Positions 1 to 64,000 of a stretch of 64,000 nt of DNA are shown one piece after another (position 1 is the first letter of the stretch; each line of letters starts with the position of its first letter). The notes beneath the pieces were generated by a model. That model did no database searches, had not been told where the DNA came from, and was given only the letters and a program-made list of their open reading frames with translations. This stretch comes from Halobacteria archaeon AArc-dxtr1 (GTDB lineage: Archaea; Halobacteriota; Halobacteria; Halobacteriales; Natrialbaceae). The stretch spans positions 1,040,217-1,104,216 of the forward strand of contig JAOPJY010000001.1 of assembly GCA_025517425.1 (NCBI GenBank), read 5' to 3'. Both the position numbers and the translations under genes were made by a program.

Positions 1-161
1 CGCGGCGTCTCACAGGAGTCACAGAGGACCGCTCGATTCCCCTTGTACGTACCGCGTTCCAACTGGCCACCCTCACAGTCGGGACAGGGGCGACCCGCGA
101 GTACGGTGAGGACGCTGGCCCCGTCGTGATCAATCTGGACAGCTGATTGGTGTGTCGCCAT
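1..161 (-). CDS. Small CPxC-type zinc-finger protein, HVO_A0556-like (3' end cut by window)
   Basis: Reading leftward from an ATG at 161, the frame stays open to the window edge and gives 53 residues. It contains two cysteine pairs, C26-x2-C29 and C47-x2-C50, separated by a short segment with the sequence GxxERGTYKGNRAV. This spacing and the ERGTYKGN core match the small haloarchaeal zinc-finger proteins of the HVO_A0556 type. Such proteins are usually 50-60 residues, so little is missing. The metal-binding role is inferred from the cysteines and the cellular function is unknown. The 208 bp between this start and the next gene show no convincing coding sequence. Confidence 0.7.
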   Translation of the reverse strand, partial: MATHQSAVQIDHDGASVLTVLAGRPCPDCEGGQLERGTYKGNRAVLCDSCETP

Positions 162-369
162 ACCCATTCTGGCGCCCGTCCGCCGGGTAGGAGTTGGCCA
201 TGCACCTGCAACCCCTCTGGGTCGGGGAGTCGATTGCGGCGACCGACCAGGCCGGTGCAGTCATGCGGTTCCAGCCGTGTGAGAGAGATGAGTATGACAA
301 TACTAACCACGATCGTGCTCGCAAACGGAGTCGAAGCGGCTATCCTGCTCGGGCAAAAACCGGCGACCG

Positions 370-936
370 ATGTGGCCCTGGGGACACCTCGGCGTAGCGT
401 ACCTGCTGTACACCGCCTACACGCACCGCCAGTTCGGTCGGGCGCCGTTGGCGCTGCCGGCGCTCGCACTCGCGGTCGGTTCGCAGGCACCGGATCTGAT
501 CGACAAGCCCCTCGCGTGGACGATCGGCGTCCTTCCCGGTGGGCGGACGCTCGGACACTCGCTGCTGTTCGCCGTCGTATTTCTCCCCGCGTGTTACGCG
601 CTCGCAAAACGGTACGACCGTCCCGACGTCGGCGTCGCCTTCGCGATCGGACACCTCTCGCACCTCGCCGCTGACGTCCCGCCGTCGGCACTCACAGGAG
701 ATCTCTCGGGCACCGAGTTCCTCCTCTGGCCGCTGCTCGAGGCGCCGTCGGAAGAGCCAGTGGATGGCCTCTTCGACGCGATCTTTACCTACTACGCGAT
801 GGGGCCGTACGAGGTGGTCCAGCTGGGGCTGTTCGTCCTCGGCGCGCTCGTCTGGGTCCGCGACGGGATGCCCGGACTGGCGCTGGTGCGATCGCTTCCG
901 GGCCGGATTCAAGAGGCGCGAGCGGAGAACCCGTAG
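370..936 (+). CDS. Membrane-bound metal-dependent hydrolase-like protein (DUF457/YdjM type)
   Basis: The 188-residue protein has about four hydrophobic segments. It carries the scattered polar motifs of the DUF457 (LexA-binding, inner-membrane-bound hydrolase) family: His in WGHLGVAY near residue 6, GSQAPDLIDKP near 38-48, GRTLGHS near 58-64, and IGHLSHLAADV near 97-107. These His/Asp residues are thought to hold a metal in the family, but the substrate is unknown. The downstream trmY starts 65 bp later with its own promoter-like box, so the two are probably separate transcripts. Family assignment rests on the motif layout. A different membrane family of similar size is possible. Confidence 0.72.
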   Translation: MWPWGHLGVAYLLYTAYTHRQFGRAPLALPALALAVGSQAPDLIDKPLAWTIGVLPGGRTLGHSLLFAVVFLPACYALAKRYDRPDVGVAFAIGHLSHLAADVPPSALTGDLSGTEFLLWPLLEAPSEEPVDGLFDAIFTYYAMGPYEVVQLGLFVLGALVWVRDGMPGLALVRSLPGRIQEARAENP

Positions 937-1001
937 CTCGCGACTCGTCGCTCGACGTCACGGATCGTCGCCCCTATTTCCCCGCCGGCCGAACCGGCAG
1001 T

Positions 1002-1607
1002 ATGCGACAGTTCGTCCTCATTGCCCACGACGTCCCCACCGAACCGGACTTCTCGCTCGACGATCTCGCGGGTGGCGCCGGCCGCCTCGACGCCGTCTGC
1101 CGGTCGATCACCGCGGCGTTGCTGACCTCCCACGGAATCCGCGAGGACGTCCGGGTCCACCTCGTCGTCCAGGACGAGTTCACGATCACCATCGACGGCG
1201 ACTCGGTCCGCCGGCTCAACCCCGACGAGCGCTCGACGGCGGCGCTCGTCCGCAAGGCCCTCGACCATCGCGAGGAGGCGATCGGAGCGCTGCCGGCCGA
1301 ACCGAGCCCGGGCATCGCCCTCTACCGCCGTGGATTCGAGGCGACGATAGACGAACTCGAGGAGCGTGGCGGAACGATCGTCCAGCTTCACGAGGACGGG
1401 AAACCAATCGCGGAGGGAGACGTCGACGCGTGGCAGGAGCCGGCGTTCGTCCTCTCGGACCACCACGACTTCACCGACGACGAACGAGCGCTTCTCGATG
1501 AGCGCACGAGCCATCGCATCCGACTCGGTCCGACGCGGCTCCACGCAGACCAAGCGATCACCGTCGCCAACCACGCACTCGACACTCGCGGATATACGCA
1601 GTTGTGA
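1002..1607 (+). CDS. trmY: tRNA (pseudouridine(54)-N1)-methyltransferase
   Basis: This 201-residue SPOUT-class methyltransferase opens with MRQFVLIAHDVP and ends with the knot segment LGPTRLHADQAITVANHAL, both typical of archaeal TrmY. The enzyme uses S-adenosylmethionine to convert pseudouridine 54 of the T-loop to N1-methylpseudouridine. The length is normal for the family. A CTATTT box at 974-979 sits about 26 bp before the ATG, which fits leaderless transcription. The gene lies just upstream of a tRNA-Pro gene, and other tRNA-modifying enzymes (tgtA, arcS, taw1) are in the same window, though in separate units. Confidence 0.95.
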   Translation: MRQFVLIAHDVPTEPDFSLDDLAGGAGRLDAVCRSITAALLTSHGIREDVRVHLVVQDEFTITIDGDSVRRLNPDERSTAALVRKALDHREEAIGALPAEPSPGIALYRRGFEATIDELEERGGTIVQLHEDGKPIAEGDVDAWQEPAFVLSDHHDFTDDERALLDERTSHRIRLGPTRLHADQAITVANHALDTRGYTQL

Positions 1608-1694
1608 GGGAGGCCTTATGCGAGTAAACCGCATCGTTCGGCCTCAAGGGGGGTCCGGAAGCGTTAAACGATCGGATCGACTCGATTCGACTGC

Positions 1695-1767
1695 GGGCCG
1701 GTGGGGTAGCTTGGTATCCTTCGGCCTTCGGGTGGCCGTAACCGCAGTTCGAATCTGCGCCGGCCCA
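1695..1767 (+). tRNA. tRNA-Pro (anticodon CGG)
   Basis: A complete cloverleaf can be drawn by eye. The acceptor stem pairs GGGCCGG (1695-1701) with CCGGCCC (1760-1766), followed by discriminator A1767. The D arm lies at 1704-1719. The anticodon stem pairs CGGCC with GGCCG around loop TTCGGGT, putting anticodon CGG at 1729-1731. The T arm pairs CGCAG with CTGCG around TTCGAAT. The variable region is short (TAAC). No CCA is encoded and no intron is seen. Its 3' end is repeated downstream at 1881-1897 and more loosely at 3499-3520, which suggests use as an integration site. Confidence 0.93.
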
Positions 1768-1897
1768 TTTCTGCCCGCGAATTCTAACCGACGAGCGAAG
1801 CGAGTCGCGTTCGTGAGCGGGCAGAAATGCAGCCGCAAAGATTCGAATCAGGGAGGAGCGTCGCTCCGACCGTGGTTCGTAATCTGCGCCGGCCCAT
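1752..1897 (+). repeat. Direct repeat of the tRNA-Pro 3' end (att-like)
   Basis: The 17-bp string at 1752-1768 (AATCTGCGCCGGCCCAT) recurs exactly at 1881-1897. Flanking similarity extends leftward (TTCG just before it in both copies). A duplicated tRNA 3' end is the usual scar of tyrosine-recombinase integration in archaea. Only 112 bp lie between the copies and there is no integrase, so this is a remnant or one of several nested sites. Confidence 0.7.
1766..1829. repeat. 13-bp perfect inverted repeat next to tRNA-Pro
   Basis: CATTTCTGCCCGC at 1766-1778 is exactly repeated in inverse as GCGGGCAGAAATG at 1817-1829, with 38 bp between them. The left arm begins on the last tRNA base. The enclosed sequence also has internal symmetry (CGAGCGAAGCGAGTCGCG region). 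It may act as a processing or termination structure for the tRNA transcript, or be debris of an integration event. The sequence does not decide between these. Confidence 0.75.
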
Positions 1898-2224
1898 GTT
1901 TCCCGCAACCGCTCAACGTCTACAATACGGCAGCACACCGCTTACAAACACGGTCGTCCTGCGTGCCATAGAGTGTAACTGCAGTGCAAACGCACCCCTT
2001 GCCGTCCTGGACTTCAAGAAACACAAGTAACAGATCCACAATAAAGCAATGGCAGATAAACAGTATTTTTTGTCTTGAGACACCTGTTTTGCTCCGTTGT
2101 CGCCTTCGTCTCCCGAGTGCGAGACAGCATGCAACCCACTTCAAGCGTGAGAGACCTATCCATAGCAATCGTCTTGACTTTCATAGGTAGATTGATGAGG
2201 GGACGGTAGTCATATTTTGACATA

Positions 2225-3421
2225 ATGAACAGTGAGGCCGTTAGAGACTACGTTGAGCAGTCCCGGACCCTGTTGGAGGCCTCACCCCAGATGGACGAGG
2301 AGAATACGAAGGTCAAACTCATTCAGCCATTCGTCGATCTACTGGGGTGGAACTTCTACTCGACTGAAGTCCAACTCGAGTACACCGTACAAATGGGGAC
2401 TCAGACCTCAAAGGTCGATTACGCGTTGATGGTCGGCGACACACCGGTCGTCTTCATCGAGGCAAAGTCAGCGCGGTCCGATCTCAGTGAGACCAACGTC
2501 CGTCAACTACAGAGCTATATGCGGCAGGAATTGTCTGTGGATTGGGGGGTTTTAACGAACGGGAAGACATTTGAGATCCTCAGTGTGAGTAGTGGCGACA
2601 ACCGCGAGGGTGAAACCTCAATTGCGAAGTTCGATCTCAGTGAGATGGCAGATAACCCAGACATTTTGGAAATACTCACCAAAGACGCCATCCAGTCTGG
2701 GCGGGCCGACGAAATAGCAAAACAGCTCACCCAAACTAACCGGGCTATCCGTCAACTGAATGAGGAGGAAAGGGCTATCACAGAACGACTCACCGACGTT
2801 CTTCAGAACGAATTGGGGCAAACTCCACTGGATCTCGAAGAACAGAGTCTGGACTTTGTAGACGATCTTCGTGGGACGCTTAAAGAGCGCCGTCGGTTCA
2901 TTGGTGAGTCGACGAAGGAAACAGAGGTTGACACAAAAGGAGAAAAAGACGGCAGTGGCGGTGACAACGACGATGATGTGGTAGACCCGGTCGAAGATAA
3001 TATCGTTGCAACGATCCCCAGAAGTGCCATAGACGGGCAGAATGACGAAGAAGTAGCCGTTTTCCCGACTCGTGAGTCAGGCATTCCGTTTCTGTTGGAA
3101 AATAACGCATGGGGGTTCGTTCGTATTGGGCGTAACTTCGACTATGTAGCTATGTACGTAACTGGCGACGTTCAGGAAGTACAGTATTTCGCTGCAGTTC
3201 GTGATGTTGTTTCCCCTCAAGAGGCGGTCCTCGCTCGTGAAGTGTCCGAGTATGCCGATGGTGCTAAGATAGACAACGGGAAGAAGGTCGTCCGGTTCGA
3301 AGAAGACAGCCTCTATCGACTAGAAGATCCGATTCCATACGAGACGAAATACCCGCAGAACCACCGCTATACAACGCTCGGTGATCTTCGTACAGCAGAG
3401 ACGACCGACGACATACTGTAG
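2225..3421 (+). CDS. Stand-alone HsdR N-terminal (type I restriction endonuclease-like) protein
   Basis: The 398-residue protein resembles the nuclease domain of type I restriction subunit R. Its N-terminal 130 residues hold a PD-(D/E)xK core: D65 in KVDYALM, then E79-A-K81 in VVFIEAKSA, followed by NVRQLQSYMR, a helix typical of HSDR_N. The SF2 helicase motor of HsdR is absent. Residues 165-230 look helical, 232-262 form an acidic Gly/Asp linker, and the remainder (265-398) is a second domain I do not recognise. No methylase or specificity subunit is nearby, so this is not a classical RM system. A defence role is likely by family and setting but unproven. Codon use is AT-richer than in surrounding genes, which points to transfer. 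Confidence 0.8.
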   Translation: MNSEAVRDYVEQSRTLLEASPQMDEENTKVKLIQPFVDLLGWNFYSTEVQLEYTVQMGTQTSKVDYALMVGDTPVVFIEAKSARSDLSETNVRQLQSYMRQELSVDWGVLTNGKTFEILSVSSGDNREGETSIAKFDLSEMADNPDILEILTKDAIQSGRADEIAKQLTQTNRAIRQLNEEERAITERLTDVLQNELGQTPLDLEEQSLDFVDDLRGTLKERRRFIGESTKETEVDTKGEKDGSGGDNDDDVVDPVEDNIVATIPRSAIDGQNDEEVAVFPTRESGIPFLLENNAWGFVRIGRNFDYVAMYVTGDVQEVQYFAAVRDVVSPQEAVLAREVSEYADGAKIDNGKKVVRFEEDSLYRLEDPIPYETKYPQNHRYTTLGDLRTAETTDDIL

Positions 3422-3498
3422 CGAGAGTTTTCCAACATCGCAGAGGGGAACCGAGTTGAGGAACGGACTGATAGCGTTAAAGAAGAGGTGAATTTAAT

Positions 3499-3520
3499 TG
3501 CAGGATTCGAATTTACGCCG
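3499..3520 (+). repeat. Degenerate third copy of tRNA-Pro 3' end
   Basis: The sequence TGCAGGATTCGAATTTACGCCG resembles the T-arm/acceptor end of the tRNA (GCAGTTCGAATCTGCGCCG), with a 2-base insertion and two transitions. It could mark the far attachment end of the islet. Because TTCGAAT is common to all T loops, chance similarity is possible. Confidence 0.4.
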
Positions 3521-3546
3521 GCTTACACACGATCGTTATTCAGCCG

Positions 3547-4635
3547 CTACGAACCCGATTCCTGCTCCCGAACGAACGTCTCGACTGCATCCACAACCGC
3601 CGCGGCCGCCTCGCCGTCGCCGTAAGGCTGGGGCTTTGCTTCTGGAAGATCGAACGCACCGGTGAGGTGGGCCTCGAGTTGGTCCGGGTCGGCGCCGACG
3701 AGGACGTTCCAGCCGCTGTCGACGAGTTCGGTCCACTCGGTTTCCTCGCGCATCGTCACGCAGGGCGTATCGAGGAAGAAGGCCTCCTTCTGGGCACCCC
3801 CGGAGTCGGTGGCGACCATTCGCGAGCCGTCGATGAGTCGGATGAAATCGAGATAGCCGACCGGATCGATCAGTGTCAGCTCCGCGGCGGCGTCCTCGTA
3901 CAGCCCGTGCTCGCGCATCGCGTTTTTCGTTCGGGGGTGGACCGGGAAGACGACCTCGTCCTGAATGTCGGCGAGCGTCTCGAGAATTGCGGCGAGGCGG
4001 TCTGGGTCGTCCGTGTTGCGCGCGCGATGGACCGTCGTCAACACGTACTCCTCGTGCGTGAGTTCGAGGTCCTGTAGGATCGTCGACTGGGAGGCGGCGC
4101 GCTCTCTGACCAGCAAGGTGGCGTCGTACATCACGTCGCCCGTGTCGACGACGCCCTCGGTGATCCCCTCCTCGCGGAGGTTCTCCGCCGACGCCTCGCT
4201 CGGTACGAGGAGGAGTTCGGCGGCGTGGTCGGTGAGAACGCGGTTTATCTCCTCGGGCATATCGCGGTTGTAGCTTCGGAGTCCCGCCTCGACGTGGGCC
4301 AGCGGGACGTCCATCTTCGAGGTGACGATTCCCGCAGCGAGCGTCGAGTTGGTGTCGCCGTAACAGAGCACGATGTCCGGCTCCTCTTCGATGACTAGTT
4401 CCTCGATACCGACGATCATCTCGGCGGTCTGGGCGCCGTGATCGCCCGAGCCAACGCCGAGATTGTACTCGGGTTCGGGGATGCCCAAGTCCTCGAAGAA
4501 GACATCGGACATCTCGTCGTCGTAGTGCTGTCCGGTGTGGACGAAAATTTCCTCGTGGTCGCGTCGCAGCTCTCGCGAAACCGCGAACGCTTTGACGAAC
4601 TGTGGGCGGGCGCCGATGACGGTGAGTACCTTCAT
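3547..4635 (-). CDS. wecB: UDP-N-acetylglucosamine 2-epimerase (non-hydrolysing)
   Basis: The 362-residue protein starts at the ATG at 4635, giving MKVLTVIGARPQFVKA, the canonical WecB beginning. An upstream in-frame ATG at 4758 would add 41 residues without family similarity and overlap the preceding gene. Further family motifs are HTGQHYDDEMSD, VEAGLRSY near residue 95, TDHAAELL, and the nucleotide-binding TDSGGAQKEA near 280. It interconverts UDP-GlcNAc and UDP-ManNAc, supplying ManNAc-type sugars for surface glycans. It is the last gene of a leftward operon with the formyltransferase-like and deacetylase-like genes (43-bp gap). Confidence 0.93.
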   Translation of the reverse strand: MKVLTVIGARPQFVKAFAVSRELRRDHEEIFVHTGQHYDDEMSDVFFEDLGIPEPEYNLGVGSGDHGAQTAEMIVGIEELVIEEEPDIVLCYGDTNSTLAAGIVTSKMDVPLAHVEAGLRSYNRDMPEEINRVLTDHAAELLLVPSEASAENLREEGITEGVVDTGDVMYDATLLVRERAASQSTILQDLELTHEEYVLTTVHRARNTDDPDRLAAILETLADIQDEVVFPVHPRTKNAMREHGLYEDAAAELTLIDPVGYLDFIRLIDGSRMVATDSGGAQKEAFFLDTPCVTMREETEWTELVDSGWNVLVGADPDQLEAHLTGAFDLPEAKPQPYGDGEAAAAVVDAVETFVREQESGS

Positions 4636-4678
4636 GGATTGTGAATGTGTGAAGCGAGTTGTGTCTGTGTGTTGAACA

Positions 4679-5713
4679 CTATCCTGACAGCGAGTGTTCG
4701 TGCTCGGGACTGTCGACTCTGTTCGGACTATCGATCGATTCGTTCGGGAGCGAGGCAAAGCGGATCCCCCGGGAAGGGGTCCACTCCTCGGCCTCCCAGT
4801 CGGTGACGAGCAGCGTGCCGTCGCTCGTCTTGACGACGAACTGGTCGCTGGGTTCGAAGACCTGCACGACGGTTCCCGGCTGGGCGTCTAACAACAGGTC
4901 GGCCGAGAAGGGCTGGGCCTCCCAGATCGTGACCCGGGTGCCGTCGTGGTTGGTGAACGCGCCGGGGTATGGGTGGCCGACGGCCCGGATGAGATTATAG
5001 ATCGTCTCGGTCGGATCCGCCCAGTTGATCGCGCCGTCGTCGGGATTCCGTTTCGGGTAGTAGGTCGGCTGGGCGGACTGTGTCTCGAACTCGGCGGTCC
5101 CCGAGAGCACGTCAGCGACGCAGTCGTCGAACAGCTGCTGTCCGATCATCACGAGCTTGTGGTACAGCGACTGGATCGTGTCGTGGCGATTGATATCGAA
5201 CTTCTGCGTGGCGACGACATCGCCGGAGTCGGCCCCCTCATCCAGGTGCATCACCGAGAGGAGGAATCGATCAAGTCCCTCGATGAGCGACCAGTTCATC
5301 GGCGAGCGACCGCGTCCCTTGGGCAGTCCGAAGGCAGAGCCATGGAGTCCGAGCGCTCCGTGGGTGAACGTCCCTAATACGTCGCCGGGAATGAGACGCT
5401 GCCAGCCGTGGACGAGCAGTAGGTCGGCGTCTACGTCGCGAAAGTGGTCGGCGTCCGCGTCGGTCATGCCGTAGGTCTCGGGACAGTAAACCGAGACGTC
5501 GTTCTCGGCAGCGTACTCGCGGTGATCGTAGTAGCTACAGACGCCGTATTGCTCGCCCTGTTCCGGTCGGAGCGTGATGAGTTCGTCCACCGGGACGATT
5601 TCCTCGTGGACGTACCGGAAGAGGTCGAAGCCGGCGTCGGTACAGCTCGCGAAGACGACGCGAGCGTCGGAAAGCGACGCCACAGCGTCGTCGGGAGATG
5701 TGGCGGAGGACAT
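4679..5713 (-). CDS. Formyltransferase-family protein (sugar N-formyltransferase-like)
   Basis: The 344-residue protein has the Fmt/ArnA-type fold. A Rossmann-like N-terminal half contains ADLLLVHGWQRLIP and the formyl-folate site region LHGSAFGLPKGRGRSPMNW at residues 123-141, with H124 and D162 (DEGADSGDV) as two of the usual catalytic triad. The Asn that normally precedes His by two (N-x-H) is Gly122 here. A C-terminal OB-like domain (about 230-320) follows, as in tRNA-Met and amino-sugar formyltransferases. With WecB downstream and a deacetylase-like gene 8 bp upstream, an amino-sugar is the likely acceptor. Acceptor and activity are inferred. Confidence 0.82.
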   Translation of the reverse strand: MSSATSPDDAVASLSDARVVFASCTDAGFDLFRYVHEEIVPVDELITLRPEQGEQYGVCSYYDHREYAAENDVSVYCPETYGMTDADADHFRDVDADLLLVHGWQRLIPGDVLGTFTHGALGLHGSAFGLPKGRGRSPMNWSLIEGLDRFLLSVMHLDEGADSGDVVATQKFDINRHDTIQSLYHKLVMIGQQLFDDCVADVLSGTAEFETQSAQPTYYPKRNPDDGAINWADPTETIYNLIRAVGHPYPGAFTNHDGTRVTIWEAQPFSADLLLDAQPGTVVQVFEPSDQFVVKTSDGTLLVTDWEAEEWTPSRGIRFASLPNESIDSPNRVDSPEHEHSLSG

Positions 5714-5721
5714 CGGTTTGG

Positions 5722-6489
5722 TTACGATCTGGCGACCTCATCGTCGATGTACTGGCGCTCTAAGAAGCGCTTCGTCGCGCCGAAGCGCTCGTCACGCTCG
5801 CGGTAGAGACGCTCGGCGAACGTCTGGTCGGTCTCGGCCCACAGCCCAGGGTGGATGAGAATTTGCAGCCGATCCGGGAAACCGTCGGGGAACGGCGGCG
5901 ACTCTCGCCACCGCTGGTTCGAATCACCGCGGTAGGCGATGTCGGTGAAAAAGCGCTCCTCGTAGGTGCTGATGAAGCCGTCGTACCGTCGTCGCAACAC
6001 CCAGTCCGGGGGAATGTGAAACGAGATCGCCGGCGAGAGATCGTCCGCGATTGACGAGAGGATCTCTCGTTCGCGATCGACCGCGGCGACGAGATCCGCG
6101 TCTGCCGGCTCATCCGACCAGTACTGGTGGGTGCTAAAGTGGAGCCCGACGTCGTGTCCGAGCGACTGAATGCGGTCGATGATCTCTCGTGTCTCCCGGT
6201 GTAACGGGTTGTAAAACGGCGAGGAGAGCAGGAAGAAGTACGTCGTCGAGACGCCCGCCTCGGCCTCGATCTCCGCCATTTTCAACGCCCGCTGTGGTGA
6301 CCAGTCGACGTCGTGTCGCAAGAGGACCTCACCGTCCGCGACAGCACCACCGTAGGTGGTGTACTCGTACCCGTGAGCGAGCAGTTCCTCGAGGAAGGTC
6401 GCGTACTCGTCGTACGTAAACCGGATCGAACGGTCGTCTCTGGGGGTCGACGGGACGGTGTGGGTGCGTTGCGATGCCAGGTCGCTCAT
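5722..6489 (-). CDS. Polysaccharide deacetylase-like protein
   Basis: This 255-residue protein begins at MSDLASQRTH (ATG at 6489). An upstream ATG at 6540 adds 17 unconserved residues. It has the NodB-type signature LRHDVDWSPQRALKMAEIE (metal-binding Asp pair), then GHDVGLHFSTHQYW (metal His region) and HPGLWAE near the C-terminus. Such enzymes remove acetyl groups from N-acetylated sugars using a divalent metal. It is the first gene of a three-gene leftward operon with the formyltransferase-like gene and wecB. The order suggests remodelling of an N-acyl sugar (deacetylation, then formylation), which is an inference. Confidence 0.75.
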   Translation of the reverse strand: MSDLASQRTHTVPSTPRDDRSIRFTYDEYATFLEELLAHGYEYTTYGGAVADGEVLLRHDVDWSPQRALKMAEIEAEAGVSTTYFFLLSSPFYNPLHRETREIIDRIQSLGHDVGLHFSTHQYWSDEPADADLVAAVDREREILSSIADDLSPAISFHIPPDWVLRRRYDGFISTYEERFFTDIAYRGDSNQRWRESPPFPDGFPDRLQILIHPGLWAETDQTFAERLYRERDERFGATKRFLERQYIDDEVARS

Positions 6490-6627
6490 AGCGAAAGGGG
6501 TGATACACGGGATGAAAGTTATGCGTCGGTGACCGGCCACTAGGGAATCATTTCGGTCGAACGGACCTATCGCTGGTCCAACCGAAGTCGGAACCGTTAG
6601 GCGACTCGAACGTCTCTCTGCAGGCGA

Positions 6628-7377
6628 ATGGGCGACCGAGGGCAGTCCGATATCGGAGGGGTCGACGAGCTCGTGTCGGCGACGGACGTTGCGGACCGCC
6701 GCGACGAACTCGCCGCCGAGTTACGCGAACACGCCGGCGAGGTTGCTCGTGAGGTCGCGATGCTCCAGGGGGGCGATTACGGCCAGCAGGTCTTCGAGAC
6801 GGGCTCCGGGACGTGGACGCTGAAGTACGAGGGTGGCGACGTCGACTACCTCCGCTTCGAACCGCGCTCGGGCGTGGAGATCTACGCCGTCTCAAGCAAG
6901 CAACAACCCGAGCCCGACGCACTCGCACGAGCGCTCGACGACTACGGTGCGTTCGTTGCGGCGTACAACGAGTACGTCGCGTCGATGGACGGGCGCCTCG
7001 AAGACGTCGAGCCGTCGTTTCCCGAAGTCGCCTCGACCGCAGCGCTCGTCGAGGACCGCGACCGAATTCTCCGACGGGTTCGCGAGGCGGCGAACGCGAT
7101 GGCGAGCGAGCTTCACCGCTACGAGGGGGAGTACGGCACCTACGCGACAACGGTGTCTGGAACTCGCTGGGAGCTCAAGTGGGACGGCGACGTCGCTGCC
7201 TACCTCCGCGTGGGTGGCTCGGACGGCACCTATCTGCTCTCGCAGTACCAGCCGCCACCGGTGACGGAGGTCCGCAGACTGGTCGCGGACGTTCCGGCCT
7301 TCGTCGAGGCGTTCAACGAGGAGGTCGCCGCTCTCGAAGCGGGACTCGCTGCGGTCTCGTTCACTCCAGAGTCGTAG
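6628..7377 (+). CDS. Hypothetical protein with internal duplication
   Basis: I do not recognise the family. The 249-residue soluble acidic protein contains two similar halves. GTWTLKYEGGDVDYLRF (about 61-77) followed by a helical AFVAAYNEYVASMDGRLEDV is mirrored by TRWELKWDGDVAAYLRV (about 175-191) followed by AFVEAFNEEVAALEAGLAAV. Each half is a long N-terminal helix, a small beta sheet and a closing helix. The pattern points to an intragenic duplication, perhaps forming a pseudo-dimer. It is transcribed divergently from the sugar operon and ends 155 bp before the DUF4397 gene. Confidence 0.75.
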   Translation: MGDRGQSDIGGVDELVSATDVADRRDELAAELREHAGEVAREVAMLQGGDYGQQVFETGSGTWTLKYEGGDVDYLRFEPRSGVEIYAVSSKQQPEPDALARALDDYGAFVAAYNEYVASMDGRLEDVEPSFPEVASTAALVEDRDRILRRVREAANAMASELHRYEGEYGTYATTVSGTRWELKWDGDVAAYLRVGGSDGTYLLSQYQPPPVTEVRRLVADVPAFVEAFNEEVAALEAGLAAVSFTPES

Positions 7378-7532
7378 TCCGGGAGACGCGTGGGAGCCGA
7401 ACCACGCCTGTAGGAACTCGTTTCCCGAAATCACGGACAGCCTAGCACTGTGTAGTCACAGGAAACGTCACGAATATCACGCGGACTGACTAGCTGACTT
7501 TTTCCAGTCCGGTCCTCCGTCTCGACTGCAAC

Positions 7533-8672
7533 ATGACAGTATCACGGCGAGCAACGATGAAGGCGATCGGCGCACTCGGCGCGACGACGGCGCTGACCGG
7601 AACCGCACTCGCGGTCGGCGAACACGACGACGACGAGCGCGATCCCGACGAGACGGCGACCGACGACGAGGACGTTCCAGAAGCGATCGCAGCGGTTCGG
7701 GTGGCTCACCTCTCGCCCGACGCCCCGGCAGTCGACATCTACGTCGACGGCGACCAGGTGCTCGAAGGCGTCGATTACGAGGAGATCACGCCGTACTTAG
7801 AGATTCCCCCGGGAAGCTATCAGGTGACGATCACGGCGGCCGGCGATCCGGAGACGGTCGCGTTCGACGACGAGGTCTACTTCGGAGAGGCGTTCCACAC
7901 CGTCGCAGCAGTCGGTGAGCTGGCCGAGGAGACGTTCATGCCGCTGGTCCTGACCGACGCGGGCTCGGCGCTGATCCGGCTGGGACACGCCTCGCCGGAC
8001 GCACCGGCGGTCGACGTAGTCGGAAACGAGGGTAGCATGACGCTGTTCGAAAACGTCTCGTTCGGCACCGCGACGAACTACGTCGCACTTCCAGCAGGAA
8101 GCTACACGCTCGACGTGCTCCCGGCCGCGGGCGGGGAGGGCGACGCCGGCGGGGAGGCCCCCGACCACGAGGAGATGAACGGCGAGGGTGACGGAGACGC
8201 TGATACCGACGACGACTACGACGAGGACGAGGACAACGGCGTCGAGGATGCGGACGACGAAGCCGCCCCCGGCGACGCGGTGGCCACAGTCGAGGTCGAC
8301 CTCGAGATGGGGACGGCCTACAGTGCGTTTGCGGCCGGCTACCTCGAGGGCGACGAACCGGACCGCGAGTTCACGGTTGTACTCACCGAAGACGGCCCGG
8401 GTGCGGTGTCGACCCCGGACGATGCAGACGACGAAATGGATGCAGACGAAGAGCCGGACGACGAGATGGATGAGGAAGACCACGACGACGAGGCCGAAGA
8501 TGACGACTACGACGACGAGGCCGAAGACGACGACAAGGCCGAAGACGACGACTACGACGACGAGGCCGAAGACGACGACAAGGCCGAAGATGACGACTAC
8601 GACGACAAGGCCGAAGATGACGACTACGACGACAAGGCCGAAGACGACGACTACGATGACAACGGCCACTGA
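7533..8672 (+). CDS. Secreted DUF4397-domain protein with long acidic repeat tail
   Basis: The 379-residue protein starts with SRRATMKAIGALGATTALTGTALA, a twin-arginine-like export signal (about residues 4-27). Two DUF4397 units follow: VRVAHLSPDAPAVDIYVDG near 57-75 and IRLGHASPDAPAVDVV near 148-163. An Asp/Glu spacer interrupts the second unit. Residues 315-379 are an almost pure Asp/Glu tail built from repeats of DDYDDEAEDDDKAE. DUF4397 domains are beta-sandwiches on exported proteins, and the function here is unknown. The tail likely extends into salty medium and may bind cations. The next gene is convergent. Confidence 0.88.
   Translation: MTVSRRATMKAIGALGATTALTGTALAVGEHDDDERDPDETATDDEDVPEAIAAVRVAHLSPDAPAVDIYVDGDQVLEGVDYEEITPYLEIPPGSYQVTITAAGDPETVAFDDEVYFGEAFHTVAAVGELAEETFMPLVLTDAGSALIRLGHASPDAPAVDVVGNEGSMTLFENVSFGTATNYVALPAGSYTLDVLPAAGGEGDAGGEAPDHEEMNGEGDGDADTDDDYDEDEDNGVEDADDEAAPGDAVATVEVDLEMGTAYSAFAAGYLEGDEPDREFTVVLTEDGPGAVSTPDDADDEMDADEEPDDEMDEEDHDDEAEDDDYDDEAEDDDKAEDDDYDDEAEDDDKAEDDDYDDKAEDDDYDDKAEDDDYDDNGH
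8482..8664 (+). repeat. Tandem repeats encoding the Asp/Glu tail
   Basis: The coding DNA here is an array of units such as GACGACGAGGCCGAAGACG and GACTACGACGACAAGGCCG, repeated with small changes (GAGGCC versus AAGGCC, GAT versus GAC). Both 24-base and longer periods are visible. Such arrays change length easily, so tail length probably varies between strains. Confidence 0.85.
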
Positions 8673-8933
8673 GCACCGATCAGGCACTCGGTAACGAGTA
8701 ACCCGGATCACTCACCGTTCCAGTGGCTGTTCGGTCACTCGACTGGAATCGGTACTGACGCGCTGAAACCGGTCCCTGCAAGGGACCCGTCACCGGTCGA
8801 ACTGTTCGACACGTATTCTTTGTCGATCGCACGGCCACCAGCACCGCGACCCAATGGGCCGTCGGCTCGGATCGGCTGGCGTGGTGAATAGAAGTGTCAT
8901 GCGAGGAGCCGAACGCAGCCGCAACTAGTCGCG

Positions 8934-9209
8934 TCAGGCCTCGACGTACTGATCGACCCACGCCTGGCGCTGCTCGAGGCTGCGCTGCCCCCGTGGCGTA
9001 AGCGCGTAGTAGTTCGTCCGGCGATCGAGTTCACCTTTCTCGACGAGATCGAGTTCGACGAGCGTATCGAGGTTTGGATACAGCCGGCCGTGGGTAACCG
9101 GCTGGTCGATGTACTCGTTGATGTCGTCGAGAATCTCCTGGCCTGACGGTCGGTTCTTGCCTGCGATGACGTACAGCAGGTCGCGCTGAAAGCCGGTAAG
9201 TTCGTCCAT
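8934..9209 (-). CDS. PadR-family transcriptional regulator
   Basis: The 91-residue protein from the ATG at 9209 starts MDELTGFQRDLLYVIAG and is a compact winged helix. It contains the helix-turn region SGQEILDDINEYIDQPVTHGRLYPNLDTLVELDLVEKG and the wing segment DRRTNYYALTPRG, diagnostic of PadR. An in-frame upstream ATG at 9335 adds 42 unrelated residues and is rejected. PadR proteins usually repress nearby promoters in response to stress or small molecules. The divergent NUDIX gene starts 183 bp away, but no operator could be identified by eye. Confidence 0.9.
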   Translation of the reverse strand: MDELTGFQRDLLYVIAGKNRPSGQEILDDINEYIDQPVTHGRLYPNLDTLVELDLVEKGELDRRTNYYALTPRGQRSLEQRQAWVDQYVEA

Positions 9210-9392
9210 GAGTTGTCCTCTTGCGTACAGACCGTCACCGATCTGTGGCTTTGTTATGCGGCGAACAGACTGGATCGCGGAGGGGGTAGGTGTCGGATAC
9301 AGCTGCGGACGGAAGACCCCGATGCTGTCTGCCAAACAGCTACATCGAAGCGAGTGGCGACGTTTTTGCGCGCGGCGTTCGTACCGACGGCT

Positions 9393-9965
9393 ATGTCATC
9401 GGATCCGCTCGCCTGGAAGACGCTCAATCGAGAGACGGCGTACACCTGCCCGGGGTTCGACGTCATCACGGACGCCGTCGAGCTTCCGGATGGGACAGAG
9501 ACCGAGTACGACTATCTGAGCGAGGCGCCGAGTGTCTGTATCCTTCCGTTTACGTCGGAAGGCGACGTGGTCTGTATCGAGGAGTGGCGCCAGGCGGTCT
9601 CCCGAGTCAACCACGGGCTCCCGGTTGGCGGCGTCGAACCCGAGGACGACGACCTCGCCGCCGCCGCCCGGCGTGAACTTCGTGAGGAAACGGGCTACGA
9701 ACCGGAGGGAGTCGGGGCGCTCGTCACCGTCGAACCGGCAAACGGTATCGCCGACTCCGTCTTGCACCTGTTCGTCGCACGCGGTTGCCGGCCAACGGGC
9801 GAGCAGCAACTCGACCACAACGAGAGCATCCGAGTAACGACCAAACCGCTCGAAGCGCTAGCCGAGGACGTCAAAGCGGGGCGGATACGCGACGCACGGG
9901 CCGTGCTCGCCGTCTCGTACTACGGGCTGTTCGGCGACGGACTTGGGGCGGCAAAAAAGGACTGA
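9393..9965 (+). CDS. NUDIX hydrolase (ADP-ribose pyrophosphatase-like)
   Basis: This 190-residue protein starts at MSSDPLAWKTLNRE (ATG at 9393). Longer in-frame starts run through intergenic sequence. The Nudix box G80-x5-E-x7-REETGYE lies at residues 80-102 (GVEPEDDDLAAAARRELREE is its centre) and includes the metal-binding REETG. The preceding beta-sheet region CILPFTSEGDVVCIEEWRQ is typical of ADP-ribose or nucleoside-diphosphate-sugar pyrophosphatases, but the substrate cannot be settled from sequence. It is convergent with the acidic pentad-repeat gene. Confidence 0.9.
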   Translation: MSSDPLAWKTLNRETAYTCPGFDVITDAVELPDGTETEYDYLSEAPSVCILPFTSEGDVVCIEEWRQAVSRVNHGLPVGGVEPEDDDLAAAARRELREETGYEPEGVGALVTVEPANGIADSVLHLFVARGCRPTGEQQLDHNESIRVTTKPLEALAEDVKAGRIRDARAVLAVSYYGLFGDGLGAAKKD

Positions 9966-10000
9966 ATCGGGATCGGACGGCTCAACTGATCGAGCGCAGA

Positions 10001-11380
10001 TCAGGTCAGCAGTGCGACCGACGCCGCGTTGTCGTTAGCGTCGTCGGCGCCGTTGTCGTCACCGTCGTCCATGTCATCGTCGTCATCGTCGTCGGTCCCC
10101 TCGTCATCTGCATCGTCTGCCTCATCGTCGTCGATCTCCTCTTCTAAGTCGTCGGTGTCGCCGATAGTGACGGTTTCTGCGGTGGCGTCACCGACCGTGA
10201 TCGCGGAGGCGGAGACGTATTCGACGGTCTCCATGTCGTTCTCGTCGTTGTCGTCAACGTCGTTTTCATCGTCGTTAGCGTCGTTGTCGTCCGCGTCGTT
10301 CTCGTCGTTGTCGTCGGCGCCGTTGTCGTCCGCGTCGTTCTCATCGTCCGCGTCGTTGTCGTCCGCGTCGTTGTCGTCAGCCTCGTCGTCATCTGCCTCC
10401 TCATCACCCTCGAGTGACTCGATCGTCATCGAGTTGATGTGGACTTCCTCGACATCGAACTGCTCGATGGTTAGCTCGTCAATCTCTTCAGTTTCGGTAT
10501 CGTTGTCGTCAGCCTCGTCGTTATCTTCCTCGTCAGCCTCGTCGTTGTCGTCGGCGTCGTCGGCACCGTTGTTGTCAGCCTCCTCGTTGTCCTCCTCGTC
10601 AGCCTCATCGTCGTCGTTGAAGATGCCATCGAAGAAGTCACCGATGCGATCGACGATACCGTCATCCTCCTCGACGGTGAGCTCGTCGATCGTCATGTGC
10701 TCAACGTGCATCGATTCGATGGTGAGATCCTGGACGCTTAGGGAGTCAGCACCCTCCTGGACGAGTTCGTCGTCGGTCTCGTCGGCGTCGTTCTCGTCAT
10801 CGTTTGCCTCGTCGTTCTCCTCATCGACGTCTTCCTCATCGGCGTCGTCGTTGTCGTTGGCCTCGTCGTTGTTGTCAGCCTCGTCGTTGTTGTCGGCCTC
10901 GTCGTTGTCGTTCTCGTCAGCCTCGTCCTCGACATCGTTCTCGTCCATCTCGTCCTCGTCGAACTCGAGGTCGTCGATGCCAACCTCCTCAAGTTCGAGT
11001 GATTCGATCTCGATGTCCGAGATCGTTACTGGATCCTCCTCGTCGGCATCGTCGTTATCGTTAGCGTCGTTGTCGTCAGCGTCGTTATCGTTAGCGTCGT
11101 TGTCGTCGGTATCGTTCTCGTCAGTGTCGAGTTCGTCCTCGAGCTCTTCGTCGTCGACGTCGAGCTCATCGACAGTCAGTTCGTCGATGGTCGCGTTCTC
11201 GACAGTGACGTTCTCAAGACTGAGAGTCTCGACCTGTACGTTTTCGAGCGTTGCGCTCATGTCTCCGTCGGCACCGTCGTCCGCCGCCGTTCCGGCCGCT
11301 CCCGCCAGGGCAGGACCCCCGGAGAGTGCGACTAGTAGTGCGACGAAGACGACGCCGATTGTCTGCGGTCGTGAAACCAT
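10001..11380 (-). CDS. Secreted acidic protein with pentad repeats separated by Asp/Asn spacers
   Basis: The 459-residue protein has an N-terminal signal (VVFVALLVALSGGPALAGA, residues about 10-28) but no twin-arginine or lipobox. The mature part alternates two textures. Five blocks show five-residue periodicity, for example LENVQ-VETLS-LENVT-VENAT near 44-63, and LTIES-MHVEH-MTIDE-LTVEE in the middle. These are separated by nearly pure Asp/Asn/Glu/Ala spacers. Pentad periodicity suggests a right-handed beta-helix akin to pentapeptide-repeat proteins, though the classic A(D/N)LxX is not kept. No C-terminal anchor is seen. The opposite strand is open but encodes only a serine run, so the strand call rests on the signal peptide and pentads. 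Function unknown. Confidence 0.8.
   Translation of the reverse strand: MVSRPQTIGVVFVALLVALSGGPALAGAAGTAADDGADGDMSATLENVQVETLSLENVTVENATIDELTVDELDVDDEELEDELDTDENDTDDNDANDNDADDNDANDNDDADEEDPVTISDIEIESLELEEVGIDDLEFDEDEMDENDVEDEADENDNDEADNNDEADNNDEANDNDDADEEDVDEENDEANDDENDADETDDELVQEGADSLSVQDLTIESMHVEHMTIDELTVEEDDGIVDRIGDFFDGIFNDDDEADEEDNEEADNNGADDADDNDEADEEDNDEADDNDTETEEIDELTIEQFDVEEVHINSMTIESLEGDEEADDDEADDNDADDNDADDENDADDNGADDNDENDADDNDANDDENDVDDNDENDMETVEYVSASAITVGDATAETVTIGDTDDLEEEIDDDEADDADDEGTDDDDDDDMDDGDDNGADDANDNAASVALLT
10060..11200 (-). repeat. Low-complexity GAC/AAC/GAG tracts
   Basis: Interspersed tracts of CGTCGTTGTCGTC-type sequence (plus strand) encode the Asp/Asn spacers of the pentad-repeat protein. 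The largest lie about 10240-10395, 10500-10620 and 10790-10930. They leave both strands free of stops over more than 1.3 kb and probably vary in length by slippage. Confidence 0.85.
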
Positions 11381-11626
11381 GCCTCCGAGGCTACGCCAGT
11401 ATGATGGCTAAAACGAGCCGACTGTTACAGGACTGACCGCAGGAAAACCGGTGTTGGCTCTGCGTAACGGTACGGAGCGACGACAGTCAGACCGCCAGAT
11501 CGTTTCTCGAAGCCGAACGCACGCATCCCCCGCCGGACGCTTTCCGGTTATCCTTGCACTCGCTACCCGCCGAAATCGGCCGGACGGAACGGAACGTTTA
11601 CCGGCCCGCTCACGAAGACACGGTCG

Positions 11627-13114
11627 ATGCGCGAGTGCTTCGAACTCCGGGATACTGATGCCGGCGGTCGGATCGGCGAGCTGACCGTGCCACGGGCGGG
11701 CGTCACCGTCGAGACGCCGGCGCTGTTGCCGGTCATCAACCCGAATCTGGACACGCTCTCCCCACGACGACTGGCCGAGGAATTCGGCGCGGAGATCCTC
11801 ATCACGAACTCCTACATCGTCCACAAGACCGACGGACTCCGGGAACGGGCGCTCGATGAGGGACTCCACGAGGTCCTCGACTTTCCGGGCGCGATCATGA
11901 CCGACTCGGGCTCGTTTCAGCTCTCGGAGTACGGCGAAATCTCGGTGACGACCGAGGAAATCCTCGAATTTCAACACGAGATCGGGTCGGACATCGGCAC
12001 GCCAGTCGACATCCCGACACCCCCCGACGCCGCCCACGAGCGCGCCAGCGAGGAACTCGAGACGACCACCGAGCGCCTCGAGGTAGCCGAGACCGTCGAC
12101 ACCGGCGACATGCTCGTCACCGCGCCCGTCCAGGGCTCGACGCACCCCGACCTCCGGGAGGCCGCGGGCCGCCACGCCGAAGGAACCGATCTCGATGTCT
12201 TTCCGATCGGCGCAGTCGTCCCCTTGCTAAACGAGTACCGGTACGCCGAGATGGTCGACGTCGTCGCCGCCGCCAAGCGCGGGCTCGGCCCCGACGCGCC
12301 GATCCATCTGTTCGGCGCCGGTCACCCGATGATGTTCGCGCTCGCGGTTGCAATGGGCTGTGACCTGTTCGATTCGGCCGCCTACGCCCTCTACGCCCGC
12401 GACGACCGCTACCTGACGGTACGGGGTACGCGCCACCTCGAAGATCTCGACTACCTCCCCTGCTCGTGTGCGGTCTGTACCGCCAACAGTCCCGACGAAC
12501 TCCGCGCACTGCCTGACGACGAGCGCGAGTCCGAGCTCGCGGCCCACAACCTCCACGTCACCTTCGCCGAGATCCGCCGCATCAAGCAGGCGATCCGCAG
12601 CGGCAGCTTACTCGAGCTGGTCGAGCAGCGCGCGCGCTCGCATCCAAAGATGCTCGACGGCTACCGAACCCTGCTCGACCACGCCGCCCAGTTAGAGCGG
12701 TCGGATCCGGTCTCGAAGGGCTCGTTCTTCTACACCTCCCACGAGAGCGCCCGCCGGCCCGAGGTGTTGCGCCACCACGAACGGCTCGACCGGCTCTCGA
12801 TCCCCGACTCGCTCTTTCTGGCCGAGGGCGACGAACCCGCCTTCGCGGAGGAACAGTACGACGACGTCTGGCGGGTCCAGCCACCCTTTGGTCCGTTCCC
12901 GCGGGCGCTCTCGAAGAGCTATCCGCTCACCGCCGAGGTACCTGAACGGACGGATCGGGCGGCGATCGAGGCGGCCGCCCGCGGCGTCTCGCGCCTCGTC
13001 GGAGAGAATCCCGACAGCGCGTTCGCACTCGGCCACCGCGGGTGGCCCACAGACGTCCTCGCATCGCTCCCGGAAGGCATCGAGACGGTCGATCTGGCGG
13101 ATGGGTCAGATTGA
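11627..13114 (+). CDS. tgtA: tRNA-guanine(15) transglycosylase
   Basis: The 495-residue enzyme replaces guanine 15 in the D-loop of archaeal tRNAs with preQ0, the first committed tRNA step of archaeosine synthesis. Catalytic segments [11 protein letters not shown] (Asp near 91-95) and [26 protein letters not shown] are present. The zinc site C279-S-C281-x2-C284 plus a downstream His matches the family numbering well. The C-terminal part is shorter than in TGTs that carry a full PUA domain, as is usual in haloarchaea, where ArcS holds it. arcS lies about 1 kb downstream on the same strand. Confidence 0.96.
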
Positions 13115-13156
13115 GAGATCAGAACAGCAAAGAGGAGACGGCCGCACACACGGAAT

Positions 13157-13519
13157 ATGATTGGGGCAACGTCGCTCGCGCTGGGGGCGATCGTCATCGT
13201 CGTTTTTGGGTCGTGGCTCGTTCGCCGCGGGCGAACCCGCAGCGGGAGCAGCGAGCGACACGAATCCTTGGAACGACACCGAGACGCAAAGCAGCGCGAT
13301 CCGCCCGTCGAGATCGGCGACGAGCACGTCGCGGGGATCGAAGACTTCTCGACCCACCACAGCGGCGAGCGCCACGCCGTCTGCAAAGTCGAGGGGTTCG
13401 TCGTCTTCGTCGAAGGCGTCCCGGCCGATCTGGGGATCGGGGACGTAGTCGAGTTCCGGGTACTCTCGTACAACCGTGGACACACCTCGGCGAGCGGGAC
13501 GTATCTCGGCCGGACGTGA
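13157..13519 (+). CDS. Membrane-anchored TRAM-domain protein
   Basis: The 120-residue protein has one N-terminal membrane segment (about residues 3-21, ATSLALGAIVIVVFGSWLV), a basic/polar linker, and a C-terminal TRAM domain (about 50-119: PVEIGDEHVAGIEDFSTHHSG to GDVVEFRVLSYNRGHTSASG). TRAM domains bind RNA, often tRNA, and small TRAM proteins are common in haloarchaea. Its place between tgtA and arcS makes a link to tRNA modification plausible but unproven. It starts 42 bp after tgtA, so it may share the transcript. Confidence 0.85.
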   Translation: MIGATSLALGAIVIVVFGSWLVRRGRTRSGSSERHESLERHRDAKQRDPPVEIGDEHVAGIEDFSTHHSGERHAVCKVEGFVVFVEGVPADLGIGDVVEFRVLSYNRGHTSASGTYLGRT

Positions 13520-13567
13520 CGGATCGGACGAACGCACTCTTTTGTTCGAAGCCAGCGAACGGCGCGT

Positions 13568-14005
13568 ATGAAACGGCTGGTCCTCGGCACGCTCGCTCTC
13601 GTGGAGGTGGTGCTTGCAGAACGGATCGTCGCCCGCGGAGAGCGCTTCGCGTTCGACAACCCCCACGCGGCGCGCCTGCAGGGATGGACGATTCCGATGG
13701 CCCGGCTCGAGGGGATCGTCGCGCTCTGGGTCGCGTGGAAGTGGGAATCCGCCTGGCCCGGCATCAGACCCCTGTTCGGTGCGGTCGGGCTACCGATGTT
13801 GCTGGCCCCGACGGCGGTGCTCGACGCCGCCCTCGGAATCGCCTACGAGAATCCCGACGAGATCGAGGTGAAGCCGTGGGTCGGCCCCCTCACGCGGCTG
13901 CTCGGGCTCTGTTACGTGCTGGTTGCCATCGCCCCCGTCCTCGACGACAGCGACACGCACGACAAACTGGCTGCGGACGGTTCGGTCGTTGACACGTCGG
14001 CGTAG
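13568..14005 (+). CDS. Small integral membrane protein of unknown function
   Basis: I do not recognise a named family. The 145-residue protein has three or four hydrophobic segments (about 4-18, 46-58, 70-90, 106-124). Charged loops between them include the NPDEIEVKPWVGPLTR segment. A soluble acidic tail ends the protein. It lies 48 bp after the TRAM gene and 73 bp before arcS, so it may be part of one rightward unit. GC-rich codon use matches its neighbours. Confidence 0.75.
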   Translation: MKRLVLGTLALVEVVLAERIVARGERFAFDNPHAARLQGWTIPMARLEGIVALWVAWKWESAWPGIRPLFGAVGLPMLLAPTAVLDAALGIAYENPDEIEVKPWVGPLTRLLGLCYVLVAIAPVLDDSDTHDKLAADGSVVDTSA

Positions 14006-14078
14006 CTGTAGCCGCTCGCCGCCGGATCAGCCACGCGCTATCGACACGCTCTTTCGCACGCCGTCCCCAGTTCGGCCA

Positions 14079-15854
14079 ATGACCGACTACTTCGAAGTGC
14101 ACGAGCGCGACGGGGCCGCTCGCGTGGGCGAACTCCGCCTCGACGAGCCCGTCACGACCCCGACACTCGTCGACGACGTGCTCGACGACGCCGGCTCGCT
14201 GTGGGCCCGCGAGCGCGCGCTCCCGGAGGGAGACGAGTCCCGCCTGACGGTCCTCCCCCACCGGGGGTTTCCCGGCGGGACCGCCGAGGAGGTTCGCGAG
14301 TCGTTCGCCGTGGAGTATCCCGACGTCGACTACCCCAGCGTCGCGGTTATCTCGAGTGAGAGCGCCGACGATGAGGGTACGGACGCCTACGCCGTCTCCG
14401 ACGTCCAGTCGATCGTCGGCCACGGCGCGGCGCTCGTCGAGGCCGTCGTGGCCGTCCGCGAGGCGATTCCGGCCGACACCGCCCTCCTTTTCTCCGGTGT
14501 CGCGACGCCGCGAAACGTCGCCGTGCTCGCCTACGCCGGCGTGGATCTGTTCGACGCCACCGCGGCGGTCGTGCGCGGAACCGAAGGCCGGTACCTGACC
14601 ACCGACGAGGCCTACTTCCTCGAGGATCTCGAGGAGTTGCCCTGTGCCTGTCCGGCCTGCCAGAAGCCACGCGAGGAGTTCACGCGCGAGGACTGCGCCG
14701 AGCACAACGAGAACGCGCTGCGAGCCGAGCTCGGGATCGTCCGCCGGCGCATCCATGACGGCCGCCTGCGCGATTACGTCGAGGGACAGGCCCGCCAGGA
14801 CCAGTGGCTCACCGCCGCGATGCGCGAGTTAGACACCCAGTGGAGCTACGTAGAGGAGCGGACGCCGATCCTCCGCGATTCGGAGATCAGCGCCGCCACC
14901 GAGGACACCCTCCGTCGAGTCGAGATCCAGCGCTTCGCCGACCGCGTGACGACGCGCTACCGGAACCGCTTCAGCAATCCGCTCGTGCTCGTCCCCTGCT
15001 CGGCGACAAAACCCTACAGCGAGTCCCAGAGCCACCGCCAGTTCCACGACGCGATCCACTGGCGCGGACACACCGTCTCGATGACCAGTCCGATCGGCGT
15101 CGTCCCCCAGGAACTGGAGACGACCTACCCAGCCCAGCACTACGACACCGTCGTCACGGGCCGGTGGTCCGAAGACGAGAAACAGTTCGTAAGCGAGGTG
15201 CTGCGCCGGTACCTCGAGCGCAACGCCGACACCTACCCCTCTGTCGTCGCCCACGTCCCCGACGAGGGCTACCGCGACATCGTCTCCCGCGTCGAGGAGT
15301 CCTGGGAGGGCGAGGAGGAGCTCGACGTCACCTACACCGTCCCCGAGGGCGGTCACCCGACCGACGACGAGTCCCTCGCGAATCTCTCCGAGGCGCTCTC
15401 GGGCGAACTGAAGTACTCCAAACGCGAGCGCGAGCACAACACGGTCCGCGCCATCGCGGACTACCTGCTCGGCGACGGCGCCGGCGACGACCTCTTCGAC
15501 GATATCCAGACGACGAGCCGGTACCCGAAGATCCAGGTTCGCGACCGTGAGGACACCCAACTGGCGACGATGGTGCCCCAGTACGGCACCCTGTCGTTCA
15601 CGCTTGCTGGCGCAACGCGGTGGGTCGAGAGCGACGCACCCACGAAACGTGTCGAAATCGACGGCTTCGTCCCCCACGGCAGCGTGCTCGCGCCGGGGGT
15701 CGTCGACGCTGACGAAGACATCCGGGTAGGCGATGAGGTCGTCGTGGAGGGCCCGAAGGCGTTCGGCGTTGGCCGCGCCGAGATGTTCGGCCAGGAGATG
15801 GCCGAAAGCACGCGCGGGATCGCCTGCGAGATCCGCCACGTCGAGGAGCGCTAG
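14079..15854 (+). CDS. arcS: Archaeosine synthase alpha subunit
   Basis: This 591-residue protein starts at MTDYFEVHERDGAARVGEL (ATG at 14079). An upstream in-frame start runs through the preceding gene and is rejected. It is a TGT paralogue: a TGT-like N-terminal half with cysteines C189-x-C-x2-C (CACPACQ), the ArcS-specific motif P306-C-S-A-T-K-P-Y followed by SxSHRQF, and a C-terminal PUA RNA-binding domain (about 515-590). ArcS modifies preQ0 at tRNA position 15 towards archaeosine, in some archaea by attaching lysine for a radical-SAM partner. With tgtA nearby the pathway is largely represented. Confidence 0.95.
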   Translation: MTDYFEVHERDGAARVGELRLDEPVTTPTLVDDVLDDAGSLWARERALPEGDESRLTVLPHRGFPGGTAEEVRESFAVEYPDVDYPSVAVISSESADDEGTDAYAVSDVQSIVGHGAALVEAVVAVREAIPADTALLFSGVATPRNVAVLAYAGVDLFDATAAVVRGTEGRYLTTDEAYFLEDLEELPCACPACQKPREEFTREDCAEHNENALRAELGIVRRRIHDGRLRDYVEGQARQDQWLTAAMRELDTQWSYVEERTPILRDSEISAATEDTLRRVEIQRFADRVTTRYRNRFSNPLVLVPCSATKPYSESQSHRQFHDAIHWRGHTVSMTSPIGVVPQELETTYPAQHYDTVVTGRWSEDEKQFVSEVLRRYLERNADTYPSVVAHVPDEGYRDIVSRVEESWEGEEELDVTYTVPEGGHPTDDESLANLSEALSGELKYSKREREHNTVRAIADYLLGDGAGDDLFDDIQTTSRYPKIQVRDREDTQLATMVPQYGTLSFTLAGATRWVESDAPTKRVEIDGFVPHGSVLAPGVVDADEDIRVGDEVVVEGPKAFGVGRAEMFGQEMAESTRGIACEIRHVEER

Positions 15855-15926
15855 CGCCGCATCGGGAGTCGACGCGATCGGAACTTCGGTAGTGACCTTC
15901 TTTTGGCCGGTCGGTGAAGCGGGGGT

Positions 15927-16937
15927 ATGCTCGGGTTGGCGTGGTTGGGACTCCTGATCGTTGTCGCGACCGCGCTCATCTGGCGGGGGAGTCTCTACCT
16001 CGAAGGCGCTGCAGATCGACTGGCGCTGTACTACGGGCTGCCGGCGATCGTCCAGGGAGCCGTGATCGCCGCGGTCGGATCGAGCTTCCCGGAGCTGGCG
16101 AGCGTCGTGATCGCGACGCTTCGCTACGGTGAGTTCGAACTCGGCGTCGCGGCGATCGTCGGCTCGGCCGTCTTCAACGTCCTCGTGATCCCCGCAGCCG
16201 CGGCGCTGGCCAAGCGAGAGACCCTCGAGTCGAGTCGCGCGCTCGTCTACCGCGAGGCGCAGTTTTACATCATCGCCGTCGCAACCCTGTTGCTCACGTT
16301 CTCGCTGGCGACGATCTACTTCCCGACCGGTGGGACGGATCTCGGTGGGGAGATCACTCGCGCGCTCGCGCTGTTCCCGCTCGGGTTGTACGGGCTCTAT
16401 CTGTTCATCCAGTATGAGGAGACGAGTGACCACACGCCGACGAGCGCGAGCCCCAGTGGCTCAGTCGCGACGCAATGGGGCCTTCTCGCAGTCGGACTCG
16501 TCTTGATCCTCGTGGGGGTGGAGCTGATCGTCCACGCGGCGATCGAACTCGGCGACGTCTTCGAGACGCCGTCGTTCCTGTGGGGGCTGACGGTCATCGC
16601 AGCCGCAACCAGCCTTCCAGATGCGATCATCAGCGTCCGGGCGGCCCGCAGCGGCGACTCGACGGTCAGCCTGGCGAACGTCTTCGGGAGCAACATCTTC
16701 GATCTGCTCGTGGCGATCCCGGTCGGCGTCCTCATTGCGGGCTCGACCGTCGTCGACTTCGGCGTCGCAGCTCCGCTGATGGGGTTTCTGATCGTCGCGA
16801 CGATCGCGCTGTTTACCGCCGCCCGGACTGACTTCGAGCTGACCGACCTCGAGGCATGGAGCTTGCTCGGGTTGTACGCGCTGTTCGTCGGGTGGATGCT
16901 CTTAGAGAGTACCGGCGTGACAGGGGTTGTCCTCTAG
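15927..16937 (+). CDS. Sodium/calcium antiporter family protein (CaCA, YrbG type)
   Basis: The 336-residue membrane protein has about ten hydrophobic segments and the two alpha-repeats of the Ca2+/cation antiporter family. The first is GSSFPELAS (51-59) with GSAVFN shortly after. The second is A227-TSLPDAIIS with GSNIFDLL shortly after. The acidic residues in these repeats bind the transported ion in the family. It probably exchanges Na+ or H+ for Ca2+ across the cytoplasmic membrane. It follows arcS by 72 bp, runs the same way, and is convergent with the bat-like regulator. Confidence 0.9.
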   Translation: MLGLAWLGLLIVVATALIWRGSLYLEGAADRLALYYGLPAIVQGAVIAAVGSSFPELASVVIATLRYGEFELGVAAIVGSAVFNVLVIPAAAALAKRETLESSRALVYREAQFYIIAVATLLLTFSLATIYFPTGGTDLGGEITRALALFPLGLYGLYLFIQYEETSDHTPTSASPSGSVATQWGLLAVGLVLILVGVELIVHAAIELGDVFETPSFLWGLTVIAAATSLPDAIISVRAARSGDSTVSLANVFGSNIFDLLVAIPVGVLIAGSTVVDFGVAAPLMGFLIVATIALFTAARTDFELTDLEAWSLLGLYALFVGWMLLESTGVTGVVL

Positions 16938-16959
16938 GAGCGATTCGGCAGGCGCCGGC

Positions 16960-18645
16960 TCACTCGAGTACCGAACTGAAGAACTTCCGCTCTGCCGTCC
17001 GGAGGTGCTGATTGAACGTCGCCGGCGAGATGCCCATTCGCTCTGCGATCTCCTCGCCGGTGCTCTCACGTGGCCAGTCGAAGTAGCCAGCGGCGTACGC
17101 CGTCTCGATGGCGGCGCGCTGTTTCTTCGTCAGCTGTTCGTCGAGAACTGGAGCCGTGGAGGCGCTCGCGTCGTCGTGTCCGTCCTCACGCTGGTGTGTC
17201 CGCTGTGCGAGGTACGTAACGCCGGTGTGGCGCTCGCGAACCAGTTCGATGATGCGACGCGTGTCTCGTCCTTTCGGTAGGTGGACCAGAAATCGGAACT
17301 GGCCGTCGTCTATCGTCGCCTCGGCGACGCGACCGCCGTGGGTTGCAATCGTCTCGAACAACGAGATGGCGGCGGGAGTGACCATTTCGAATTCGAAGGA
17401 GTCGCCACCGCCCGAGAGGATTCGGGCGTCGGCGAATCCGTCGGCGCGCTCGACGGCCTCCCGAAACTCGTCTCGGTCGACGTCCGTCGCTGAGCCGTAG
17501 GCGAGTAGCGTCTCTGCACCCGAAATGAGTCTCTCGATCTGGATCGTCGCCGGTGCAGACTCGGAGAGTTCGACGAGCGGTTCGGCGACGCCGTCGACCC
17601 CGAATTCGAGTTCGACGACGGTGTCGCTCATCAGCGCCTCGCGGCGATCGATCGCCGCGATCGCGTGGCCGATAACCTCGCCCATCCGTGCGAGAACGGC
17701 GGTTTCGGGGCCAGTGAACGCAGTCGTGGAGTTGGCATAGATGTTCAAGACGCCATAGAGCATCTCGCCGTAGTCGACCGGAATCGCCGCCGACGAGCGG
17801 TAGCCACGTTCGAGGGCGTCCTCACGCCAGGGCTCGTAGGCTGGATCAGTTTCGATATCCTCGGCGATTTGCACGCGTCCGGTTTGGATGGCCTTCCCGG
17901 TCGGACCCTTCGCGGTCTGCCCGTCATTCGTAGTAATGACGACATCGTCGAGATAGTCGGCTTCGGCGCCGGCGCTCGCGCTCGGAGTGACCCGACTCGA
18001 CCCGGGGTTGAGCGTGCCGATCCAGGCAAAGCGGTAGGCGTCGGAGGCCGCGAGCCGCTCGCAAACCCGCTGTTCCAGGGCGGCCCGCGTCTCGCTCGTG
18101 ATGACGATGTGAGTGATGTCGTGGGCGATCCGGTTTAAATTGTTGAGCGACTTTAGTTGCTCCTGGCGTTCGCGACGCTCGCGGCGCTGTCGAGCGCGCT
18201 CGATCGCGTGGTGGATCGTTCGAACGAGCAGCGGACTCGACACCTCGTCTTTGACGAGGAAGTCCTGTGCTCCGCGCTGGATTGCCTGAATACCCACCTC
18301 CTGATCACGAAGGCCAGTCATGACGACGACCGGAACCGTCTGGGCCGCCCCGTTGACGGCCTCGAGGGTTTCGATACCCCGCGAGTCCGGCAGATTGAGG
18401 TCCAGTAGGATCACGTCAACAGGCGTCGTTTTTAGCGTCTCCAGTCCGTCTTCGAGACGCCGCTCGACCGTGATCGTTGGCTTTCGACTCTCGGTCTCGT
18501 CGGGATGAACGCGTTTGATGAGTTCGTCGTTGCGATCGAGCATCTCCCGGATGAGACGCGAGTCACCCGGATTGTCTTCGATCAGGAGGATCGAGATTGC
18601 AGACGGCTCCTGTTCTGCCTCGGTAGTGTCGGCACTTTCGCTCAC
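16960..18645 (-). CDS. Bacterio-opsin activator-type response regulator (REC-GAF-HTH_10)
   Basis: The 561-residue protein has a receiver domain (about 16-150) with phospho-acceptor D82 in ILLDLNLPDSRG and a conserved Lys in DFLVKDEV. A GAF sensor domain follows (about 175-325: RVCERLAASDAYRFAWIG to VLNIYANS). Then comes a bat-type region, ending in the HTH_10 DNA-binding domain (about 505-558: LTKKQRAAIETAYAAGYFDW and ISPATFNQHLR). It probably senses a signal through GAF and phosphorylation and regulates transcription. The start overlaps the stop of the upstream receiver gene by 4 bp, so the two are translationally coupled. No histidine kinase is nearby. Confidence 0.92.
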   Translation of the reverse strand: MSESADTTEAEQEPSAISILLIEDNPGDSRLIREMLDRNDELIKRVHPDETESRKPTITVERRLEDGLETLKTTPVDVILLDLNLPDSRGIETLEAVNGAAQTVPVVVMTGLRDQEVGIQAIQRGAQDFLVKDEVSSPLLVRTIHHAIERARQRRERRERQEQLKSLNNLNRIAHDITHIVITSETRAALEQRVCERLAASDAYRFAWIGTLNPGSSRVTPSASAGAEADYLDDVVITTNDGQTAKGPTGKAIQTGRVQIAEDIETDPAYEPWREDALERGYRSSAAIPVDYGEMLYGVLNIYANSTTAFTGPETAVLARMGEVIGHAIAAIDRREALMSDTVVELEFGVDGVAEPLVELSESAPATIQIERLISGAETLLAYGSATDVDRDEFREAVERADGFADARILSGGGDSFEFEMVTPAAISLFETIATHGGRVAEATIDDGQFRFLVHLPKGRDTRRIIELVRERHTGVTYLAQRTHQREDGHDDASASTAPVLDEQLTKKQRAAIETAYAAGYFDWPRESTGEEIAERMGISPATFNQHLRTAERKFFSSVLE

Positions 18646-19106
18646 GGCGACTCACCATCCGGTGGAAGTTGAACGGTCGAAAACCAGAACGTTTCGAGTG
18701 CACGAACGGTCTCGACGAACGCGTCCGGATCGACCGGCTTGGTCAGATACGCGTTCGCAGATCGGTTGTAAGAGGCGAGAATGTCCTCCTCTGCCTCCGA
18801 GCCAGTGAGGACAATAACCGGGATTCGACGCAGTGTATGGCTCGCTTCGATCTCCTCGAGTACCTCCTCACCGTTCATGCGAGGAAGGTTCAGGTCGAGC
18901 AAGACGACGTCCGGACGGGGGGCATCGGCGTACTCGCCGCGCTGGTGGAGGAAGTCAAGCGCATCCATCCCGTCGGTGACCACAGAGATGGTGGTTTGAA
19001 TCGAGCTTCGCTCGAAGGCCTCCTGAGTCAGTCGCACGTCGCCGGGGTTGTCCTCTACGAGGAGGATGTGCGCTGCTTGTGCGTCCAGCGGTGCAGTGTC
19101 GGTCAT
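18642..19106 (-). CDS. Single-domain response regulator (REC only)
   Basis: The 154-residue protein is a receiver domain (about 12-135) with the acidic pocket LVEDNPGD, phospho-acceptor D71 in VVLLDLNLPRMNG, T/S in IVLTGSEAEED, and Lys in AYLTKPVDPD. This is the haloarchaeal form that often accompanies multi-domain sensor kinases. It has no output domain, so it probably passes phosphate on or binds partners. It is first in a two-gene leftward operon with the bat-type regulator. Confidence 0.92.
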   Translation of the reverse strand: MTDTAPLDAQAAHILLVEDNPGDVRLTQEAFERSSIQTTISVVTDGMDALDFLHQRGEYADAPRPDVVLLDLNLPRMNGEEVLEEIEASHTLRRIPVIVLTGSEAEEDILASYNRSANAYLTKPVDPDAFVETVRALETFWFSTVQLPPDGESP

Positions 19107-19688
19107 CGATATCTGAGCGATCGTGGCATCGTTTCGGCGAGCCAGGCCAGGGCTGACAGCTCAGCGTGGCTCGGCCGGCCGGCGCGACGGGGACAGGATG
19201 GAGACGCCTGCAACGACCGCCGGGCGCTGCAAATGCCGGTGACCGATCGAACGAAATCTCCAGCGAACATCAGAATACCATGTATAAGGGAGTGAAGCGT
19301 CCTAAATGTACCGTCTCCACCAGTACGGATGGCGGACTGACTGGTGAGCCAGCCGTTCGCCAGAGATCGATTTTCCGCACGGTTGATTAGATATAGCACC
19401 ATACGCTGTATTCAGCCGGAGAGGGCGACAAGAACCCCAGACGTGCGTGTGTCGTTGTAGTCGTTCACGGAGAGATCAGGTGTGAGACAGCACGCACAGA
19501 ACGAGTGACCACACCGAGGAGGTCGTAGAACGGTTCCCACACCTATTCTTTGATTATCTCCGACGGTTAATACAGAAGAGGCACCTGTTATCAGGAGAGA
19601 AAACAACCCAATCAGCGACCGATAGCAGTTTCAGATTTCTTTCTCATCTTCCCGAAGTTGTAACTAGTCCTACTAGACATATCGAATA
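19107..19688. other. Intergenic region, 582 bp, no gene recognised
   Basis: Composition drifts towards AT in the right half. I see no convincing coding frame, RNA gene or repeat. The AT-rich block just before 19689 (CTAGTCCTACTAGACATATCG) may hold the promoter of the following lipoprotein gene. Confidence 0.5.
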
Positions 19689-20225
19689 ATGGTTTCCAGA
19701 CGAACGGTAATCAGTTCCTCCGGCAGTGTGGTGTTTGGTAGCGTGCTGGCTGGCTGTCTTTCGGATTCGGACACCCTCTCAGCCGAACTCCTGCAACTCA
19801 AAGGAATCTCCGTCAGATGGGAGCACGAGAACCGCACCTATTCGGATCAACTACTCCAGCTTCACTCCGACGGCGAAAGCGAGATAACCGGACAAGTGAC
19901 AACGGAGCACCATCACATTGTCTATTCCCCCACAGAAGTTACCATTTCTGAGGAGATCCATGAGACGTTAGAAAGCGAGTTTGAGGACGTTCGCTACGCA
20001 ATTGGTGTGTGTGGCGACGAGATCGGCGACGACGGCTACGATTGTCGAAACGCACCAACGTCCAGAGAGGATTTCAATAGTGTTCAATTCGGTGATCGGG
20101 CAGACGTTACGATAGACAATAATCAGATTGACGTTCAAGACGTTGAGAGCAGCAATGTCGAAGACTGGGACACAGATATTAGCGAATTCGGATGGAGTGA
20201 GCGCCACGCAGAGCACGGACAATAA
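19689..20225 (+). CDS. Predicted Tat lipoprotein, unknown function
   Basis: The 178-residue protein begins MVSRRTVISSSGSVVFGSVLAGCLS: a twin-arginine pair followed by a lipobox LAGC, so Cys23 is probably lipid-modified and the protein anchored outside the membrane. The mature part is beta-rich and acidic, with two further Cys (GVCGDE and YDCRN, about 111 and 120) that may form a disulphide. I do not recognise a domain. The gene is AT-richer than the housekeeping genes around it and sits in a poorly populated stretch, which suggests accessory DNA. Confidence 0.8.
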   Translation: MVSRRTVISSSGSVVFGSVLAGCLSDSDTLSAELLQLKGISVRWEHENRTYSDQLLQLHSDGESEITGQVTTEHHHIVYSPTEVTISEEIHETLESEFEDVRYAIGVCGDEIGDDGYDCRNAPTSREDFNSVQFGDRADVTIDNNQIDVQDVESSNVEDWDTDISEFGWSERHAEHGQ

Positions 20226-20603
20226 GTAACGATCAGAGATTCGGTTACTACTCCCCGCTCTATCAGACGTTCGTCTCCTCTGACAGACGTCCAATTCACA
20301 CGCGGACTGGCCGCACTATTCTCCCGAAGACTGGGGAAATAATCCCTGAGGACGCCCCTATAGCATCGCTACACGCCTGCTGTAACCAACTGAACGACGA
20401 ACACCGCCACACAGCTCTGAGGACGGTAGCCACGCTCACGTCCAAGACAGTTCGAGACGAAACGGCTGTTCCCTGCCACAGCGGCGATACGTCCCCACGA
20501 GAACACAGCAAGCACCGCTTTGTAAACCATATGACGGTATACCAAAACGAAGGAAGCAGGACCATCACCCATGAATTAGTACTGAGAGTGACGTGGCGGG
20601 ACG
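20226..20603 (+). other. Possible decayed coding remnant
   Basis: One plus-strand frame stays open from 20201 to about 20655 and reads sensibly in places (for example HTRTGRTILPKTGEIIPED and CNQLNDEHRHTALRTVATL), but it has no start codon before a Met at 20530 and matches no family I know. It could be the body of a gene that lost its 5' end, or chance openness. Nothing else is visible here except the promoter of the next gene. Confidence 0.3.
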
Positions 20604-20609
20604 TTTATG
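20604..20609 (+). promoter_or_regulatory. TATA-like box for archaemetzincin gene
   Basis: TTTATG lies 25-30 bp before the ATG at 20634, the distance expected for a leaderless haloarchaeal transcript. This placement is the main reason for choosing 20634 over the upstream ATG at 20607. Confidence 0.5.
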
Positions 20610-20633
20610 CCAGACGCGACCGTACTGCGGGCC

Positions 20634-21155
20634 ATGCTCGTCGATATCGTGCCGGTGGGTAGCGTCCCCGCAAACGTAAAGCGGGCAGCGTCGAGCGCGC
20701 TGCGGTCCGTCTACGACTGTGACGTGACAGTTGGCGACTCACAAGCGGTGCCCAACGGCGCGTACGACGCAGAACGGAACCAGTACTGCGCGGAGACGTT
20801 TATCCAACTGGCCGAACGAGTCGGCCAGGGAGCGAAGAACATCGCAGTTACACCCCACGATCTCTTTTATCGACGGCGGAACTACGTCTTCGGGCTGGCC
20901 TATCTCGACGGCAGCGGTAGCGTGGTGTCGACCTATCGGTTACAGACCTCGAGCGACGGTGGCTTCTCGAACAAAAGCGCCGGCGACATCTTCGAAGATC
21001 GGGTCCGCAAGGAGATCGTCCACGAGATCGGTCACACCCACGGGCTCGAACACTGCGACAACAATCGGTGTGTGATGAACTTCTCGCCGACGGTCCGAGA
21101 AGTCGACATCAAAGAGGAGAACCTCTGTGGGAGCTGCCAACGCCTCGTCGAGTGA
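20634..21155 (+). CDS. amzA: Archaemetzincin family zinc metalloprotease
   Basis: The 173-residue protein starts MLVDIVPVGSVP, as archaemetzincins do (an ATG nine codons earlier is possible). It has the extended metzincin zinc motif H130-E-x2-H134-x5-H140 (HEIGHTHGLEH), directly followed by the family-specific cysteines C141-x4-C146 and C165-x2-C168 that bind a second zinc, and the Met-turn VMNFS. It is a predicted cytoplasmic peptidase with unknown substrate. It runs in the same direction as the HAD gene 32 bp downstream. Confidence 0.92.
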   Translation: MLVDIVPVGSVPANVKRAASSALRSVYDCDVTVGDSQAVPNGAYDAERNQYCAETFIQLAERVGQGAKNIAVTPHDLFYRRRNYVFGLAYLDGSGSVVSTYRLQTSSDGGFSNKSAGDIFEDRVRKEIVHEIGHTHGLEHCDNNRCVMNFSPTVREVDIKEENLCGSCQRLVE

Positions 21156-21187
21156 GCCGAACGAGCAATGATTGATCTGGTGAGGGG

Positions 21188-21889
21188 ATGACGACGCAAA
21201 TCGTTCTGTGCGACCTCGACAATACGTTCTACCCGTACGCACCCTGCAACGAGGCCGGGAAGCGAGCCGCCTGGCAGGCTGCTCGAGAGCGAGGATACGA
21301 CCTCGATCGAGATGCCTTCGAGGAACGATACCAGGCGGGGCGCCGGGAAACCAAACGGGAAATCGAAGCGACGGCCGCGTCACACGAGCGAATGCTCTAC
21401 GCGAAACGGGGGTTCGAGCAGTTCGACGACGACGTATCTTACGGAGACGTCCGTGCGATTGGAGAGGCCTACTGGACGGGATACAGAGCCGAGATGGAGC
21501 TCTTTCCCGACGTCGCGGAGACCCTAGCCGAACTTCAGGATCGGGGGGTCGCCATCGCGGTGGTGACGAACCTTACCACGCGCGTTCAACTCGCCAAGAT
21601 CGAGACCCTGGAGCTCGATCCACACATCGATCTGGTCGTAACCTCCGAAGAGGTGGGGCGAGAGAAGCCGGCGTCGGTCATGTTTACGACCGCGCTGGCC
21701 CGACTCGACGGGCGCGTCTCGGAGGCGGTGATGATTGGCGACAACGTCGAGGCCGACATCGCGGGTGCGAACGCGGTCGGGATAGAAACCGTACTGTACA
21801 ACGCCGACAGCGACGGCCCACTCGAGGGCGTTCGAGAGCCCGACCATCAAATACCTGACTTTTCGGACCTGCTGGCGGTGGTAGAATGA
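21188..21889 (+). CDS. HAD-family hydrolase (pyrimidine 5'-nucleotidase-like)
   Basis: The 233-residue protein has all HAD motifs: [11 protein letters not shown] (nucleophile D9 and acid D11), VVTNLT (motif II), a Lys in [10 protein letters not shown] (motif III) and [15 protein letters not shown] (motif IV). The alpha-helical cap between residues 20 and 90 resembles the SDT1-type or GS1-like nucleotidase group. It probably dephosphorylates a small phosphorylated metabolite. Its stop overlaps the start of the aldolase gene by 4 bp (ATGA), so the two are translationally coupled and may act on related sugar phosphates. Confidence 0.88.
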
Positions 21890-22530
21890 CCGAGCCGCTG
21901 ACCCAACAGCGCCGAGCCGTCGTCGAGCACGCCGCCACGCTGGCGGATCTGACGCCGGGCCGAACCGGAAATCTGAGCGTTCGCGACGGCGACGCCTTCG
22001 CGATTACGCCGACGGGGGTGGCATACGACGCCTTCGAGGTTGCAGACGTCCCCATCGTCGGTGTCGATGGCGAGCAGCGCGACGGACGGATGACTCCCAG
22101 TAGCGAAGTGCCAATGCACGCCGCAATCTACGATCACGCCCGCGAGGGCGTCGGCGCGATCGTCCACACCCACTCGCCGTGGGCGACGACGCTCGCAGTC
22201 GCCGGGGAGCCACTGGAACCGATTCACTACATGATCGTCGCCGTCGGGAAGCGCGTTCCCGTCGCCGACTACGCTCCGTACGGCACTGACCGACTCGCGA
22301 AGAACATCGTGCGCGCGATGGACGACGCCGACGCCACCGCGTCACTGATCCAGAACCACGGACTCGTCGTCACCGCCCCGGATATCGAGACCGCCCTGGA
22401 GAATACGGTGCACGTCGAGAGTCTCGCACGGATCTCTCTGCAGGCGCGGGCGGCCGGCCTGACCCCGGAAACGCTGACCGACGAGCAACTGGAGACAGTA
22501 CTCGAGAAATTCGAGTCCTACGGGCAGTAA
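21886..22530 (+). CDS. Class II aldolase/adducin family protein (fuculose-phosphate aldolase-like)
   Basis: The 214-residue protein has the zinc aldolase signature: GRTGNLSVR near 25-33, PSSEVPMH (catalytic acidic residue) near 71-78, the zinc ligands in VHTHSPWA, and a third ligand in IQNHGLVV near 148. The family cleaves fuculose-1-phosphate or related sugar phosphates to dihydroxyacetone phosphate and an aldehyde. The exact substrate is uncertain, and in archaea some members take part in salvage or aromatic routes. It is coupled to the HAD phosphatase upstream and convergent with pyrE. Confidence 0.88.
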
Positions 22531-22552
22531 CGGGAGGTACCGATGACTTCGT

Positions 22553-23080
22553 TCAGTTCCGATCGGCCAGCAACTCGCTCGCGGTGACGAGCGCCTCCAT
22601 CTCGATTCCGGCGTCCTCGATGGTTTCGCGGCCACCGTCCTCGCGGTCGACAACGACCAGTGCGCGCTCGACGGTCGCCCCCGCTTCGCGAAGTGCCTCG
22701 ACGGCGTCGACGAGGCTGGTTCCCGTCGTGACGATGTCCTCGACGACGACGACCTCCTGGCCCTCGTCAAGCCGGCCCTCGATGAGGTTGCCCGTCCCGT
22801 ACTCCTTGCGCTGCTTGCGCGCGATGACGTAGGGAGCGCCCGCTGCGACGCTCGTCGCAGCCGCCAAGGGAACGCCGCCGAGGGCAACGCCGCCGAGGGT
22901 GTCGTCGTCGTCGAGACGGTCGGCGAACGCCGAGGCGATCAGGTCCAGACAGGTCGGATCGGTCTCGAAGAGATACTTGTCGACGTAGTACTCGCTCGTA
23001 CCGCCATGTGAGAGTTCGAACTCGCCGAACTGGACGGCGTCTGCGTCTCTGAGGGCATCGATGAGCTCTTGGTTGGGCAT
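22553..23080 (-). CDS. pyrE: Orotate phosphoribosyltransferase
   Basis: The 175-residue protein starts at [16 protein letters not shown] (ATG at 23080). A longer in-frame ATG at 23170 is rejected because a TATA box lies between. The PRPP-binding loop [13 protein letters not shown] is at 110-122 and the catalytic flexible loop has [11 protein letters not shown] at 88-98. It joins orotate to PRPP to give OMP in pyrimidine synthesis. This gene family is widely used as a counter-selectable marker in haloarchaea. Confidence 0.95.
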
Positions 23081-23104
23081 TGGCGAAACTGGCGCGTCGA
23101 ACCG

Positions 23105-23112
23105 AAATAAAC
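23105..23112 (-). promoter_or_regulatory. TATA box of pyrE
   Basis: On the minus strand GTTTATTT lies 25-32 bp upstream of the pyrE ATG, with no room for a leader. This is the standard haloarchaeal leaderless arrangement. Confidence 0.65.
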
Positions 23113-23206
23113 GGTGTGAAACGCGATCAGTGGAACCGGGTGCGAGCCAGACGGGGTCCGTCGCTCCCAAACGCAGCGCAAAAGGTGGGTGTCAAACGGT
23201 GGGTGT

Positions 23207-23752
23207 CTACCAGGGTTCGTTCTTCAGCCCGAGCTTGTAGGCGATCATATTCGTCGAGACGTGCAAGATCGGCGTCAGGACGACGACGACGGCGATGACG
23301 TCCCAGGTGAAGACGTCGGTGAACCAGTCGGTCGCGAGCAGGGCGGTCAGCGGAAGCGAGACGACGACGAAATCCAGTTGATCCAGCCCGGGGAACATCG
23401 CGCCGCGCTGGCGACCAGTTCGGCGTTTGAGAAAGGAGGCCAGAATGTCGCCGAGCATCGCACCGGCGGCCAGACCGAGGGCGGCACGCGGCGTGAACTC
23501 GGGGACCGAGATACCGGTGGCGTCGCTGACGTCGCCGGCGACCAGGGTGAGCAGCCCGGCGAGGGCGAGCCCCGCGATGATACCGCCGGCGGTGCCCCGC
23601 CAGGTCTTTCCGTCACCGAGGATGCGCTTTCCACCCCAGTCCCGACCGCCGTCGATCGGGCGGCCGCCGCCGGCCAGCACCGCGGCGTTGTTCGGAACGT
23701 AGGCGGGCAACATCGCCCAGAAGGCGACGACAACCGTCTCGAGTACTGCCAT
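23207..23752 (-). CDS. carS: CDP-archaeol synthase
   Basis: The 181-residue membrane protein (about five hydrophobic segments) belongs to the DUF46/CarS family. It shows PAYVPNNAAVL at the start, the conserved loop GKRILGDGKTWRGT at 41-54, and GDILASFLKRRTGRQRGA with FPGLDQLDF following. CarS activates unsaturated archaetidic acid with CTP to CDP-archaeol, the precursor of all archaeal phospholipid headgroups. It is transcribed alone, divergent from the DUF502 gene. Confidence 0.93.
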   Translation of the reverse strand: MAVLETVVVAFWAMLPAYVPNNAAVLAGGGRPIDGGRDWGGKRILGDGKTWRGTAGGIIAGLALAGLLTLVAGDVSDATGISVPEFTPRAALGLAAGAMLGDILASFLKRRTGRQRGAMFPGLDQLDFVVVSLPLTALLATDWFTDVFTWDVIAVVVVLTPILHVSTNMIAYKLGLKNEPW

Positions 23753-23898
23753 GCAGGCGGCAACGAACCGCCAGCCCTTAATCGGGGCGATTCACTTCAA
23801 CGCTGCCGGGGCCCCGTCCCAGACAGACGCGTCGGATCCGGGAGGTGTCGGGCCGATAAAAGGAAGCGCTCTTAATCCCGCAGCGTGAGGTGTATCCA

Positions 23899-24612
23899 AT
23901 GACCTCCTGGAAGCGGGACTTTGCGAGTGGGCTCATCGTTCTGGGTCCGATCCTGGTCACGCTCTACATTCTGTACTGGGTGTACGGATTCCTCGCGGGG
24001 TTGACGCCCGGGGTGATCCTCGACGAGCAGGCGCTGATCTGGCTGATTCCCGGGGAAAGCACGGAGATGGTACAGTTGCGCGAGCAGGTCGCACAGCTGA
24101 TCCGAGTGCTTGTTGCCCTGACGGTCCTCATCATCCTGATGCTCTCGGTGGGCTACCTGATGCGGACGACCGTCGGCGGACTCGCCGAGCGCGTCGTCGA
24201 CGACGTCGCGAATCGGGTTCCGGTGATGCGTGTCGTCTACAACGCCTCGAAGATGGCCGCCGAAACGGCCTTCGGTGAGCAGGATTCCCTACAAAAACCC
24301 GTCAAGTTAGAGACGTGGGACGGGCTTCGAATGACAGCGTTCAAGACCGGGAAGATAGCCGACGACGGCCGCGAAGTCCTCTTCTTACCAACCTCGCCGA
24401 ACATCACCACCGGGTTCGTCATCGAGGTGGAGTCGGATCGGATCACAGAACTCGACGAGGACGTCGAAGATGCCCTGACGCGAGTGCTAAGCGCCGGCTT
24501 CGGCGACGCCGAGCGCAACCGCGGGATGGACGCTGGCGTCTCGATCGACGTCGTCGAGGAGTCAGACGGCGAGAAGAAAGAGCGGAAGAAGGCGGACGCC
24601 GGCGACGACTAA
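23899..24612 (+). CDS. DUF502 family membrane protein
   Basis: The 237-residue protein has two long membrane segments (about 10-35 and 70-95) and the DUF502 hallmarks: a GLIVLGPILVTLYILYWVY start, RVPVMRVVYNASKMAAETA in the middle and LFLPTSPNITTGFV near 155-170. The C-terminus is a charged tail rich in Glu/Lys. Function is unknown in archaea. Distant relatives are linked to membrane trafficking in plants. A GTG nine bases earlier is an alternative start. The gene is followed directly by one copy of the 165-bp repeat. Confidence 0.87.
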   Translation: MTSWKRDFASGLIVLGPILVTLYILYWVYGFLAGLTPGVILDEQALIWLIPGESTEMVQLREQVAQLIRVLVALTVLIILMLSVGYLMRTTVGGLAERVVDDVANRVPVMRVVYNASKMAAETAFGEQDSLQKPVKLETWDGLRMTAFKTGKIADDGREVLFLPTSPNITTGFVIEVESDRITELDEDVEDALTRVLSAGFGDAERNRGMDAGVSIDVVEESDGEKKERKKADAGDD

Positions 24613-24620
24613 CAACGACC

Positions 24621-24785
24621 TTTTACGCTGCGTTCTGGAGCGACGACGCCAGCTACGCTGGCGCACGTCGCTCCGTCACTCGGCAAAAGCTCGATCAAAA
24701 GCACTCCTCTCTCCGTTCCGGACGCTCTTCGAGCGTCCTTCACATCGCTCGTCGGCCCGCTCGCTCGGCGCAGCCTCGCTCGCGG
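24621..24785 (+). repeat. Left copy of 165-bp inverted repeat with hairpin
   Basis: This copy matches the reverse complement of 25723-25886 almost base for base over 24674-24785 (about 5 differences in 112). It also matches in the 16-base head (TTTTACGCTGCGTTCT versus TTTTGCGCTGCGTTCT). Between head and body is a 38-nt palindrome (24637-24674, GGAGCGACG arms) whose sequence differs completely from the palindrome in the other copy. It starts 9 bp after the DUF502 stop. Confidence 0.9.
24637..24674 (+). terminator. Hairpin downstream of DUF502 gene
   Basis: Arms GGAGCGACG/CGTCGCTCC enclose a second perfect stem CGCCAGC/GCTGGCG. The structure lies 25 bp after the stop codon and may act as a terminator or a 3'-end stabiliser. 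No long T-run follows. Confidence 0.45.
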
Positions 24786-25142
24786 AGAACGGCGTCACTC
24801 GGGTTCTCCGAACCGCTCGTTCGCCGATGCTCGGAACGCGGATGGTCCGGAGCGTTCTGTCGTAAGTCCTCGAGTCACCCGTTTCGTCCGTTCGCCGTCC
24901 TACACCGCTTTTATATCCGATCTGTAGGTAACTCAGTTACCGGGCGGTTGAGAGTTCCTTGGCGAAAAGAAGCTGTTGAGGGATTCGAACATCGAAACAC
25001 TCGAACTGAAAGTGGATACTATTCAGTGAATCGTTCAAACTCCAACTCAATTTGAAACGAGATCTGCGAGGGGGAGTGGTCGGTCAATAGAGGGAAACCA
25101 CGTACCGAAGATCCATATGGGGTGAAGATGTTAGCTTATTGT
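24786..25142. other. Intergenic region, about 350 bp, no gene recognised
   Basis: Between the left repeat and the lipoprotein gene the sequence becomes steadily AT-richer. I see no coding frame, RNA or repeat of note. The promoter of the lipoprotein gene is presumably within the last 60 bp. Confidence 0.5.
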
Positions 25143-25604
25143 ATGAAACGCCGCCCCCTCATTGCTACCGTTCTCGGTGGAATAATCGGCACTGCAGGAT
25201 GTATCGACGATTTATCCGAGAGGACTAATTCGGCGGGGTCACCGGAAGTGAACGCGGGGGAGCCAGAACTCACTCCCGGAGAAGAACATACGATCTTCAT
25301 TGAAGCGGATAATGTGGAGTCACTCCAGATTCAATATGCAGATATGGAAAGCAGCGGTGTAATCCAATTTGATGCCAATAACGCCACACTCTCCCCTCAG
25401 CCAGATGCTGCAGAAGACGATAGTCTACCAATATGGCTGTGGGACAATCCGACGCCCGTTGAAATCGACGTTCCACTCCATATTGTGGACCATGCAGATC
25501 TTGGTGAGTATCACTACAAAGTTAGGGCTTCCCAGGGTAATGGAGAAAATAGGAAGTCGGTAAGTCCTGAATTCACGATCACTGTCGTTGAAGAAGAGCA
25601 GTGA
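25143..25604 (+). CDS. Predicted lipoprotein, unknown function
   Basis: Taking the ATG at 25143 gives a 153-residue protein starting MKRRPLIATVLGGIIGTAGC, a short basic signal with lipobox GTAGC. GTG 25122 and ATG 25128 would add a few residues that weaken the signal. The mature part (TPGEEHTIFIEADNVESLQI onward) looks like a single immunoglobulin-like or other beta-sandwich domain. The gene is AT-rich and is bracketed by the inverted 165-bp repeats, which suggests accessory DNA. Confidence 0.75.
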   Translation: MKRRPLIATVLGGIIGTAGCIDDLSERTNSAGSPEVNAGEPELTPGEEHTIFIEADNVESLQIQYADMESSGVIQFDANNATLSPQPDAAEDDSLPIWLWDNPTPVEIDVPLHIVDHADLGEYHYKVRASQGNGENRKSVSPEFTITVVEEEQ

Positions 25605-25722
25605 TCAGTACGCACAGTCTCTTTCGGGTGTTTCAAGCGAGAGTTAGATGAAAATAGTGACCAGGTTTGTTCGCAGTACCAGGCGGTCCATCGGTCAACA
25701 GAGGCGGTTCACATTGCACTCA

Positions 25723-25886
25723 CCGCGAGCGAGGCTGCGCCGAGCGAGCGGGCCGACGAGCGATGTGGAGGACGCTCGAAGAGCGTCCGGAACGGAGAGA
25801 GGAGTGCTTTTGATCGAAATTTTGCCGAGTGACGACCGGCCGGTGCGCGTAATTCGCGCACCGGCCGGTCAGAACGCAGCGCAAAA
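25723..25886 (-). repeat. Right copy of 165-bp inverted repeat with hairpin
   Basis: This is the reverse-complement partner of 24621-24785. It begins 6 bp after the ilvE stop (reading leftward), just as the left copy follows the DUF502 stop, so both copies face outward from the 3' ends of genes. Its palindrome (25834-25870) has 16-bp perfect arms, GACCGGCCGGTGCGCG, and a 5-nt loop. Confidence 0.9.
25834..25870 (-). terminator. Hairpin downstream of ilvE
   Basis: A perfect 16-bp stem with loop TAATT lies 22 bp after the ilvE stop codon. It is in the same position within the repeat as the unrelated hairpin of the left copy. Confidence 0.5.
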
Positions 25887-25891
25887 TTTCG

Positions 25892-26821
25892 TTAGACGTA
25901 CGTGAACCACTCGTCGTACTCGTCGGTTCGGCGCTCGACGACCTCGAAGAACTTCGCCTGGAGTTCCTCGGTGACCGGACCGCGTGAGCCGTCGCCGATG
26001 ACGACGTTGTCGACTTTTCGGATCGGCGTGACTTCGGCCGCAGAGCCCGTAAAGAACAGTTCGTCGGCCGTGTTGAGCTCGCCTCGCGAGAGCGAGGCGT
26101 TGTCGTGGACGGTGTATCCCAGGTCGCGTGCGAGCGTGATGACGGTGTCGCGGGTGATGCCATCGAGAATCGACTCGGAGAGGCCGGGCGTGTAGAGTTC
26201 GTCGTCGCGGACGAGGAAGATGTTCTCGCCGGGACCTTCGGCGACGTTGCCCTCCTTGTTCAGGACGATCGCCTCGGCGTAGCCGTTTCGCCGGGCCTCC
26301 TCGCCTGCGAGCAAGCTGTTGACGTACAGCCCCGTCGTCTTCGCGTTGGTGGGGATCTGGCTCGAGGCGTGTTTTCGCCACGAGGAGATCATCACGTCGA
26401 TACCCTGTTCTAAGGCCTCCTCACCCAGGTAGGCGCCCCAGGGCCAGACGGCGATCGCCGTCTTGGTGGGACAGTCTTTCGGGCTCACGCCCAGAGAGTT
26501 GTAGCCGTAGAAGGAGATCGGACGAACGTAACACGACGCAAGGTCCTGTCGGTGGATGAGCTCGATCGTCGCGTCGGTGAGCTCGTCGTGGCTGTAGCCG
26601 ATGTCCATCTCGTAGGGCTTTGCCGACTGGTAGAGGCGCTCTAGGTGCTCAGGCCAGCGAAAGAGGGCCGGTCCCTGCTCCGTGTCGTAACAGCGTGCGC
26701 CCTCGAAGACCCCGCTCCCGTAGTGGAGCCCGTGTGTGAGCACGTGAATCTGCGCGTCGTCCCAGTCGACAAACTCACCGTCCATCCAGATCGTGTCGAC
26801 GTCCATCTCGTCGAATCCCAT
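25892..26821 (-). CDS. ilvE: Branched-chain amino acid aminotransferase
   Basis: The 309-residue fold-type IV PLP enzyme has HGLHYGSGVFEGARCY at 30-45, the PLP-binding Lys161 in TNAKTTGLYVNS, EGPGENIFLV near 215-225, and FFTGSAAEVTPI near 265. It transfers the amino group between glutamate and branched-chain 2-oxoacids (leucine, isoleucine, valine). The length is normal. It is transcribed alone and followed by the hairpin repeat. Confidence 0.94.
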   Translation of the reverse strand: MGFDEMDVDTIWMDGEFVDWDDAQIHVLTHGLHYGSGVFEGARCYDTEQGPALFRWPEHLERLYQSAKPYEMDIGYSHDELTDATIELIHRQDLASCYVRPISFYGYNSLGVSPKDCPTKTAIAVWPWGAYLGEEALEQGIDVMISSWRKHASSQIPTNAKTTGLYVNSLLAGEEARRNGYAEAIVLNKEGNVAEGPGENIFLVRDDELYTPGLSESILDGITRDTVITLARDLGYTVHDNASLSRGELNTADELFFTGSAAEVTPIRKVDNVVIGDGSRGPVTEELQAKFFEVVERRTDEYDEWFTYV

Positions 26822-27026
26822 ATGCCTCGGAGAAGGAACCCACTGTACTAAGTATTCGTGATTTGCGGGGCAAGTGCTTGTGAGACGGAGAACAGATAGC
26901 GGAGGAGCCGTCTAGAATGGACGGTGATCGTCCGAACACAGTCGTAGTGGCGACGAGCCGACATCGACTCGATCGTGACCCCGACAGTGCCGAGACAGTC
27001 GACTCGGGTGTCGAAACGGTCGGTGG

Positions 27027-27548
27027 CTACGCTCGATCTCCCTCGAGTAAGTCGTCGACCAGCCGGGTAAACCGATCGAGCAGCCGGTCAGGAACCGTCG
27101 GACGGACCGTCCGCAGCAGCGTCGCCGTCCGTTCGGGGTCTGCGAGTCGAAGCCGGACGCGACCGCTGTCGTCGTAGGTCTTTGTGACCGCCTCGTGTTC
27201 GACCAGCCGGTCGAGATGGTACTCGAGCGTACTGCGGGCAATCCCCAGGGCGTCGGTGACCGCCGCCGGACTGGTTGACTCGTGCTCGAGAAGGTAGACG
27301 ACGATCTCACGGGTCGTCTCCCGGCGAAGTAAGGCAAGCACGGCGCGTTCGCGCTCGTCATAGACGGGCGGAAAGTAGTGGGTCCGACCGTAGAATTCGC
27401 TGCGAACGAGGTCACCGTCGTCGACCAGCCGGCGGACGTGGTACTGGATCTGGCCGGGGGCGAACGCCGACTCTCTGACGAGTTCGTTGAAGTGGATGCC
27501 GGCATTTCCGTGGACGTGTCGCTTGATCCGTCGGCGAGTATCTGTCAT
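27027..27548 (-). CDS. Winged-helix transcriptional regulator with two HTH units
   Basis: The 173-residue protein contains two winged-helix units in series. Residues 1-65 (GIHFNELVRESAFAPGQIQY, then HVRRLVDDGDLV) form the first. Residues 68-140 (RETTREIVVYLLEH, then GIARSTLEYHLDRLVEHEAV) form the second. This tandem MarR/ArsR-like layout is common in haloarchaeal regulators paired with a small membrane protein. The gene is divergent from such a membrane protein gene 150 bp away, which is a plausible target. The ligand is unknown. Confidence 0.85.
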   Translation of the reverse strand: MTDTRRRIKRHVHGNAGIHFNELVRESAFAPGQIQYHVRRLVDDGDLVRSEFYGRTHYFPPVYDERERAVLALLRRETTREIVVYLLEHESTSPAAVTDALGIARSTLEYHLDRLVEHEAVTKTYDDSGRVRLRLADPERTATLLRTVRPTVPDRLLDRFTRLVDDLLEGDRA

Positions 27549-27698
27549 ACGGGAACTGTCGCGCGGTTCGCGCTATACCAAAGTTCGGAGCCTCGGCTTC
27601 ATAACGAATTCCGTTCGTTCCCACCAGCTGAGAACGAACGTGTCCAATCGGTGACCGAAGCGAATAGGTACCTCTCGGAGAGAGCTAGCGTATCGGCA

Positions 27699-28049
27699 AT
27701 GGAGCATACGAACCCTGTCGAGCTTGGGTGGCTGGATCCGCAACTCGCACCGGTACTCCTGGCTCTGATTGTGCTCGCCGGGATTGGGACCACAGTGCTG
27801 TTCGTCTGCGGACTGGTCGCGTACTCGCGGCGTCGGTCCACCCGCTATCTGCTGATCTCGATCGTTCTCGGTCTGCTCGCGGTCCGGTCGGTCGTCGGGC
27901 TCGGAACAGTCTTCGGGTTCGTCCCCATGGCGGGTCACCACCTGATCGGGCACGGGATCGACTTCACGATCGCGGTGTTGATCCTCTACGCGGTTTACCG
28001 CAGTGGCTCACGAACGAGAGAGGGGCGTCGACAAACGGGTGGCGACTGA
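27699..28049 (+). CDS. Small membrane protein paired with winged-helix regulator
   Basis: The 116-residue protein starts at MEHTNPVELGWLDPQL (ATG at 27699). Longer in-frame starts overlap the divergent regulator. Three membrane segments are visible (about 17-40, 49-71 and 79-100) with a basic tail. The layout resembles the haloarchaeal DUF7471-type proteins found next to wHTH regulators, a match by memory and arrangement rather than a search. Function unknown, possibly a membrane partner of the regulator. Confidence 0.72.
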   Translation: MEHTNPVELGWLDPQLAPVLLALIVLAGIGTTVLFVCGLVAYSRRRSTRYLLISIVLGLLAVRSVVGLGTVFGFVPMAGHHLIGHGIDFTIAVLILYAVYRSGSRTREGRRQTGGD

Positions 28050-28066
28050 CGCAGAAGGGCAGTCCG

Positions 28067-28798
28067 TTATCCGAGATGTGAGATGATGCCCCGCCCTTCG
28101 ACGTAGGGGAGGTCGTAGCGATCGGCGTACTCGCGGGCGCTAGCCGGCGAGCGAGCGCCACCGTCGTCGGCTAACATCTCACAGACGACGATCGCTGGCG
28201 GGAGATCGGCAGCCTCGGCCAGCGCGAGGCCGAGTTCGGTGTGACCCTCACGCTCAGCCAACAGATCGGGGGCAGCCCGCAACAGCTGGACGTGACCGGG
28301 AACACGAAACGTGGCTGCGAAGTCGAACGCCTCGGGATCGTCGGCCGCATCGGCCAGCGCCCGAATGGTCAGTGAACGCTCGTCATCGGTGACCCCGGTG
28401 TAGGTGTCGCGGTGGTTGACTGTGAGCGAGAACGAGGGGCGATCGTCGTAACCGAGGTCGTCGCCGACCGTCGCGGGGTGGTCGACCGCGTCGGCGAGGA
28501 AGGGGAGATCGAATGCGTCGGCGACGGAGTCAGTTAGTGCTGCACAGATGAGTCCGCCGGCGTCGTTTCGCATGCGGGCGACGGCGCCGGGCGTGACGGC
28601 GCCAGCGTGATAGATGAGATCCGTCTCACCCTCGCGATCGGCCGCGTCGTGAACGAGGACCGGGTCGCCCGCGGCCATCGCCGCGACCGCGCTGTCGACG
28701 GCAGCGGAGCCGTCGGCTGGCCGGTCGTCGACCGCACCAGACGTAGCGACATCGGCGTCGCGTCCGTCGGGACCGGCGCTCGTGGGGTGGCCACCCAT
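28067..28798 (-). CDS. ribB: 3,4-dihydroxy-2-butanone-4-phosphate synthase
   Basis: The 243-residue enzyme has the conserved D54-R-E-G-E58 acidic loop that binds Mg2+ and ribulose 5-phosphate, the NDAGGLICAALTD segment, TVNHRDTYTGVT (His/Asp/Thr) and PGHVQLLRA. It makes the four-carbon unit of riboflavin. An acidic N-terminal extension of about 35 residues is unusual in bacteria but common in haloarchaea. Its start overlaps the stop of ribK by one base, so the two riboflavin genes form an operon. Confidence 0.94.
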   Translation of the reverse strand: MGGHPTSAGPDGRDADVATSGAVDDRPADGSAAVDSAVAAMAAGDPVLVHDAADREGETDLIYHAGAVTPGAVARMRNDAGGLICAALTDSVADAFDLPFLADAVDHPATVGDDLGYDDRPSFSLTVNHRDTYTGVTDDERSLTIRALADAADDPEAFDFAATFRVPGHVQLLRAAPDLLAEREGHTELGLALAEAADLPPAIVVCEMLADDGGARSPASAREYADRYDLPYVEGRGIISHLG

Positions 28799-29511
28799 TA
28801 CCGGTCACCCCCGGCAGAGACGGTGACGGTAATGTGGTCGTCGTCGGCCAGATCGAGTTCGTCGCGGAGTTTATGTGGGGCGATCACCTCGAGTTGGTCC
28901 TCGTCGTGGTGAGTCCGGTCGGGGGCGATCGTGTGGGCACCGTCGTAGGTCTCACCCGTCGCCGTCTCGACCGTAGCCGGGTAACAGACCGCTGGACCGT
29001 ACGTGCGTTCGTCGTCCTCCCAGCCGTCGATCGGGACCGGATCCAGCGAGGAGATCGCTCCGCGCCGACGAACGCTCTCTGCGTCGAGATCGACGTTTAG
29101 CGTGCCGGGAAACGGCTCGTACCCCAGACGCTCCTCGAACTGGCGCTGGTAGCCCGACAGAGAGATGTAGTGGCGACCCTCACCCATCCCGCCAGTGACG
29201 GTGCCGTCGAGATCGATTTCGTCGTCGGCCTCGAAGATTCGGCGGTACTGCTCGTACTCGGCCCGAAGTCGGCGCTCGCCGGCGTCAGTGATCGCGACCC
29301 ACTGGCCGTCGCTAACCGTGTCGCGTTCGAGGGCACCCGCATCCTCGAGTCGACGGAGGCGTCGCGAGGCGGTCTGGGTCGAGGCGTCGAGGCGCTCGCC
29401 CAGCACCGCACAGGAGATTTTGACGTCGCCGGAACGGCCGCCTTCGAGCGCCAGCAGCTTCAGCGCGGCCAACTCGTCAGGGCCGACGGCAGACTCGGCT
29501 CGCAGTGACAT
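28798..29511 (-). CDS. ribK: CTP-dependent riboflavin kinase with N-terminal HTH
   Basis: The 237-residue protein fuses an N-terminal winged helix (about 10-85: [20 protein letters not shown]) to the archaeal RibK cradle-loop barrel (about 100-232). The latter has [19 protein letters not shown] and [12 protein letters not shown], the CTP/riboflavin-binding segments. It phosphorylates riboflavin to FMN with CTP. The HTH may let it repress riboflavin genes, including its own operon with ribB. This dual role has been reported for similar fusions, and here it is inferred. Confidence 0.94.
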
Positions 29512-29657
29512 GGCTCCCGGTTAGACCGGATCACGTAAAAGCATACCGAACGTGGTACGCATACCAGAACTGTTACGCAGTGTGACGGAACAGAGCTGTC
29601 ACGCAGTGCCCGACTCGTGGACGCGGGGACCTCGCAGGCGTGGACTCACGTAACGGT

Positions 29658-30413
29658 CTACAGCGCCTCGTTGATGTAGTCGTCGATGGCGGCGATTCGC
29701 TCGCGATCGTACGTGAAAAATCCGTCCCAGACACGGGGCTCGTCTTCGAGGCAGACGAGCGCCGCAGGATCTGTGGCCGACTCATCGGGTCGGAAGACGA
29801 CAAACCAGGAGCGTCGGTACTCCTCGTCCGTGCCGGTGTGGACCGTGACGTCGGGGCGGGGGTCGGCGTCGCCGACACCGTAGACGTGAACCGAGACGTC
29901 GGCGTCACCGAGCCGTTCGTAGACGCGGCGCGTCCCAATCTCGTCGTCGATCCGAGAGAGGTGTTGGAAGGAGCTTCGGAGGGTCCCGCCGCCAGCCTCG
30001 AGCGCGCGCCGTTCGATCCAACGCGAGACGACGATCAAGAAGAGCTTCTCTTTGTGGGCGAGGGGATAGCCGCGGAGACGAAACCGTATGTCGTCGAGGG
30101 CGGCGAGCGCGTCCGGGAGGACGACCTCGTCGACCTCGCGGGCACCCGTGACGAACAGGTCCGAGTTGATCGCGAGGAGCGCATCGTACAGCGACGACAG
30201 CGGCGAGCGCGCGACTATCGTCTCGTCGTCGAGCACCACGAGGGCGTCTTCGCTCTCGTCGACTGCGAGACCGTCATCTGCATCCTCGAGAGCGACCGGC
30301 AACTGGTCACCGAAGAGATCTACGAGCATCGCTGCGAGGGGGCCATCGTCCCCGACCACCGCGAGACGGCGGTCCGGTCGACCGCGCGCCTCGATGAACG
30401 ATCGAATCGTCAC
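29658..30413 (-). CDS. DICT sensory-domain-like protein
   Basis: The 251-residue protein resembles stand-alone haloarchaeal DICT proteins (a domain found in diguanylate cyclases and two-component systems). It has RRLAVVGDDGPLAAMLVDLF at the start, LHSLYDALLAINSDLFVTGA-type helical middle, and conserved SSFQHLSRIDDEIGTRRVYERL near 145-166. WFVVFRPDESATDPAALVC and VWDGFFTYDRERI close the protein. It has no kinase or DNA-binding part, so it probably acts as a sensor partner. The gene is alone between ribK and taw1. Confidence 0.72.
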   Translation of the reverse strand: MTIRSFIEARGRPDRRLAVVGDDGPLAAMLVDLFGDQLPVALEDADDGLAVDESEDALVVLDDETIVARSPLSSLYDALLAINSDLFVTGAREVDEVVLPDALAALDDIRFRLRGYPLAHKEKLFLIVVSRWIERRALEAGGGTLRSSFQHLSRIDDEIGTRRVYERLGDADVSVHVYGVGDADPRPDVTVHTGTDEEYRRSWFVVFRPDESATDPAALVCLEDEPRVWDGFFTYDRERIAAIDDYINEAL

Positions 30414-30495
30414 TAGTAGCGAAATTCGTGCGAGAAACAGTAAATATTGGTGCTGCGGATCGAATTGCTCGGAGTTCGAAGACCGATCGGGATCC

Positions 30496-31476
30496 TCAGT
30501 CGCCCGTCACCGGATCGCGCGCCCAGAAATCGCTGCCCTTCTTCAGCTTCGGCACCCAGGTGTCTTTCGTCTTGGAGAGTAAGGCGACGCGGGAGGCGGG
30601 AACGTCCTTGCACTCGGTGAATCCGGGCATGTAGGACATGACCTCTTCGGCGAAGGCGACGACCTCGTCGTGGTCAGGCATCGTCTCCCGGTCGAGTCGG
30701 CCCCGCGAGTGGCCGACGTGCATGTAGGCTTTGAGCTCGATGAAATCGGGGTCGGCCTGCTGGTAGAATCCGGCGTACCAGTCGGGGTGGTGCATGTTCT
30801 CCCCGTTGAGCAGGGTGGTCCGCAGGACGGTCCGCGTCTCGTCTTTCGCGGCGAGGACGTCCATCGTCTCCAGCAGGCGCTCCCAGGCGTCGTCTTCCAT
30901 CGCCTTGACGACCTGATCGAAGGTGTGGCGTTCGGGCGCGTCGACGCTGACGTAGAGCTGGGTCGGATCACAGTCGCGCAGCACCTCGGGCCGAGTCCCG
31001 TTCGAGACGAGGAAGGTCGTGATGTCCCGATCGTGGAAGGCCTCGATGAGTTCGGGCAAGTAGGGGTACAGCGACGGCTCGCCGTCGAGGCTGATTGCGA
31101 CGTGGCGGGGCTCCATCGCCTCCTCGAAGGCGTCCCGGGGAACCTCTTCGTTGCCACCAAAGCCCGAGAGCAGCTTCTTCTGGAGGGAGATCGAGGCGTC
31201 GACGACGGCCTCGGGATCGTCCCACTCGACCTCGTCTAACTCGTAGGCGTGGCCACGGTGGTCGCGCCAGCAGAAGACACAGCGTTCGTTGCACTTGACG
31301 ACCGGCGTCATCTGGATGCAGCGGTGTGATTCGATGCCGTAGTAGATGTTCTTGTAGCACCGGCCCTCCCCGCGTAGGGCGTTGGCCGTCCAGCCGCAGG
31401 TCTGTGCGGCGGTGTGTCCCTCGCTATGGTAGTCGGGGGAGTCGACCTGCCGGGACCCGCCGTCGGAATCGCTCAT
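30496..31476 (-). CDS. taw1: tRNA 4-demethylwyosine synthase
   Basis: The 326-residue radical-SAM enzyme (start MSDSDGGSRQV at 31476, with an ATG seven codons earlier possible) has the CxxxCxxC motif C62-x3-C66-x2-C69 for the SAM cluster. It also has C27, C40 and C53, which fit the second [4Fe-4S] cluster of TYW1. Other family segments are ISLDGEPSLYPYLPELIE and FLVSNGTRPEVL. It condenses pyruvate carbons onto N1-methylguanosine 37 of tRNA-Phe to build wyosine-type bases. Confidence 0.94.
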   Translation of the reverse strand: MSDSDGGSRQVDSPDYHSEGHTAAQTCGWTANALRGEGRCYKNIYYGIESHRCIQMTPVVKCNERCVFCWRDHRGHAYELDEVEWDDPEAVVDASISLQKKLLSGFGGNEEVPRDAFEEAMEPRHVAISLDGEPSLYPYLPELIEAFHDRDITTFLVSNGTRPEVLRDCDPTQLYVSVDAPERHTFDQVVKAMEDDAWERLLETMDVLAAKDETRTVLRTTLLNGENMHHPDWYAGFYQQADPDFIELKAYMHVGHSRGRLDRETMPDHDEVVAFAEEVMSYMPGFTECKDVPASRVALLSKTKDTWVPKLKKGSDFWARDPVTGD

Positions 31477-31604
31477 AGACGGGCTAGTGAGCCCCACCGC
31501 AAAAACCTCGGCGGAAGCGCGCGGGTCGATATGATCGATCGCAGGTCGAGACGGTCGGGCGCGGCACGCCTGTCCGGCCAGTTCGAGTGCGGCCCGCTGT
31601 CAGC

Positions 31605-32288
31605 TCAGTTCCCGTCCCCAGTGACCTGCTCTAACACCGACAGCGTCCCCTCGGCGTGGGCGTCGGGGAGGACCACGTCTGCGGCCTCGCGAGCGGCCGC
31701 GTCGGCGTTTCCGACTGCAAAGGAGCGCCCGACGGCCCCGAACGTCGAGACGTCGTTTTCAGAGTCGCCGACGGCAACCGCGGCGTCGAGGTCGAACTCG
31801 AGGTGGGACGCGATCGTGCGAACGCCCGCACCCTTGCTCGTCTCCGGATCTTTGACGTGGTAGGCGTAGCCGGTGTCGACGACCTCCAGGCCGTGCTCGT
31901 CGGCGATCGCCGCCAGCGGGGCGAGCGGTTGGTCGCGGGCGACGGCAATTTCGGTCTCGCGCCAGCGGTTGATCGTGTCGGCACCCTCCCAGCCGAGATC
32001 GTAGCCCGCCTCTCGGTAGGCCGCGGCGACCGCGCGGGCGGCCTCGGCGTCGGCGGTGATCGTCATCGTCTCACCCGTGTAGACGACGCCCCCGTTCTCC
32101 GCGACGACGCGCTCGGGAATGCCGAGGAACTGACAGAGGGCAACGGGGTAGGGAGCCGACTTTCCCGTGGCAATGACGACCGGGCCGTCCCAGGCGAGAA
32201 GTGGATCGAAGACGCGGGGATCGATCCCCCACCCGTCCCGGCGAGTGAGCGTCCCGTCGACGTCCAAGATTAGCGGCGGGTCGGACAT
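31605..32288 (-). CDS. pgp: Phosphoglycolate phosphatase (archaeal HAD-IIB type)
   Basis: The 227-residue protein has HAD motif I LILDVDGTLT (D9, D11), motif II VVIATGKSAP, Lys in KDPETSKGAGV and motif IV AVGDSENDVSTFGAVG. The cap between them matches the TA0175-type archaeal phosphoglycolate phosphatases. It hydrolyses 2-phosphoglycolate. Other sugar phosphatases in the family are close, so the substrate is a family-level call. Confidence 0.88.
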   Translation of the reverse strand: MSDPPLILDVDGTLTRRDGWGIDPRVFDPLLAWDGPVVIATGKSAPYPVALCQFLGIPERVVAENGGVVYTGETMTITADAEAARAVAAAYREAGYDLGWEGADTINRWRETEIAVARDQPLAPLAAIADEHGLEVVDTGYAYHVKDPETSKGAGVRTIASHLEFDLDAAVAVGDSENDVSTFGAVGRSFAVGNADAAAREAADVVLPDAHAEGTLSVLEQVTGDGN

Positions 32289-32380
32289 ACGAGATAGTTA
32301 TCCGGTGTGGACAAAGGTGCTGCGTCCGCGGCGATCGCCGTCTGGACTGGAACGGTCTGAATGCACGAAACGATCCGCGG

Positions 32381-32605
32381 CTACCAGGCGTAGGGCACGT
32401 AGCGTTTGATGGCGACGGTCACGACGAGAAAGGAGAGCGCGCTGGCCCCGCCGCCGATCGCGGCGACGAGGACGCGTTCGGCGGTCGGCCCATCGATAAC
32501 CGAGAACAGCAGCACGGTCATGATCCCCGTCGCGAGCAGGAGATTCCGTCCGTCGCGTCGCTCGAGACCGAGGCGAGAGAGCAGGTGGGTTGGTTCCAGT
32601 GGCAT
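32381..32605 (-). CDS. Small two-segment membrane protein
   Basis: The 74-residue protein has a short cytoplasmic N-terminus followed by two membrane segments (about 21-38 and 43-65) and a KRYVPYAW end. I do not recognise a family. It lies 6 bp after the upstream membrane gene (32612-32998) on the minus strand, so the two are probably cotranscribed and may form a complex. Confidence 0.7.
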   Translation of the reverse strand: MPLEPTHLLSRLGLERRDGRNLLLATGIMTVLLFSVIDGPTAERVLVAAIGGGASALSFLVVTVAIKRYVPYAW

Positions 32606-32611
32606 CGCTGA

Positions 32612-32998
32612 TCACGACTCGTCGAGGACCGTCGAGAGGAGGGCGTACGAGGCGACGAGGACGAGCCCGCCGACACCGAGACTTGGCGTCGAACCGAGCC
32701 CGAGTGCGAGCGCCGCGACCGCAGCTGGAGCGGCGAGAACGAGCGCACCGCCGGCAGCGCCCTGATGGATGGGGCCGTCGGGGACATCAGCGTCACCCCC
32801 CGGGACGGTCCGTCTGGCCTGGTACGGGAGGAGGTACTGGACGCCGATTCCGGCACCGGCGCCGGCGACGGCGCTAAACTGTACGTCGGCGGTGAGCCAG
32901 ACGCTCGTCAGAAAGAGGGCAATCGTGACGGCCATCGCGACGAGCCAGCTCCACCGATCGACCAGCTGGATACGGGGCGCGACGTTCGTTTCGGACAT
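32612..32998 (-). CDS. Haloarchaeal membrane protein of unknown function
   Basis: The 128-residue protein from ATG 32998 starts MSETNVAPRIQLVDRWSW. It has four membrane segments (about 18-35, 39-52, 78-92 and 97-125) and a polar loop ARRTVPGGDADVPDGPIHQG. A longer in-frame start at 33175 includes poor non-conserved sequence. It is the first gene of a two-gene unit with the 74-residue membrane protein. Confidence 0.75.
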   Translation of the reverse strand: MSETNVAPRIQLVDRWSWLVAMAVTIALFLTSVWLTADVQFSAVAGAGAGIGVQYLLPYQARRTVPGGDADVPDGPIHQGAAGGALVLAAPAAVAALALGLGSTPSLGVGGLVLVASYALLSTVLDES

Positions 32999-33120
32999 GG
33001 GGTATGCTAGCGAGTGAGCCGGCATAACTGTTGTCAGTCCAGGAGGGTACGATCGCCCGACAGGACTCTGCAAGTACAACTGAAATGTGAGAGGAGCCCC
33101 TCTACACGGGAGAGCACACC

Positions 33121-33675
33121 ATGTACGACCAAATCCTCTATCCAACGGACGGGAGCGCCGGCGCCCACGCCGCACTGGAGCACGCCCACAACCTGGCGGA
33201 GACGTACGGCGCCACCGTCCACGTGCTACACGTGATCAACGACCGACACTTCGGCTACGAGGCCAGCGGCGGCTCGGAAGAAGTTCGGTCCGGGCTGATG
33301 ACCAGCGGGAGCGACGACTCACAGTCCGGGATGCTCGGCGGTCACGGCGACGGCTCCTTGACGGGAATGATGGTCGACGACCCCGAGGAGTTTCGCACCG
33401 CGATGCGAGAACGCGCCGAGAGTGTGGTCGAATCGATCGCTGAGCAGTTCGAGGGGGTCCAAACGGTTCCTGTAGTAAAAGTAGGAAAGGCACACAAAGC
33501 CATCCTCGACTACGCGGCGACACACGACGTGGACATCATCGTGATGGGAACCCACGGCCGGACGGGGATCGATCGCTACCTGCTCGGTAGCGTGACCGAG
33601 AAAGTGGTTCGGATGTCAGACGTTCCGGTCGTGACAGTGCGAGAAGCAGCCACTGAGGACGAACACCGAACGTAA
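33121..33675 (+). CDS. Universal stress protein (UspA family) with central insertion
   Basis: The 184-residue protein has the UspA frame: MYDQILYPTDGS (Asp10) at the start, VHVLHVIN, and the ATP-binding end MGTHGRTGIDRYLLGSVTEK, which fits G-x2-G-x9-G-S/T. Between strands 2 and 3 is an extra flexible segment of about 45 residues (about 45-85) rich in Gly, Ser and Met. It is absent from standard 140-150-residue members. USPs bind nucleotide and act in stress signalling. Targets are unknown. Confidence 0.9.
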   Translation: MYDQILYPTDGSAGAHAALEHAHNLAETYGATVHVLHVINDRHFGYEASGGSEEVRSGLMTSGSDDSQSGMLGGHGDGSLTGMMVDDPEEFRTAMRERAESVVESIAEQFEGVQTVPVVKVGKAHKAILDYAATHDVDIIVMGTHGRTGIDRYLLGSVTEKVVRMSDVPVVTVREAATEDEHRT

Positions 33676-33696
33676 CCGAAAAAAGCGGTCGCGTTG

Positions 33697-34653
33697 TTAG
33701 AGCCCGAACGTCGCCCAGAACGTCGCGTCGAAGACGCCGACGGCGACCAGCGCGGTCGCGAGCAGGCCGGATGCGGCGATGCCGAACGCCGGCGGGTCAA
33801 CGTGGGTCCTCCCGTGGGCGTAGAACACCCGGTTACAGAGTTCACCGGTGAACGCCCCGAAGAGGCCAAAGAGGATCGCGAACACCATCGCTACGGTGGG
33901 GTCGAACCCGGTCGCGGCGGCGCTGAACGCGCCAACTGCGCCGGGAAGCGTGATGTGGTGCGTGACGGGGAAGTCGTCGATCCCGAGGTTCAGGAACAAC
34001 AGGCTCGCCGCGCTGATCCCGAAGATCAACACGACGCTGCCGGTTTCTAAGTAGACGAAGCCACCGAGCAGGCCACCGATGAGACCGATCATCGCGACCC
34101 CGGCCGGTTTGTACTGCCAGGGCAGCCAGATGCCGGGGGCGTTGTCCTCGCCGCGTTCGGCAGGACTCATATCGAAGATGTTGTTCCCGGTGATTTCGCC
34201 GATGATGCTGTAGCCGAAGACGACGCGGTGGACCAGCGCGGAGACGAACACCATCAGCGCGATGGTGTCCGTCCCGAACTCGACGTAATTCAGGAGTTCG
34301 ACGGAGGCGAAGCCGAAGACACCGAACAGCCCCCCGACGGCCAGCACGTCGACGTTGTGCGTCCCGAGGGCGCTCGCGATATCTTTTCCGTCGTCGAGAT
34401 AGCCCTTCTTGGCGGCGTAGGCTGCGGCGGCCGCGCCGCCAGCGAAGGAGACGTGCGGGCCGAAGATGGGGCCGAAGCCGACGAGGCCGGTGACGGCGTC
34501 GCCGCCCCCGGCGAGGTCGAGTGCCTCACCCGCGATGACCATGAAGCCGGTAAAGACGAACGCCGGTAAGGCCCCGATGGAGGCCGCGAAGGCGCCGCCA
34601 GCGAAGGCGGCCATCCAGAAGACCGGATCTCCGAGTGCGGTTTCGAGGACCAT
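33697..34653 (-). CDS. glpX: Integral membrane protein of the glycerol locus (GlpX-like, candidate glycerol transporter)
   Basis: The 318-residue protein has about nine hydrophobic segments, Gly/Ala-rich helices (GGAFAASIGALPAFVFTGFM) and polar loops such as GEITGNNIFDMSPAERG. It starts at the base directly after the glpK stop codon, so it is cotranscribed. In Haloferax the glycerol operon carries a membrane gene of this kind called glpX, proposed to aid glycerol uptake. That identification is from memory of the locus. It is not an aquaporin: no NPA motifs are present. The name clashes with the unrelated fructose bisphosphatase GlpX of bacteria. Confidence 0.72.
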   Translation of the reverse strand: MVLETALGDPVFWMAAFAGGAFAASIGALPAFVFTGFMVIAGEALDLAGGGDAVTGLVGFGPIFGPHVSFAGGAAAAAYAAKKGYLDDGKDIASALGTHNVDVLAVGGLFGVFGFASVELLNYVEFGTDTIALMVFVSALVHRVVFGYSIIGEITGNNIFDMSPAERGEDNAPGIWLPWQYKPAGVAMIGLIGGLLGGFVYLETGSVVLIFGISAASLLFLNLGIDDFPVTHHITLPGAVGAFSAAATGFDPTVAMVFAILFGLFGAFTGELCNRVFYAHGRTHVDPPAFGIAASGLLATALVAVGVFDATFWATFGL

Positions 34654-36198
34654 CTACTCGCTACCCTCGTCGGTCGCCCAGCCGAGCGAGCGGTCGACGG
34701 CGTCGCTCCATCGGCTGTACATCTGGTCTGCGTTCGATGCGTCCATCTCGGGGGTAAACTCGCGGTCGACCTGCCAGTTGTTCCGGAGCCCCTCGACGTC
34801 ACTCCAGTAGCCAACGGCGAGCCCGGCGGCGTAGGCCGAACCGAGCGCCGTCGTCTCGTCGACGACAGGACGAGCGATTTCGGAGCCGATGATGTCCGAC
34901 TGTAGCTGACAGAGATAGTTGTTTTTGACCGCGCCGCCGTCGACTTTCAGACTCTGCATGTCGATTCCAGAGTCTGCTTCCATCGCCTCGGCGACGTCTC
35001 GAGTCTGGTAGGCGATCGACTCGAGGGTCGCGCGGACGACGTGCTCTTTGCGCGTCCCACGGGTCATACCGATGATGGTCCCGCGTGCGCGCTGGTCCCA
35101 GTGCGGTGCGCCAAGGCCGGTGAAGGCGGGGACAACGTAGACGCCGTCTGTCGAATCGACGCTTCTGGCCATCTCGGCGGTTTCTGCGGGGTCGTCGATG
35201 AGCGTCATATCCTCGAGCCACTCGATCGCCGCACCGGTGATGAAGATCGCGCCCTCGAGGGCGTACTGGACCGGTTCGCCCGAGCGCTGGAAGCCGATCG
35301 TCGTGAGCAGCCCGTGTTCGGATTCGACGGCTTCGTCACCCGTGTTCATCAGGAAGAACGAGCCCGTTCCGTAGGTGTTTTTGGCCTCTCCCGGATCGAA
35401 ACAGGTCTGGCCGAACAACGCGGCCTGCTGGTCACCCAACGCACCGGCGACGGGCACTTCTGCCTCGAGGAACCCGTCAGAATCGGTCGAGCCGTACGTC
35501 TCCTCGTCACTCGAAGGACGGACCTCGGGTAGCATTGCCTCGGGGATGCCGAACTCTTCGAGAAGTTCGTCGTCCCAGTCGAGGTCGTGGATGTTGTACA
35601 GCATCGTCCGCGACGCGTTCGAGACGTCGGTGATGTGGTTCCCGGTCAGGTTGTAGATGACCCACGTGTCGATGGTTCCAAACAGGATCTCGCCGCGGCC
35701 GGCGCGGTCCTGAATGTCGTCGGGTCGCGTGCGCTCCATCTTGATCGGGTCGGAGTTCTCGAGCAGCCACTCGGCTTTCGTCGCCGAGAAGTAGGCGTCG
35801 GCTTCGAGTCCGGTCTTCTCTCGGATCGTCCCGACGAGCCCGTCTTCCTCGAGCTCCTCGACGCGAGCGGTCGTCCGGCGATCCTGCCAGACGAGCGCGT
35901 TGTGGACCGGCTTCCCGGAGTCAGCATCCCAGAGAAGGGTCGTCTCGCGTTGGTTTGTGACTCCGATGGCCTCGAGCTGATCCGGACTGATTCCGGACTG
36001 CCCGAGAGCAGTCGTGATCACTGATTTCGTGTTCTCCCAGATTTCCATGGGGTCGTGTTCGACCCAGCCCGGTTCCGGGTAGATCTGTTCGTGCTTTTCG
36101 TACGCGTTCGCGACGACCTGGCCCGCGTGGTCAAAGACCATAAATCGCGTGCCGGTTGTCCCCTGATCAATGGCGCCGACGAATGTGTTTTCAGTCAC
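34654..36198 (-). CDS. glpK: Glycerol kinase
   Basis: The 514-residue FGGY-family kinase has AIDQGTTGTRFMVFD at the N-terminus, NQRETTLLWD, WQDRRT and, in the second half, GTGSFFLMNTG, FTGLGAPHWDQRARG and LKVDGGAVKNNYLCQLQSD. It makes glycerol 3-phosphate with ATP, the entry step for glycerol from Dunaliella-type algae. The length matches the family. It is the first gene of the leftward glpK-glpX unit, divergent from glpABC. Confidence 0.96.
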   Translation of the reverse strand: MTENTFVGAIDQGTTGTRFMVFDHAGQVVANAYEKHEQIYPEPGWVEHDPMEIWENTKSVITTALGQSGISPDQLEAIGVTNQRETTLLWDADSGKPVHNALVWQDRRTTARVEELEEDGLVGTIREKTGLEADAYFSATKAEWLLENSDPIKMERTRPDDIQDRAGRGEILFGTIDTWVIYNLTGNHITDVSNASRTMLYNIHDLDWDDELLEEFGIPEAMLPEVRPSSDEETYGSTDSDGFLEAEVPVAGALGDQQAALFGQTCFDPGEAKNTYGTGSFFLMNTGDEAVESEHGLLTTIGFQRSGEPVQYALEGAIFITGAAIEWLEDMTLIDDPAETAEMARSVDSTDGVYVVPAFTGLGAPHWDQRARGTIIGMTRGTRKEHVVRATLESIAYQTRDVAEAMEADSGIDMQSLKVDGGAVKNNYLCQLQSDIIGSEIARPVVDETTALGSAYAAGLAVGYWSDVEGLRNNWQVDREFTPEMDASNADQMYSRWSDAVDRSLGWATDEGSE

Positions 36199-36227
36199 TG
36201 GTTGTCACCCAAGCTGTCCACAACCAC

Positions 36228-36235
36228 CTTTATCG
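36228..36235 (-). promoter_or_regulatory. TATA-like box of glpK
   Basis: On the minus strand CGATAAAG lies 30-37 bp before the glpK ATG, leaving room for a leader of only a few bases. Confidence 0.5.
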
Positions 36236-36464
36236 ATGGTGGCGTGATACTAGTAAACATAACCCACAATAGTTATAAACGTTGCTGAAAATGGTAGTTA
36301 TCAGATAGTTTCTTGTCTGACGATAGTCCCGGGACACAGTCAATTCCCGAGGTCATTTCCCTGTTTAGAACGGTTATAGAGAATTACGGAGGAAATGGAG
36401 GAGCAGAGAGAGGAAGAGGAATTAGTGTTGTTTTAGCAATATGTTATGGTGGGGGGCCTCCGTC

Positions 36465-36475
36465 GATAAAATAAA
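36465..36475 (+). promoter_or_regulatory. TATA-like box of glpA
   Basis: GATAAAATAAA lies 31-41 bp before the glpA ATG at 36506 and is the best promoter element in the region. Confidence 0.6.
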
Positions 36476-36505
36476 GATGAATGGGCACCACAGTTGTGTC
36501 ATAGA

Positions 36506-38224
36506 ATGACATACGATACGGACGTTCTTGTCCTCGGCGGTGGTTCCACCGGCTGTGGGATCGCCAGGGATCTGGCGATGCGCGGGGTCGAGGTGACGCT
36601 CGTCGAGCGGGGCAATCTGACCGACGGAACGACCGGACGGATGCACGGGCTGCTCCACAGTGGCGGCCGGTATGCGGTTTCCGATCGGGCGAGTGCGGTC
36701 GAGTGTATCGAAGAGAACCGCATCCTCCGGGAGATCGCGGGTCACTGCGTCGAGCTGACCGGCGGACTGTTCGTCCAGCGCCCCGAGGACCCGGACGACT
36801 ACTTCCAGGAGAAACTCGAGGGGTGTCGCGCCTGCGACATCCCCGCCCGGGTGCTTTCAGGGCGAGAGGCCCGGGAAATAGAGCCGTACCTCGCGACGGA
36901 CGTCAAACGGGCCATCGAGGTGCCCGACGGCGCGATCGATCCGTTTCGTCTCTGCGTCGCGAACGCACTCGACGCCGAGGCCCACGGCGCGCGCATCGAG
37001 ACACACGCGGAGGTCGTTGACCTGCTGCGCGAGGGCGACGACATCTACGGCGTCCGCGTGCGCCACGATTCGGGGCCCGGAAAACGCACCCACCGAACAC
37101 CGGGCGAGACCGAGGAGATCACCGCCGACTACGTCGTCAACGCGACGGGCGCGTGGGCCGGTCAGATCGGTGCGATGGCCGATCTCGACGTCGAGGTTCG
37201 CCCCTCGAAGGGCGTCATGACGATCATGAACGTCCGACAGGTCGACACCGTCATCAACCGCTGCCGGCCGAAAGGCGACGCCGACATCGTCGTCCCCCAC
37301 GAGACGACGGCGATCCTCGGCACGACCGACGAGGAGGTCACAGACCCCGACGACTACCCCGAAGAGCAGTGGGAAGTCGACATGATGATCGACACGCTCT
37401 CCGAACTCGTGCCGATCCTCTCGGAGGCGCGGACGATCCGCTCGTTCTGGGGCGTGCGACCGCTGTACGAGCCGCCGGGCACCGGCACACAGGACCCAAC
37501 CGACATTACCCGGGATTTCTTCCTCCTCGATCACGCCGACCGCGACGGCGTCTCCGGGATGTCGAGCATCGTCGGCGGCAAGTTCACGACCTACCGGGCG
37601 ATGGCCGAGGAGATTTCGGATCACGTCTGTGCGAAACTCGGCGTCCAGGCCTCGTGTGAGACCGCCGAGACGCCGTTGCCCGGCAGCGAGAATCTTGACC
37701 GGCTCGAGGCGGGGATGGACGACTTCGGGCTGCGCTCGCCGATCGCCCGCCGAAGCAAGCAGCGTCTCGGAAGTCGCGCCCCTGACGTCCTGGGAACGAA
37801 CGAGGCCAACCCGGTGATCTGTCAGTGCGAGGGGGTAACCCGGGCGGAGATCCAGGACGCGATCACCCAGTCGGGCTCGGACCTGAACGCCGTCCGCATT
37901 CGCACCCGCGCCTCGATGGGCAACTGCCAGGGCGGCTTTTGTGCGCACGCGATGGCTCACGAGCTCCATCCCGAGTACGACGAGGCGACCACCCGAGCCG
38001 CCTTCGACGAGCTAGTTCAGGAGCGCTGGAAGGGAGAGCGCCATGCCCTCTGGGGCGAACAGCTCTCCCAGGCGATGCTCTCCTACGCGCTTCGCGCGAC
38101 GACGATGAACGCCGACGGCGACCCCGTGAGGGCCGAACAGGAGGTCGATTTCGGCGCGTTCGATGCCGGTTCGACCAAAACCGGCCCTGCGGCGGACCTG
38201 CGAGCCGACGGAGGTGAGCGCTAG
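36506..38224 (+). CDS. glpA: Anaerobic-type glycerol-3-phosphate dehydrogenase subunit A
   Basis: The 572-residue flavoprotein starts [20 protein letters not shown], a Rossmann FAD-binding motif (an ATG four codons earlier is less likely given the promoter). [11 protein letters not shown], the FAD-closing [13 protein letters not shown] and the C-terminal BFD-like [2Fe-2S] domain ([11 protein letters not shown], then [15 protein letters not shown]) identify GlpA. It oxidises glycerol 3-phosphate to dihydroxyacetone phosphate and passes electrons through GlpB and GlpC to quinone. It overlaps glpB by one base. Confidence 0.95.
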
Positions 38225-39684
38225 TGGCGATCGAAGACGACGTGCTCGTGATCGGCGGCGGGCTGGCGGGCGCCACGGCCGCGCTCGCGGCTGCCGACGC
38301 CGACGGCGACGCGCGCGTGCGACTGGTCACGTACAAGCAGAGTACCCTCCGTCACGCGAGCGGACTGATCGACGTTCTCGGATACACGCCCGACGGTTCG
38401 GGACCACTTTCCGATCCGTTTTCGGAACTCGACGAGCTACCGTCGGGTCACCCCTACGAGCGCGTCGGCGCGGAGGCGGTCCGGGAAGCACTCGCGTTCT
38501 TCGACGCGGTGACCGGCGACGCCTATCGCGGGGAGCACACGGACGCGAACGCTCTCGTGCCGACGAGCGAGGGCGCGTTAAAGCCGACCGCACGCTACCC
38601 GACGGCGACGGCCGCAGGACTGGCCAGTGACCCCCGTGATCTGCTGCTGGTCGGCTTCGAGACGCTGCCCGATTTCGACGCACCGCTTGCAGCCGCCCAC
38701 CTCGAGGCCGCCGGCGTTCCCTTCGACGTCCGTGGTGTGAGCCTCTCGTTCCCCGGCATCCGCCGGGACGACGCGAAGGTCACGCGCTACGCCCACCTGC
38801 TGGATCGCAACGAGGCGGTGGCGGAGCCCGGCTCGGTCGCGGCGGACGGCGGGGTGTCCACAGGCCGAACCGATGCCGGGACGGAACCCCGCGACGGGGA
38901 CGCCACACGTTCCGAGCAGACGGCGCGAGCCGCGCTCGCGGGAGCGGTCGCCCCGGAGATGGACGGTGCGGAGCGAGTTGGCTTCCCGCCGATTCTGGGC
39001 GACGACCACGCGGCGACGGTGCGCCGAGAACTCGGAGAGCGCCTCGGCGCTACAGTCTTCGAAGTGCCCGCTGGACCGCCGAGCCTTCCTGGAATACGCC
39101 TCGAAGATCTGCTCTACGACGCCCTCAACGCGGCCGGCGTCCGGGTGACCAGCGGCGTCCCGGTCGTCGACTACGAGGCGTCGGACGGTGACGACGGCGA
39201 GCGACGAATCGAGCACGCAGTCGTCGACCGGAAGGGACAGACGGTGCCCTACCACGCGTCTCAGTACGTCCTCGCGACGGGCGGGCTCGTCGGAAAAGGC
39301 GTCAAATCCGCCCGCGAGCGAACTGCGGGCGGCGACACCGCGGCCCGGACGACGGCCCCGGAGGGACAACCGGCAGGTGAGTCGGAGCGAACCGGCGTCG
39401 TCTTCGAACCGATCTTCGGCTGTCACGTCGACCACGCGCCCGACCGGTACGACTGGTTCGACGACGACGTCTACGGCGACCATCCGTTTGCCCGGTACGG
39501 GCTTGCGGTCGACCGCGAGTTGCGACCGCTCGACGCCGACGGAGAGCGCGAGTTCGCGAACCTGCGGGCAGCCGGTGCCGTCCTCGGCGGGTACGACTAC
39601 GCTGCCGAGAAATCCGGAAGCGGCGTCTCGCTCGCGACGGGCTACGTTGCGGGACGGCGAGCGGCGAGCGAGGTGAACCGATGA
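38224..39684 (+). CDS. glpB: Anaerobic-type glycerol-3-phosphate dehydrogenase subunit B
   Basis: The 486-residue protein starts with GTG inside the glpA stop (TAGTG), giving MAIEDDVLVIGGGLAGATAA, a second FAD/NAD-type Rossmann fold. TYKQSTLRHASGLIDVLGY and the C-terminal NLRAAGAVLGGYDYAAEKSG are GlpB-like. It is longer than the E. coli protein because of two acidic low-conservation insertions (about 205-235 and 375-395). Its likely role is to link GlpA to the Fe-S membrane subunit GlpC. Confidence 0.92.
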   Translation: MAIEDDVLVIGGGLAGATAALAAADADGDARVRLVTYKQSTLRHASGLIDVLGYTPDGSGPLSDPFSELDELPSGHPYERVGAEAVREALAFFDAVTGDAYRGEHTDANALVPTSEGALKPTARYPTATAAGLASDPRDLLLVGFETLPDFDAPLAAAHLEAAGVPFDVRGVSLSFPGIRRDDAKVTRYAHLLDRNEAVAEPGSVAADGGVSTGRTDAGTEPRDGDATRSEQTARAALAGAVAPEMDGAERVGFPPILGDDHAATVRRELGERLGATVFEVPAGPPSLPGIRLEDLLYDALNAAGVRVTSGVPVVDYEASDGDDGERRIEHAVVDRKGQTVPYHASQYVLATGGLVGKGVKSARERTAGGDTAARTTAPEGQPAGESERTGVVFEPIFGCHVDHAPDRYDWFDDDVYGDHPFARYGLAVDRELRPLDADGEREFANLRAAGAVLGGYDYAAEKSGSGVSLATGYVAGRRAASEVNR

Positions 39685-39809
39685 ATGAAGCGGTGATCGA
39701 GGCGACGTGGGGGTGGCGAATTGCCGACGCGACGACCGACGAGAGGGCGACGAGAGTGACGGCCGGTGAGCGGGCGGGGACGAGCGAGACAGGAGCTGAT
39801 TTCCAATGA
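39681..39809 (+). CDS. Possible 42-residue bridging peptide between glpB and glpC
   Basis: An ATG at 39681 overlaps the glpB stop (ATGA), and its own stop TGA at 39807-39809 overlaps the glpC ATG at 39806 (ATGA). The peptide begins MNEAVIEATWGWRIADATTD and is polar and charged, without a membrane segment. Perfect coupling at both ends suggests translation, at least to carry ribosomes from glpB to glpC. The peptide itself may have no function. No homologue is known to me. Confidence 0.4.
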   Translation: MNEAVIEATWGWRIADATTDERATRVTAGERAGTSETGADFQ

Positions 39810-41170
39810 GCGACGCAGCACAGCCGACGGACGAGGGTGCACCGGGAGACGACCACGCAGCAAACACGGGGTCGTCGGATGACGAGTTCGAGCCGATTCA
39901 GGTCTTTCCGGAATCCGAGGAGATGGACCTCCGGCCGGGCGCCGACAGCTGTTATAAGTGCTCGACCTGCGACACCAACTGCCCCGTCGCCGAGGTCGAC
40001 GACGAGTTCCCCGGCCCGAAGTTCCAGGGGCCCGAGCAGTGGCGACTCAAACGCCAGGACGACCACGATATCGACGACTCCGTGATGAAGTGCTCGAACT
40101 GCATGCGCTGTGACGACGCCTGTCCCTCGTCGGTCCCACTCTCGCAGATGCACAACACGGCCCGCGGGGAGTACGTCAGCGAGCAGATGAGCAAGCGCTC
40201 GGTCGAGTACTGGCGCAACCGACTACTCTCTAACTACCGGCTTATGGCCAGTCTCGGGAGCAAGGTCCCCCGGCTGACGAACTTCGTGATGGGACTGCGC
40301 GCGACGAGGGTGATAAACGAAAAACTCCTCGGGATCACGGGCGAGCGGGAGTTCCCCGAGTTCGCGACCGAGACGTTCCGAGAGTGGTGGGCACAGCGAG
40401 GTGGCGCCCGGGTGACCGACCCCGACAAGCGCGTCGCGTACTTCCACGGCTGCTACGCGAACTACAACACGCCGGAGGTCGCGAAGTCGATGGTCCGAGT
40501 CTACGAGCACTTCGGCTACGAGGTGCTGGTCCCCGACCAGGGCTGCTCGGGAACGCCGATGTTCGCGAACGGAATGCTAGACGACGCCGCCCGCGAGGCC
40601 GAGACGAACGTTCGTGAGCTGGCCGCGGCGATCGAATCGGGGGCAGACATCATTGCCTCCTGTACCTCCTGTTCGATGTCGCTGCGCCAGGAGTACCCCG
40701 AACTGTTCGACTTCGAGGGGACCGAAACCGTCGCCGAGAACACGTGGGAAGCCATGGAGTATCTCCGAGTGCACGAGGATCTGGAGGGAGCGCTCGCAGC
40801 CGCCTCGGACGGCGACGAGCCGATCGACGCCGCCTTCGCCTACCACGCGCCCTGTCACGCTCGCAACCAGGGACTCGACGGGCAGGCCATCGAACTGTTC
40901 GAGGCTGTCGACGGCGTCGACGTCGAAGATGTCGGCGACTCCTGTTCGGGCATCTCGGGGACCTACGGCTGGAAGCGTGAGAACTACGAGACCTCGATGA
41001 AAATTGGCGACGAGATGTTCGAGCACATGGAGGCTGCCGAGGCGACGACGGGGCTGACCGAGTGTCCGACCTGTGCGATGCAGATGGGCCACGGCACGGG
41101 CTATGAAATTACCCACCCACTCGAGGTGGCAGCGGCGGTCCTCACGAGCGAGGATCGATCGGGTGGATAA
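39806..41170 (+). CDS. glpC: Anaerobic-type glycerol-3-phosphate dehydrogenase subunit C (Fe-S)
   Basis: The 454-residue protein has two N-terminal ferredoxin-type clusters (CYKCSTCDTNCPVAE and CSNCMRCDDACPSSVP). Two C-terminal CCG-type domains follow, containing GCYANYN, GCSGTPMF, CTSCSMSLRQE, APCHARNQG and DSCSGISGTYG. It is the membrane-side electron-transfer subunit that delivers electrons to the quinone pool. An acidic N-terminal extension of about 45 residues is haloarchaeal. It ends 3 bp before the next gene. Confidence 0.93.
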   Translation: MSDAAQPTDEGAPGDDHAANTGSSDDEFEPIQVFPESEEMDLRPGADSCYKCSTCDTNCPVAEVDDEFPGPKFQGPEQWRLKRQDDHDIDDSVMKCSNCMRCDDACPSSVPLSQMHNTARGEYVSEQMSKRSVEYWRNRLLSNYRLMASLGSKVPRLTNFVMGLRATRVINEKLLGITGEREFPEFATETFREWWAQRGGARVTDPDKRVAYFHGCYANYNTPEVAKSMVRVYEHFGYEVLVPDQGCSGTPMFANGMLDDAAREAETNVRELAAAIESGADIIASCTSCSMSLRQEYPELFDFEGTETVAENTWEAMEYLRVHEDLEGALAAASDGDEPIDAAFAYHAPCHARNQGLDGQAIELFEAVDGVDVEDVGDSCSGISGTYGWKRENYETSMKIGDEMFEHMEAAEATTGLTECPTCAMQMGHGTGYEITHPLEVAAAVLTSEDRSGG

Positions 41171-41173
41171 GCG

Positions 41174-42319
41174 ATGGATCTCACCGACCGAATCGCGCGT
41201 CGGCGCGCGTCTCGACTGGGACGAGACGTTCTCGTCGATCACGAAGAGCTGAGCCCCGTAACCCACCGACCGAATCCGGTGGGACGGGGGCCGGTGTTAG
41301 AGCGGCTGCTCGATAAGATCGAGCCGGTATTCGATACCCAGTTGCCGCCGTCGTTTGCGGTCGTCGGACCGTTTGGGTCGGGTACATCGGCGGTCATCAG
41401 AGCCCTGTTCGATGCGCTGAACGACCGGGTTGGAAACTCGAACCGTGCGATCGGAACCACCACTCGCGCCGGGGGAACGATAACCTGGTTCGTCTACATC
41501 GATGGGCGACGGGTCGACAGTCCGTTCGCGTTCTACCGAGCGCTGCTGTCTGGCGTCGCCGCCGAATCGGTCCCCGAAAGCGGCGTCGGAACCGACTACT
41601 TCCGCGATCGCATCCGAGAGCAACTCTCGCGGCCCGACCGGCGAGCCGTCGTCGCGATCGATCACCACGACGAGCCGGGCGCACTCCCGTTCGACCGCGT
41701 ACAGGAATTGTTGGAGCCGGTCGCAGAGAGCGTCTCGGCGGTCGCGGTCGGCACCCGCGAGCCGGCGGATTGGGACGGGGAGACCGTAGACATCCCAGCC
41801 TACCGCCAGCACGAACTCGTCGACATCCTCACCGACCGCGCCTCGCGGGGCATCGCACCCGGCGGCGTCGATCACGAGTCGATTCGCCGAATTGCCGCCT
41901 GGGCGGACGGCAACGCTCACAACGCGCTCGCGGCGCTGTTCGGGGCTGCAATGCTTGCGAACAACGCGGGGGTCGATCGGATCGCACCGGACCACGTCGA
42001 GGCGGCGATGGCCGACGTCCCCACCGACGGCGTCCACGCGGATCGAGCGCTCTCGCTATCGGAGACACGACGGGAGGTGTTACTGGCACTCACGGAAAGC
42101 GAGATCGACGAGTTGCCCATCCGGGAGGTCGCAGCGAGGCTGGCAGACAAAACGAGCTTGACCGAAGGGACCGTGACGCGTGTCCTCTACGAACTCGCCG
42201 ACGCGGCGGTTCTAGAGCGTGTCGCGATCCAAGCCTCCGGATCCGGACGGCGCCCGAGTACGGTCGAAGCACGGTTCCCGACGATCGTTTTCCGCTCGCT
42301 GGCCGGCGTGGATCGATAA
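41174..42319 (+). CDS. Orc1/Cdc6-family protein with degenerate Walker motifs
   Basis: The 381-residue protein follows the Orc1/Cdc6 AAA plan: LSPVTHRPNPVGRGPVLERL at 27-46, P-loop region VVGPFGSGTSAVIRALFDAL at 63-82, sensor and lid helices (IRRIAAWADGNAHNALAALF), and a C-terminal winged helix (about 300-375). The invariant P-loop Lys is Thr71 (GSGTS instead of GSGKS), and the Walker B acid pair is D163-H164. ATP hydrolysis is therefore unlikely. It begins 3 bp after glpC, so it may be read from the glp transcript, and is followed 63 bp later by the CHAT gene. A structural or regulatory DNA-binding role is more likely than origin firing. Confidence 0.85.
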   Translation: MDLTDRIARRRASRLGRDVLVDHEELSPVTHRPNPVGRGPVLERLLDKIEPVFDTQLPPSFAVVGPFGSGTSAVIRALFDALNDRVGNSNRAIGTTTRAGGTITWFVYIDGRRVDSPFAFYRALLSGVAAESVPESGVGTDYFRDRIREQLSRPDRRAVVAIDHHDEPGALPFDRVQELLEPVAESVSAVAVGTREPADWDGETVDIPAYRQHELVDILTDRASRGIAPGGVDHESIRRIAAWADGNAHNALAALFGAAMLANNAGVDRIAPDHVEAAMADVPTDGVHADRALSLSETRREVLLALTESEIDELPIREVAARLADKTSLTEGTVTRVLYELADAAVLERVAIQASGSGRRPSTVEARFPTIVFRSLAGVDR

Positions 42320-42382
42320 CGCGATCGTCTCCTAGGGAACCTTTTGTACTCGCCGTGAGAAAGGGGGGTACCAACGGATCGC

Positions 42383-44479
42383 ATGGGTATCGAATTCGGA
42401 CGGACGGAGACCCCCACGGGGCTCGTAATTACGGACCCAATCGAGCAGCGCCAGTTGCAGGTTCGAACGCCCGCACCCGTCTCCCCGGCGTCAATCGACA
42501 CGGACCAGTTCTGTTTCCCGGTCGACACAGCCTGTACGATCGACACCGAGTCGCTCACGTTCAACCAACGGTACTCGGTCCACGTCCACGACGAGAACGG
42601 ACAGTCGATACGGAGCCTCGAGGTCGGAGATACCTGTACGCTCGATGGCTCGCTCCGGTTTGTCGGACTTGGCGGTCCGATCAAACTCTACTGTCGGATC
42701 GCAGCACCCGCACAGATCGAGGCAGGGATCGACTCGATTCGCCTCTCCTTCGCGGACGTCTCCCGGGTTGCAATCGGTGCCCGATCGCTCCACGAACAGC
42801 CCGCAGGAACGATCCAGACGCCGGACGATCCCGAGACGATGATGCGTGCGGTCTCTGCGCTCTCGTCGGCGCTGAAGACGACATCAGTAGAGCGGTCGTG
42901 GCCGACGCTCCGGGGACATCCACCGCTACTCGAACGCGGCGACGAACTCGAGATTCCGGAGCTGGTCTCACCGACAGAAACGGGAGTGACGATTACGGTC
43001 CCAGCGACGCATCGGGAGCTGTACACCGTCGCGCCACTCTCGTTTTACCTCGGAGCACGAATCGAGGCGGGATCATCCCCCCGACTCGAAGCAGACGGTT
43101 TCGAGTACGCCTTCGACGCGACAGCCCTCGAAGACGACGTCGCTCGGACGCTCCGTCAACTCGTCTTTCTTGATAGCCTGGTTCGCACCGAAGGGTTGTA
43201 CCGCGACGAGCTCCACGAACGGGTGGCACTCGAATCGACGCTCCCGTTCGATCTCGGGGCGCTCTACGGAGCGCCCCTCTCCGAACAGCTCGCAACGTAT
43301 CTCCAGGTTCCCTACGACGTGCTCGAACCGCACCTTCCCCGCTGGCCACTGACCGCGTACGTTCCCGGAGAGCCAGACGGGGTTGAGATACTCCCGTACG
43401 TCGTCAACGAACTCGGGATTGTCCGAGCACCCCGTGGCACGACTATCGAGCCGTCAGCCGATCGAACCGCGGAATCCGGGCTCACGCGTTCGGTCCGGTC
43501 GCCGCGCTCACCCGATCCAACGGCGGGTTCGACGGACCGGTCGTCAGATCTGCGAGTCGTCGAGCCGGCGGTCGTCGACGGCTCGATCGAACACGCCTGG
43601 TTCGGTCCAGACGTCCCCCACAACGCCTCGAAAGCCCTCGTCGAATCGTTCCACAATCAGCTGTCCCGGTCGGCCCGAAGTGAGACGATCGAGATCCTCG
43701 TCGTCTGTAACGACGCGCGGATGCTAGAAGAACACGACGTCCTCGGCGAGACCTACGGCAGTCGAGAGGCGCTTCCGTTCAACGTCGACTCGAAATTCGG
43801 CGTTTCACGGGCCGAACTCGCCACCCTACTACGTGATGGTGGATACGACTTCCTGCACTTCATCGGCCACGCCACGCCCGACGGACTGCGGTGTTCGGAC
43901 GGAGAACTCGACGTACGCGAGTTAGCGACGATCGATCTCGGTGTCTTCTTCCTCAACGCGTGCCAGTCGTACCAGCAGGGAGTCGCGCTGGCTCGGAAGG
44001 GAGCGTTCGGCGGTATCGTGACGCTCGAGGATATCGATAACAGCGAGGCCGTCGAATCCGGCGAGACCATCGCCCGGCTGTTAAATCTGGGCTTTCCGCT
44101 CAGAGCAGTGCTCGAACTCTCCCAGGAGACAGCCGCACTCGGCGAGGAGTACCTGATCGTTGGCGACGGCTCGACCGATATCGCTCAGTCCGACGGCGGG
44201 GCACCGATCGTCGTCCGCCTCGGAACCGACAGCAGCGAACCGATTCGATTCCAGACCTACACGACGAAAGAGCTCCAGATCGGCACTGCCAGCGCACCGA
44301 TGGTCGAAGCGATCACACAGAAGTATTTAACCCCCGGAGAGATCCGGAATTCGGAGCTCGAGCCGGCCGATCTGGAGTCGTATCTCACTTGGACGCGCAC
44401 GCCGCTGCTGATCGATGGGTCGTTTCTGTGGAACGATGGGTTGGGAGCGGTCGAGATCCCACCCGCAGTCTGGACGTGA
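42383..44479 (+). CDS. CHAT-domain (caspase-fold) protein, haloarchaeal type
   Basis: The 698-residue protein has a C-terminal CHAT domain. DFLHFIGHATPDG carries the predicted catalytic H496, and FFLNACQSYQQG carries the nucleophile C527, followed by the family's GGIVTLEDI strand. The preceding segment SRSARSETIEILVVCNDARM starts the caspase-like sheet near 435. The N-terminal 400 residues are beta-rich and then helical, with no recognised domain, and could be a sensor or substrate-binding part. A charged flexible linker spans about 355-400. CHAT proteases act in bacterial defence and in regulated proteolysis. Here the partners may be the Orc1-like protein upstream and the 45-residue membrane peptide gene 4 bp away on the other strand. 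Confidence 0.85.
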   Translation: MGIEFGRTETPTGLVITDPIEQRQLQVRTPAPVSPASIDTDQFCFPVDTACTIDTESLTFNQRYSVHVHDENGQSIRSLEVGDTCTLDGSLRFVGLGGPIKLYCRIAAPAQIEAGIDSIRLSFADVSRVAIGARSLHEQPAGTIQTPDDPETMMRAVSALSSALKTTSVERSWPTLRGHPPLLERGDELEIPELVSPTETGVTITVPATHRELYTVAPLSFYLGARIEAGSSPRLEADGFEYAFDATALEDDVARTLRQLVFLDSLVRTEGLYRDELHERVALESTLPFDLGALYGAPLSEQLATYLQVPYDVLEPHLPRWPLTAYVPGEPDGVEILPYVVNELGIVRAPRGTTIEPSADRTAESGLTRSVRSPRSPDPTAGSTDRSSDLRVVEPAVVDGSIEHAWFGPDVPHNASKALVESFHNQLSRSARSETIEILVVCNDARMLEEHDVLGETYGSREALPFNVDSKFGVSRAELATLLRDGGYDFLHFIGHATPDGLRCSDGELDVRELATIDLGVFFLNACQSYQQGVALARKGAFGGIVTLEDIDNSEAVESGETIARLLNLGFPLRAVLELSQETAALGEEYLIVGDGSTDIAQSDGGAPIVVRLGTDSSEPIRFQTYTTKELQIGTASAPMVEAITQKYLTPGEIRNSELEPADLESYLTWTRTPLLIDGSFLWNDGLGAVEIPPAVWT

Positions 44480-44483
44480 GCAA

Positions 44484-44621
44484 TCAGGGACCGGGATTGC
44501 TTGCTGCACCGCCAGCGAGCGCCGAACTGGCCTGACTGAGGAGGATCATCAGCGCGAACAGCGCGCCGATCATTCGAGGGTGTGATGCGAGGTAGTCTTT
44601 CATTCGGTCTGTCGTTGACAT
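44484..44621 (-). CDS. 45-residue membrane micro-protein (DUF7503-like)
   Basis: Reading leftward from ATG 44621, the peptide MSTTDRMKDYLASHPRMIGA continues into one hydrophobic segment (GALFALMILLSQASSALAGG) and a short GAASNPGP tail. The stop at 44484 lies 4 bp from the convergent CHAT gene stop. The pattern of an amphipathic lead with HPRM, one membrane helix and a Gly/Pro tail resembles haloarchaeal DUF7503 micro-proteins, which I recall near regulators and caspase-like genes. That link is from memory. An AT-rich promoter box lies upstream. It might be a membrane target or signal peptide of the CHAT system. Confidence 0.72.
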   Translation of the reverse strand: MSTTDRMKDYLASHPRMIGALFALMILLSQASSALAGGAASNPGP

Positions 44622-44654
44622 TACGGATTGAAAGACATCTCCGTCGGTAATAGT

Positions 44655-44664
44655 CTTATCTTAT
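44655..44664 (-). promoter_or_regulatory. TATA-like box of the micro-protein gene
   Basis: CTTATCTTAT (plus strand; ATAAGATAAG on the coding strand) lies 34-43 bp upstream of the ATG at 44621, so a short leader is expected. Confidence 0.5.
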
Positions 44665-44763
44665 AGTTACAGATACATGGCTGAAAAATTCCGGAAACGA
44701 CTCACTGATCGCGACAGGGATCCTAAAATTTACCCGCGTGTGACTCACCCACACGCAACTCAC

Positions 44764-45693
44764 TCACACGTACTCGAGATCGTCTGTCCGCCAGTCGACG
44801 AGCAAGACCACGCCGACGCCGATAATTGCAGCGATGACAGCGACGGGAAGCGATCCTGCCGCCGTCTCTCCGAGATTAGCCGAGACCTCAACAGCGGGAA
44901 GCCGAAGCGCACCGACCATCAGGCTGACCAGAAAGACGAGCGTCGCAACCCGGTACCGATCGAGGGCGTACCGAACCATATGAGCCATGGTAAACAGACC
45001 AATGGCAGCACCGACGCCGAAGACGGCGACGACGCCGCCGGCCTCGAGAACCGGTTGGATCGTACCGCCACGGAATAGATCGACGATTCCGTCGACGAAG
45101 GTGCTCAACACGCCGGTGAGATACTCGTACTGGCCGAGAATCAGGAGGAAAAAGGCCCCCGAGACGCCGGGTAGCACCATCGCACAGATCGCAATCGCCC
45201 CTGCGAGAAAGATCATCGCCAGTTCGTGGGAGGCGTCGGCGGCCGTCGCACCGGTGATCACCCAGGCAAGCGCGATTGCGACGAGTCCGACGCCGAATCG
45301 GCGGACGGTCCAACGATCGACGTTTCCGTAGAGGACGATAGCAGATGCCGCGATCAATCCGAAGAAGAACCCGTAGGTCGGAACCGGATACGAGGTCACG
45401 GCAGCGTGCATGAGCCGCGAGAGAACGACGATCGCCGTGATGACCCCGAGTCCGAGCGAGACCAGAAACGGAAGGTCCATGCGCTCGACCTCCGCAAGGA
45501 AGGCAGCGCGACTCGTCGGGTCGTGAAGCCGCAGCGCCGAGTGAAATCGGCGGGGGTCGATCGCCGTGATCGCCGCGATCAGCCGGTCGTAGATCCCCAC
45601 GATAAGGGCGATCGTCGCACCCGAGACGCCGGGGACGACGTCGGCAGCACCCATCGAAAAACCCTTGCAGTAGACGACGAGCAGCTCTCGCAT
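44764..45693 (-). CDS. DUF368 family membrane protein (candidate polyprenyl-phosphate transporter)
   Basis: The 309-residue protein starts MRELLVVYCKGFSMGAADVV (ATG at 45693). An upstream ATG at 45735 is within the spacer to aglB. Two DUF368 repeats are visible, VVPGVSGATIALIVGIYDRL near 19-38 and MVLPGVSGAFFLLILGQYEY in the middle, within about eight membrane segments. Bacterial DUF368 members have been reported to return undecaprenyl phosphate across the membrane. Here it lies 84 bp after aglB on the same strand, so recycling of dolichyl phosphate released by AglB is the natural hypothesis. Confidence 0.87.
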   Translation of the reverse strand: MRELLVVYCKGFSMGAADVVPGVSGATIALIVGIYDRLIAAITAIDPRRFHSALRLHDPTSRAAFLAEVERMDLPFLVSLGLGVITAIVVLSRLMHAAVTSYPVPTYGFFFGLIAASAIVLYGNVDRWTVRRFGVGLVAIALAWVITGATAADASHELAMIFLAGAIAICAMVLPGVSGAFFLLILGQYEYLTGVLSTFVDGIVDLFRGGTIQPVLEAGGVVAVFGVGAAIGLFTMAHMVRYALDRYRVATLVFLVSLMVGALRLPAVEVSANLGETAAGSLPVAVIAAIIGVGVVLLVDWRTDDLEYV

Positions 45694-45777
45694 TAAGCGA
45701 AGCTTCCTCGGGGGGCGCCAAAAGCGTTGATACAATTCGCACGCCGACGGCGCGGTCAGAACCTCCGTAGCCGGCAG

Positions 45778-48558
45778 TTATTCATCGTCGCCGTTCTCAC
45801 CGTCACCGCCTTCGCCGCCCTCGCTATCATCGCCTTCGTCGTTCTCGTCGTCCCCATCGTCCTCGACGGGTTCGAAGTCGGTTATCTCGACGGTCTCGCC
45901 GTTGACGACGGCGGATTCGGTAACGCTCACCTGCCCTTCGTACTCGGCCTCGCCGTCGACGTAGATGGTAACCGTGTAGTCGTCGTCGATCGCCTCGACG
46001 CTGCTGTCGGTGTACCCGTCCTCGACGCCGAGTTCGTCGTCCGTGGCGTACGAGACGTCGAGTTCGAACGAGCCGTCGTCGGCGAGGTCGCCTGTCTGGG
46101 TGTACTCGACGGAGCCGTTGTGTTCGGTCTCGAGGTCGAGTGTGGCCTCGACGCTGGTGTCGTCGTCGTCACCAAGGTCTGCGTCGTCGACGGTGCCGTC
46201 GATCGTCGCCCCGTCGACGCGTTCGTAGGTCTTGACCGCCGCGTCTTGGCGCTGGTCGAAGATTTCGACGCCGTATTCGGTCTGCTGCTCGAACATCATG
46301 AGCTGCTGTTGGAGCTGTGGCGTGAGCTGCTGGTTGAGGACGATCTCCGGATTGCCATCGTCGTCTTGCAGCACCTGATCTCCCTGCGTGATGGCGTAGC
46401 TGACGAACGCCGACTGCTGTTCTGACTCGTGAACGAGCCTGTAGTTCTCCATTCCGGCGGCGTCGTCGAAGTACAGCCGGGAGAGCGTGGTATCCTCGTA
46501 GCGGCTGTCGGCTGCGACCTCGTCGAGTTCGTCGACAGAGATTGGGTCGCCCTGTTCGTAGTCCTCAGGAACCATGTACGCTCCGTGCTCGGAGTCAGCC
46601 CACTGGGCGATGGCGCCGAACTTGGGTCCGACCATGCCGTCGTCGATCATGACGTACCGCATCTCCTCACCCTCGCCCTCGCCGATCTCGTTGAGGACCG
46701 CCTCGCTGTCGTCCTCGGACTGGGCGGTGAAGAACTCCGCCGCCGAGGAGGCGCCGGACTGGAAGGGGTTCGCGTGCGGGATGCGTTCTGCCTGAGTCGT
46801 TATCAGGTGGCCGTAGTCCCACCAGGACAGCACGCCGTAACTCCCCGGCGGGTAGTCGTAGTCACCGCCGTCTGGATAGTCGTAGCTGCCGAGGTACTCG
46901 AGTCGGTGTGAGTTTTCGTATTCGCCGTAATCTCCGACCTCGGGCGTGTTCTCGGCGAGCCACGTGGTCGACTCATCCCACTTCTCGGTGTCCGGATGTG
47001 GCTGGTCTCCGGGCGTCTGCTCCCAGGCGGCGCCGGCCGCTGCAAACGGCGGCAGCAAGGGGGCAAACAACAAGAGGACGACCAGCACCACGACGATCAC
47101 CTGGTAGGTCTCGACCTGCCGGAGCGAGTCGATACTGCCGCTGAGATCGAGTTGGAAGAGTCGGACGATATCTGCAATGAAGACGGCGTTGACGACCGCA
47201 ACGGCGAGCACCAGATAGTACGCAAACCGAAGCTGCGTCGCCGCCATGCTCAGTAGGAACAGCGACCAGACGATGATGAGCGTGTACTCCGCGCGGTACT
47301 CACGACCCAGGAACGGGCGGGCGATCAGGAAGGCGAGTCCGGCGAGCATCGTGTAAAATGCCGCTCCGAACTCGTCGAAGACGTGCGACGTGAAGTCGGC
47401 GGGAGCCCGGGCTTCCTGGATCGTCACGTCAGTCGTCTCGGGGCCGAACGGAATCAGCCGTCGAGCCAGGTTATCGTAGATCGTACTGAAGAAGTCCGGG
47501 AGGACGAGCGCCATCACGCCGAATGCGAGGAGGATGAGTCCGCCGATCGCCAGCGGATAATACATCGGCTCGATATCGCGGTCGTCCCACGTCCGCGCGA
47601 GCCACGCCATGAAGACACAGCCGACGGCGATCGTTGCCGCGACAAATGGCTGGAGGTAGCCGAAGCTCGTGACGCTCGTTCCCGGCTCCTCGACCAGCAG
47701 GAGCGTAAGGAGGGCGGTCAGACCCAGACTGACGGCGCCGACGAACGCGACGTGATCTGGCGATCGGCCGCGAACGTAGTCGAGACAGAGGTGGACAGCG
47801 AAGAAGACACCGAAGATCCCGATGAGGACGATGCCCGGCGGCCACACCCAGATGTACAGCGTCAGTGCGACACCGGCGAGTGCGCTGTACAGCGCCGGGC
47901 GCCTGAGAGCGTCGGCGTCTCGGTCGTCGACGAGTTCCCAGATGGGGCGATCCTGCTCGGCGACGCGGAGGGCGACCATCATCGCGAGGACGGCAATCGC
48001 CATGAACAGCACCTCTGCGACGTGGTGCTGGAGTTGCCCTGCAGTCGTCCGACTGAGGAAGGTTCCCGGGGCGAGTGCGAGGATGAGGACGGAGACGATG
48101 CCGCCGAACGTTCCGCCGAGGCGGCGTCCGATGTAAAACACCGGAATCGCGACCAGGGCGGCCATGATGGGGACCACAACGAGGGAGACCGTAAACAGCG
48201 TCTCGCCGGAGGGGTCGCCGAGGCCGACGATCATCGCGACCGTGACGATGATCTGGTCGAAGAGGGTCCCGAACTGGCCCACGTACCGGCCGGTCGGAAA
48301 GCTCGTCCATATCTCGTAGGGCATCGTCCACGGATAGTTTTCGGCAGTCCACTCGACGGTTCGCCAGTGATAGTACGAGTCGACGGCCTGCAGCTGGGGG
48401 GTCCCGTCGTTGTACGAGAAGTTCTCGAGGGGACGGAGCCGAATCCAGGCCATAAGGACCATCAGGGCGCCGAGAACGGGCAGGTGGTACCACCGTTGCC
48501 AGCTCTCGAGGAGGGAGGTGTCGGTTTCGGTCCCGACACGCTCGGTGTCTGCGCTCAT
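45778..48558 (-). CDS. aglB: Dolichyl-phosphooligosaccharide-protein glycotransferase
   Basis: The 926-residue protein is the archaeal STT3 oligosaccharyltransferase. The N-terminal half has about thirteen membrane segments and the first-loop acidic motif QAVDSYYHWRT. The catalytic signature W579-W-D-Y-G583 in SWWDYGHLITT starts the extracytoplasmic domain. Beta-rich domains follow, and the last about 35 residues are almost only Asp/Glu/Gly. It moves the lipid-linked glycan to Asn in N-x-S/T sequons of surface proteins such as the S-layer. It is divergent from the aglG-like gene, with matching promoter boxes. Confidence 0.96.
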   Translation of the reverse strand: MSADTERVGTETDTSLLESWQRWYHLPVLGALMVLMAWIRLRPLENFSYNDGTPQLQAVDSYYHWRTVEWTAENYPWTMPYEIWTSFPTGRYVGQFGTLFDQIIVTVAMIVGLGDPSGETLFTVSLVVVPIMAALVAIPVFYIGRRLGGTFGGIVSVLILALAPGTFLSRTTAGQLQHHVAEVLFMAIAVLAMMVALRVAEQDRPIWELVDDRDADALRRPALYSALAGVALTLYIWVWPPGIVLIGIFGVFFAVHLCLDYVRGRSPDHVAFVGAVSLGLTALLTLLLVEEPGTSVTSFGYLQPFVAATIAVGCVFMAWLARTWDDRDIEPMYYPLAIGGLILLAFGVMALVLPDFFSTIYDNLARRLIPFGPETTDVTIQEARAPADFTSHVFDEFGAAFYTMLAGLAFLIARPFLGREYRAEYTLIIVWSLFLLSMAATQLRFAYYLVLAVAVVNAVFIADIVRLFQLDLSGSIDSLRQVETYQVIVVVLVVLLLFAPLLPPFAAAGAAWEQTPGDQPHPDTEKWDESTTWLAENTPEVGDYGEYENSHRLEYLGSYDYPDGGDYDYPPGSYGVLSWWDYGHLITTQAERIPHANPFQSGASSAAEFFTAQSEDDSEAVLNEIGEGEGEEMRYVMIDDGMVGPKFGAIAQWADSEHGAYMVPEDYEQGDPISVDELDEVAADSRYEDTTLSRLYFDDAAGMENYRLVHESEQQSAFVSYAITQGDQVLQDDDGNPEIVLNQQLTPQLQQQLMMFEQQTEYGVEIFDQRQDAAVKTYERVDGATIDGTVDDADLGDDDDTSVEATLDLETEHNGSVEYTQTGDLADDGSFELDVSYATDDELGVEDGYTDSSVEAIDDDYTVTIYVDGEAEYEGQVSVTESAVVNGETVEITDFEPVEDDGDDENDEGDDSEGGEGGDGENGDDE

Positions 48559-48581
48559 TACCGTGGAACAGATGCAAGCGG

Positions 48582-48589
48582 CGAATAAG
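48582..48589 (-). promoter_or_regulatory. TATA-like box of aglB
   Basis: CTTATTCG on the minus strand lies 24-31 bp before the aglB ATG. The same eight bases lie 24-31 bp before the divergent aglG-like ATG. Confidence 0.6.
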
Positions 48590-48708
48590 CTTTATCATCT
48601 ACTCGTGGGCGACTGACATCACGGGCTGACTGACAACCGTCGGGTGAAGGTGAACGTTTTGGAAGCCCACGAACGCTCCGCGGTGTCAGAAGTGCCAAAA
48701 CGAAAAGG

Positions 48709-48716
48709 CTTATTCG
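48709..48716 (+). promoter_or_regulatory. TATA-like box of aglG-like gene
   Basis: CTTATTCG lies 24-31 bp before the ATG at 48740, which supports that start and leaderless transcription. Confidence 0.6.
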
Positions 48717-48739
48717 GTGATCGGCGCAATCGATCCTCG

Positions 48740-49678
48740 ATGAAGGTCTCCGTCGTCATCTGTACGTACGCGATGGAGCGCTACGACGTCTTTTCTGCGT
48801 GCGTCGAGAGCGTCCTCGCACAGACGTACGCGCCGCTCGAAGTCGTGATCGTCGTCGACGGTAACGACGCCGTCTTCGATCGCGTCGAAACGGACTTCGG
48901 GGGCCGAGATGGCGTCGTGATCCACTGCAACGAAAAAAACGAAGGGATCTCCTACAGCCGAACGCGAGGCGCCGAGCTGGCAACCGGCGAGGTCGTCGCC
49001 TTTATTGACGACGACGCAGTCGCCGAGGACGACTGGATCGCAGAACTCGTACGGGTGTACAAGGAGACCGACGCGATCGCCGTCGGCGGCCACGTGGCAC
49101 CCGACTGGGTCACCGAAAAGCCCGCCTTCTTTCCCGCGGAGTTCTACTGGCTCGTCGGCTGTGACGAACGCGGCTTTGGCGAGCACATGGAGGAGCTTCG
49201 GAATACGTACGGCTCGAACATCTCCTACCGCCGCGAGGTCTTCTTGAGTGTTGGGGGGTACGACGAAAACACGGGCCGAAAGGGAGACCGACACATCCAG
49301 GCCCACGAGGCGCCCGTCTGCATCCGGATGGCAAACCGGTACGGAAAGGGCGTCGTCTACACGAAGAAGGCGGTCGTCCACCACAAGCTATTCGACTACC
49401 GCGGGGAGTTTCGGTGGCTCGTCTTCCGATCGTTCTGGCAGGGGTACTCGAAGCGGATTATGGACGTCCTACTGCCGGAGGCCGCGGGCGATAAGAGCGC
49501 GTATTTGACGGACCTCATGCTGCGATACGTCCCGTCGCGACTCAAAGGATTGGTTCGACGGCCGTCGGTCGCGGGAGTAGCCCAGCTCGTTGCAATTTTC
49601 GTGTTTACCGCTGCTGTTGGGTTCGGGTACCTGTACGGATTGGCGAGTGTTCGGGGGTCGGAGTTAGACACAGAGTAG
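48740..49678 (+). CDS. aglG: Glycosyltransferase family 2, AglG-like (glucuronosyltransferase)
   Basis: The 312-residue protein starts MKVSVVICTYAMERYDVF at 48740. A start at 48644 would pass through the promoter and is rejected. GT-A fold motifs are LEVVIVVDGNDAVFD, EGISYSRTRGAELATG and the metal-binding VVAFIDDDAVAEDDW (DDD near 88-90). One membrane segment sits at the C-terminus (about 275-297, VAQLVAIFVFTAAVGFGYLY), as in AglG of Haloferax, which adds a hexuronic acid to the dolichol-linked glycan. The exact sugar is uncertain. Confidence 0.82.
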   Translation: MKVSVVICTYAMERYDVFSACVESVLAQTYAPLEVVIVVDGNDAVFDRVETDFGGRDGVVIHCNEKNEGISYSRTRGAELATGEVVAFIDDDAVAEDDWIAELVRVYKETDAIAVGGHVAPDWVTEKPAFFPAEFYWLVGCDERGFGEHMEELRNTYGSNISYRREVFLSVGGYDENTGRKGDRHIQAHEAPVCIRMANRYGKGVVYTKKAVVHHKLFDYRGEFRWLVFRSFWQGYSKRIMDVLLPEAAGDKSAYLTDLMLRYVPSRLKGLVRRPSVAGVAQLVAIFVFTAAVGFGYLYGLASVRGSELDTE

Positions 49679-49687
49679 CGAGTAACG

Positions 49688-49806
49688 AAGGCCCGAGAGT
49701 TACTCGGCTACGAGCCGAGCGTCTCGATCAGAGAGGGGCCCGCAAGTTCGTGAAGTGGTACCGGAAAAACGAGGACTGGGACGATCCGCTGGTGCGTCAG
49801 TCCTGA
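49688..49806 (+). pseudogene. C-terminal remnant of a sugar-nucleotide epimerase/dehydratase
   Basis: Just after the aglG-like gene, the reading KARELLGYEPSVSIREG followed by a one-base slip and then RKFVKWYRKNEDWDD is the typical end of NAD-dependent sugar epimerases/dehydratases (LGYxPxVSIxEG plus xFVxWYR). Only about 38 residues remain, in two frames (49688-49737, then 49741-49806). The rest of the gene is gone, so the cluster has lost a sugar-nucleotide enzyme by deletion. The remnant runs into the 3' end of the convergent nucleotidyltransferase gene. Confidence 0.7.
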
Positions 49807-50522
49807 TTCCGGTCGGTTCGCACGTTTTGGGTCGCTCGCTCCCGATCGGCAGGCGTATTGACATTCACACGCCAGCCGTCGAGGGAGACGGTGGCGATCG
49901 TGCTGCCAGCGTGTCGGAGATTTGTGAGCGCGTCGGCAAGTTCGTACTCGCCCGTGTTTGCCGGGGTGCTCGCCCGGCAGTAGTCGAAGATCGTCTCGGG
50001 GAGGGCGTAGACACCCGTCGTGACCCGCGTCGTCGGCGGATCAGCGGGTTTTTCGGTGATGTCGATGACGGTGCCGTCCGCCGACGTGGTCACGACGCCG
50101 GTCGTACGAGCCACGTCGCGAGTAGTGTGTTCGGTCAAGAGGGTGGCGTCGACGTCGGGCTTGGACTGGGTGTCGAGCACCGGCGCGAGTGAGCCGGCGA
50201 AGACGTTGTCGCCGTTGTAGACGAGGAAGTCGCCGTCGACGGCGGGTTCGGCCTGCAAGATGGCGTGGGCGAGTCCCTTTCGGTCTACCTGGCGGACGTA
50301 GGTGAGTGGAGTTCCCTCGTAGCTGTCACCGTAGTAGTCGACGATCTGGGCACCCTCGTAGCCGATGACGACGATGATCTCGTCGACGCCGGCCGTACGA
50401 AGCCGGTCGAAGCAGTGGGTGAGGATGGGGCGGCCCGCAACCTCGACGAGCCCCTTCGGCTGGGAGTCCGTCAGCGGGCGGAGCCGAGTTCCTTCGCCAG
50501 CGGCGGGGACGACGGCCTGCAT
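49797..50522 (-). CDS. Sugar nucleotidyltransferase (AglF-like)
   Basis: The 241-residue protein begins MQAVVPAAGEGTRLRPLT, the G-x-G-T-R-L nucleotide-binding loop. It keeps SQPKGLVEVAGRPILTH (Lys contacting the sugar phosphate), FLVYNGDNVF (metal Asp) and ITEKP. Such enzymes make UDP- or dTDP-glucose from glucose 1-phosphate. It is paralogous to the protein at 53498-54223 and of the same length. It supplies activated sugar to the nearby glycosyltransferases. An upstream ATG at 50552 is possible. Confidence 0.87.
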   Translation of the reverse strand: MQAVVPAAGEGTRLRPLTDSQPKGLVEVAGRPILTHCFDRLRTAGVDEIIVVIGYEGAQIVDYYGDSYEGTPLTYVRQVDRKGLAHAILQAEPAVDGDFLVYNGDNVFAGSLAPVLDTQSKPDVDATLLTEHTTRDVARTTGVVTTSADGTVIDITEKPADPPTTRVTTGVYALPETIFDYCRASTPANTGEYELADALTNLRHAGSTIATVSLDGWRVNVNTPADRERATQNVRTDRNQD

Positions 50523-50624
50523 AGTGTCGTGTACTATCAGTGGAGTCATCAAGGTGTCCTGATCGAATCCAGATCATCTCGAGGGTCGTTTCCGGTCGGA
50601 TGTCCCTCGCAGCGAGAACGAGTC

Positions 50625-51506
50625 TTATGCATCGAGCCGGGGAACTCCACGCTCGCTTTCGGAGGAGTCTCCAGTGAGATACTCGCGATAGTAGCCAAGC
50701 CCGCGAATACCAGTGAGGAATTTTGAGAGGGCACCGAATGCGAGGCGGTCTCTCGGGGGGAGCTCATTGTCAGGTGACTTGAGACCTGACGGCCGAGGCG
50801 GGATTCCCGGCGTTCCGTAACGGTCGGGGTGGTACCGCTGGAGTTGACAGAGGCCGCGGCCGACACGTAGGTCCTTTTTGACGAGTTCTCGAACGGTGTC
50901 TCTAGTGGGGTGATACATCGTGACATCCTCCGCGAAGTGCAAATCGTATCCTGCCTCGTAGACACGGTTTCCGAACTCCTTATCCCCGCCAGAGATCAGG
51001 CGGTGGTCGAAGAGTCCGACGTCTTCGAAGACGTTGCGGCGGACGAAGAGACAGCACGTGGGGGCGAACTGCTGGCGTTCGAGATACTGTTGGACGGGAA
51101 AGCCCGTATGATGGTCGTATCGGGCCGCGAGAGAGAGGTCGTCGGGGGGCGTAAGTTCGACGTTGCAGCCCATATAGTCGGCGTCGGCAGAGTGAAATTT
51201 TTCAAGAGCAGACTCGAGCCAGTCGTCGGGGACGGTCATGTTAGCGTCGACGAAGGCGAGGATTTCGCTGTCGGTGTTGCGGATGCCCGTGTTGCGGGCG
51301 GCGTAAGAGGACTGGATGGTCGGTTCGGAGAGATGGGAAATCCGGTCGATCGTGTACCCATCGATTACGGCCGGTGTTTCGTCGGTAGAGCCGTTGTCCA
51401 CGACGTACAGGTGAGCCCCGGCGTCGGTGAGTTGTGGCCGGAGAGACTCGATCGTGGTTCGGACGCCCGCCGGATCATTGTAGACGGGAACAATGATAGC
51501 AGGCAT
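50625..51506 (-). CDS. Glycosyltransferase family 2
   Basis: The 293-residue GT-A enzyme starts MPAIIVPVYNDPAGVRTTIE. Motifs are VDNGSTDETPAVI, QSSYAARNTGIRNTD and the metal-binding region FVDANMTVPDDW, where the usual DxD is D-A-N, an unusual variant. GGDKEFGNRVYEAGYDLHFA is the acceptor-side motif (ED-like). It has no membrane segment. It lies 2 bp downstream of a paralogous GT2 gene, evidence of tandem duplication. Its sugar and position in the glycan are unknown. Confidence 0.86.
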   Translation of the reverse strand: MPAIIVPVYNDPAGVRTTIESLRPQLTDAGAHLYVVDNGSTDETPAVIDGYTIDRISHLSEPTIQSSYAARNTGIRNTDSEILAFVDANMTVPDDWLESALEKFHSADADYMGCNVELTPPDDLSLAARYDHHTGFPVQQYLERQQFAPTCCLFVRRNVFEDVGLFDHRLISGGDKEFGNRVYEAGYDLHFAEDVTMYHPTRDTVRELVKKDLRVGRGLCQLQRYHPDRYGTPGIPPRPSGLKSPDNELPPRDRLAFGALSKFLTGIRGLGYYREYLTGDSSESERGVPRLDA

Positions 51507-51508
51507 CG

Positions 51509-52432
51509 TCAGCGCCTCCGTCGGATTGCAACGGTTTCACGGAGCGAGCTCACCGTCTGGGTCAGTTTCAGACCGTACTCAAGGGTGTAAAATGCCAGCA
51601 GGTCAATCACGGTAAAGGATGAGGTCGAATATCGACGACGGAGTCGCCACGGACTCGGCGGGAGGTAGTTGATCGGATGCAACGGGTGTGAGTGTGTGTC
51701 GATCGAGGGATGATAGTGGCGCACCTGTGTCCGCCCACGGCCGATTCGGCGCGCTTTCGAGAACAGTTCCTCAAAGGAAGCACGAGCCGGATGGTAGGCT
51801 GTGATCTCGTCCGCATACCCCTGCGTGAAGTCGGCCCGATTAACGCGCTGTCCGAACTCCTTGTCACCCCCGGACTCAAGTCGGTGATCGAAGCGACCGA
51901 CTGTTTCGAAGACATCGCGCCGGACCGCGAGCGCGCAGGTCGGTGCGAAGTGTTTGCGTTCGAGGTACGTCTCTACGGGAAACGAAAGGGCCCGTTCGTA
52001 GCGTTCGGGGATCGTCGGCTCGTCACTTACGACCACGTCGACGGCGCAGCCGAGGTAGTCACAGTCGTGGGACTCGAGGGCAGTGACCATCTCCTCGACC
52101 CACGTCTCTTCGACCCACATATCCGCGTCGAGAAAGAGAAAGACGTCACCCGATGCGCGTTCGATCCCCGCATTGCGAGCCGCATACGAACTCTGGACGG
52201 TCGTCTCCGCAGCAGGAACGACGAGGTCGAAAAAGCGCTCGCCAAACGTCTGGATAACTTGCGGAGTCGAGTCTGTAGAGCCGTTGTCAACAGCGATGAT
52301 TTCGTAGGACGACGACGTTTGGTCGCTCAAAGAGCGAAGTGTCACCCGGAGTCCATCCGCATCGTTGTAGACTGGGATGATCACCGAAGCTTCCAAATCG
52401 GCGGTCTGCTCGCTTCGATCGCTGCTCGTCAC
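51509..52432 (-). CDS. Glycosyltransferase family 2 (tandem paralogue)
   Basis: Using a GTG start at 52432, the 307-residue protein reads VTSSDRSEQTADLEASVIIP. An ATG at 52489 would add 19 residues rich in Cys/Ile and is less likely. Motifs are VDNGSTDSTPQVI, QSSYAARNAGIERASG and FLFLDADMWVEETW, with an intact DAD metal site, unlike its downstream paralogue. GGDKEFGQRVNRADF matches the same acceptor motif. The two genes are 2 bp apart and surely cotranscribed. Confidence 0.84.
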   Translation of the reverse strand: MTSSDRSEQTADLEASVIIPVYNDADGLRVTLRSLSDQTSSSYEIIAVDNGSTDSTPQVIQTFGERFFDLVVPAAETTVQSSYAARNAGIERASGDVFLFLDADMWVEETWVEEMVTALESHDCDYLGCAVDVVVSDEPTIPERYERALSFPVETYLERKHFAPTCALAVRRDVFETVGRFDHRLESGGDKEFGQRVNRADFTQGYADEITAYHPARASFEELFSKARRIGRGRTQVRHYHPSIDTHSHPLHPINYLPPSPWRLRRRYSTSSFTVIDLLAFYTLEYGLKLTQTVSSLRETVAIRRRR

Positions 52433-52555
52433 ACCAGCAACAATTGCACAACACAGTGTATAACTTCTGATTGATCGGAAGCAAAACAACCACTAAAACC
52501 ACTCACAGCACGGGTCAGAGGCTGGCCACGCGACAGCCCAATAATCAGTAGATGC

Positions 52556-53362
52556 CTACGCCGCTGAATGAAGGTCAGCTAGATCCGGGTGAGACAACTG
52601 TGTTTTGGCTTCCTCAGGGAGGTCGGCGGAATTGTCGGCCCGGCTAATAGTCTCCCGGACGCGTTGCCAGTGCTCGTGTCGGACCGCAATCCGAACCGGA
52701 ACTGAGTCGAGGCCGAGAAGTTTCGCGAGCGTGAGACGGTGTTTGCCGGCATTACAGATCAGCCGGCCATCCCGCCCGATCAACACCTCAATCTCACCAA
52801 GCGCCGTTGGGACCCGTGCAGCGAAATCCTGGCTTGCTCGAAGCTCTCGTTGGGATCGGTAACCGTCGTCTCTAATATGTTGGGCTACGTCGTCCCAGTA
52901 GGCAAGGTACGACTCGTACGCTTCGACAGTCTGTTCGGGGCCATCCAGTTCTGGAACCGACTCACCTCGTTTCAGTTGTTCGATCCGGTTCCGGTAGCAA
53001 TCAGTCTCGTCCCAGGGGACGCCATCGAGAAAATGCTGCTCGAACATATCGTAGACCGCGTTCTGTTCGAAGGGATACGCCCGAGTGTCCCAATCACCCG
53101 CGACGATGCCAAACCGAGGGACTCAAGCGCCAAATTTCGATTGCGAGATCATATATTCGATCTGTTCGGGTGGAACGCGAACGGTTTTGTACGAGCGTCC
53201 GACGGCTCGATATCCACGGAGACGCCAGCGAAGATAATCATAACATTCGACTGCCGAGACGAGGCCCGAGTACGTGAGGGCCCAGACACGGGTCTTGAAT
53301 CCCGCTTTCCCCCCAGCAGGGGCAGTACGAGCGCCAGCCCGAATCCACGGAGGAATTCGCAT
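52556..53362 (-). pseudogene. ParB-like/glycan-cluster protein interrupted by an in-frame stop
   Basis: Reading leftward from ATG 53362, the frame codes for MRIPPWIRAGARTAPAGG onward to SQSKFGA, then a TGA at 53123-53125. It continues in the same frame, without start codon, through FGIVAGDWDTRAYPFEQNAV and the rest (stop at 52556). Together the pieces make 268 residues: an N-terminal helix pair, a GDWD motif and a ParB-like nuclease-fold segment GRDGRLICNAGKHRLTLAKL. This resembles haloarchaeal proteins found in surface-glycan loci. One nonsense codon is the only defect. It may be a recent pseudogene, a readthrough gene or a base error. The downstream part could restart at ATG 53047. Confidence 0.75.
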
Positions 53363-53462
53363 AGACGCTAGGTATTAGACACGATACCTAAGTGTACCGT
53401 GAACAGCTACTGTGCAACACTAGGGTCTGGCTAGTCCCAGCAGCGTTCTGTGCCCGCTCACA

Positions 53463-53472
53463 AGATATATAT
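53463..53472 (+). promoter_or_regulatory. TATA box of sugar nucleotidyltransferase gene
   Basis: AGATATATAT lies 26-35 bp before the ATG at 53498, within an otherwise GC-rich spacer. Confidence 0.6.
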
Positions 53473-53497
53473 CACACCGTAGAAAATTACTCGGGAT

Positions 53498-54223
53498 ATG
53501 CAAGCAGTCGTTCTAGCCGCGGGCAAGGGCACCCGCCTCGAACCCCTCACCGACGACAAGCCCAAAGCCCTCGTCGAAATCGACGACAAACCCCTCATCG
53601 AGGACGTCTTCGACCAGTTGCTCGCGATCGGTACCACAGAACTGGTCGTCGTCGTCGGCCACATGAAAGAACAGATCATCGAACGCTACGGCGACGCCTA
53701 CGAGGGCGTCCCGATCACGTACGCCCACCAGCGCGAGCAGTTGGGCCTCGCTCACGCCATTTTGCAGGCCGAGCCCCACGTCGACGACGACTTCGTCCTC
53801 ATGCTCGGGGACAACGTCTTCCGAGCGAACTTAGGCGACGTGATCAACCGCCAGGCCGAAGAGCGCGCCGACGCCGCCTTCCTCGTCGAAGAAGTCCCCT
53901 GGGAGGAAGCCTCTCGCTACGGCGTCCTCGATACGAACGAGTACGGCGAGATCGTCGAAGTGATGGAAAAACCCGACGACCCGCCCTCGAATCTCGTCAT
54001 GACCGGCTTTTACACCTTTACGCCCGCGATCTTCCACGCCTGCCACCTCGTCCAGCCCTCCGATCGCGGCGAGTACGAACTGCCCGACGCGATCGACCTC
54101 CTCATCCAGTCTGGCCGGACCATCGACGCGATCCGGATGGACGGCTGGCGCGTCGACGTCGGCTATCCCGAGGACCGAGATCGAGCCGAGAAGCGGATTT
54201 CGAACGTGGCGACGCCGAGATAG
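53498..54223 (+). CDS. aglF: Sugar nucleotidyltransferase (AglF-like, UTP-glucose-1-phosphate uridylyltransferase type)
   Basis: The 241-residue protein starts MQAVVLAAGKGTRLEPLTDD with the nucleotide-binding loop GKGTRL. It has KPKALVEIDDKPLIEDVF, LMLGDNVFRANLG (metal Asp in GDN) and VMEKPDDPPSNLVMTG. It follows the AglF/RmlA fold and probably makes UDP-glucose (or dTDP-glucose). UDP-glucose is the substrate of the UDP-glucose 6-dehydrogenase at 60474. Two such paralogues in one locus suggest different sugars or nucleotides. Confidence 0.88.
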   Translation: MQAVVLAAGKGTRLEPLTDDKPKALVEIDDKPLIEDVFDQLLAIGTTELVVVVGHMKEQIIERYGDAYEGVPITYAHQREQLGLAHAILQAEPHVDDDFVLMLGDNVFRANLGDVINRQAEERADAAFLVEEVPWEEASRYGVLDTNEYGEIVEVMEKPDDPPSNLVMTGFYTFTPAIFHACHLVQPSDRGEYELPDAIDLLIQSGRTIDAIRMDGWRVDVGYPEDRDRAEKRISNVATPR

Positions 54224-54412
54224 GCCGGTTCTGTACGGTCAATTCTTCACGGTCGGTTCTCGGCTCCGACAGCGAGCACAGCCTCGTATCACGATTCCCG
54301 ACGCGCCGGCCCGAACGCGTCGACGAACGCCTTTTCCACGGAGTTGGTCGACACAAATAAACTGGCTCATACTAATGCAGCCCAGGTCCGTTGGAGCTGG
54401 TACCTTTCCCCC

Positions 54413-55465
54413 ATGGTCTCACCAGGCAACCTCCGGGCGGTTCGCGAACTTCAGGACGGTCCAGACGACGCGTTCACCCCATCAGTCGACGAAAATGGGG
54501 TCGTCACCTACCCATCCGTCGAGCGACACCTTACAGAGCAAGACGATGAGGCCGTCGAGGTTCTCGACGTGATGGCTGATCGTGGGCTGCTCGATGCGGA
54601 GTTCACCCAGAAGGTGTACGTCTGTCCGAACTGTGCCGTCGAGGGGATGCAGTACAGCACTGGCTGCCCCGACTGCGGATCGATTCACTCGACTCAGGAG
54701 TCGGTGTGCGTTCACCGCCACTGTGACGAATCGCTTGGCCCCGCCAAGCAGGCCGAGCACCCGGCAGAGACTGAGTCGACATCCCAAGACGACCGCGGGG
54801 ACTCGACTACCGAGAGTCACGACGATCAGCAGACGGAGCTGTACTGTTCGACGTGTGAGGAGACGGTTTCTCCGGACGAGACCGACACCGATCGTCGATA
54901 CCTGTGTCACGACTGCGACGCGTGGTTCGAGACGCCGACGGACAGGCTCTGGTGCCGAGAGTGTCTGTACGTCTATTCGCCGGGCGACACGCACGAGGCG
55001 GTGCTCTACCGATACCCACTAACTGAGGCCGGGAATCGGTGGCTCACTGAACAGCTCGACGGTCGCCACTCGCTTGCAGCGACGCTCGAGGATCGAGGCT
55101 ACGAGACACAGATCGAGGCGACTGTCTCGACGGCAGAGGGAACACGGTTGATCCACTTGCTGGCAGAAGATGATCTCTTCGACGATCGCATCGTTGCCGG
55201 GGTGCACGCGTCGCCCACCGTCGACGACGTCGAACGACTGGAGGCAGCCGCGAACGCAGCCGACGCCAGGCCGATCGTCCTCCTGACGGAGGGGTCTGTC
55301 TCCGATCGCGTCGCCGAGACGCTCACCACCACCGGTGTGACGATCGTCCGTGCCACCGACGATGGACTGTTCAGAGAACGTGACATCCACGCGGGGGCGA
55401 GCGAGCCGAACGGACTACTCGACTGGGTCGGATCCCGGGTTCCGTCGGTCGTTGCAGACCGGTAA
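54413..55465 (+). CDS. Multi-zinc-ribbon protein, TackOD1-like
   Basis: The 350-residue protein (start MVSPGNLRAVRELQDG at 54413, with a longer start at 54344 possible) has a winged-helix-like N-terminus (about 35-75). A zinc-ribbon series follows: CPNCAVEG and CPDCGSIH, a third Cys/His site VCVHRHCDE, then CSTCEETVSP, CHDCDAWF and CRECLYVYSP. This Cys pattern resembles the thaumarchaeal output domain TackOD1. The last 130 residues form an alpha/beta domain (ATLEDRGYETQIEATVSTAEG onward) of restriction-like or receiver-like look, not identified. The acidic Ser/Thr linker (about 113-140) is unstructured. Confidence 0.75.
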   Translation: MVSPGNLRAVRELQDGPDDAFTPSVDENGVVTYPSVERHLTEQDDEAVEVLDVMADRGLLDAEFTQKVYVCPNCAVEGMQYSTGCPDCGSIHSTQESVCVHRHCDESLGPAKQAEHPAETESTSQDDRGDSTTESHDDQQTELYCSTCEETVSPDETDTDRRYLCHDCDAWFETPTDRLWCRECLYVYSPGDTHEAVLYRYPLTEAGNRWLTEQLDGRHSLAATLEDRGYETQIEATVSTAEGTRLIHLLAEDDLFDDRIVAGVHASPTVDDVERLEAAANAADARPIVLLTEGSVSDRVAETLTTTGVTIVRATDDGLFRERDIHAGASEPNGLLDWVGSRVPSVVADR

Positions 55466-55504
55466 ATGAGGCCACGCGCCTTGGCGCTCGCGCCAACGAG
55501 GAGG

Positions 55505-55726
55505 TTATCCGTCCGACCGTCGTTTCGGTGCGATGGCCGTCTGACGGCTCCGTTCAGCCCAGAAGATGAAGCCGGCCCCGACGACGGCGAACGGGACGAT
55601 GACGACGATACCGAAGTCGCCGCCAAAGGTCTCGGCGGCCGCGAATCCGCCCATGATAATGCTGAGTCCGATGACCATCCCGGTCAGGAACTTTCCGGCA
55701 CGAAGGATCGACGTGAGTATCCCCAT
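55505..55726 (-). CDS. Small membrane protein
   Basis: The 73-residue protein from ATG 55726 starts MGILTSILRAGKFLTG and has two membrane segments (about 14-30 and 38-55) with the polar end RSRQTAIAPKRRSDG. An ATG 24 codons earlier yields a poor extension. No family is recognised. It is convergent with the zinc-ribbon gene (40-bp gap). Confidence 0.65.
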   Translation of the reverse strand: MGILTSILRAGKFLTGMVIGLSIIMGGFAAAETFGGDFGIVVIVPFAVVGAGFIFWAERSRQTAIAPKRRSDG

Positions 55727-55889
55727 GGCGTGACCGTACCATCTGTTTTCATAAATATCTGGAGTGACTCTGTCACCGGCTGAGAGTGGACATCCCACGT
55801 CGCCTCAAGTGGGGCGACTGACGGTCGTTCTCACTCTGTCGGGACGCCACAAACGTTGATGATACCGGTTGAGGACACAGACTGTTGTG

Positions 55890-55896
55890 GAGGTGA
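55890..55896 (+). promoter_or_regulatory. Strong Shine-Dalgarno sequence
   Basis: GGAGGTG precedes the ATG of the 31-residue peptide by four bases. Most genes in the window have TATA boxes at leaderless spacing and no such site. Confidence 0.65.
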
Positions 55897-55900
55897 GACA

Positions 55901-55996
55901 ATGATCGAGAGCATCATATCGTGGCTCACACTGATGGGGTACGGGTTCGTCGTCGGATTCGTGTTGGCGGTCGTCGTGGTACTCCTGCGCCGATGA
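55901..55996 (+). CDS. 31-residue single-span membrane peptide
   Basis: The ATG at 55901 opens a 31-codon frame: MIESIISWLTLMGYGFVVGF followed by VLAVVVVLLRR and TGA. It is a single hydrophobic span with an acidic start and a double-Arg end. A strong Shine-Dalgarno GGAGGTG lies at 55890-55896, 4 bases before the ATG, unusual for this mostly leaderless genome and good evidence for translation. Function unknown. It ends 89 bp before the GAF gene. Confidence 0.68.
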   Translation: MIESIISWLTLMGYGFVVGFVLAVVVVLLRR

Positions 55997-56085
55997 GACC
56001 GACGGAGACGAGTGCCGTGTCGAACGGCGTCGGCGCCGTGTAGTGAAGTTGAAGTGAGTGGCCACTCAGGTACCGACTGATACGA

Positions 56086-56538
56086 ATGAGCAACGAGCAG
56101 ACGGTCACCGCCTCGTCGATGGAACAGGCCGAGGGTCTAGACGCGTCCCTTCGCGAGACAATCGAAGAATTGGACTGCGTTGCCGGCACGCTACACCTCG
56201 CAGCCGACGGTGTGTTAGAACTCGTCGCACACGAGGGTATTCCCGAGCCCGTGCTCGAGAAGATCAGGAAGATCCCGATCGGCAAGGGGATGGCCGGACT
56301 GGCGGCCGAGCGAAAAGAGCCAGTTCAGGTGTGTAACCTTCAGACGGACGACTCCGGAGTCGCCGAGTCCGGGGCGCGGGATACGGGAATGGAGGGCTCG
56401 ATCGCCGCACCGATCCTCGGCCCCGATGGGGAGCTCAAGGGCGTTATCGGCGTTGCCAAACCCGATTCGTACGAGTTCTCACCAGCAGAACGCGAGCGGT
56501 TGCTCGCGGCAGCTCGAGAGATCGTTCCGCGGCTCTAA
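56086..56538 (+). CDS. Stand-alone GAF-domain protein
   Basis: The 150-residue protein is one GAF domain (about 18-148). CVAGTLHLAADGVLELVAHE, IPIGKGMAGLAAERKEPVQV, GSIAAPILGPDGELKGVIGV and FSPAERERLLAAAREI follow the usual strand and helix order. GAF domains bind small molecules or sense redox changes. C31 and C83 are present but no metal motif is evident. No kinase or regulator is beside it. It may work with the response regulators elsewhere. Confidence 0.87.
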   Translation: MSNEQTVTASSMEQAEGLDASLRETIEELDCVAGTLHLAADGVLELVAHEGIPEPVLEKIRKIPIGKGMAGLAAERKEPVQVCNLQTDDSGVAESGARDTGMEGSIAAPILGPDGELKGVIGVAKPDSYEFSPAERERLLAAAREIVPRL

Positions 56539-56948
56539 GCGGTTGACATCCTCCCCACGGTAACGCGCGAAGATTCCCCGAAAGGGATGTTCAGGTTGCG
56601 CGTTTCCTCGGTTCTCAAGTACGCTTTCGCGTGGAATGTCGAAGATCGCCACCGAGTTGTGACCAACGGAATTGTGGAGAAGGTCGCACACAGTGGCGCC
56701 GCAGTGACCACTGTCCGAGACTCAGTAGAGCTGTTGATAGTGGTGTTAAAAGAGACGGAGAGGAGATATTAATAATAGCATTAAAATTACACCGAAGCTA
56801 TTAAATTCACCTCAGTAGTTAGTAACTGTGTGGCGATGATTAGAGAGCAGACACGGAGTTCGAATCGAGGACGAAGAGAGAAGACACAGCAGTGCGACGG
56901 CGACTGGGTGCAGCCATCAGCTATCGGTCAGTCGGTGGAGACCCGTCG
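56539..56948. other. Intergenic region with IS200/IS605-like end remnant
   Basis: About 410 bp without a convincing gene. It begins with GTTGACATCCTCCCC (56544-56558), followed 18 bp later by GATTCCC. This GACATCCTCCCC-hairpin-GATTCC arrangement is familiar from the right end of haloarchaeal IS200/IS605 (TnpB) elements. The hairpin is weak and no tnpB remains. The rest becomes AT-rich before the next gene. Confidence 0.45.
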
Positions 56949-58844
56949 ATGAACGAGCGACCATTCGATCGACGGCAGGTGCTGAAGACGACGGCCGTTG
57001 GCCTCACCGGGGCGACGATGCTCGGATCGTCGGCCGGGGCACAGAACGGGTCCGATGACGCTCTCGAACCGGGAGATGAGATCTGGTCGTTCGAGACCGA
57101 TTTCGGTATTACGCGATCGGTGCCGACAGTCGTCGACGGGACCGTCTACATCGGCGGTCGGGACGGCGTCGTCTACGCGATCAACGCCGAGGAAGGCACC
57201 GAGCAGTGGACGTTCCAGACCGAGGGAGTCATCCTCGCGTCACCGACGGTGTCGGCCGACGGGACGATCTACATCGGGAGCAACGACGGCCACGTGTACG
57301 CGATAGACGCCGCAACCGGCGACGAGGAGTGGTCCTACGAAACCGATACGGAGGCCGAAGATAATCACGTCTGGTCCTCGCCGACGGTGTCTCAAGGAAC
57401 CGTCTACGTCGGTGGTAAAGACTTCAACATCTACGCACTGGACGCGACAACCGGCGAGGAAGAGTGGGTCTTCACCGATCCCGACGACTGGATCGTCTCC
57501 GCGCCGACGGTCGTCGACGACACCGTCTACGTAGGAAGCGGTTCCTTCTTCAACGAAGCCCAGGCGACGGTCTACGCCCTGGACACCGCGGACGGCAGCG
57601 AACGGTGGAGTTTCGAGGGTGGGGACTACATCGCCTCCTCACCGACTGTCTACAACGGAACCGTGTACGTAGGCGACGCCGACAGCGTGGTCGCCGAGGA
57701 GGATGCTGAAGCCGCGCTCACGGCAGCAGCCCCAGCAGCGGGGGCGGCCACAACGAGGGGAATCGACGTGGCAGACGGAACCGATCTGCGTGCGAGTGGT
57801 CCGACTCCCCACGTCAGTGTCGCCGAGGAGGACGACGGTCCCCAAGAGGACCCAATCGGAAACGTCTATGCGATCGACGCCGAGGACGGCACCGAGCAGT
57901 GGTCCGTCCAGACCGACGACGTGATCCGCTCGTCGCCGACGGCGGCCGATGGCACCGTCTTCATCGGGAGTCGAGACACCAACCTGTACGCCTTCGACGC
58001 CGAGACGGGCGACGAGCAGTGGCGCTACGGGACCGGTGAGGGGATCGAGTCGTCGCCAACGGTAGCCGACGACGTCGTGTTCGTCGGAAGCTACGACGGC
58101 CACGTTCACGCAATCGATCTCGATGACGGCAGCGAACTGTGGCAGTTCGCGACCGAGGAGGGCTTCGTCCGTTCCTCACCGACGGTCGTCGATGGCACGC
58201 TATACGTCGGGTCCGACGCCGGTCACGGGGGCGAGGACGTCAACGTATACGCCATAGACGCCGGAGTCGAGGGATCGAGTCGAGGCTCACGCGTCTCGCT
58301 GGGCACGCTTGGCCACCACGACGAGTGGGCTGCAGAGACCATCGAGGGGCCAGAGGCGGTGTTCACCGTCGATTCCGAAGAGCCCGAGACCGGCGAAGAG
58401 ATCACCTTCGACGCCGGCCCGTCCGTGGGCGACATCGACGCTTACGAGTGGGTTTCCCTCGACGACGAAACGGTCTCCGCAAGCGACGAAACGATCTCCC
58501 ACGCATTCGACGAACCTGGCGAGTACGAGGTGTCACTGTCGGTCAGTATCGGCACTGCGACGGACACGACGACCGAGACGGTCACGGTCAGTGAGCCGGA
58601 AGACGATCACAGTGATGACGGCCACGATGATGATGGTCACGATCACAGTGACGACGGCCACGGCGACGATGACCACGATCACAGTGATGACGGCCACGGC
58701 GACGATGGTCACGACGACGGTGCAGACGATGATGGCGGAGACAGCGTTCCCGGATTCGGCATCGGAAGCGCACTCGCCGGAATCGGTGGTGCAGGCTACG
58801 TCCTGCGAAAACGGCTGTCGGGAGGTGAGAGCCCAGAGCAGTAG
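56949..58844 (+). CDS. Secreted PQQ-type beta-propeller protein with PKD domain and PGF-CTERM anchor
   Basis: The 631-residue protein (start MNERPFDRRQVLKTTAVG at 56949) has a twin-arginine signal. It contains at least seven blade repeats of the type SPTVVDGTVYIGSxDGxVYA about 35-440. One spacer with Ala-rich and low-complexity sequence (about 255-300) breaks blade spacing. A PKD domain follows (about 455-555, ITFDAGPSVGDIDAYEWVSL), then a His/Asp/Gly tract (about 558-595). It ends with SVPGFGIGSALAGIGGAGYV and a basic end: a PGF-CTERM tripartite signal for archaeosortase and lipid attachment. The propeller is probably a protein-binding scaffold rather than a quinone enzyme. Confidence 0.9.
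   Translation: MNERPFDRRQVLKTTAVGLTGATMLGSSAGAQNGSDDALEPGDEIWSFETDFGITRSVPTVVDGTVYIGGRDGVVYAINAEEGTEQWTFQTEGVILASPTVSADGTIYIGSNDGHVYAIDAATGDEEWSYETDTEAEDNHVWSSPTVSQGTVYVGGKDFNIYALDATTGEEEWVFTDPDDWIVSAPTVVDDTVYVGSGSFFNEAQATVYALDTADGSERWSFEGGDYIASSPTVYNGTVYVGDADSVVAEEDAEAALTAAAPAAGAATTRGIDVADGTDLRASGPTPHVSVAEEDDGPQEDPIGNVYAIDAEDGTEQWSVQTDDVIRSSPTAADGTVFIGSRDTNLYAFDAETGDEQWRYGTGEGIESSPTVADDVVFVGSYDGHVHAIDLDDGSELWQFATEEGFVRSSPTVVDGTLYVGSDAGHGGEDVNVYAIDAGVEGSSRGSRVSLGTLGHHDEWAAETIEGPEAVFTVDSEEPETGEEITFDAGPSVGDIDAYEWVSLDDETVSASDETISHAFDEPGEYEVSLSVSIGTATDTTTETVTVSEPEDDHSDDGHDDDGHDHSDDGHGDDDHDHSDDGHGDDGHDDGADDDGGDSVPGFGIGSALAGIGGAGYVLRKRLSGGESPEQ
58600..58735 (+). repeat. Tandem repeats encoding a His/Asp linker
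   Basis: Units like GATCACAGTGATGACGGCCACG repeat about five times with small changes. They encode a DDGHxDDxHDHSDDGHG stretch in front of the PGF-CTERM signal. The His/Asp composition could bind Zn, Ni or Cu. Confidence 0.8.
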
Positions 58845-58961
58845 CCCGCCTCGATAAAAACGAATACGTCGCTCGTGCCTCTTTTTGTGGATCGTCAATG
58901 GGAGCGAATCAGTGACGACAGCATCGGGTTAGTGGGTGCCAGAGTAGTTGAGACTCCCGAG

Positions 58962-60011
58962 TTACTCAACGTCGGTGCCCTCGACTGGGTAGCCGCGGTC
59001 CACCCACTCCTGGAGTCCCTCTTTCAGCGCGTAGACGTCGGTGTATCCGTCCTCGATGAGGTCGGCTGCGCGGTTGCCGGCGAGCGTGTGTGGACAGACA
59101 CAGTAGGTGACAATGCGGGCATCGTTCGCGACGTCTTCGAGCGGGTCGTCGACGTCTACTCCCTCCGGTGCCGGGCTCAGGAGGGCGCCAGGAATGCGAA
59201 GTTCCTCGTAGGCGTCCTCCGATCGAGTGTCGACCACCACCAGTTCCTCATCGTCTTCGTACCACTGGAAGACGTCCTCGGTCGGCGCCAGCGGTACCTC
59301 GGTTCCCCAAACCGAGTAGGTTTCGTAGCCGTTCTCGTCGGTGTCGCCGGTCTCATCGCCGTCAGACTCGTCGATTCCCTCGGGGTACTCATCGGGGTGT
59401 TCGATCTCGATATCGGGGTTGTCGCCAACCCCCAGAACGATCTGTCCCTCGTCGGGGGCGACGACCACGTACGTATCCAGTACCTCGCAGGTATCGTCGT
59501 CGACGACGTCGCGCTCGAGTTCCGTCCCGACGACGGTGTGGACGACGCCTTCGGCGACGTAGAAGACGAACGCACCGTTGTGGGCGTGTGCCTCGGCGTC
59601 GAAGGTAACGTAGCCGTAGTCGTCTTCGTGGGTTACGTCCCAGATAACGTGGGTATCGGCGACTGTTGGGGCGTCCGCGGCAGCCCCAGCGGCTGCGAGC
59701 GGCGTCCGGTCGTCGAACGTCGCGTGACTACAGGCGTGGATGTGACCCACGCTCGATTCGGCGAGTAACTCGACGGACAACGCGTCGGAGTCTTCGTTCG
59801 AGCCGCCGGTCGATTCTGGGTCGTCGGAACCAGAGCTGCCAGATTCGGGGTTGTCAGTCCCTGAATCGTCCGTTTCGTCGTCGGAATCCGGGCCGTCGTC
59901 GCCCGAGTTGGGCTCGTCACTACTCGATCCGCCACTAACACAACCAGCAACTACGCTTGCAATCGACGTACCGCCGATGACTCGGAGGATGTCTCGTCGG
60001 GAGGTATCCAT
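58962..60011 (-). CDS. Rhodanese-domain lipoprotein with His-rich N-terminal domain
   Basis: The 349-residue protein begins MDTSRRDILRVIGGTSIASV followed by the lipobox VAGC, so it is a Tat lipoprotein. An acidic Ser/Gly/Asp spacer (25-80) leads to a domain with clustered His (GHIHACSHATFDD and AEAHAHNGAFVFYVAEGVVH), a candidate metal site. The C-terminal rhodanese domain (about 245-345) has VVDTRSEDAYEELRIPGA and active loop C304-V-C306-PHTLAGNRA. This loop is longer than the usual C-x4-R and holds two Cys. It may handle sulfur or a metal outside the cell. The promoter carries an AT-rich palindrome. Confidence 0.85.
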   Translation of the reverse strand: MDTSRRDILRVIGGTSIASVVAGCVSGGSSSDEPNSGDDGPDSDDETDDSGTDNPESGSSGSDDPESTGGSNEDSDALSVELLAESSVGHIHACSHATFDDRTPLAAAGAAADAPTVADTHVIWDVTHEDDYGYVTFDAEAHAHNGAFVFYVAEGVVHTVVGTELERDVVDDDTCEVLDTYVVVAPDEGQIVLGVGDNPDIEIEHPDEYPEGIDESDGDETGDTDENGYETYSVWGTEVPLAPTEDVFQWYEDDEELVVVDTRSEDAYEELRIPGALLSPAPEGVDVDDPLEDVANDARIVTYCVCPHTLAGNRAADLIEDGYTDVYALKEGLQEWVDRGYPVEGTDVE

Positions 60012-60040
60012 ACTAACAAAGAATTGCTAGTTGCGTATAA

Positions 60041-60071
60041 TTGTTATTATCTCAGTTCGTAATAATAACAA
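60041..60071. promoter_or_regulatory. AT-rich palindromic operator candidate
   Basis: TTGTTATTAT (60041-60050) and ATAATAACAA (60062-60071) form a perfect 10-bp inverted repeat with an 11-bp spacer. It lies 30-60 bp upstream of the rhodanese lipoprotein ATG at 60011 (minus strand), overlapping or just above its promoter. Sites of this form are typical of dimeric repressors such as DtxR-type metal regulators. The regulator is not in the window. Confidence 0.65.
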
Positions 60072-60143
60072 CATAGTGTTGTTTTCCAGAGAGAACACCC
60101 GGTGTGAAGAGAACTCGACATCTCGGCCCGCTATCGAGACGGA

Positions 60144-60326
60144 TCAGTCCGTCGTCTGGTCGCAGACGTACGAGAACAGGAACGCTGCACCAACGAACAG
60201 TCCAAGAATGCCACTGATGCCGAGAGCCGAGACACCCGAAATCGTTGGGCCAGTACCAGTAGCGGCGAGTATCGACAGGAGGGCACCAGTTGCTGCGAGT
60301 CCGCTGCCAATGCTGTGTTTCACCAT
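60144..60326 (-). CDS. 60-residue two-span membrane protein
   Basis: The peptide begins MVKHSIGSGLAATGALLSIL, has two hydrophobic segments (about 8-24 and 33-53) and ends FSYVCDQTTD. A TATA box TTATATATAA lies 26-35 bp upstream of the ATG, strong support for expression. No family is recognised. It stands alone between the rhodanese lipoprotein gene and aglM. Confidence 0.68.
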   Translation of the reverse strand: MVKHSIGSGLAATGALLSILAATGTGPTISGVSALGISGILGLFVGAAFLFSYVCDQTTD

Positions 60327-60351
60327 ATATTTCTGATGTCTTCAGTCGTGA

Positions 60352-60361
60352 TTATATATAA
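60352..60361 (-). promoter_or_regulatory. TATA box of the 60-residue membrane protein gene
   Basis: TTATATATAA is 26-35 bp before the ATG at 60326 on the minus strand. Confidence 0.65.
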
Positions 60362-60473
60362 ATCGTGGTGTAGAACAGTAGGGTTCGATCTGTGAGGTCG
60401 TGAAGAGCGGAGCGACGAGGCCGTCGCGATCGAACCCAAAAACGACTAACCACCCGCCTGCCTCACCACGAGC

Positions 60474-61763
60474 ATGCACGTCTCCATCGTCGGCAGCGGC
60501 TACGTCGGCACCACAGTCGCCGCCTGCCTCGCCGAACTTGGCCACGACGTCGTCAACGTCGAAATCGACGCGGACGTCGTCGACGCGATCAACGCCGGCG
60601 AGGCCCCGATCCACGAGCCAGGCCTCCAAGAACGGCTCACCGAGCACGCGGGCGATCGCCTGCGGGCGACGACCGACTACGACGCGGTGATCGACACCGA
60701 CCTTACGCTACTCTGTCTGCCGACACCCCAGACCGACGACGGCAGCCTCGACCTCGCGATCATGCGCGCGGGATCGGAGTCCCTCGGCGAGGCGCTTTCA
60801 GAAAAGGACGACGACCATCTCGTCGTCGTCAAGAGCACCGTCCTTCCGGGCACCACAGAGGAGGTCGTCGGTCCAACCGTCGCCGAGCACGCCGGGAAGG
60901 GGATCGGCGAGGGTATCGAGTTGGCCATGAACCCCGAATTCTTGCGGATGGGGACCGCCGTCTCTGACTTTCGGGAGCCGGACAAGGTCGTCCTCGGAAC
61001 CGAGAACGAGACAGTCGCTGACGCCCTCCGCGAGCTCTACGCGCCGATCCTCGACCGCGAGGAGACGGCGCTCGTCGAGACCGAGATCCGGGAAGCTGAG
61101 CTGATCAAGTACGCGAACAACGCCTTCCTGGCATCGAAGGTATCGCTGGTGAACGAGCTCGGCAACATCGCGAAGGCCTACGGCGCTGACGCCTACGAGG
61201 TGCTCGAGGCAGTCGGCATCGACGACCGAATCTGCGAGCGGTTCATGCGCTCGGGGCTGGGCTGGGGCGGCTCTTGCTTCCCGAAAGACGTCAACGCGCT
61301 TCGTGCCGGGGCCCGTGAACAGGGGTACGATCCCGAGTTGCTCGACGCCGTCGTCGGGGTCAACGATGCTCAGCCCCGACGGTTAGTCGAGTTTCTCGGC
61401 AACCACGTCGAGCTCGGTGGCAGCCGAATCGCGGTGCTCGGCCTCTCGTTTAAGCCGGGAACCGACGACGTCCGCAAATCGCGTGCCCTCGACGTGATCG
61501 ACCACCTCCGCGACCGGGGCGCCGACGTGGTTGCCTACGACCCTGTCGCGATCGAAAACGTCCGGCCGACGTATCCCGAGATCGGGTACGCCGAGTCGGC
61601 CCAAGCCGCACTCGCAGGCGCCGACGGAGCAATTGTCGCGACCGACTGGCCGGAGTTCGACGACCTCTCGTTCGAGGGAATGGCGAACCGAGTCCTCGTC
61701 GACGGTCGTCGGATCGACGTCGATCGCGACGGCCTCTCGGTCTACGAGGGGCTGACCTGGTAA
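60474..61763 (+). CDS. aglM: UDP-glucose 6-dehydrogenase
   Basis: The 429-residue enzyme starts MHVSIVGSGYVGTTVAACLA (NAD-binding GxGYVG). It has the family core EAELIKYANNAFLASKVSLVNE and the catalytic C268 in GWGGSCFPKDVNAL, and ends with the UDP-binding domain LGLSFKPGTDDVRKSRALDV. It oxidises UDP-glucose twice to UDP-glucuronic acid, the donor for the hexuronic acids in haloarchaeal N-glycans. With AglF-like enzymes and AglJ next door it belongs to the agl pathway. Confidence 0.94.
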   Translation: MHVSIVGSGYVGTTVAACLAELGHDVVNVEIDADVVDAINAGEAPIHEPGLQERLTEHAGDRLRATTDYDAVIDTDLTLLCLPTPQTDDGSLDLAIMRAGSESLGEALSEKDDDHLVVVKSTVLPGTTEEVVGPTVAEHAGKGIGEGIELAMNPEFLRMGTAVSDFREPDKVVLGTENETVADALRELYAPILDREETALVETEIREAELIKYANNAFLASKVSLVNELGNIAKAYGADAYEVLEAVGIDDRICERFMRSGLGWGGSCFPKDVNALRAGAREQGYDPELLDAVVGVNDAQPRRLVEFLGNHVELGGSRIAVLGLSFKPGTDDVRKSRALDVIDHLRDRGADVVAYDPVAIENVRPTYPEIGYAESAQAALAGADGAIVATDWPEFDDLSFEGMANRVLVDGRRIDVDRDGLSVYEGLTW

Positions 61764-61862
61764 GCGAGGGAAACGAAGCCGTCGGCGGAGAATCTACCAC
61801 GATCGAGTTTCCGACCGCGACAACCAGTACGCTTTTGCGCTCGCGGGAGGCAGATCACGCCA

Positions 61863-62870
61863 ATGGACCATGAGGCGCCACTCGAAGCGCCGAGCGCGGA
61901 CGGGAGGGACGTCGTCGCCATGAGCGAGAGGGCCGTCGACATCACGCCCGAAGACGTCTGCGTGCTCGTGCCGACGCTCGACGAGGCCGCGACGATCGGC
62001 GCGGTGATCGAGGACTTTCACGAGCGCGGATATACGAACGTCCTCGTTGTCGACGGTGGTTCGACCGACGAGACAGCCGAGATCGCACGCCAACGGGGCG
62101 CCCGCGTCTTCACGCAGTCAGGGACCGGAAAGGGACAGGCTGTCCGCGAGGCGGTGAGTTACATCGACGTCCCCTACGTCTTGATGCTCGACGGTGACGG
62201 CACGTACGACCCAGCAGACGCAGAGCGGATGCTCGAACCACTTACCCGGGGTTACGAGCACGTGATCGGGAACCGGTTTGCGGACATGGACGACGACGCG
62301 ATGCGCGCGTTGAACGGCTTCGGGAACCGGCTCATCAACCGCGCGTTCCGGTTCATTCACGGGGCGCCCTACGACGATATTCTCTCCGGCTATCGTGCGT
62401 TCACCACGGACGCCTTCGAGCGACTCTCGCTGGATTCCGACGGCTTCACGATCGAAACCGAACTCGCCGTCGCCTGTGCCAAACACGGCGTCCGGACGAC
62501 GGTGATCCCGATCAGCTACGCCGCCAGACCCGAGGATTCGGAGACGAACCTGCATCCGATTCGAGACGGCGGGACGATCATCCTCGCGCTGTACGGACTG
62601 GCGAAGACGAGCAACCCGCTGTTTTACTTCGGCAGCCTCGGCGTGTTAGGCGTCCTCGCCGGCGGCGCCGTCGGTGCCTACGTCCTCACGCAGTGGATCT
62701 GGTACGGCATCGGCCACGAGATCCTGGCACTGGTCTCGGCGGCCGGCATCTTACTGGGCGTCCAGTTGCTCATCTTCGGCGTGCTCTCGGATATGATCGT
62801 CACGCTCCACCGCGAGCAGCGGACGTACTTAGAGCAGGTCACCCGAGAAGTCAACCGCGAGGATGAGTGA
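61863..62870 (+). CDS. aglJ: Dolichyl-phosphate glycosyltransferase, AglJ type
   Basis: The 335-residue GT2 enzyme has CVLVPTLDEAATIGAVIEDF, VVDGGSTDETAEIA, the DxD-containing VLMLDGDGTYDPADA and the acceptor region DILSGYRAFTTDAFERL. Two membrane helices (about 250-275 and 285-312) close the protein, as in dolichyl-phosphate-linked GTs. AglJ attaches the first hexose to dolichol phosphate. An ATG 19 codons in (61920) is an alternative start. It lies 99 bp after aglM, same strand. Confidence 0.9.
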   Translation: MDHEAPLEAPSADGRDVVAMSERAVDITPEDVCVLVPTLDEAATIGAVIEDFHERGYTNVLVVDGGSTDETAEIARQRGARVFTQSGTGKGQAVREAVSYIDVPYVLMLDGDGTYDPADAERMLEPLTRGYEHVIGNRFADMDDDAMRALNGFGNRLINRAFRFIHGAPYDDILSGYRAFTTDAFERLSLDSDGFTIETELAVACAKHGVRTTVIPISYAARPEDSETNLHPIRDGGTIILALYGLAKTSNPLFYFGSLGVLGVLAGGAVGAYVLTQWIWYGIGHEILALVSAAGILLGVQLLIFGVLSDMIVTLHREQRTYLEQVTREVNREDE

Positions 62871-62899
62871 AGGGGTCCCTCGGACCCGTTAGGAACGGT

Positions 62900-63229
62900 T
62901 CAGAACGGCAAGAGCGAGCGGAACTGCTGGACGACGCCGCCGGAGTGTTTCTCTCGGTAGGCCTCGAAAGGGGGATGGAGGGCGTTTAACAGCTGTTGGC
63001 GCGTCTCGAAGCGCTCCTGGTCGACCGCGCCGAGGATCTCCCCGAGGGTGACCTCGTCGCCGTGGACATCGTAGGGAATGCGCTCGTGGCCGAGTTCGGC
63101 CGCGACGTCGTCTGCGGTCGCCGGAAAGGACAGCTCCGAGCGCCGGAGATGGGCGTCGACGGCAGCGATGCCAAAGGCGATGCTCTCGACGTCGTCGGTG
63201 TCGTTGCCCGAAGGGGGACGGACTCCCAT
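62900..63229 (-). CDS. Small haloarchaeal protein, DUF5789-like
   Basis: The 109-residue soluble protein starts MGVRPPSGNDTDDVESIAFG. The central part FPATADDVAAELGHERIPYD with TLGEILGAVDQERFETRQQL resembles the DUF5789 haloarchaeal family, by pattern only. It ends LLNALHPPFEAYREKHSGG plus a short tail. It has no catalytic motif. It is convergent with aglJ and divergent from the RHH gene, 101 bp away. Confidence 0.65.
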   Translation of the reverse strand: MGVRPPSGNDTDDVESIAFGIAAVDAHLRRSELSFPATADDVAAELGHERIPYDVHGDEVTLGEILGAVDQERFETRQQLLNALHPPFEAYREKHSGGVVQQFRSLLPF

Positions 63230-63330
63230 AGCTACGCCAGTCTGAGAACTGCGGGCACAAATCAGATGCGGTCGCGAGCAGCCAGTCGCCGCGCCGACAA
63301 TCCTTTTACTGTTCCGCCAGACGAACGGGT

Positions 63331-63540
63331 ATGACCGAGTACACGACCGTCTCGATTCCGCGCGAACTGGCAGACCGAGTCGAAGAGACGATCGACGGCA
63401 CGAGCTTTCAGAGCACCAGCGATCTCGTCCGGTTCCTGCTTCGCAGCATCGTCATCCAGCACCAGCGCAGGGGCGAACTCACGGAAGCCGAGTTCGAGGA
63501 GATCACGGAGCAGTTGAAAGGACTGGGCTACCTGGAGTAA
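63331..63540 (+). CDS. Ribbon-helix-helix transcriptional regulator (CopG/Arc type)
   Basis: The 69-residue protein has the RHH layout: strand TEYTTVSIPRELA (2-14), helix ADRVEETIDGT and helix STSDLVRFLLRSIVIQHQ (28-45), with a short acidic extension GELTEAEFEEITEQLKGLGY. It would bind DNA as a dimer through the strand. No toxin is beside it, so it is not an evident antitoxin. It may regulate the neighbouring small gene. Confidence 0.87.
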   Translation: MTEYTTVSIPRELADRVEETIDGTSFQSTSDLVRFLLRSIVIQHQRRGELTEAEFEEITEQLKGLGYLE

Positions 63541-63571
63541 GCGCGACACGGAACGCAGTCAGCCGAGACAG

Positions 63572-64000
63572 TCAGCCGAAAAACGAGGGATCCGAGAGGG
63601 ACTCCTCTGGCGGTTCGGCGTCGATGATCTCGAGTTCGCGCCGGTCCCCGCGCCGGTCGAACGCGCCGAACGACTCGGGATCGGGCTCCCAGGGCGGGAC
63701 GGCGACGAAGAGCACCTGCGCGAGGTGGTCGCGCTTCGAGACCGACAGCTCGCCGACGGGGTGGGAGATAAACCGGCCCGATGACTGCTGGGCGGGCGTC
63801 GAGAGGTCGACGCCGAAGACGGCGTTCACCGAGTCGCCGATATCCGGGAGGACGAAGTCGGTGAACACGGGCGTCTCCGGGGGCAACCCGTCGGCGCCCG
63901 AGAGCTCGCCGGCGGGCATCGTCTGGACGCCGGTCGAGACGTCGTTCGGGTCGGCGTCGCTGGCGAGGTCGAGTAAGATGTCGACGAGGCCGCGCGTGAC
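63572..64000 (-). CDS. Haloarchaeal protein of unknown function (5' end cut by window)
   Basis: Reading leftward from the window edge, the frame is open for 142 codons and begins VTRGLVDILLDLASDADPND. It has a beta-rich core with PVFTDFVLPDIGDSVNAVFG, SGRFISHPVGELSVSKRDHL and VLFVAVPPWEPDPESFGAF, and ends in an acidic tail SLSDPSFFG. I do not recognise a domain. The Met at 63919 could be an internal start, but coding character continues upstream of it to 64000. Convergent with the RHH gene, 31-bp gap. Confidence 0.7.
   Translation of the reverse strand, partial: VTRGLVDILLDLASDADPNDVSTGVQTMPAGELSGADGLPPETPVFTDFVLPDIGDSVNAVFGVDLSTPAQQSSGRFISHPVGELSVSKRDHLAQVLFVAVPPWEPDPESFGAFDRRGDRRELEIIDAEPPEESLSDPSFFG

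Follow-up and report, generated by a model that had tools for sequence, protein, structure and literature searches.

The locus described here lies within the window, the whole 64,000-nucleotide stretch of DNA that was analyzed, which belongs to a host genome of 2.8 Mb, and it comprises a gene for a CHAT caspase-fold protein and, on the opposite strand, a convergent gene for a short DUF7503 peptide (Table 1). A preliminary description had reported both genes, and their coordinates were confirmed, with 4 bp (44480-44483) separating the two stop codons. The separate promoter that it had assigned to the peptide gene was likewise borne out by a TATA-like CTTATA located 39-44 nt 5' of the ATG of the window peptide and by the AT-rich DNA found upstream of DUF7503 genes across the 102 homologues compared. 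Upstream of the CHAT gene lie glpA, glpB, glpC and an Orc1/Cdc6-like ATPase gene, and downstream of the pair lie a DUF368/VCA0040-like transporter gene and AglB, the Glp and AglB assignments being presumptive names read off the sequences without a profile search; this glpABC/DUF368/AglB synteny is conserved for the window copy of CHAT. The Orc1/Cdc6-like protein is divergent (TIGR02928, 76.8 bits against a cut-off of 181). In many Natrialbaceae its gene is interposed between glpC and CHAT; it was rejected as an obligate partner because it is absent beside CHAT in several relatives having both GlpC and CHAT.

Table 1. Features of the window locus and of related loci. The L and C1 prefixes denote loci and a contig outside the window; residue numbers refer to the CHAT protein.
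Feature	Coordinates	Strand	Details
Orc1/Cdc6-like AAA+ ATPase	41174..42319	+	Directly upstream of CHAT
CHAT caspase-fold protein	42383..44479	+	698 aa, ATG start; ORF, alignment and AlphaFold/Foldseek
N-terminal motif LKTTSVERSWPTLRGHPPLL, residues 164-183	42872..42931	+	Consensus LKTTSPERSxPTLRGHPPL; R171 and R177 invariant (alignment)
Putative catalytic His496 codon	43868..43870	+	H in 136/136 homologues
Putative catalytic Cys527 codon	43961..43963	+	C in 135/136 homologues; the exception is a truncated ORF
CHAT domain layout, N-terminal side			Beta-sandwich 1-146; alpha/beta 150-350
CHAT domain layout, C-terminal side			CHAT protease domain ~400-600; C-terminal beta region ~600-698
DUF7503 micropeptide MSTTDRMKDYLASHPRMIGALFALMILLSQASSALAGGAASNPGP	44484..44621	-	45 aa; convergent to CHAT
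Parts of the window DUF7503 peptide			HPR motif; conserved helix; site resembling A-x-A; Gly-Pro-terminated tail GGAASNPGP
TATA-like box of the peptide gene	44660..44665	-	CTTATA (TATAAG on the minus strand); sequence
DUF7504 gene	L104:4330-5025		Directly upstream of CHAT in this genome's second DUF7503-type pair
Clade-B micro-ORF of this genome MGNIIWCVRRIGVAFDRTISCTELVFLCRSKRISTYRGP	L119:~4870-4989 (C1:~725370-725490)		Convergent to clade-B CHAT
STYGGP/STYSGP peptide genes	L208:3924; L209:4042; L210:3839		CHAT absent from the 8 kb examined

The identification of the larger protein as CHAT was upheld by fold search and by its His/Cys dyad, although its divergent sequence matches the Pfam CHAT profile below threshold (19.9 bits, cut-off 24); CHAT was the only Pfam family matched at E ≤ 1. 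A full-length AlphaFold model, computed from a 99-sequence alignment, reached a mean pLDDT of 92.7 and a pTM of 0.93, and its best Foldseek matches in the PDB were SAVED-CHAT (1.4e-7), separase (3.4e-6) and the TPR-CHAT of Craspase (2e-5), with matches covering mostly ~200-250 residues. As modeled, the protein is of the caspase/separase type. The dyad residues are placed as the preliminary description had them and are almost invariant among homologues (Table 1), so that the protein is assigned a His/Cys catalytic dyad and its proteolytic activity is predicted. Structure prediction had been proposed for the N-terminal 400 residues; residues 1-350 do fold confidently when modeled alone (pLDDT 96.7), but no solved structure matched them at E ≤ 0.001, and no TPR fold appears among the matches listed for this region. 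Assignment of the N-terminus by fold was rejected, the best matches being weak glycosidase (GH31) beta-sandwiches (E ≥ 3.5e-3), and a PDB sequence profile search returned nothing meaningful. The protein contains no hydrophobic stretch resembling a membrane helix (19-residue Kyte-Doolittle maximum 1.06, versus 1.87 for the peptide) and is taken, in the model proposed below, to be soluble and probably cytosolic.

The window peptide clearly belongs to Pfam DUF7503 (PF24335), which it matches over residues 4-45 with 72.5 bits, above the curated cut-off of 27, and for which the Pfam entry gives no function. It had been described as a one-helix peptide; the helix is indeed there, but comparison of 103 non-redundant DUF7503 peptides reveals a more elaborate architecture. 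All 103 carry a Pro followed by a basic residue in an HP[RK] motif (rarely NP or RP), followed by an invariant Phe at +8, a strongly conserved segment (GxLFTxxLLLSQAGxxAA) and, in 102 of them, a small-x-Ala motif at the same place. The almost uncharged tail beyond this motif spans 7-10 residues and takes 96 different forms among the 103 peptides, while 30-33 residues separate HP from the C-terminus throughout. The peptides end in Gly-Pro in 97 of 103 cases, versus 0.5% of background ORFs, leaving six that end without it. At this end the full sets of four Gly, four Pro and three stop codons are used, and such free variation indicates that selection acts on the protein end. Positive residues occur almost exclusively on the N-terminal side of the helix, a charge bias that predicts a tail lying outside, away from a cytosolic CHAT, and the overall pattern is compatible with either a single-span membrane peptide bearing a short outside tail or a cleaved export peptide.

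CHAT homologues are present in all 125 genomes of the Natrialbaceae, the family of the window, and across the class they were found in 52 of 59 sampled near-complete haloarchaeal genomes, with DUF7503 in 49. All 66 DUF7503 genes of this sample are located at most 1.5 kb from the 3' end of a CHAT homologue, a position into which a single DUF7503 match would fall by random placement with a chance of ~0.001, and 65 of them are convergent to CHAT, with gaps of 3-287 bp. No genome among the 59 carries DUF7503 without CHAT. The preliminary description had suggested a micro-protein dedicated to the protease, and both this and the conservation of the neighborhood beyond near-identical strains are supported by these counts, the pairing spanning several haloarchaeal families, paralogous copies and plasmid contexts and holding for both DUF7503 genes of this genome (the window and L104). 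This genome encodes three CHAT genes, each with one GP-ending peptide opposite, the tails being GGAASNPGP (window), TSSSYPGP (L104) and KRISTYRGP (L119). Among 148 genomes sampled across the phylum, DUF7503 is confined to the order of the window and CHAT homologues reach a few non-haloarchaeal genomes; no GP peptide was found beside these methanogen-like homologues. The lone same-strand DUF7503 gene (L094:6485-6631), situated 1.4 kb from CHAT, also lacks the terminal GP.

Some CHAT paralogues have no detectable peptide nearby, namely that of L115, those in the arrays of L116-L118 and L120, and several clade-B members (see below). Tandem CHAT paralogues occur in L116 and L118, and in L117, L118 and L120 a convergent gene ending in RLGSRDNFWGN accompanies the peptide-less CHAT paralogues. 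The CHATs of L116, L117, L118 and L120 miss several residues conserved in peptide-paired CHATs, these array members differing for example at E270, R280, E450 and W683. A search for residues tracking either the peptide-less arrays or the loss of GP in the six peptides revealed differences that are confounded by phylogeny, and these were not retained as candidates.

The CHAT tree comprises the DUF7503-bearing clade and a second, ancient clade (clade B), which is present in 113 of the 125 Natrialbaceae genomes under a strict threshold, adjoins a TbsP-like regulator gene at 17 of 20 sampled loci and is not accompanied by DUF7503. At 26 of 30 clade-B loci in the Natrialbaceae there is instead a convergent ORF of ~40 codons ending in (AK)RVSTY(G/S)GP, which shows wobble-position variation and changing stop codons; in 34 such micro-ORFs the ATG start is preceded by a TGTTATTGTA-like stretch and by a shared TATA box at about -30. 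The encoded peptide matches no Pfam family and appears soluble, having no helix, signal segment or HPR, and some copies end in RASGVSTYSGP, without the basic pair. The micro-ORF of this genome (L119) belongs to the same family without a Pfam model and encodes 39 residues counted from the second ATG. A DNA pattern derived from the clade-B tail matched 87 times in 84 of the 125 genomes, versus once for a reversed control pattern, and for 76 of the 87 matches a listed clade-B CHAT lies in convergent orientation no more than 650 bp away; at least four more were found by inspection to be convergent to CHATs below the listing threshold. L208 keeps the tbsP neighborhood and the peptide gene but has no CHAT there, the single clade-B CHAT listed for that genome lying at a distance of 77 kb, and additional peptide genes occur in L209 and L210, where the 8 kb examined contain no CHAT; the existence of peptide genes apart from CHAT argues for a trans-acting product. 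GP-ending peptides resembling transmembrane segments accompany some clade-B CHATs (L129, L131), and these few sequences suggest that the CHAT-peptide pairing may be older than the clade split. L160 and L161 each encode a second micropeptide, MEPMLILEVSTALY...NRVSTYSGP, in addition to that opposite CHAT.

The preliminary description had suggested that the pair would be a compact suicide or stress system and pointed to the part of CHAT proteases in bacterial defense. A role in suicide or defense finds no backing in the genomic context: the window copy sits in the conserved glpABC/DUF368/AglB synteny, the other clade lies beside tbsP, and many CHAT copies occupy conserved chromosomal contexts. 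CHAT and the peptide matched no PADLOC model and nothing in a phage collection, no relative was found in viral contigs, and a defense-island or CRISPR reading was discarded for this reason; no gRAMP/Cas7-11 genes were recognized among the ORFs of the window neighborhood. Copies are present on haloarchaeal plasmids (25 records). A DUF7504 gene (PF24336) lies directly upstream of CHAT in ~20 of 61 DUF7503-type loci, and in two cases it is fused to a HalOD1 output domain, a context that hints at signal transduction rather than defense. DUF7504 was dismissed as an obligate partner, being directly upstream in only ~20 of the 61 loci and present in several other copies in the genomes.

DUF7503 is thus obligately paired with CHAT, the dyad is conserved, and the Gly-Pro end recurs in two dissimilar peptide types. 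With a soluble peptide in the second CHAT clade, a membrane helix cannot be what all these predicted products share, and the common element is the Gly-Pro C-terminus. Our tentative reading, held at somewhat less than even confidence, is that the peptide is the cognate control ligand of its CHAT and is read through its free C-terminal Gly-Pro. The locus would then represent a two-gene haloarchaeal module in which a soluble CHAT cysteine protease is matched with a micropeptide of its own, whose gene is transcribed toward CHAT from a separate promoter and which would act as an activator or inhibitor of the protease; in the DUF7503 type, the membrane helix or signal-like segment would tie the location of the peptide to the membrane, whereas the second type would be soluble. 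The shared position of the two peptide types, together with their shared Gly-Pro, suggests the free C-terminus as the element recognized by CHAT, and from this we infer physical binding, and control rather than cleavage. This reading has to contend with the predicted outside location of the tail, the six peptides without GP, the CHATs without a peptide and the peptide-less methanogen-like homologues.

Bacterial gasdermins are substrates encoded next to CHAT proteases, and within clan CD certain proteases cleave behind basic residues. The window peptide might similarly be a substrate or effector, cut by activated CHAT, for example at the invariant HP-R/K near the membrane, to free a membrane-acting fragment, and an adjacent substrate is also known for the CHAT protease Csx29, in the form of Csx30 (PMC10028731). 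This is possible, if unlikely, given that the second peptide type has neither helix nor HPR, that some of its copies lack the basic pair, and that the two genes are convergent with their own promoters instead of forming an operon. What the two types have in common is their C-terminus and not an internal motif resembling a cleavage site, and for this reason, and since independent promoters are in keeping with a regulator, the control-ligand reading is favored. The uncharged and highly variable 7-10-residue tails behind an almost fixed small-x-Ala motif would also be expected of an exported signal, in which a Sec-type segment is cut after that motif and the GP-ending tail leaves the cell, is taken up again and is read by CHAT. 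RRNPP systems are marked by a propeptide gene that directly adjoins the gene of its intracellular receptor and carries the mature peptide C-terminally (PMC10075063). The DUF7503 segment is, however, far more conserved than usual signal peptides, the second type has no signal segment, neither a TPR receptor domain nor a linked transporter was identified, and the tail variation may reflect a neutral spacer; we regard export of this kind as improbable. Slightly less so, yet still improbable, is a hitherto unrecognized haloarchaeal class of peptide-gated caspase-fold proteases, an archaeal peptide-pheromone/caspase system in which each CHAT paralogue reads its own linked micropeptide via Gly-Pro and the DUF7503 tail is exported as a species-specific signal.

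The conflict between a cytosolic CHAT and a tail predicted outside would be reconciled if the pair sensed membrane or export stress, failed insertion of DUF7503 leaving the GP tail in the cytosol and turning CHAT on, and the DUF7504 and HalOD1 associations described above would accord with such a role. Every step of this scheme is conjectural and the soluble second type would need a different trigger, making it a long shot. The proximity and convergence of the genes could finally reflect nothing but coincidental vertical synteny or cis-antisense regulation without a functional peptide; this is scarcely credible in view of the recurrence of the pairing in paralogous and plasmid contexts, the gaps of up to 287 bp, the synonymous variation around a fixed protein end and the peptide genes located apart from CHAT.

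The window protein has the CHAT fold and His/Cys dyad in common with SAVED-CHAT, separase and the TPR-CHAT Csx29. Unlike SAVED-CHAT and Csx29, it has no detected TPR, SAVED or CRISPR partner, and it differs from the Craspase arrangement, a TPR-CHAT with gRAMP/Cas7-11; its partner is a convergent micropeptide of 40-50 aa. Csx29-Csx30 (Craspase) and CHAT-gasdermin pairs likewise place CHAT beside a dedicated partner, but their partners are larger substrates, whereas here two dissimilar micropeptides have in common only their position and C-terminal dipeptide. The RRNPP pairs PapR/PlcR and Shp/Rgg resemble the locus in sequence pattern, in that a tiny gene for a propeptide, a putative one in the present case, with a variable tail after a hydrophobic segment, adjoins the gene of an intracellular protein (PMC10075063). 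Their receptors are nonetheless TPR proteins of 250-500 aa, while the protein here is an archaeal caspase-fold protease of 698 aa without identified TPRs, and the propeptide/export-segment pattern seen in the DUF7503 sequence is absent from the second peptide type.

A literature search of open-licence PMC articles found no mention of DUF7503, and its pairing with CHAT and its terminal Gly-Pro appear to be undescribed, as, apparently, is the soluble clade-B micropeptide of ~40 residues. The analysis gives a domain of unknown function a function-bearing context, reveals a second micropeptide gene family covered by no Pfam model and links the two through a single feature, the terminal Gly-Pro. 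The module offers a test case for the control of caspase-fold proteases outside CRISPR and eukaryotes. Among 114 archaeal genomes, a survey of caspase homologues in prokaryotes detected metacaspases in only 5, and its text does not mention CHAT (PMC3501461). In Haloferax volcanii a caspase-like activity has been reported for which the responsible protein was not identified, and which the proteasome or another protease may cause (PMC3615174). The CHAT family is put forward here as a proposed source of this haloarchaeal activity, for which it supplies genetically tractable candidates, and DUF7503 is carried by H. volcanii, as seen in control matches.
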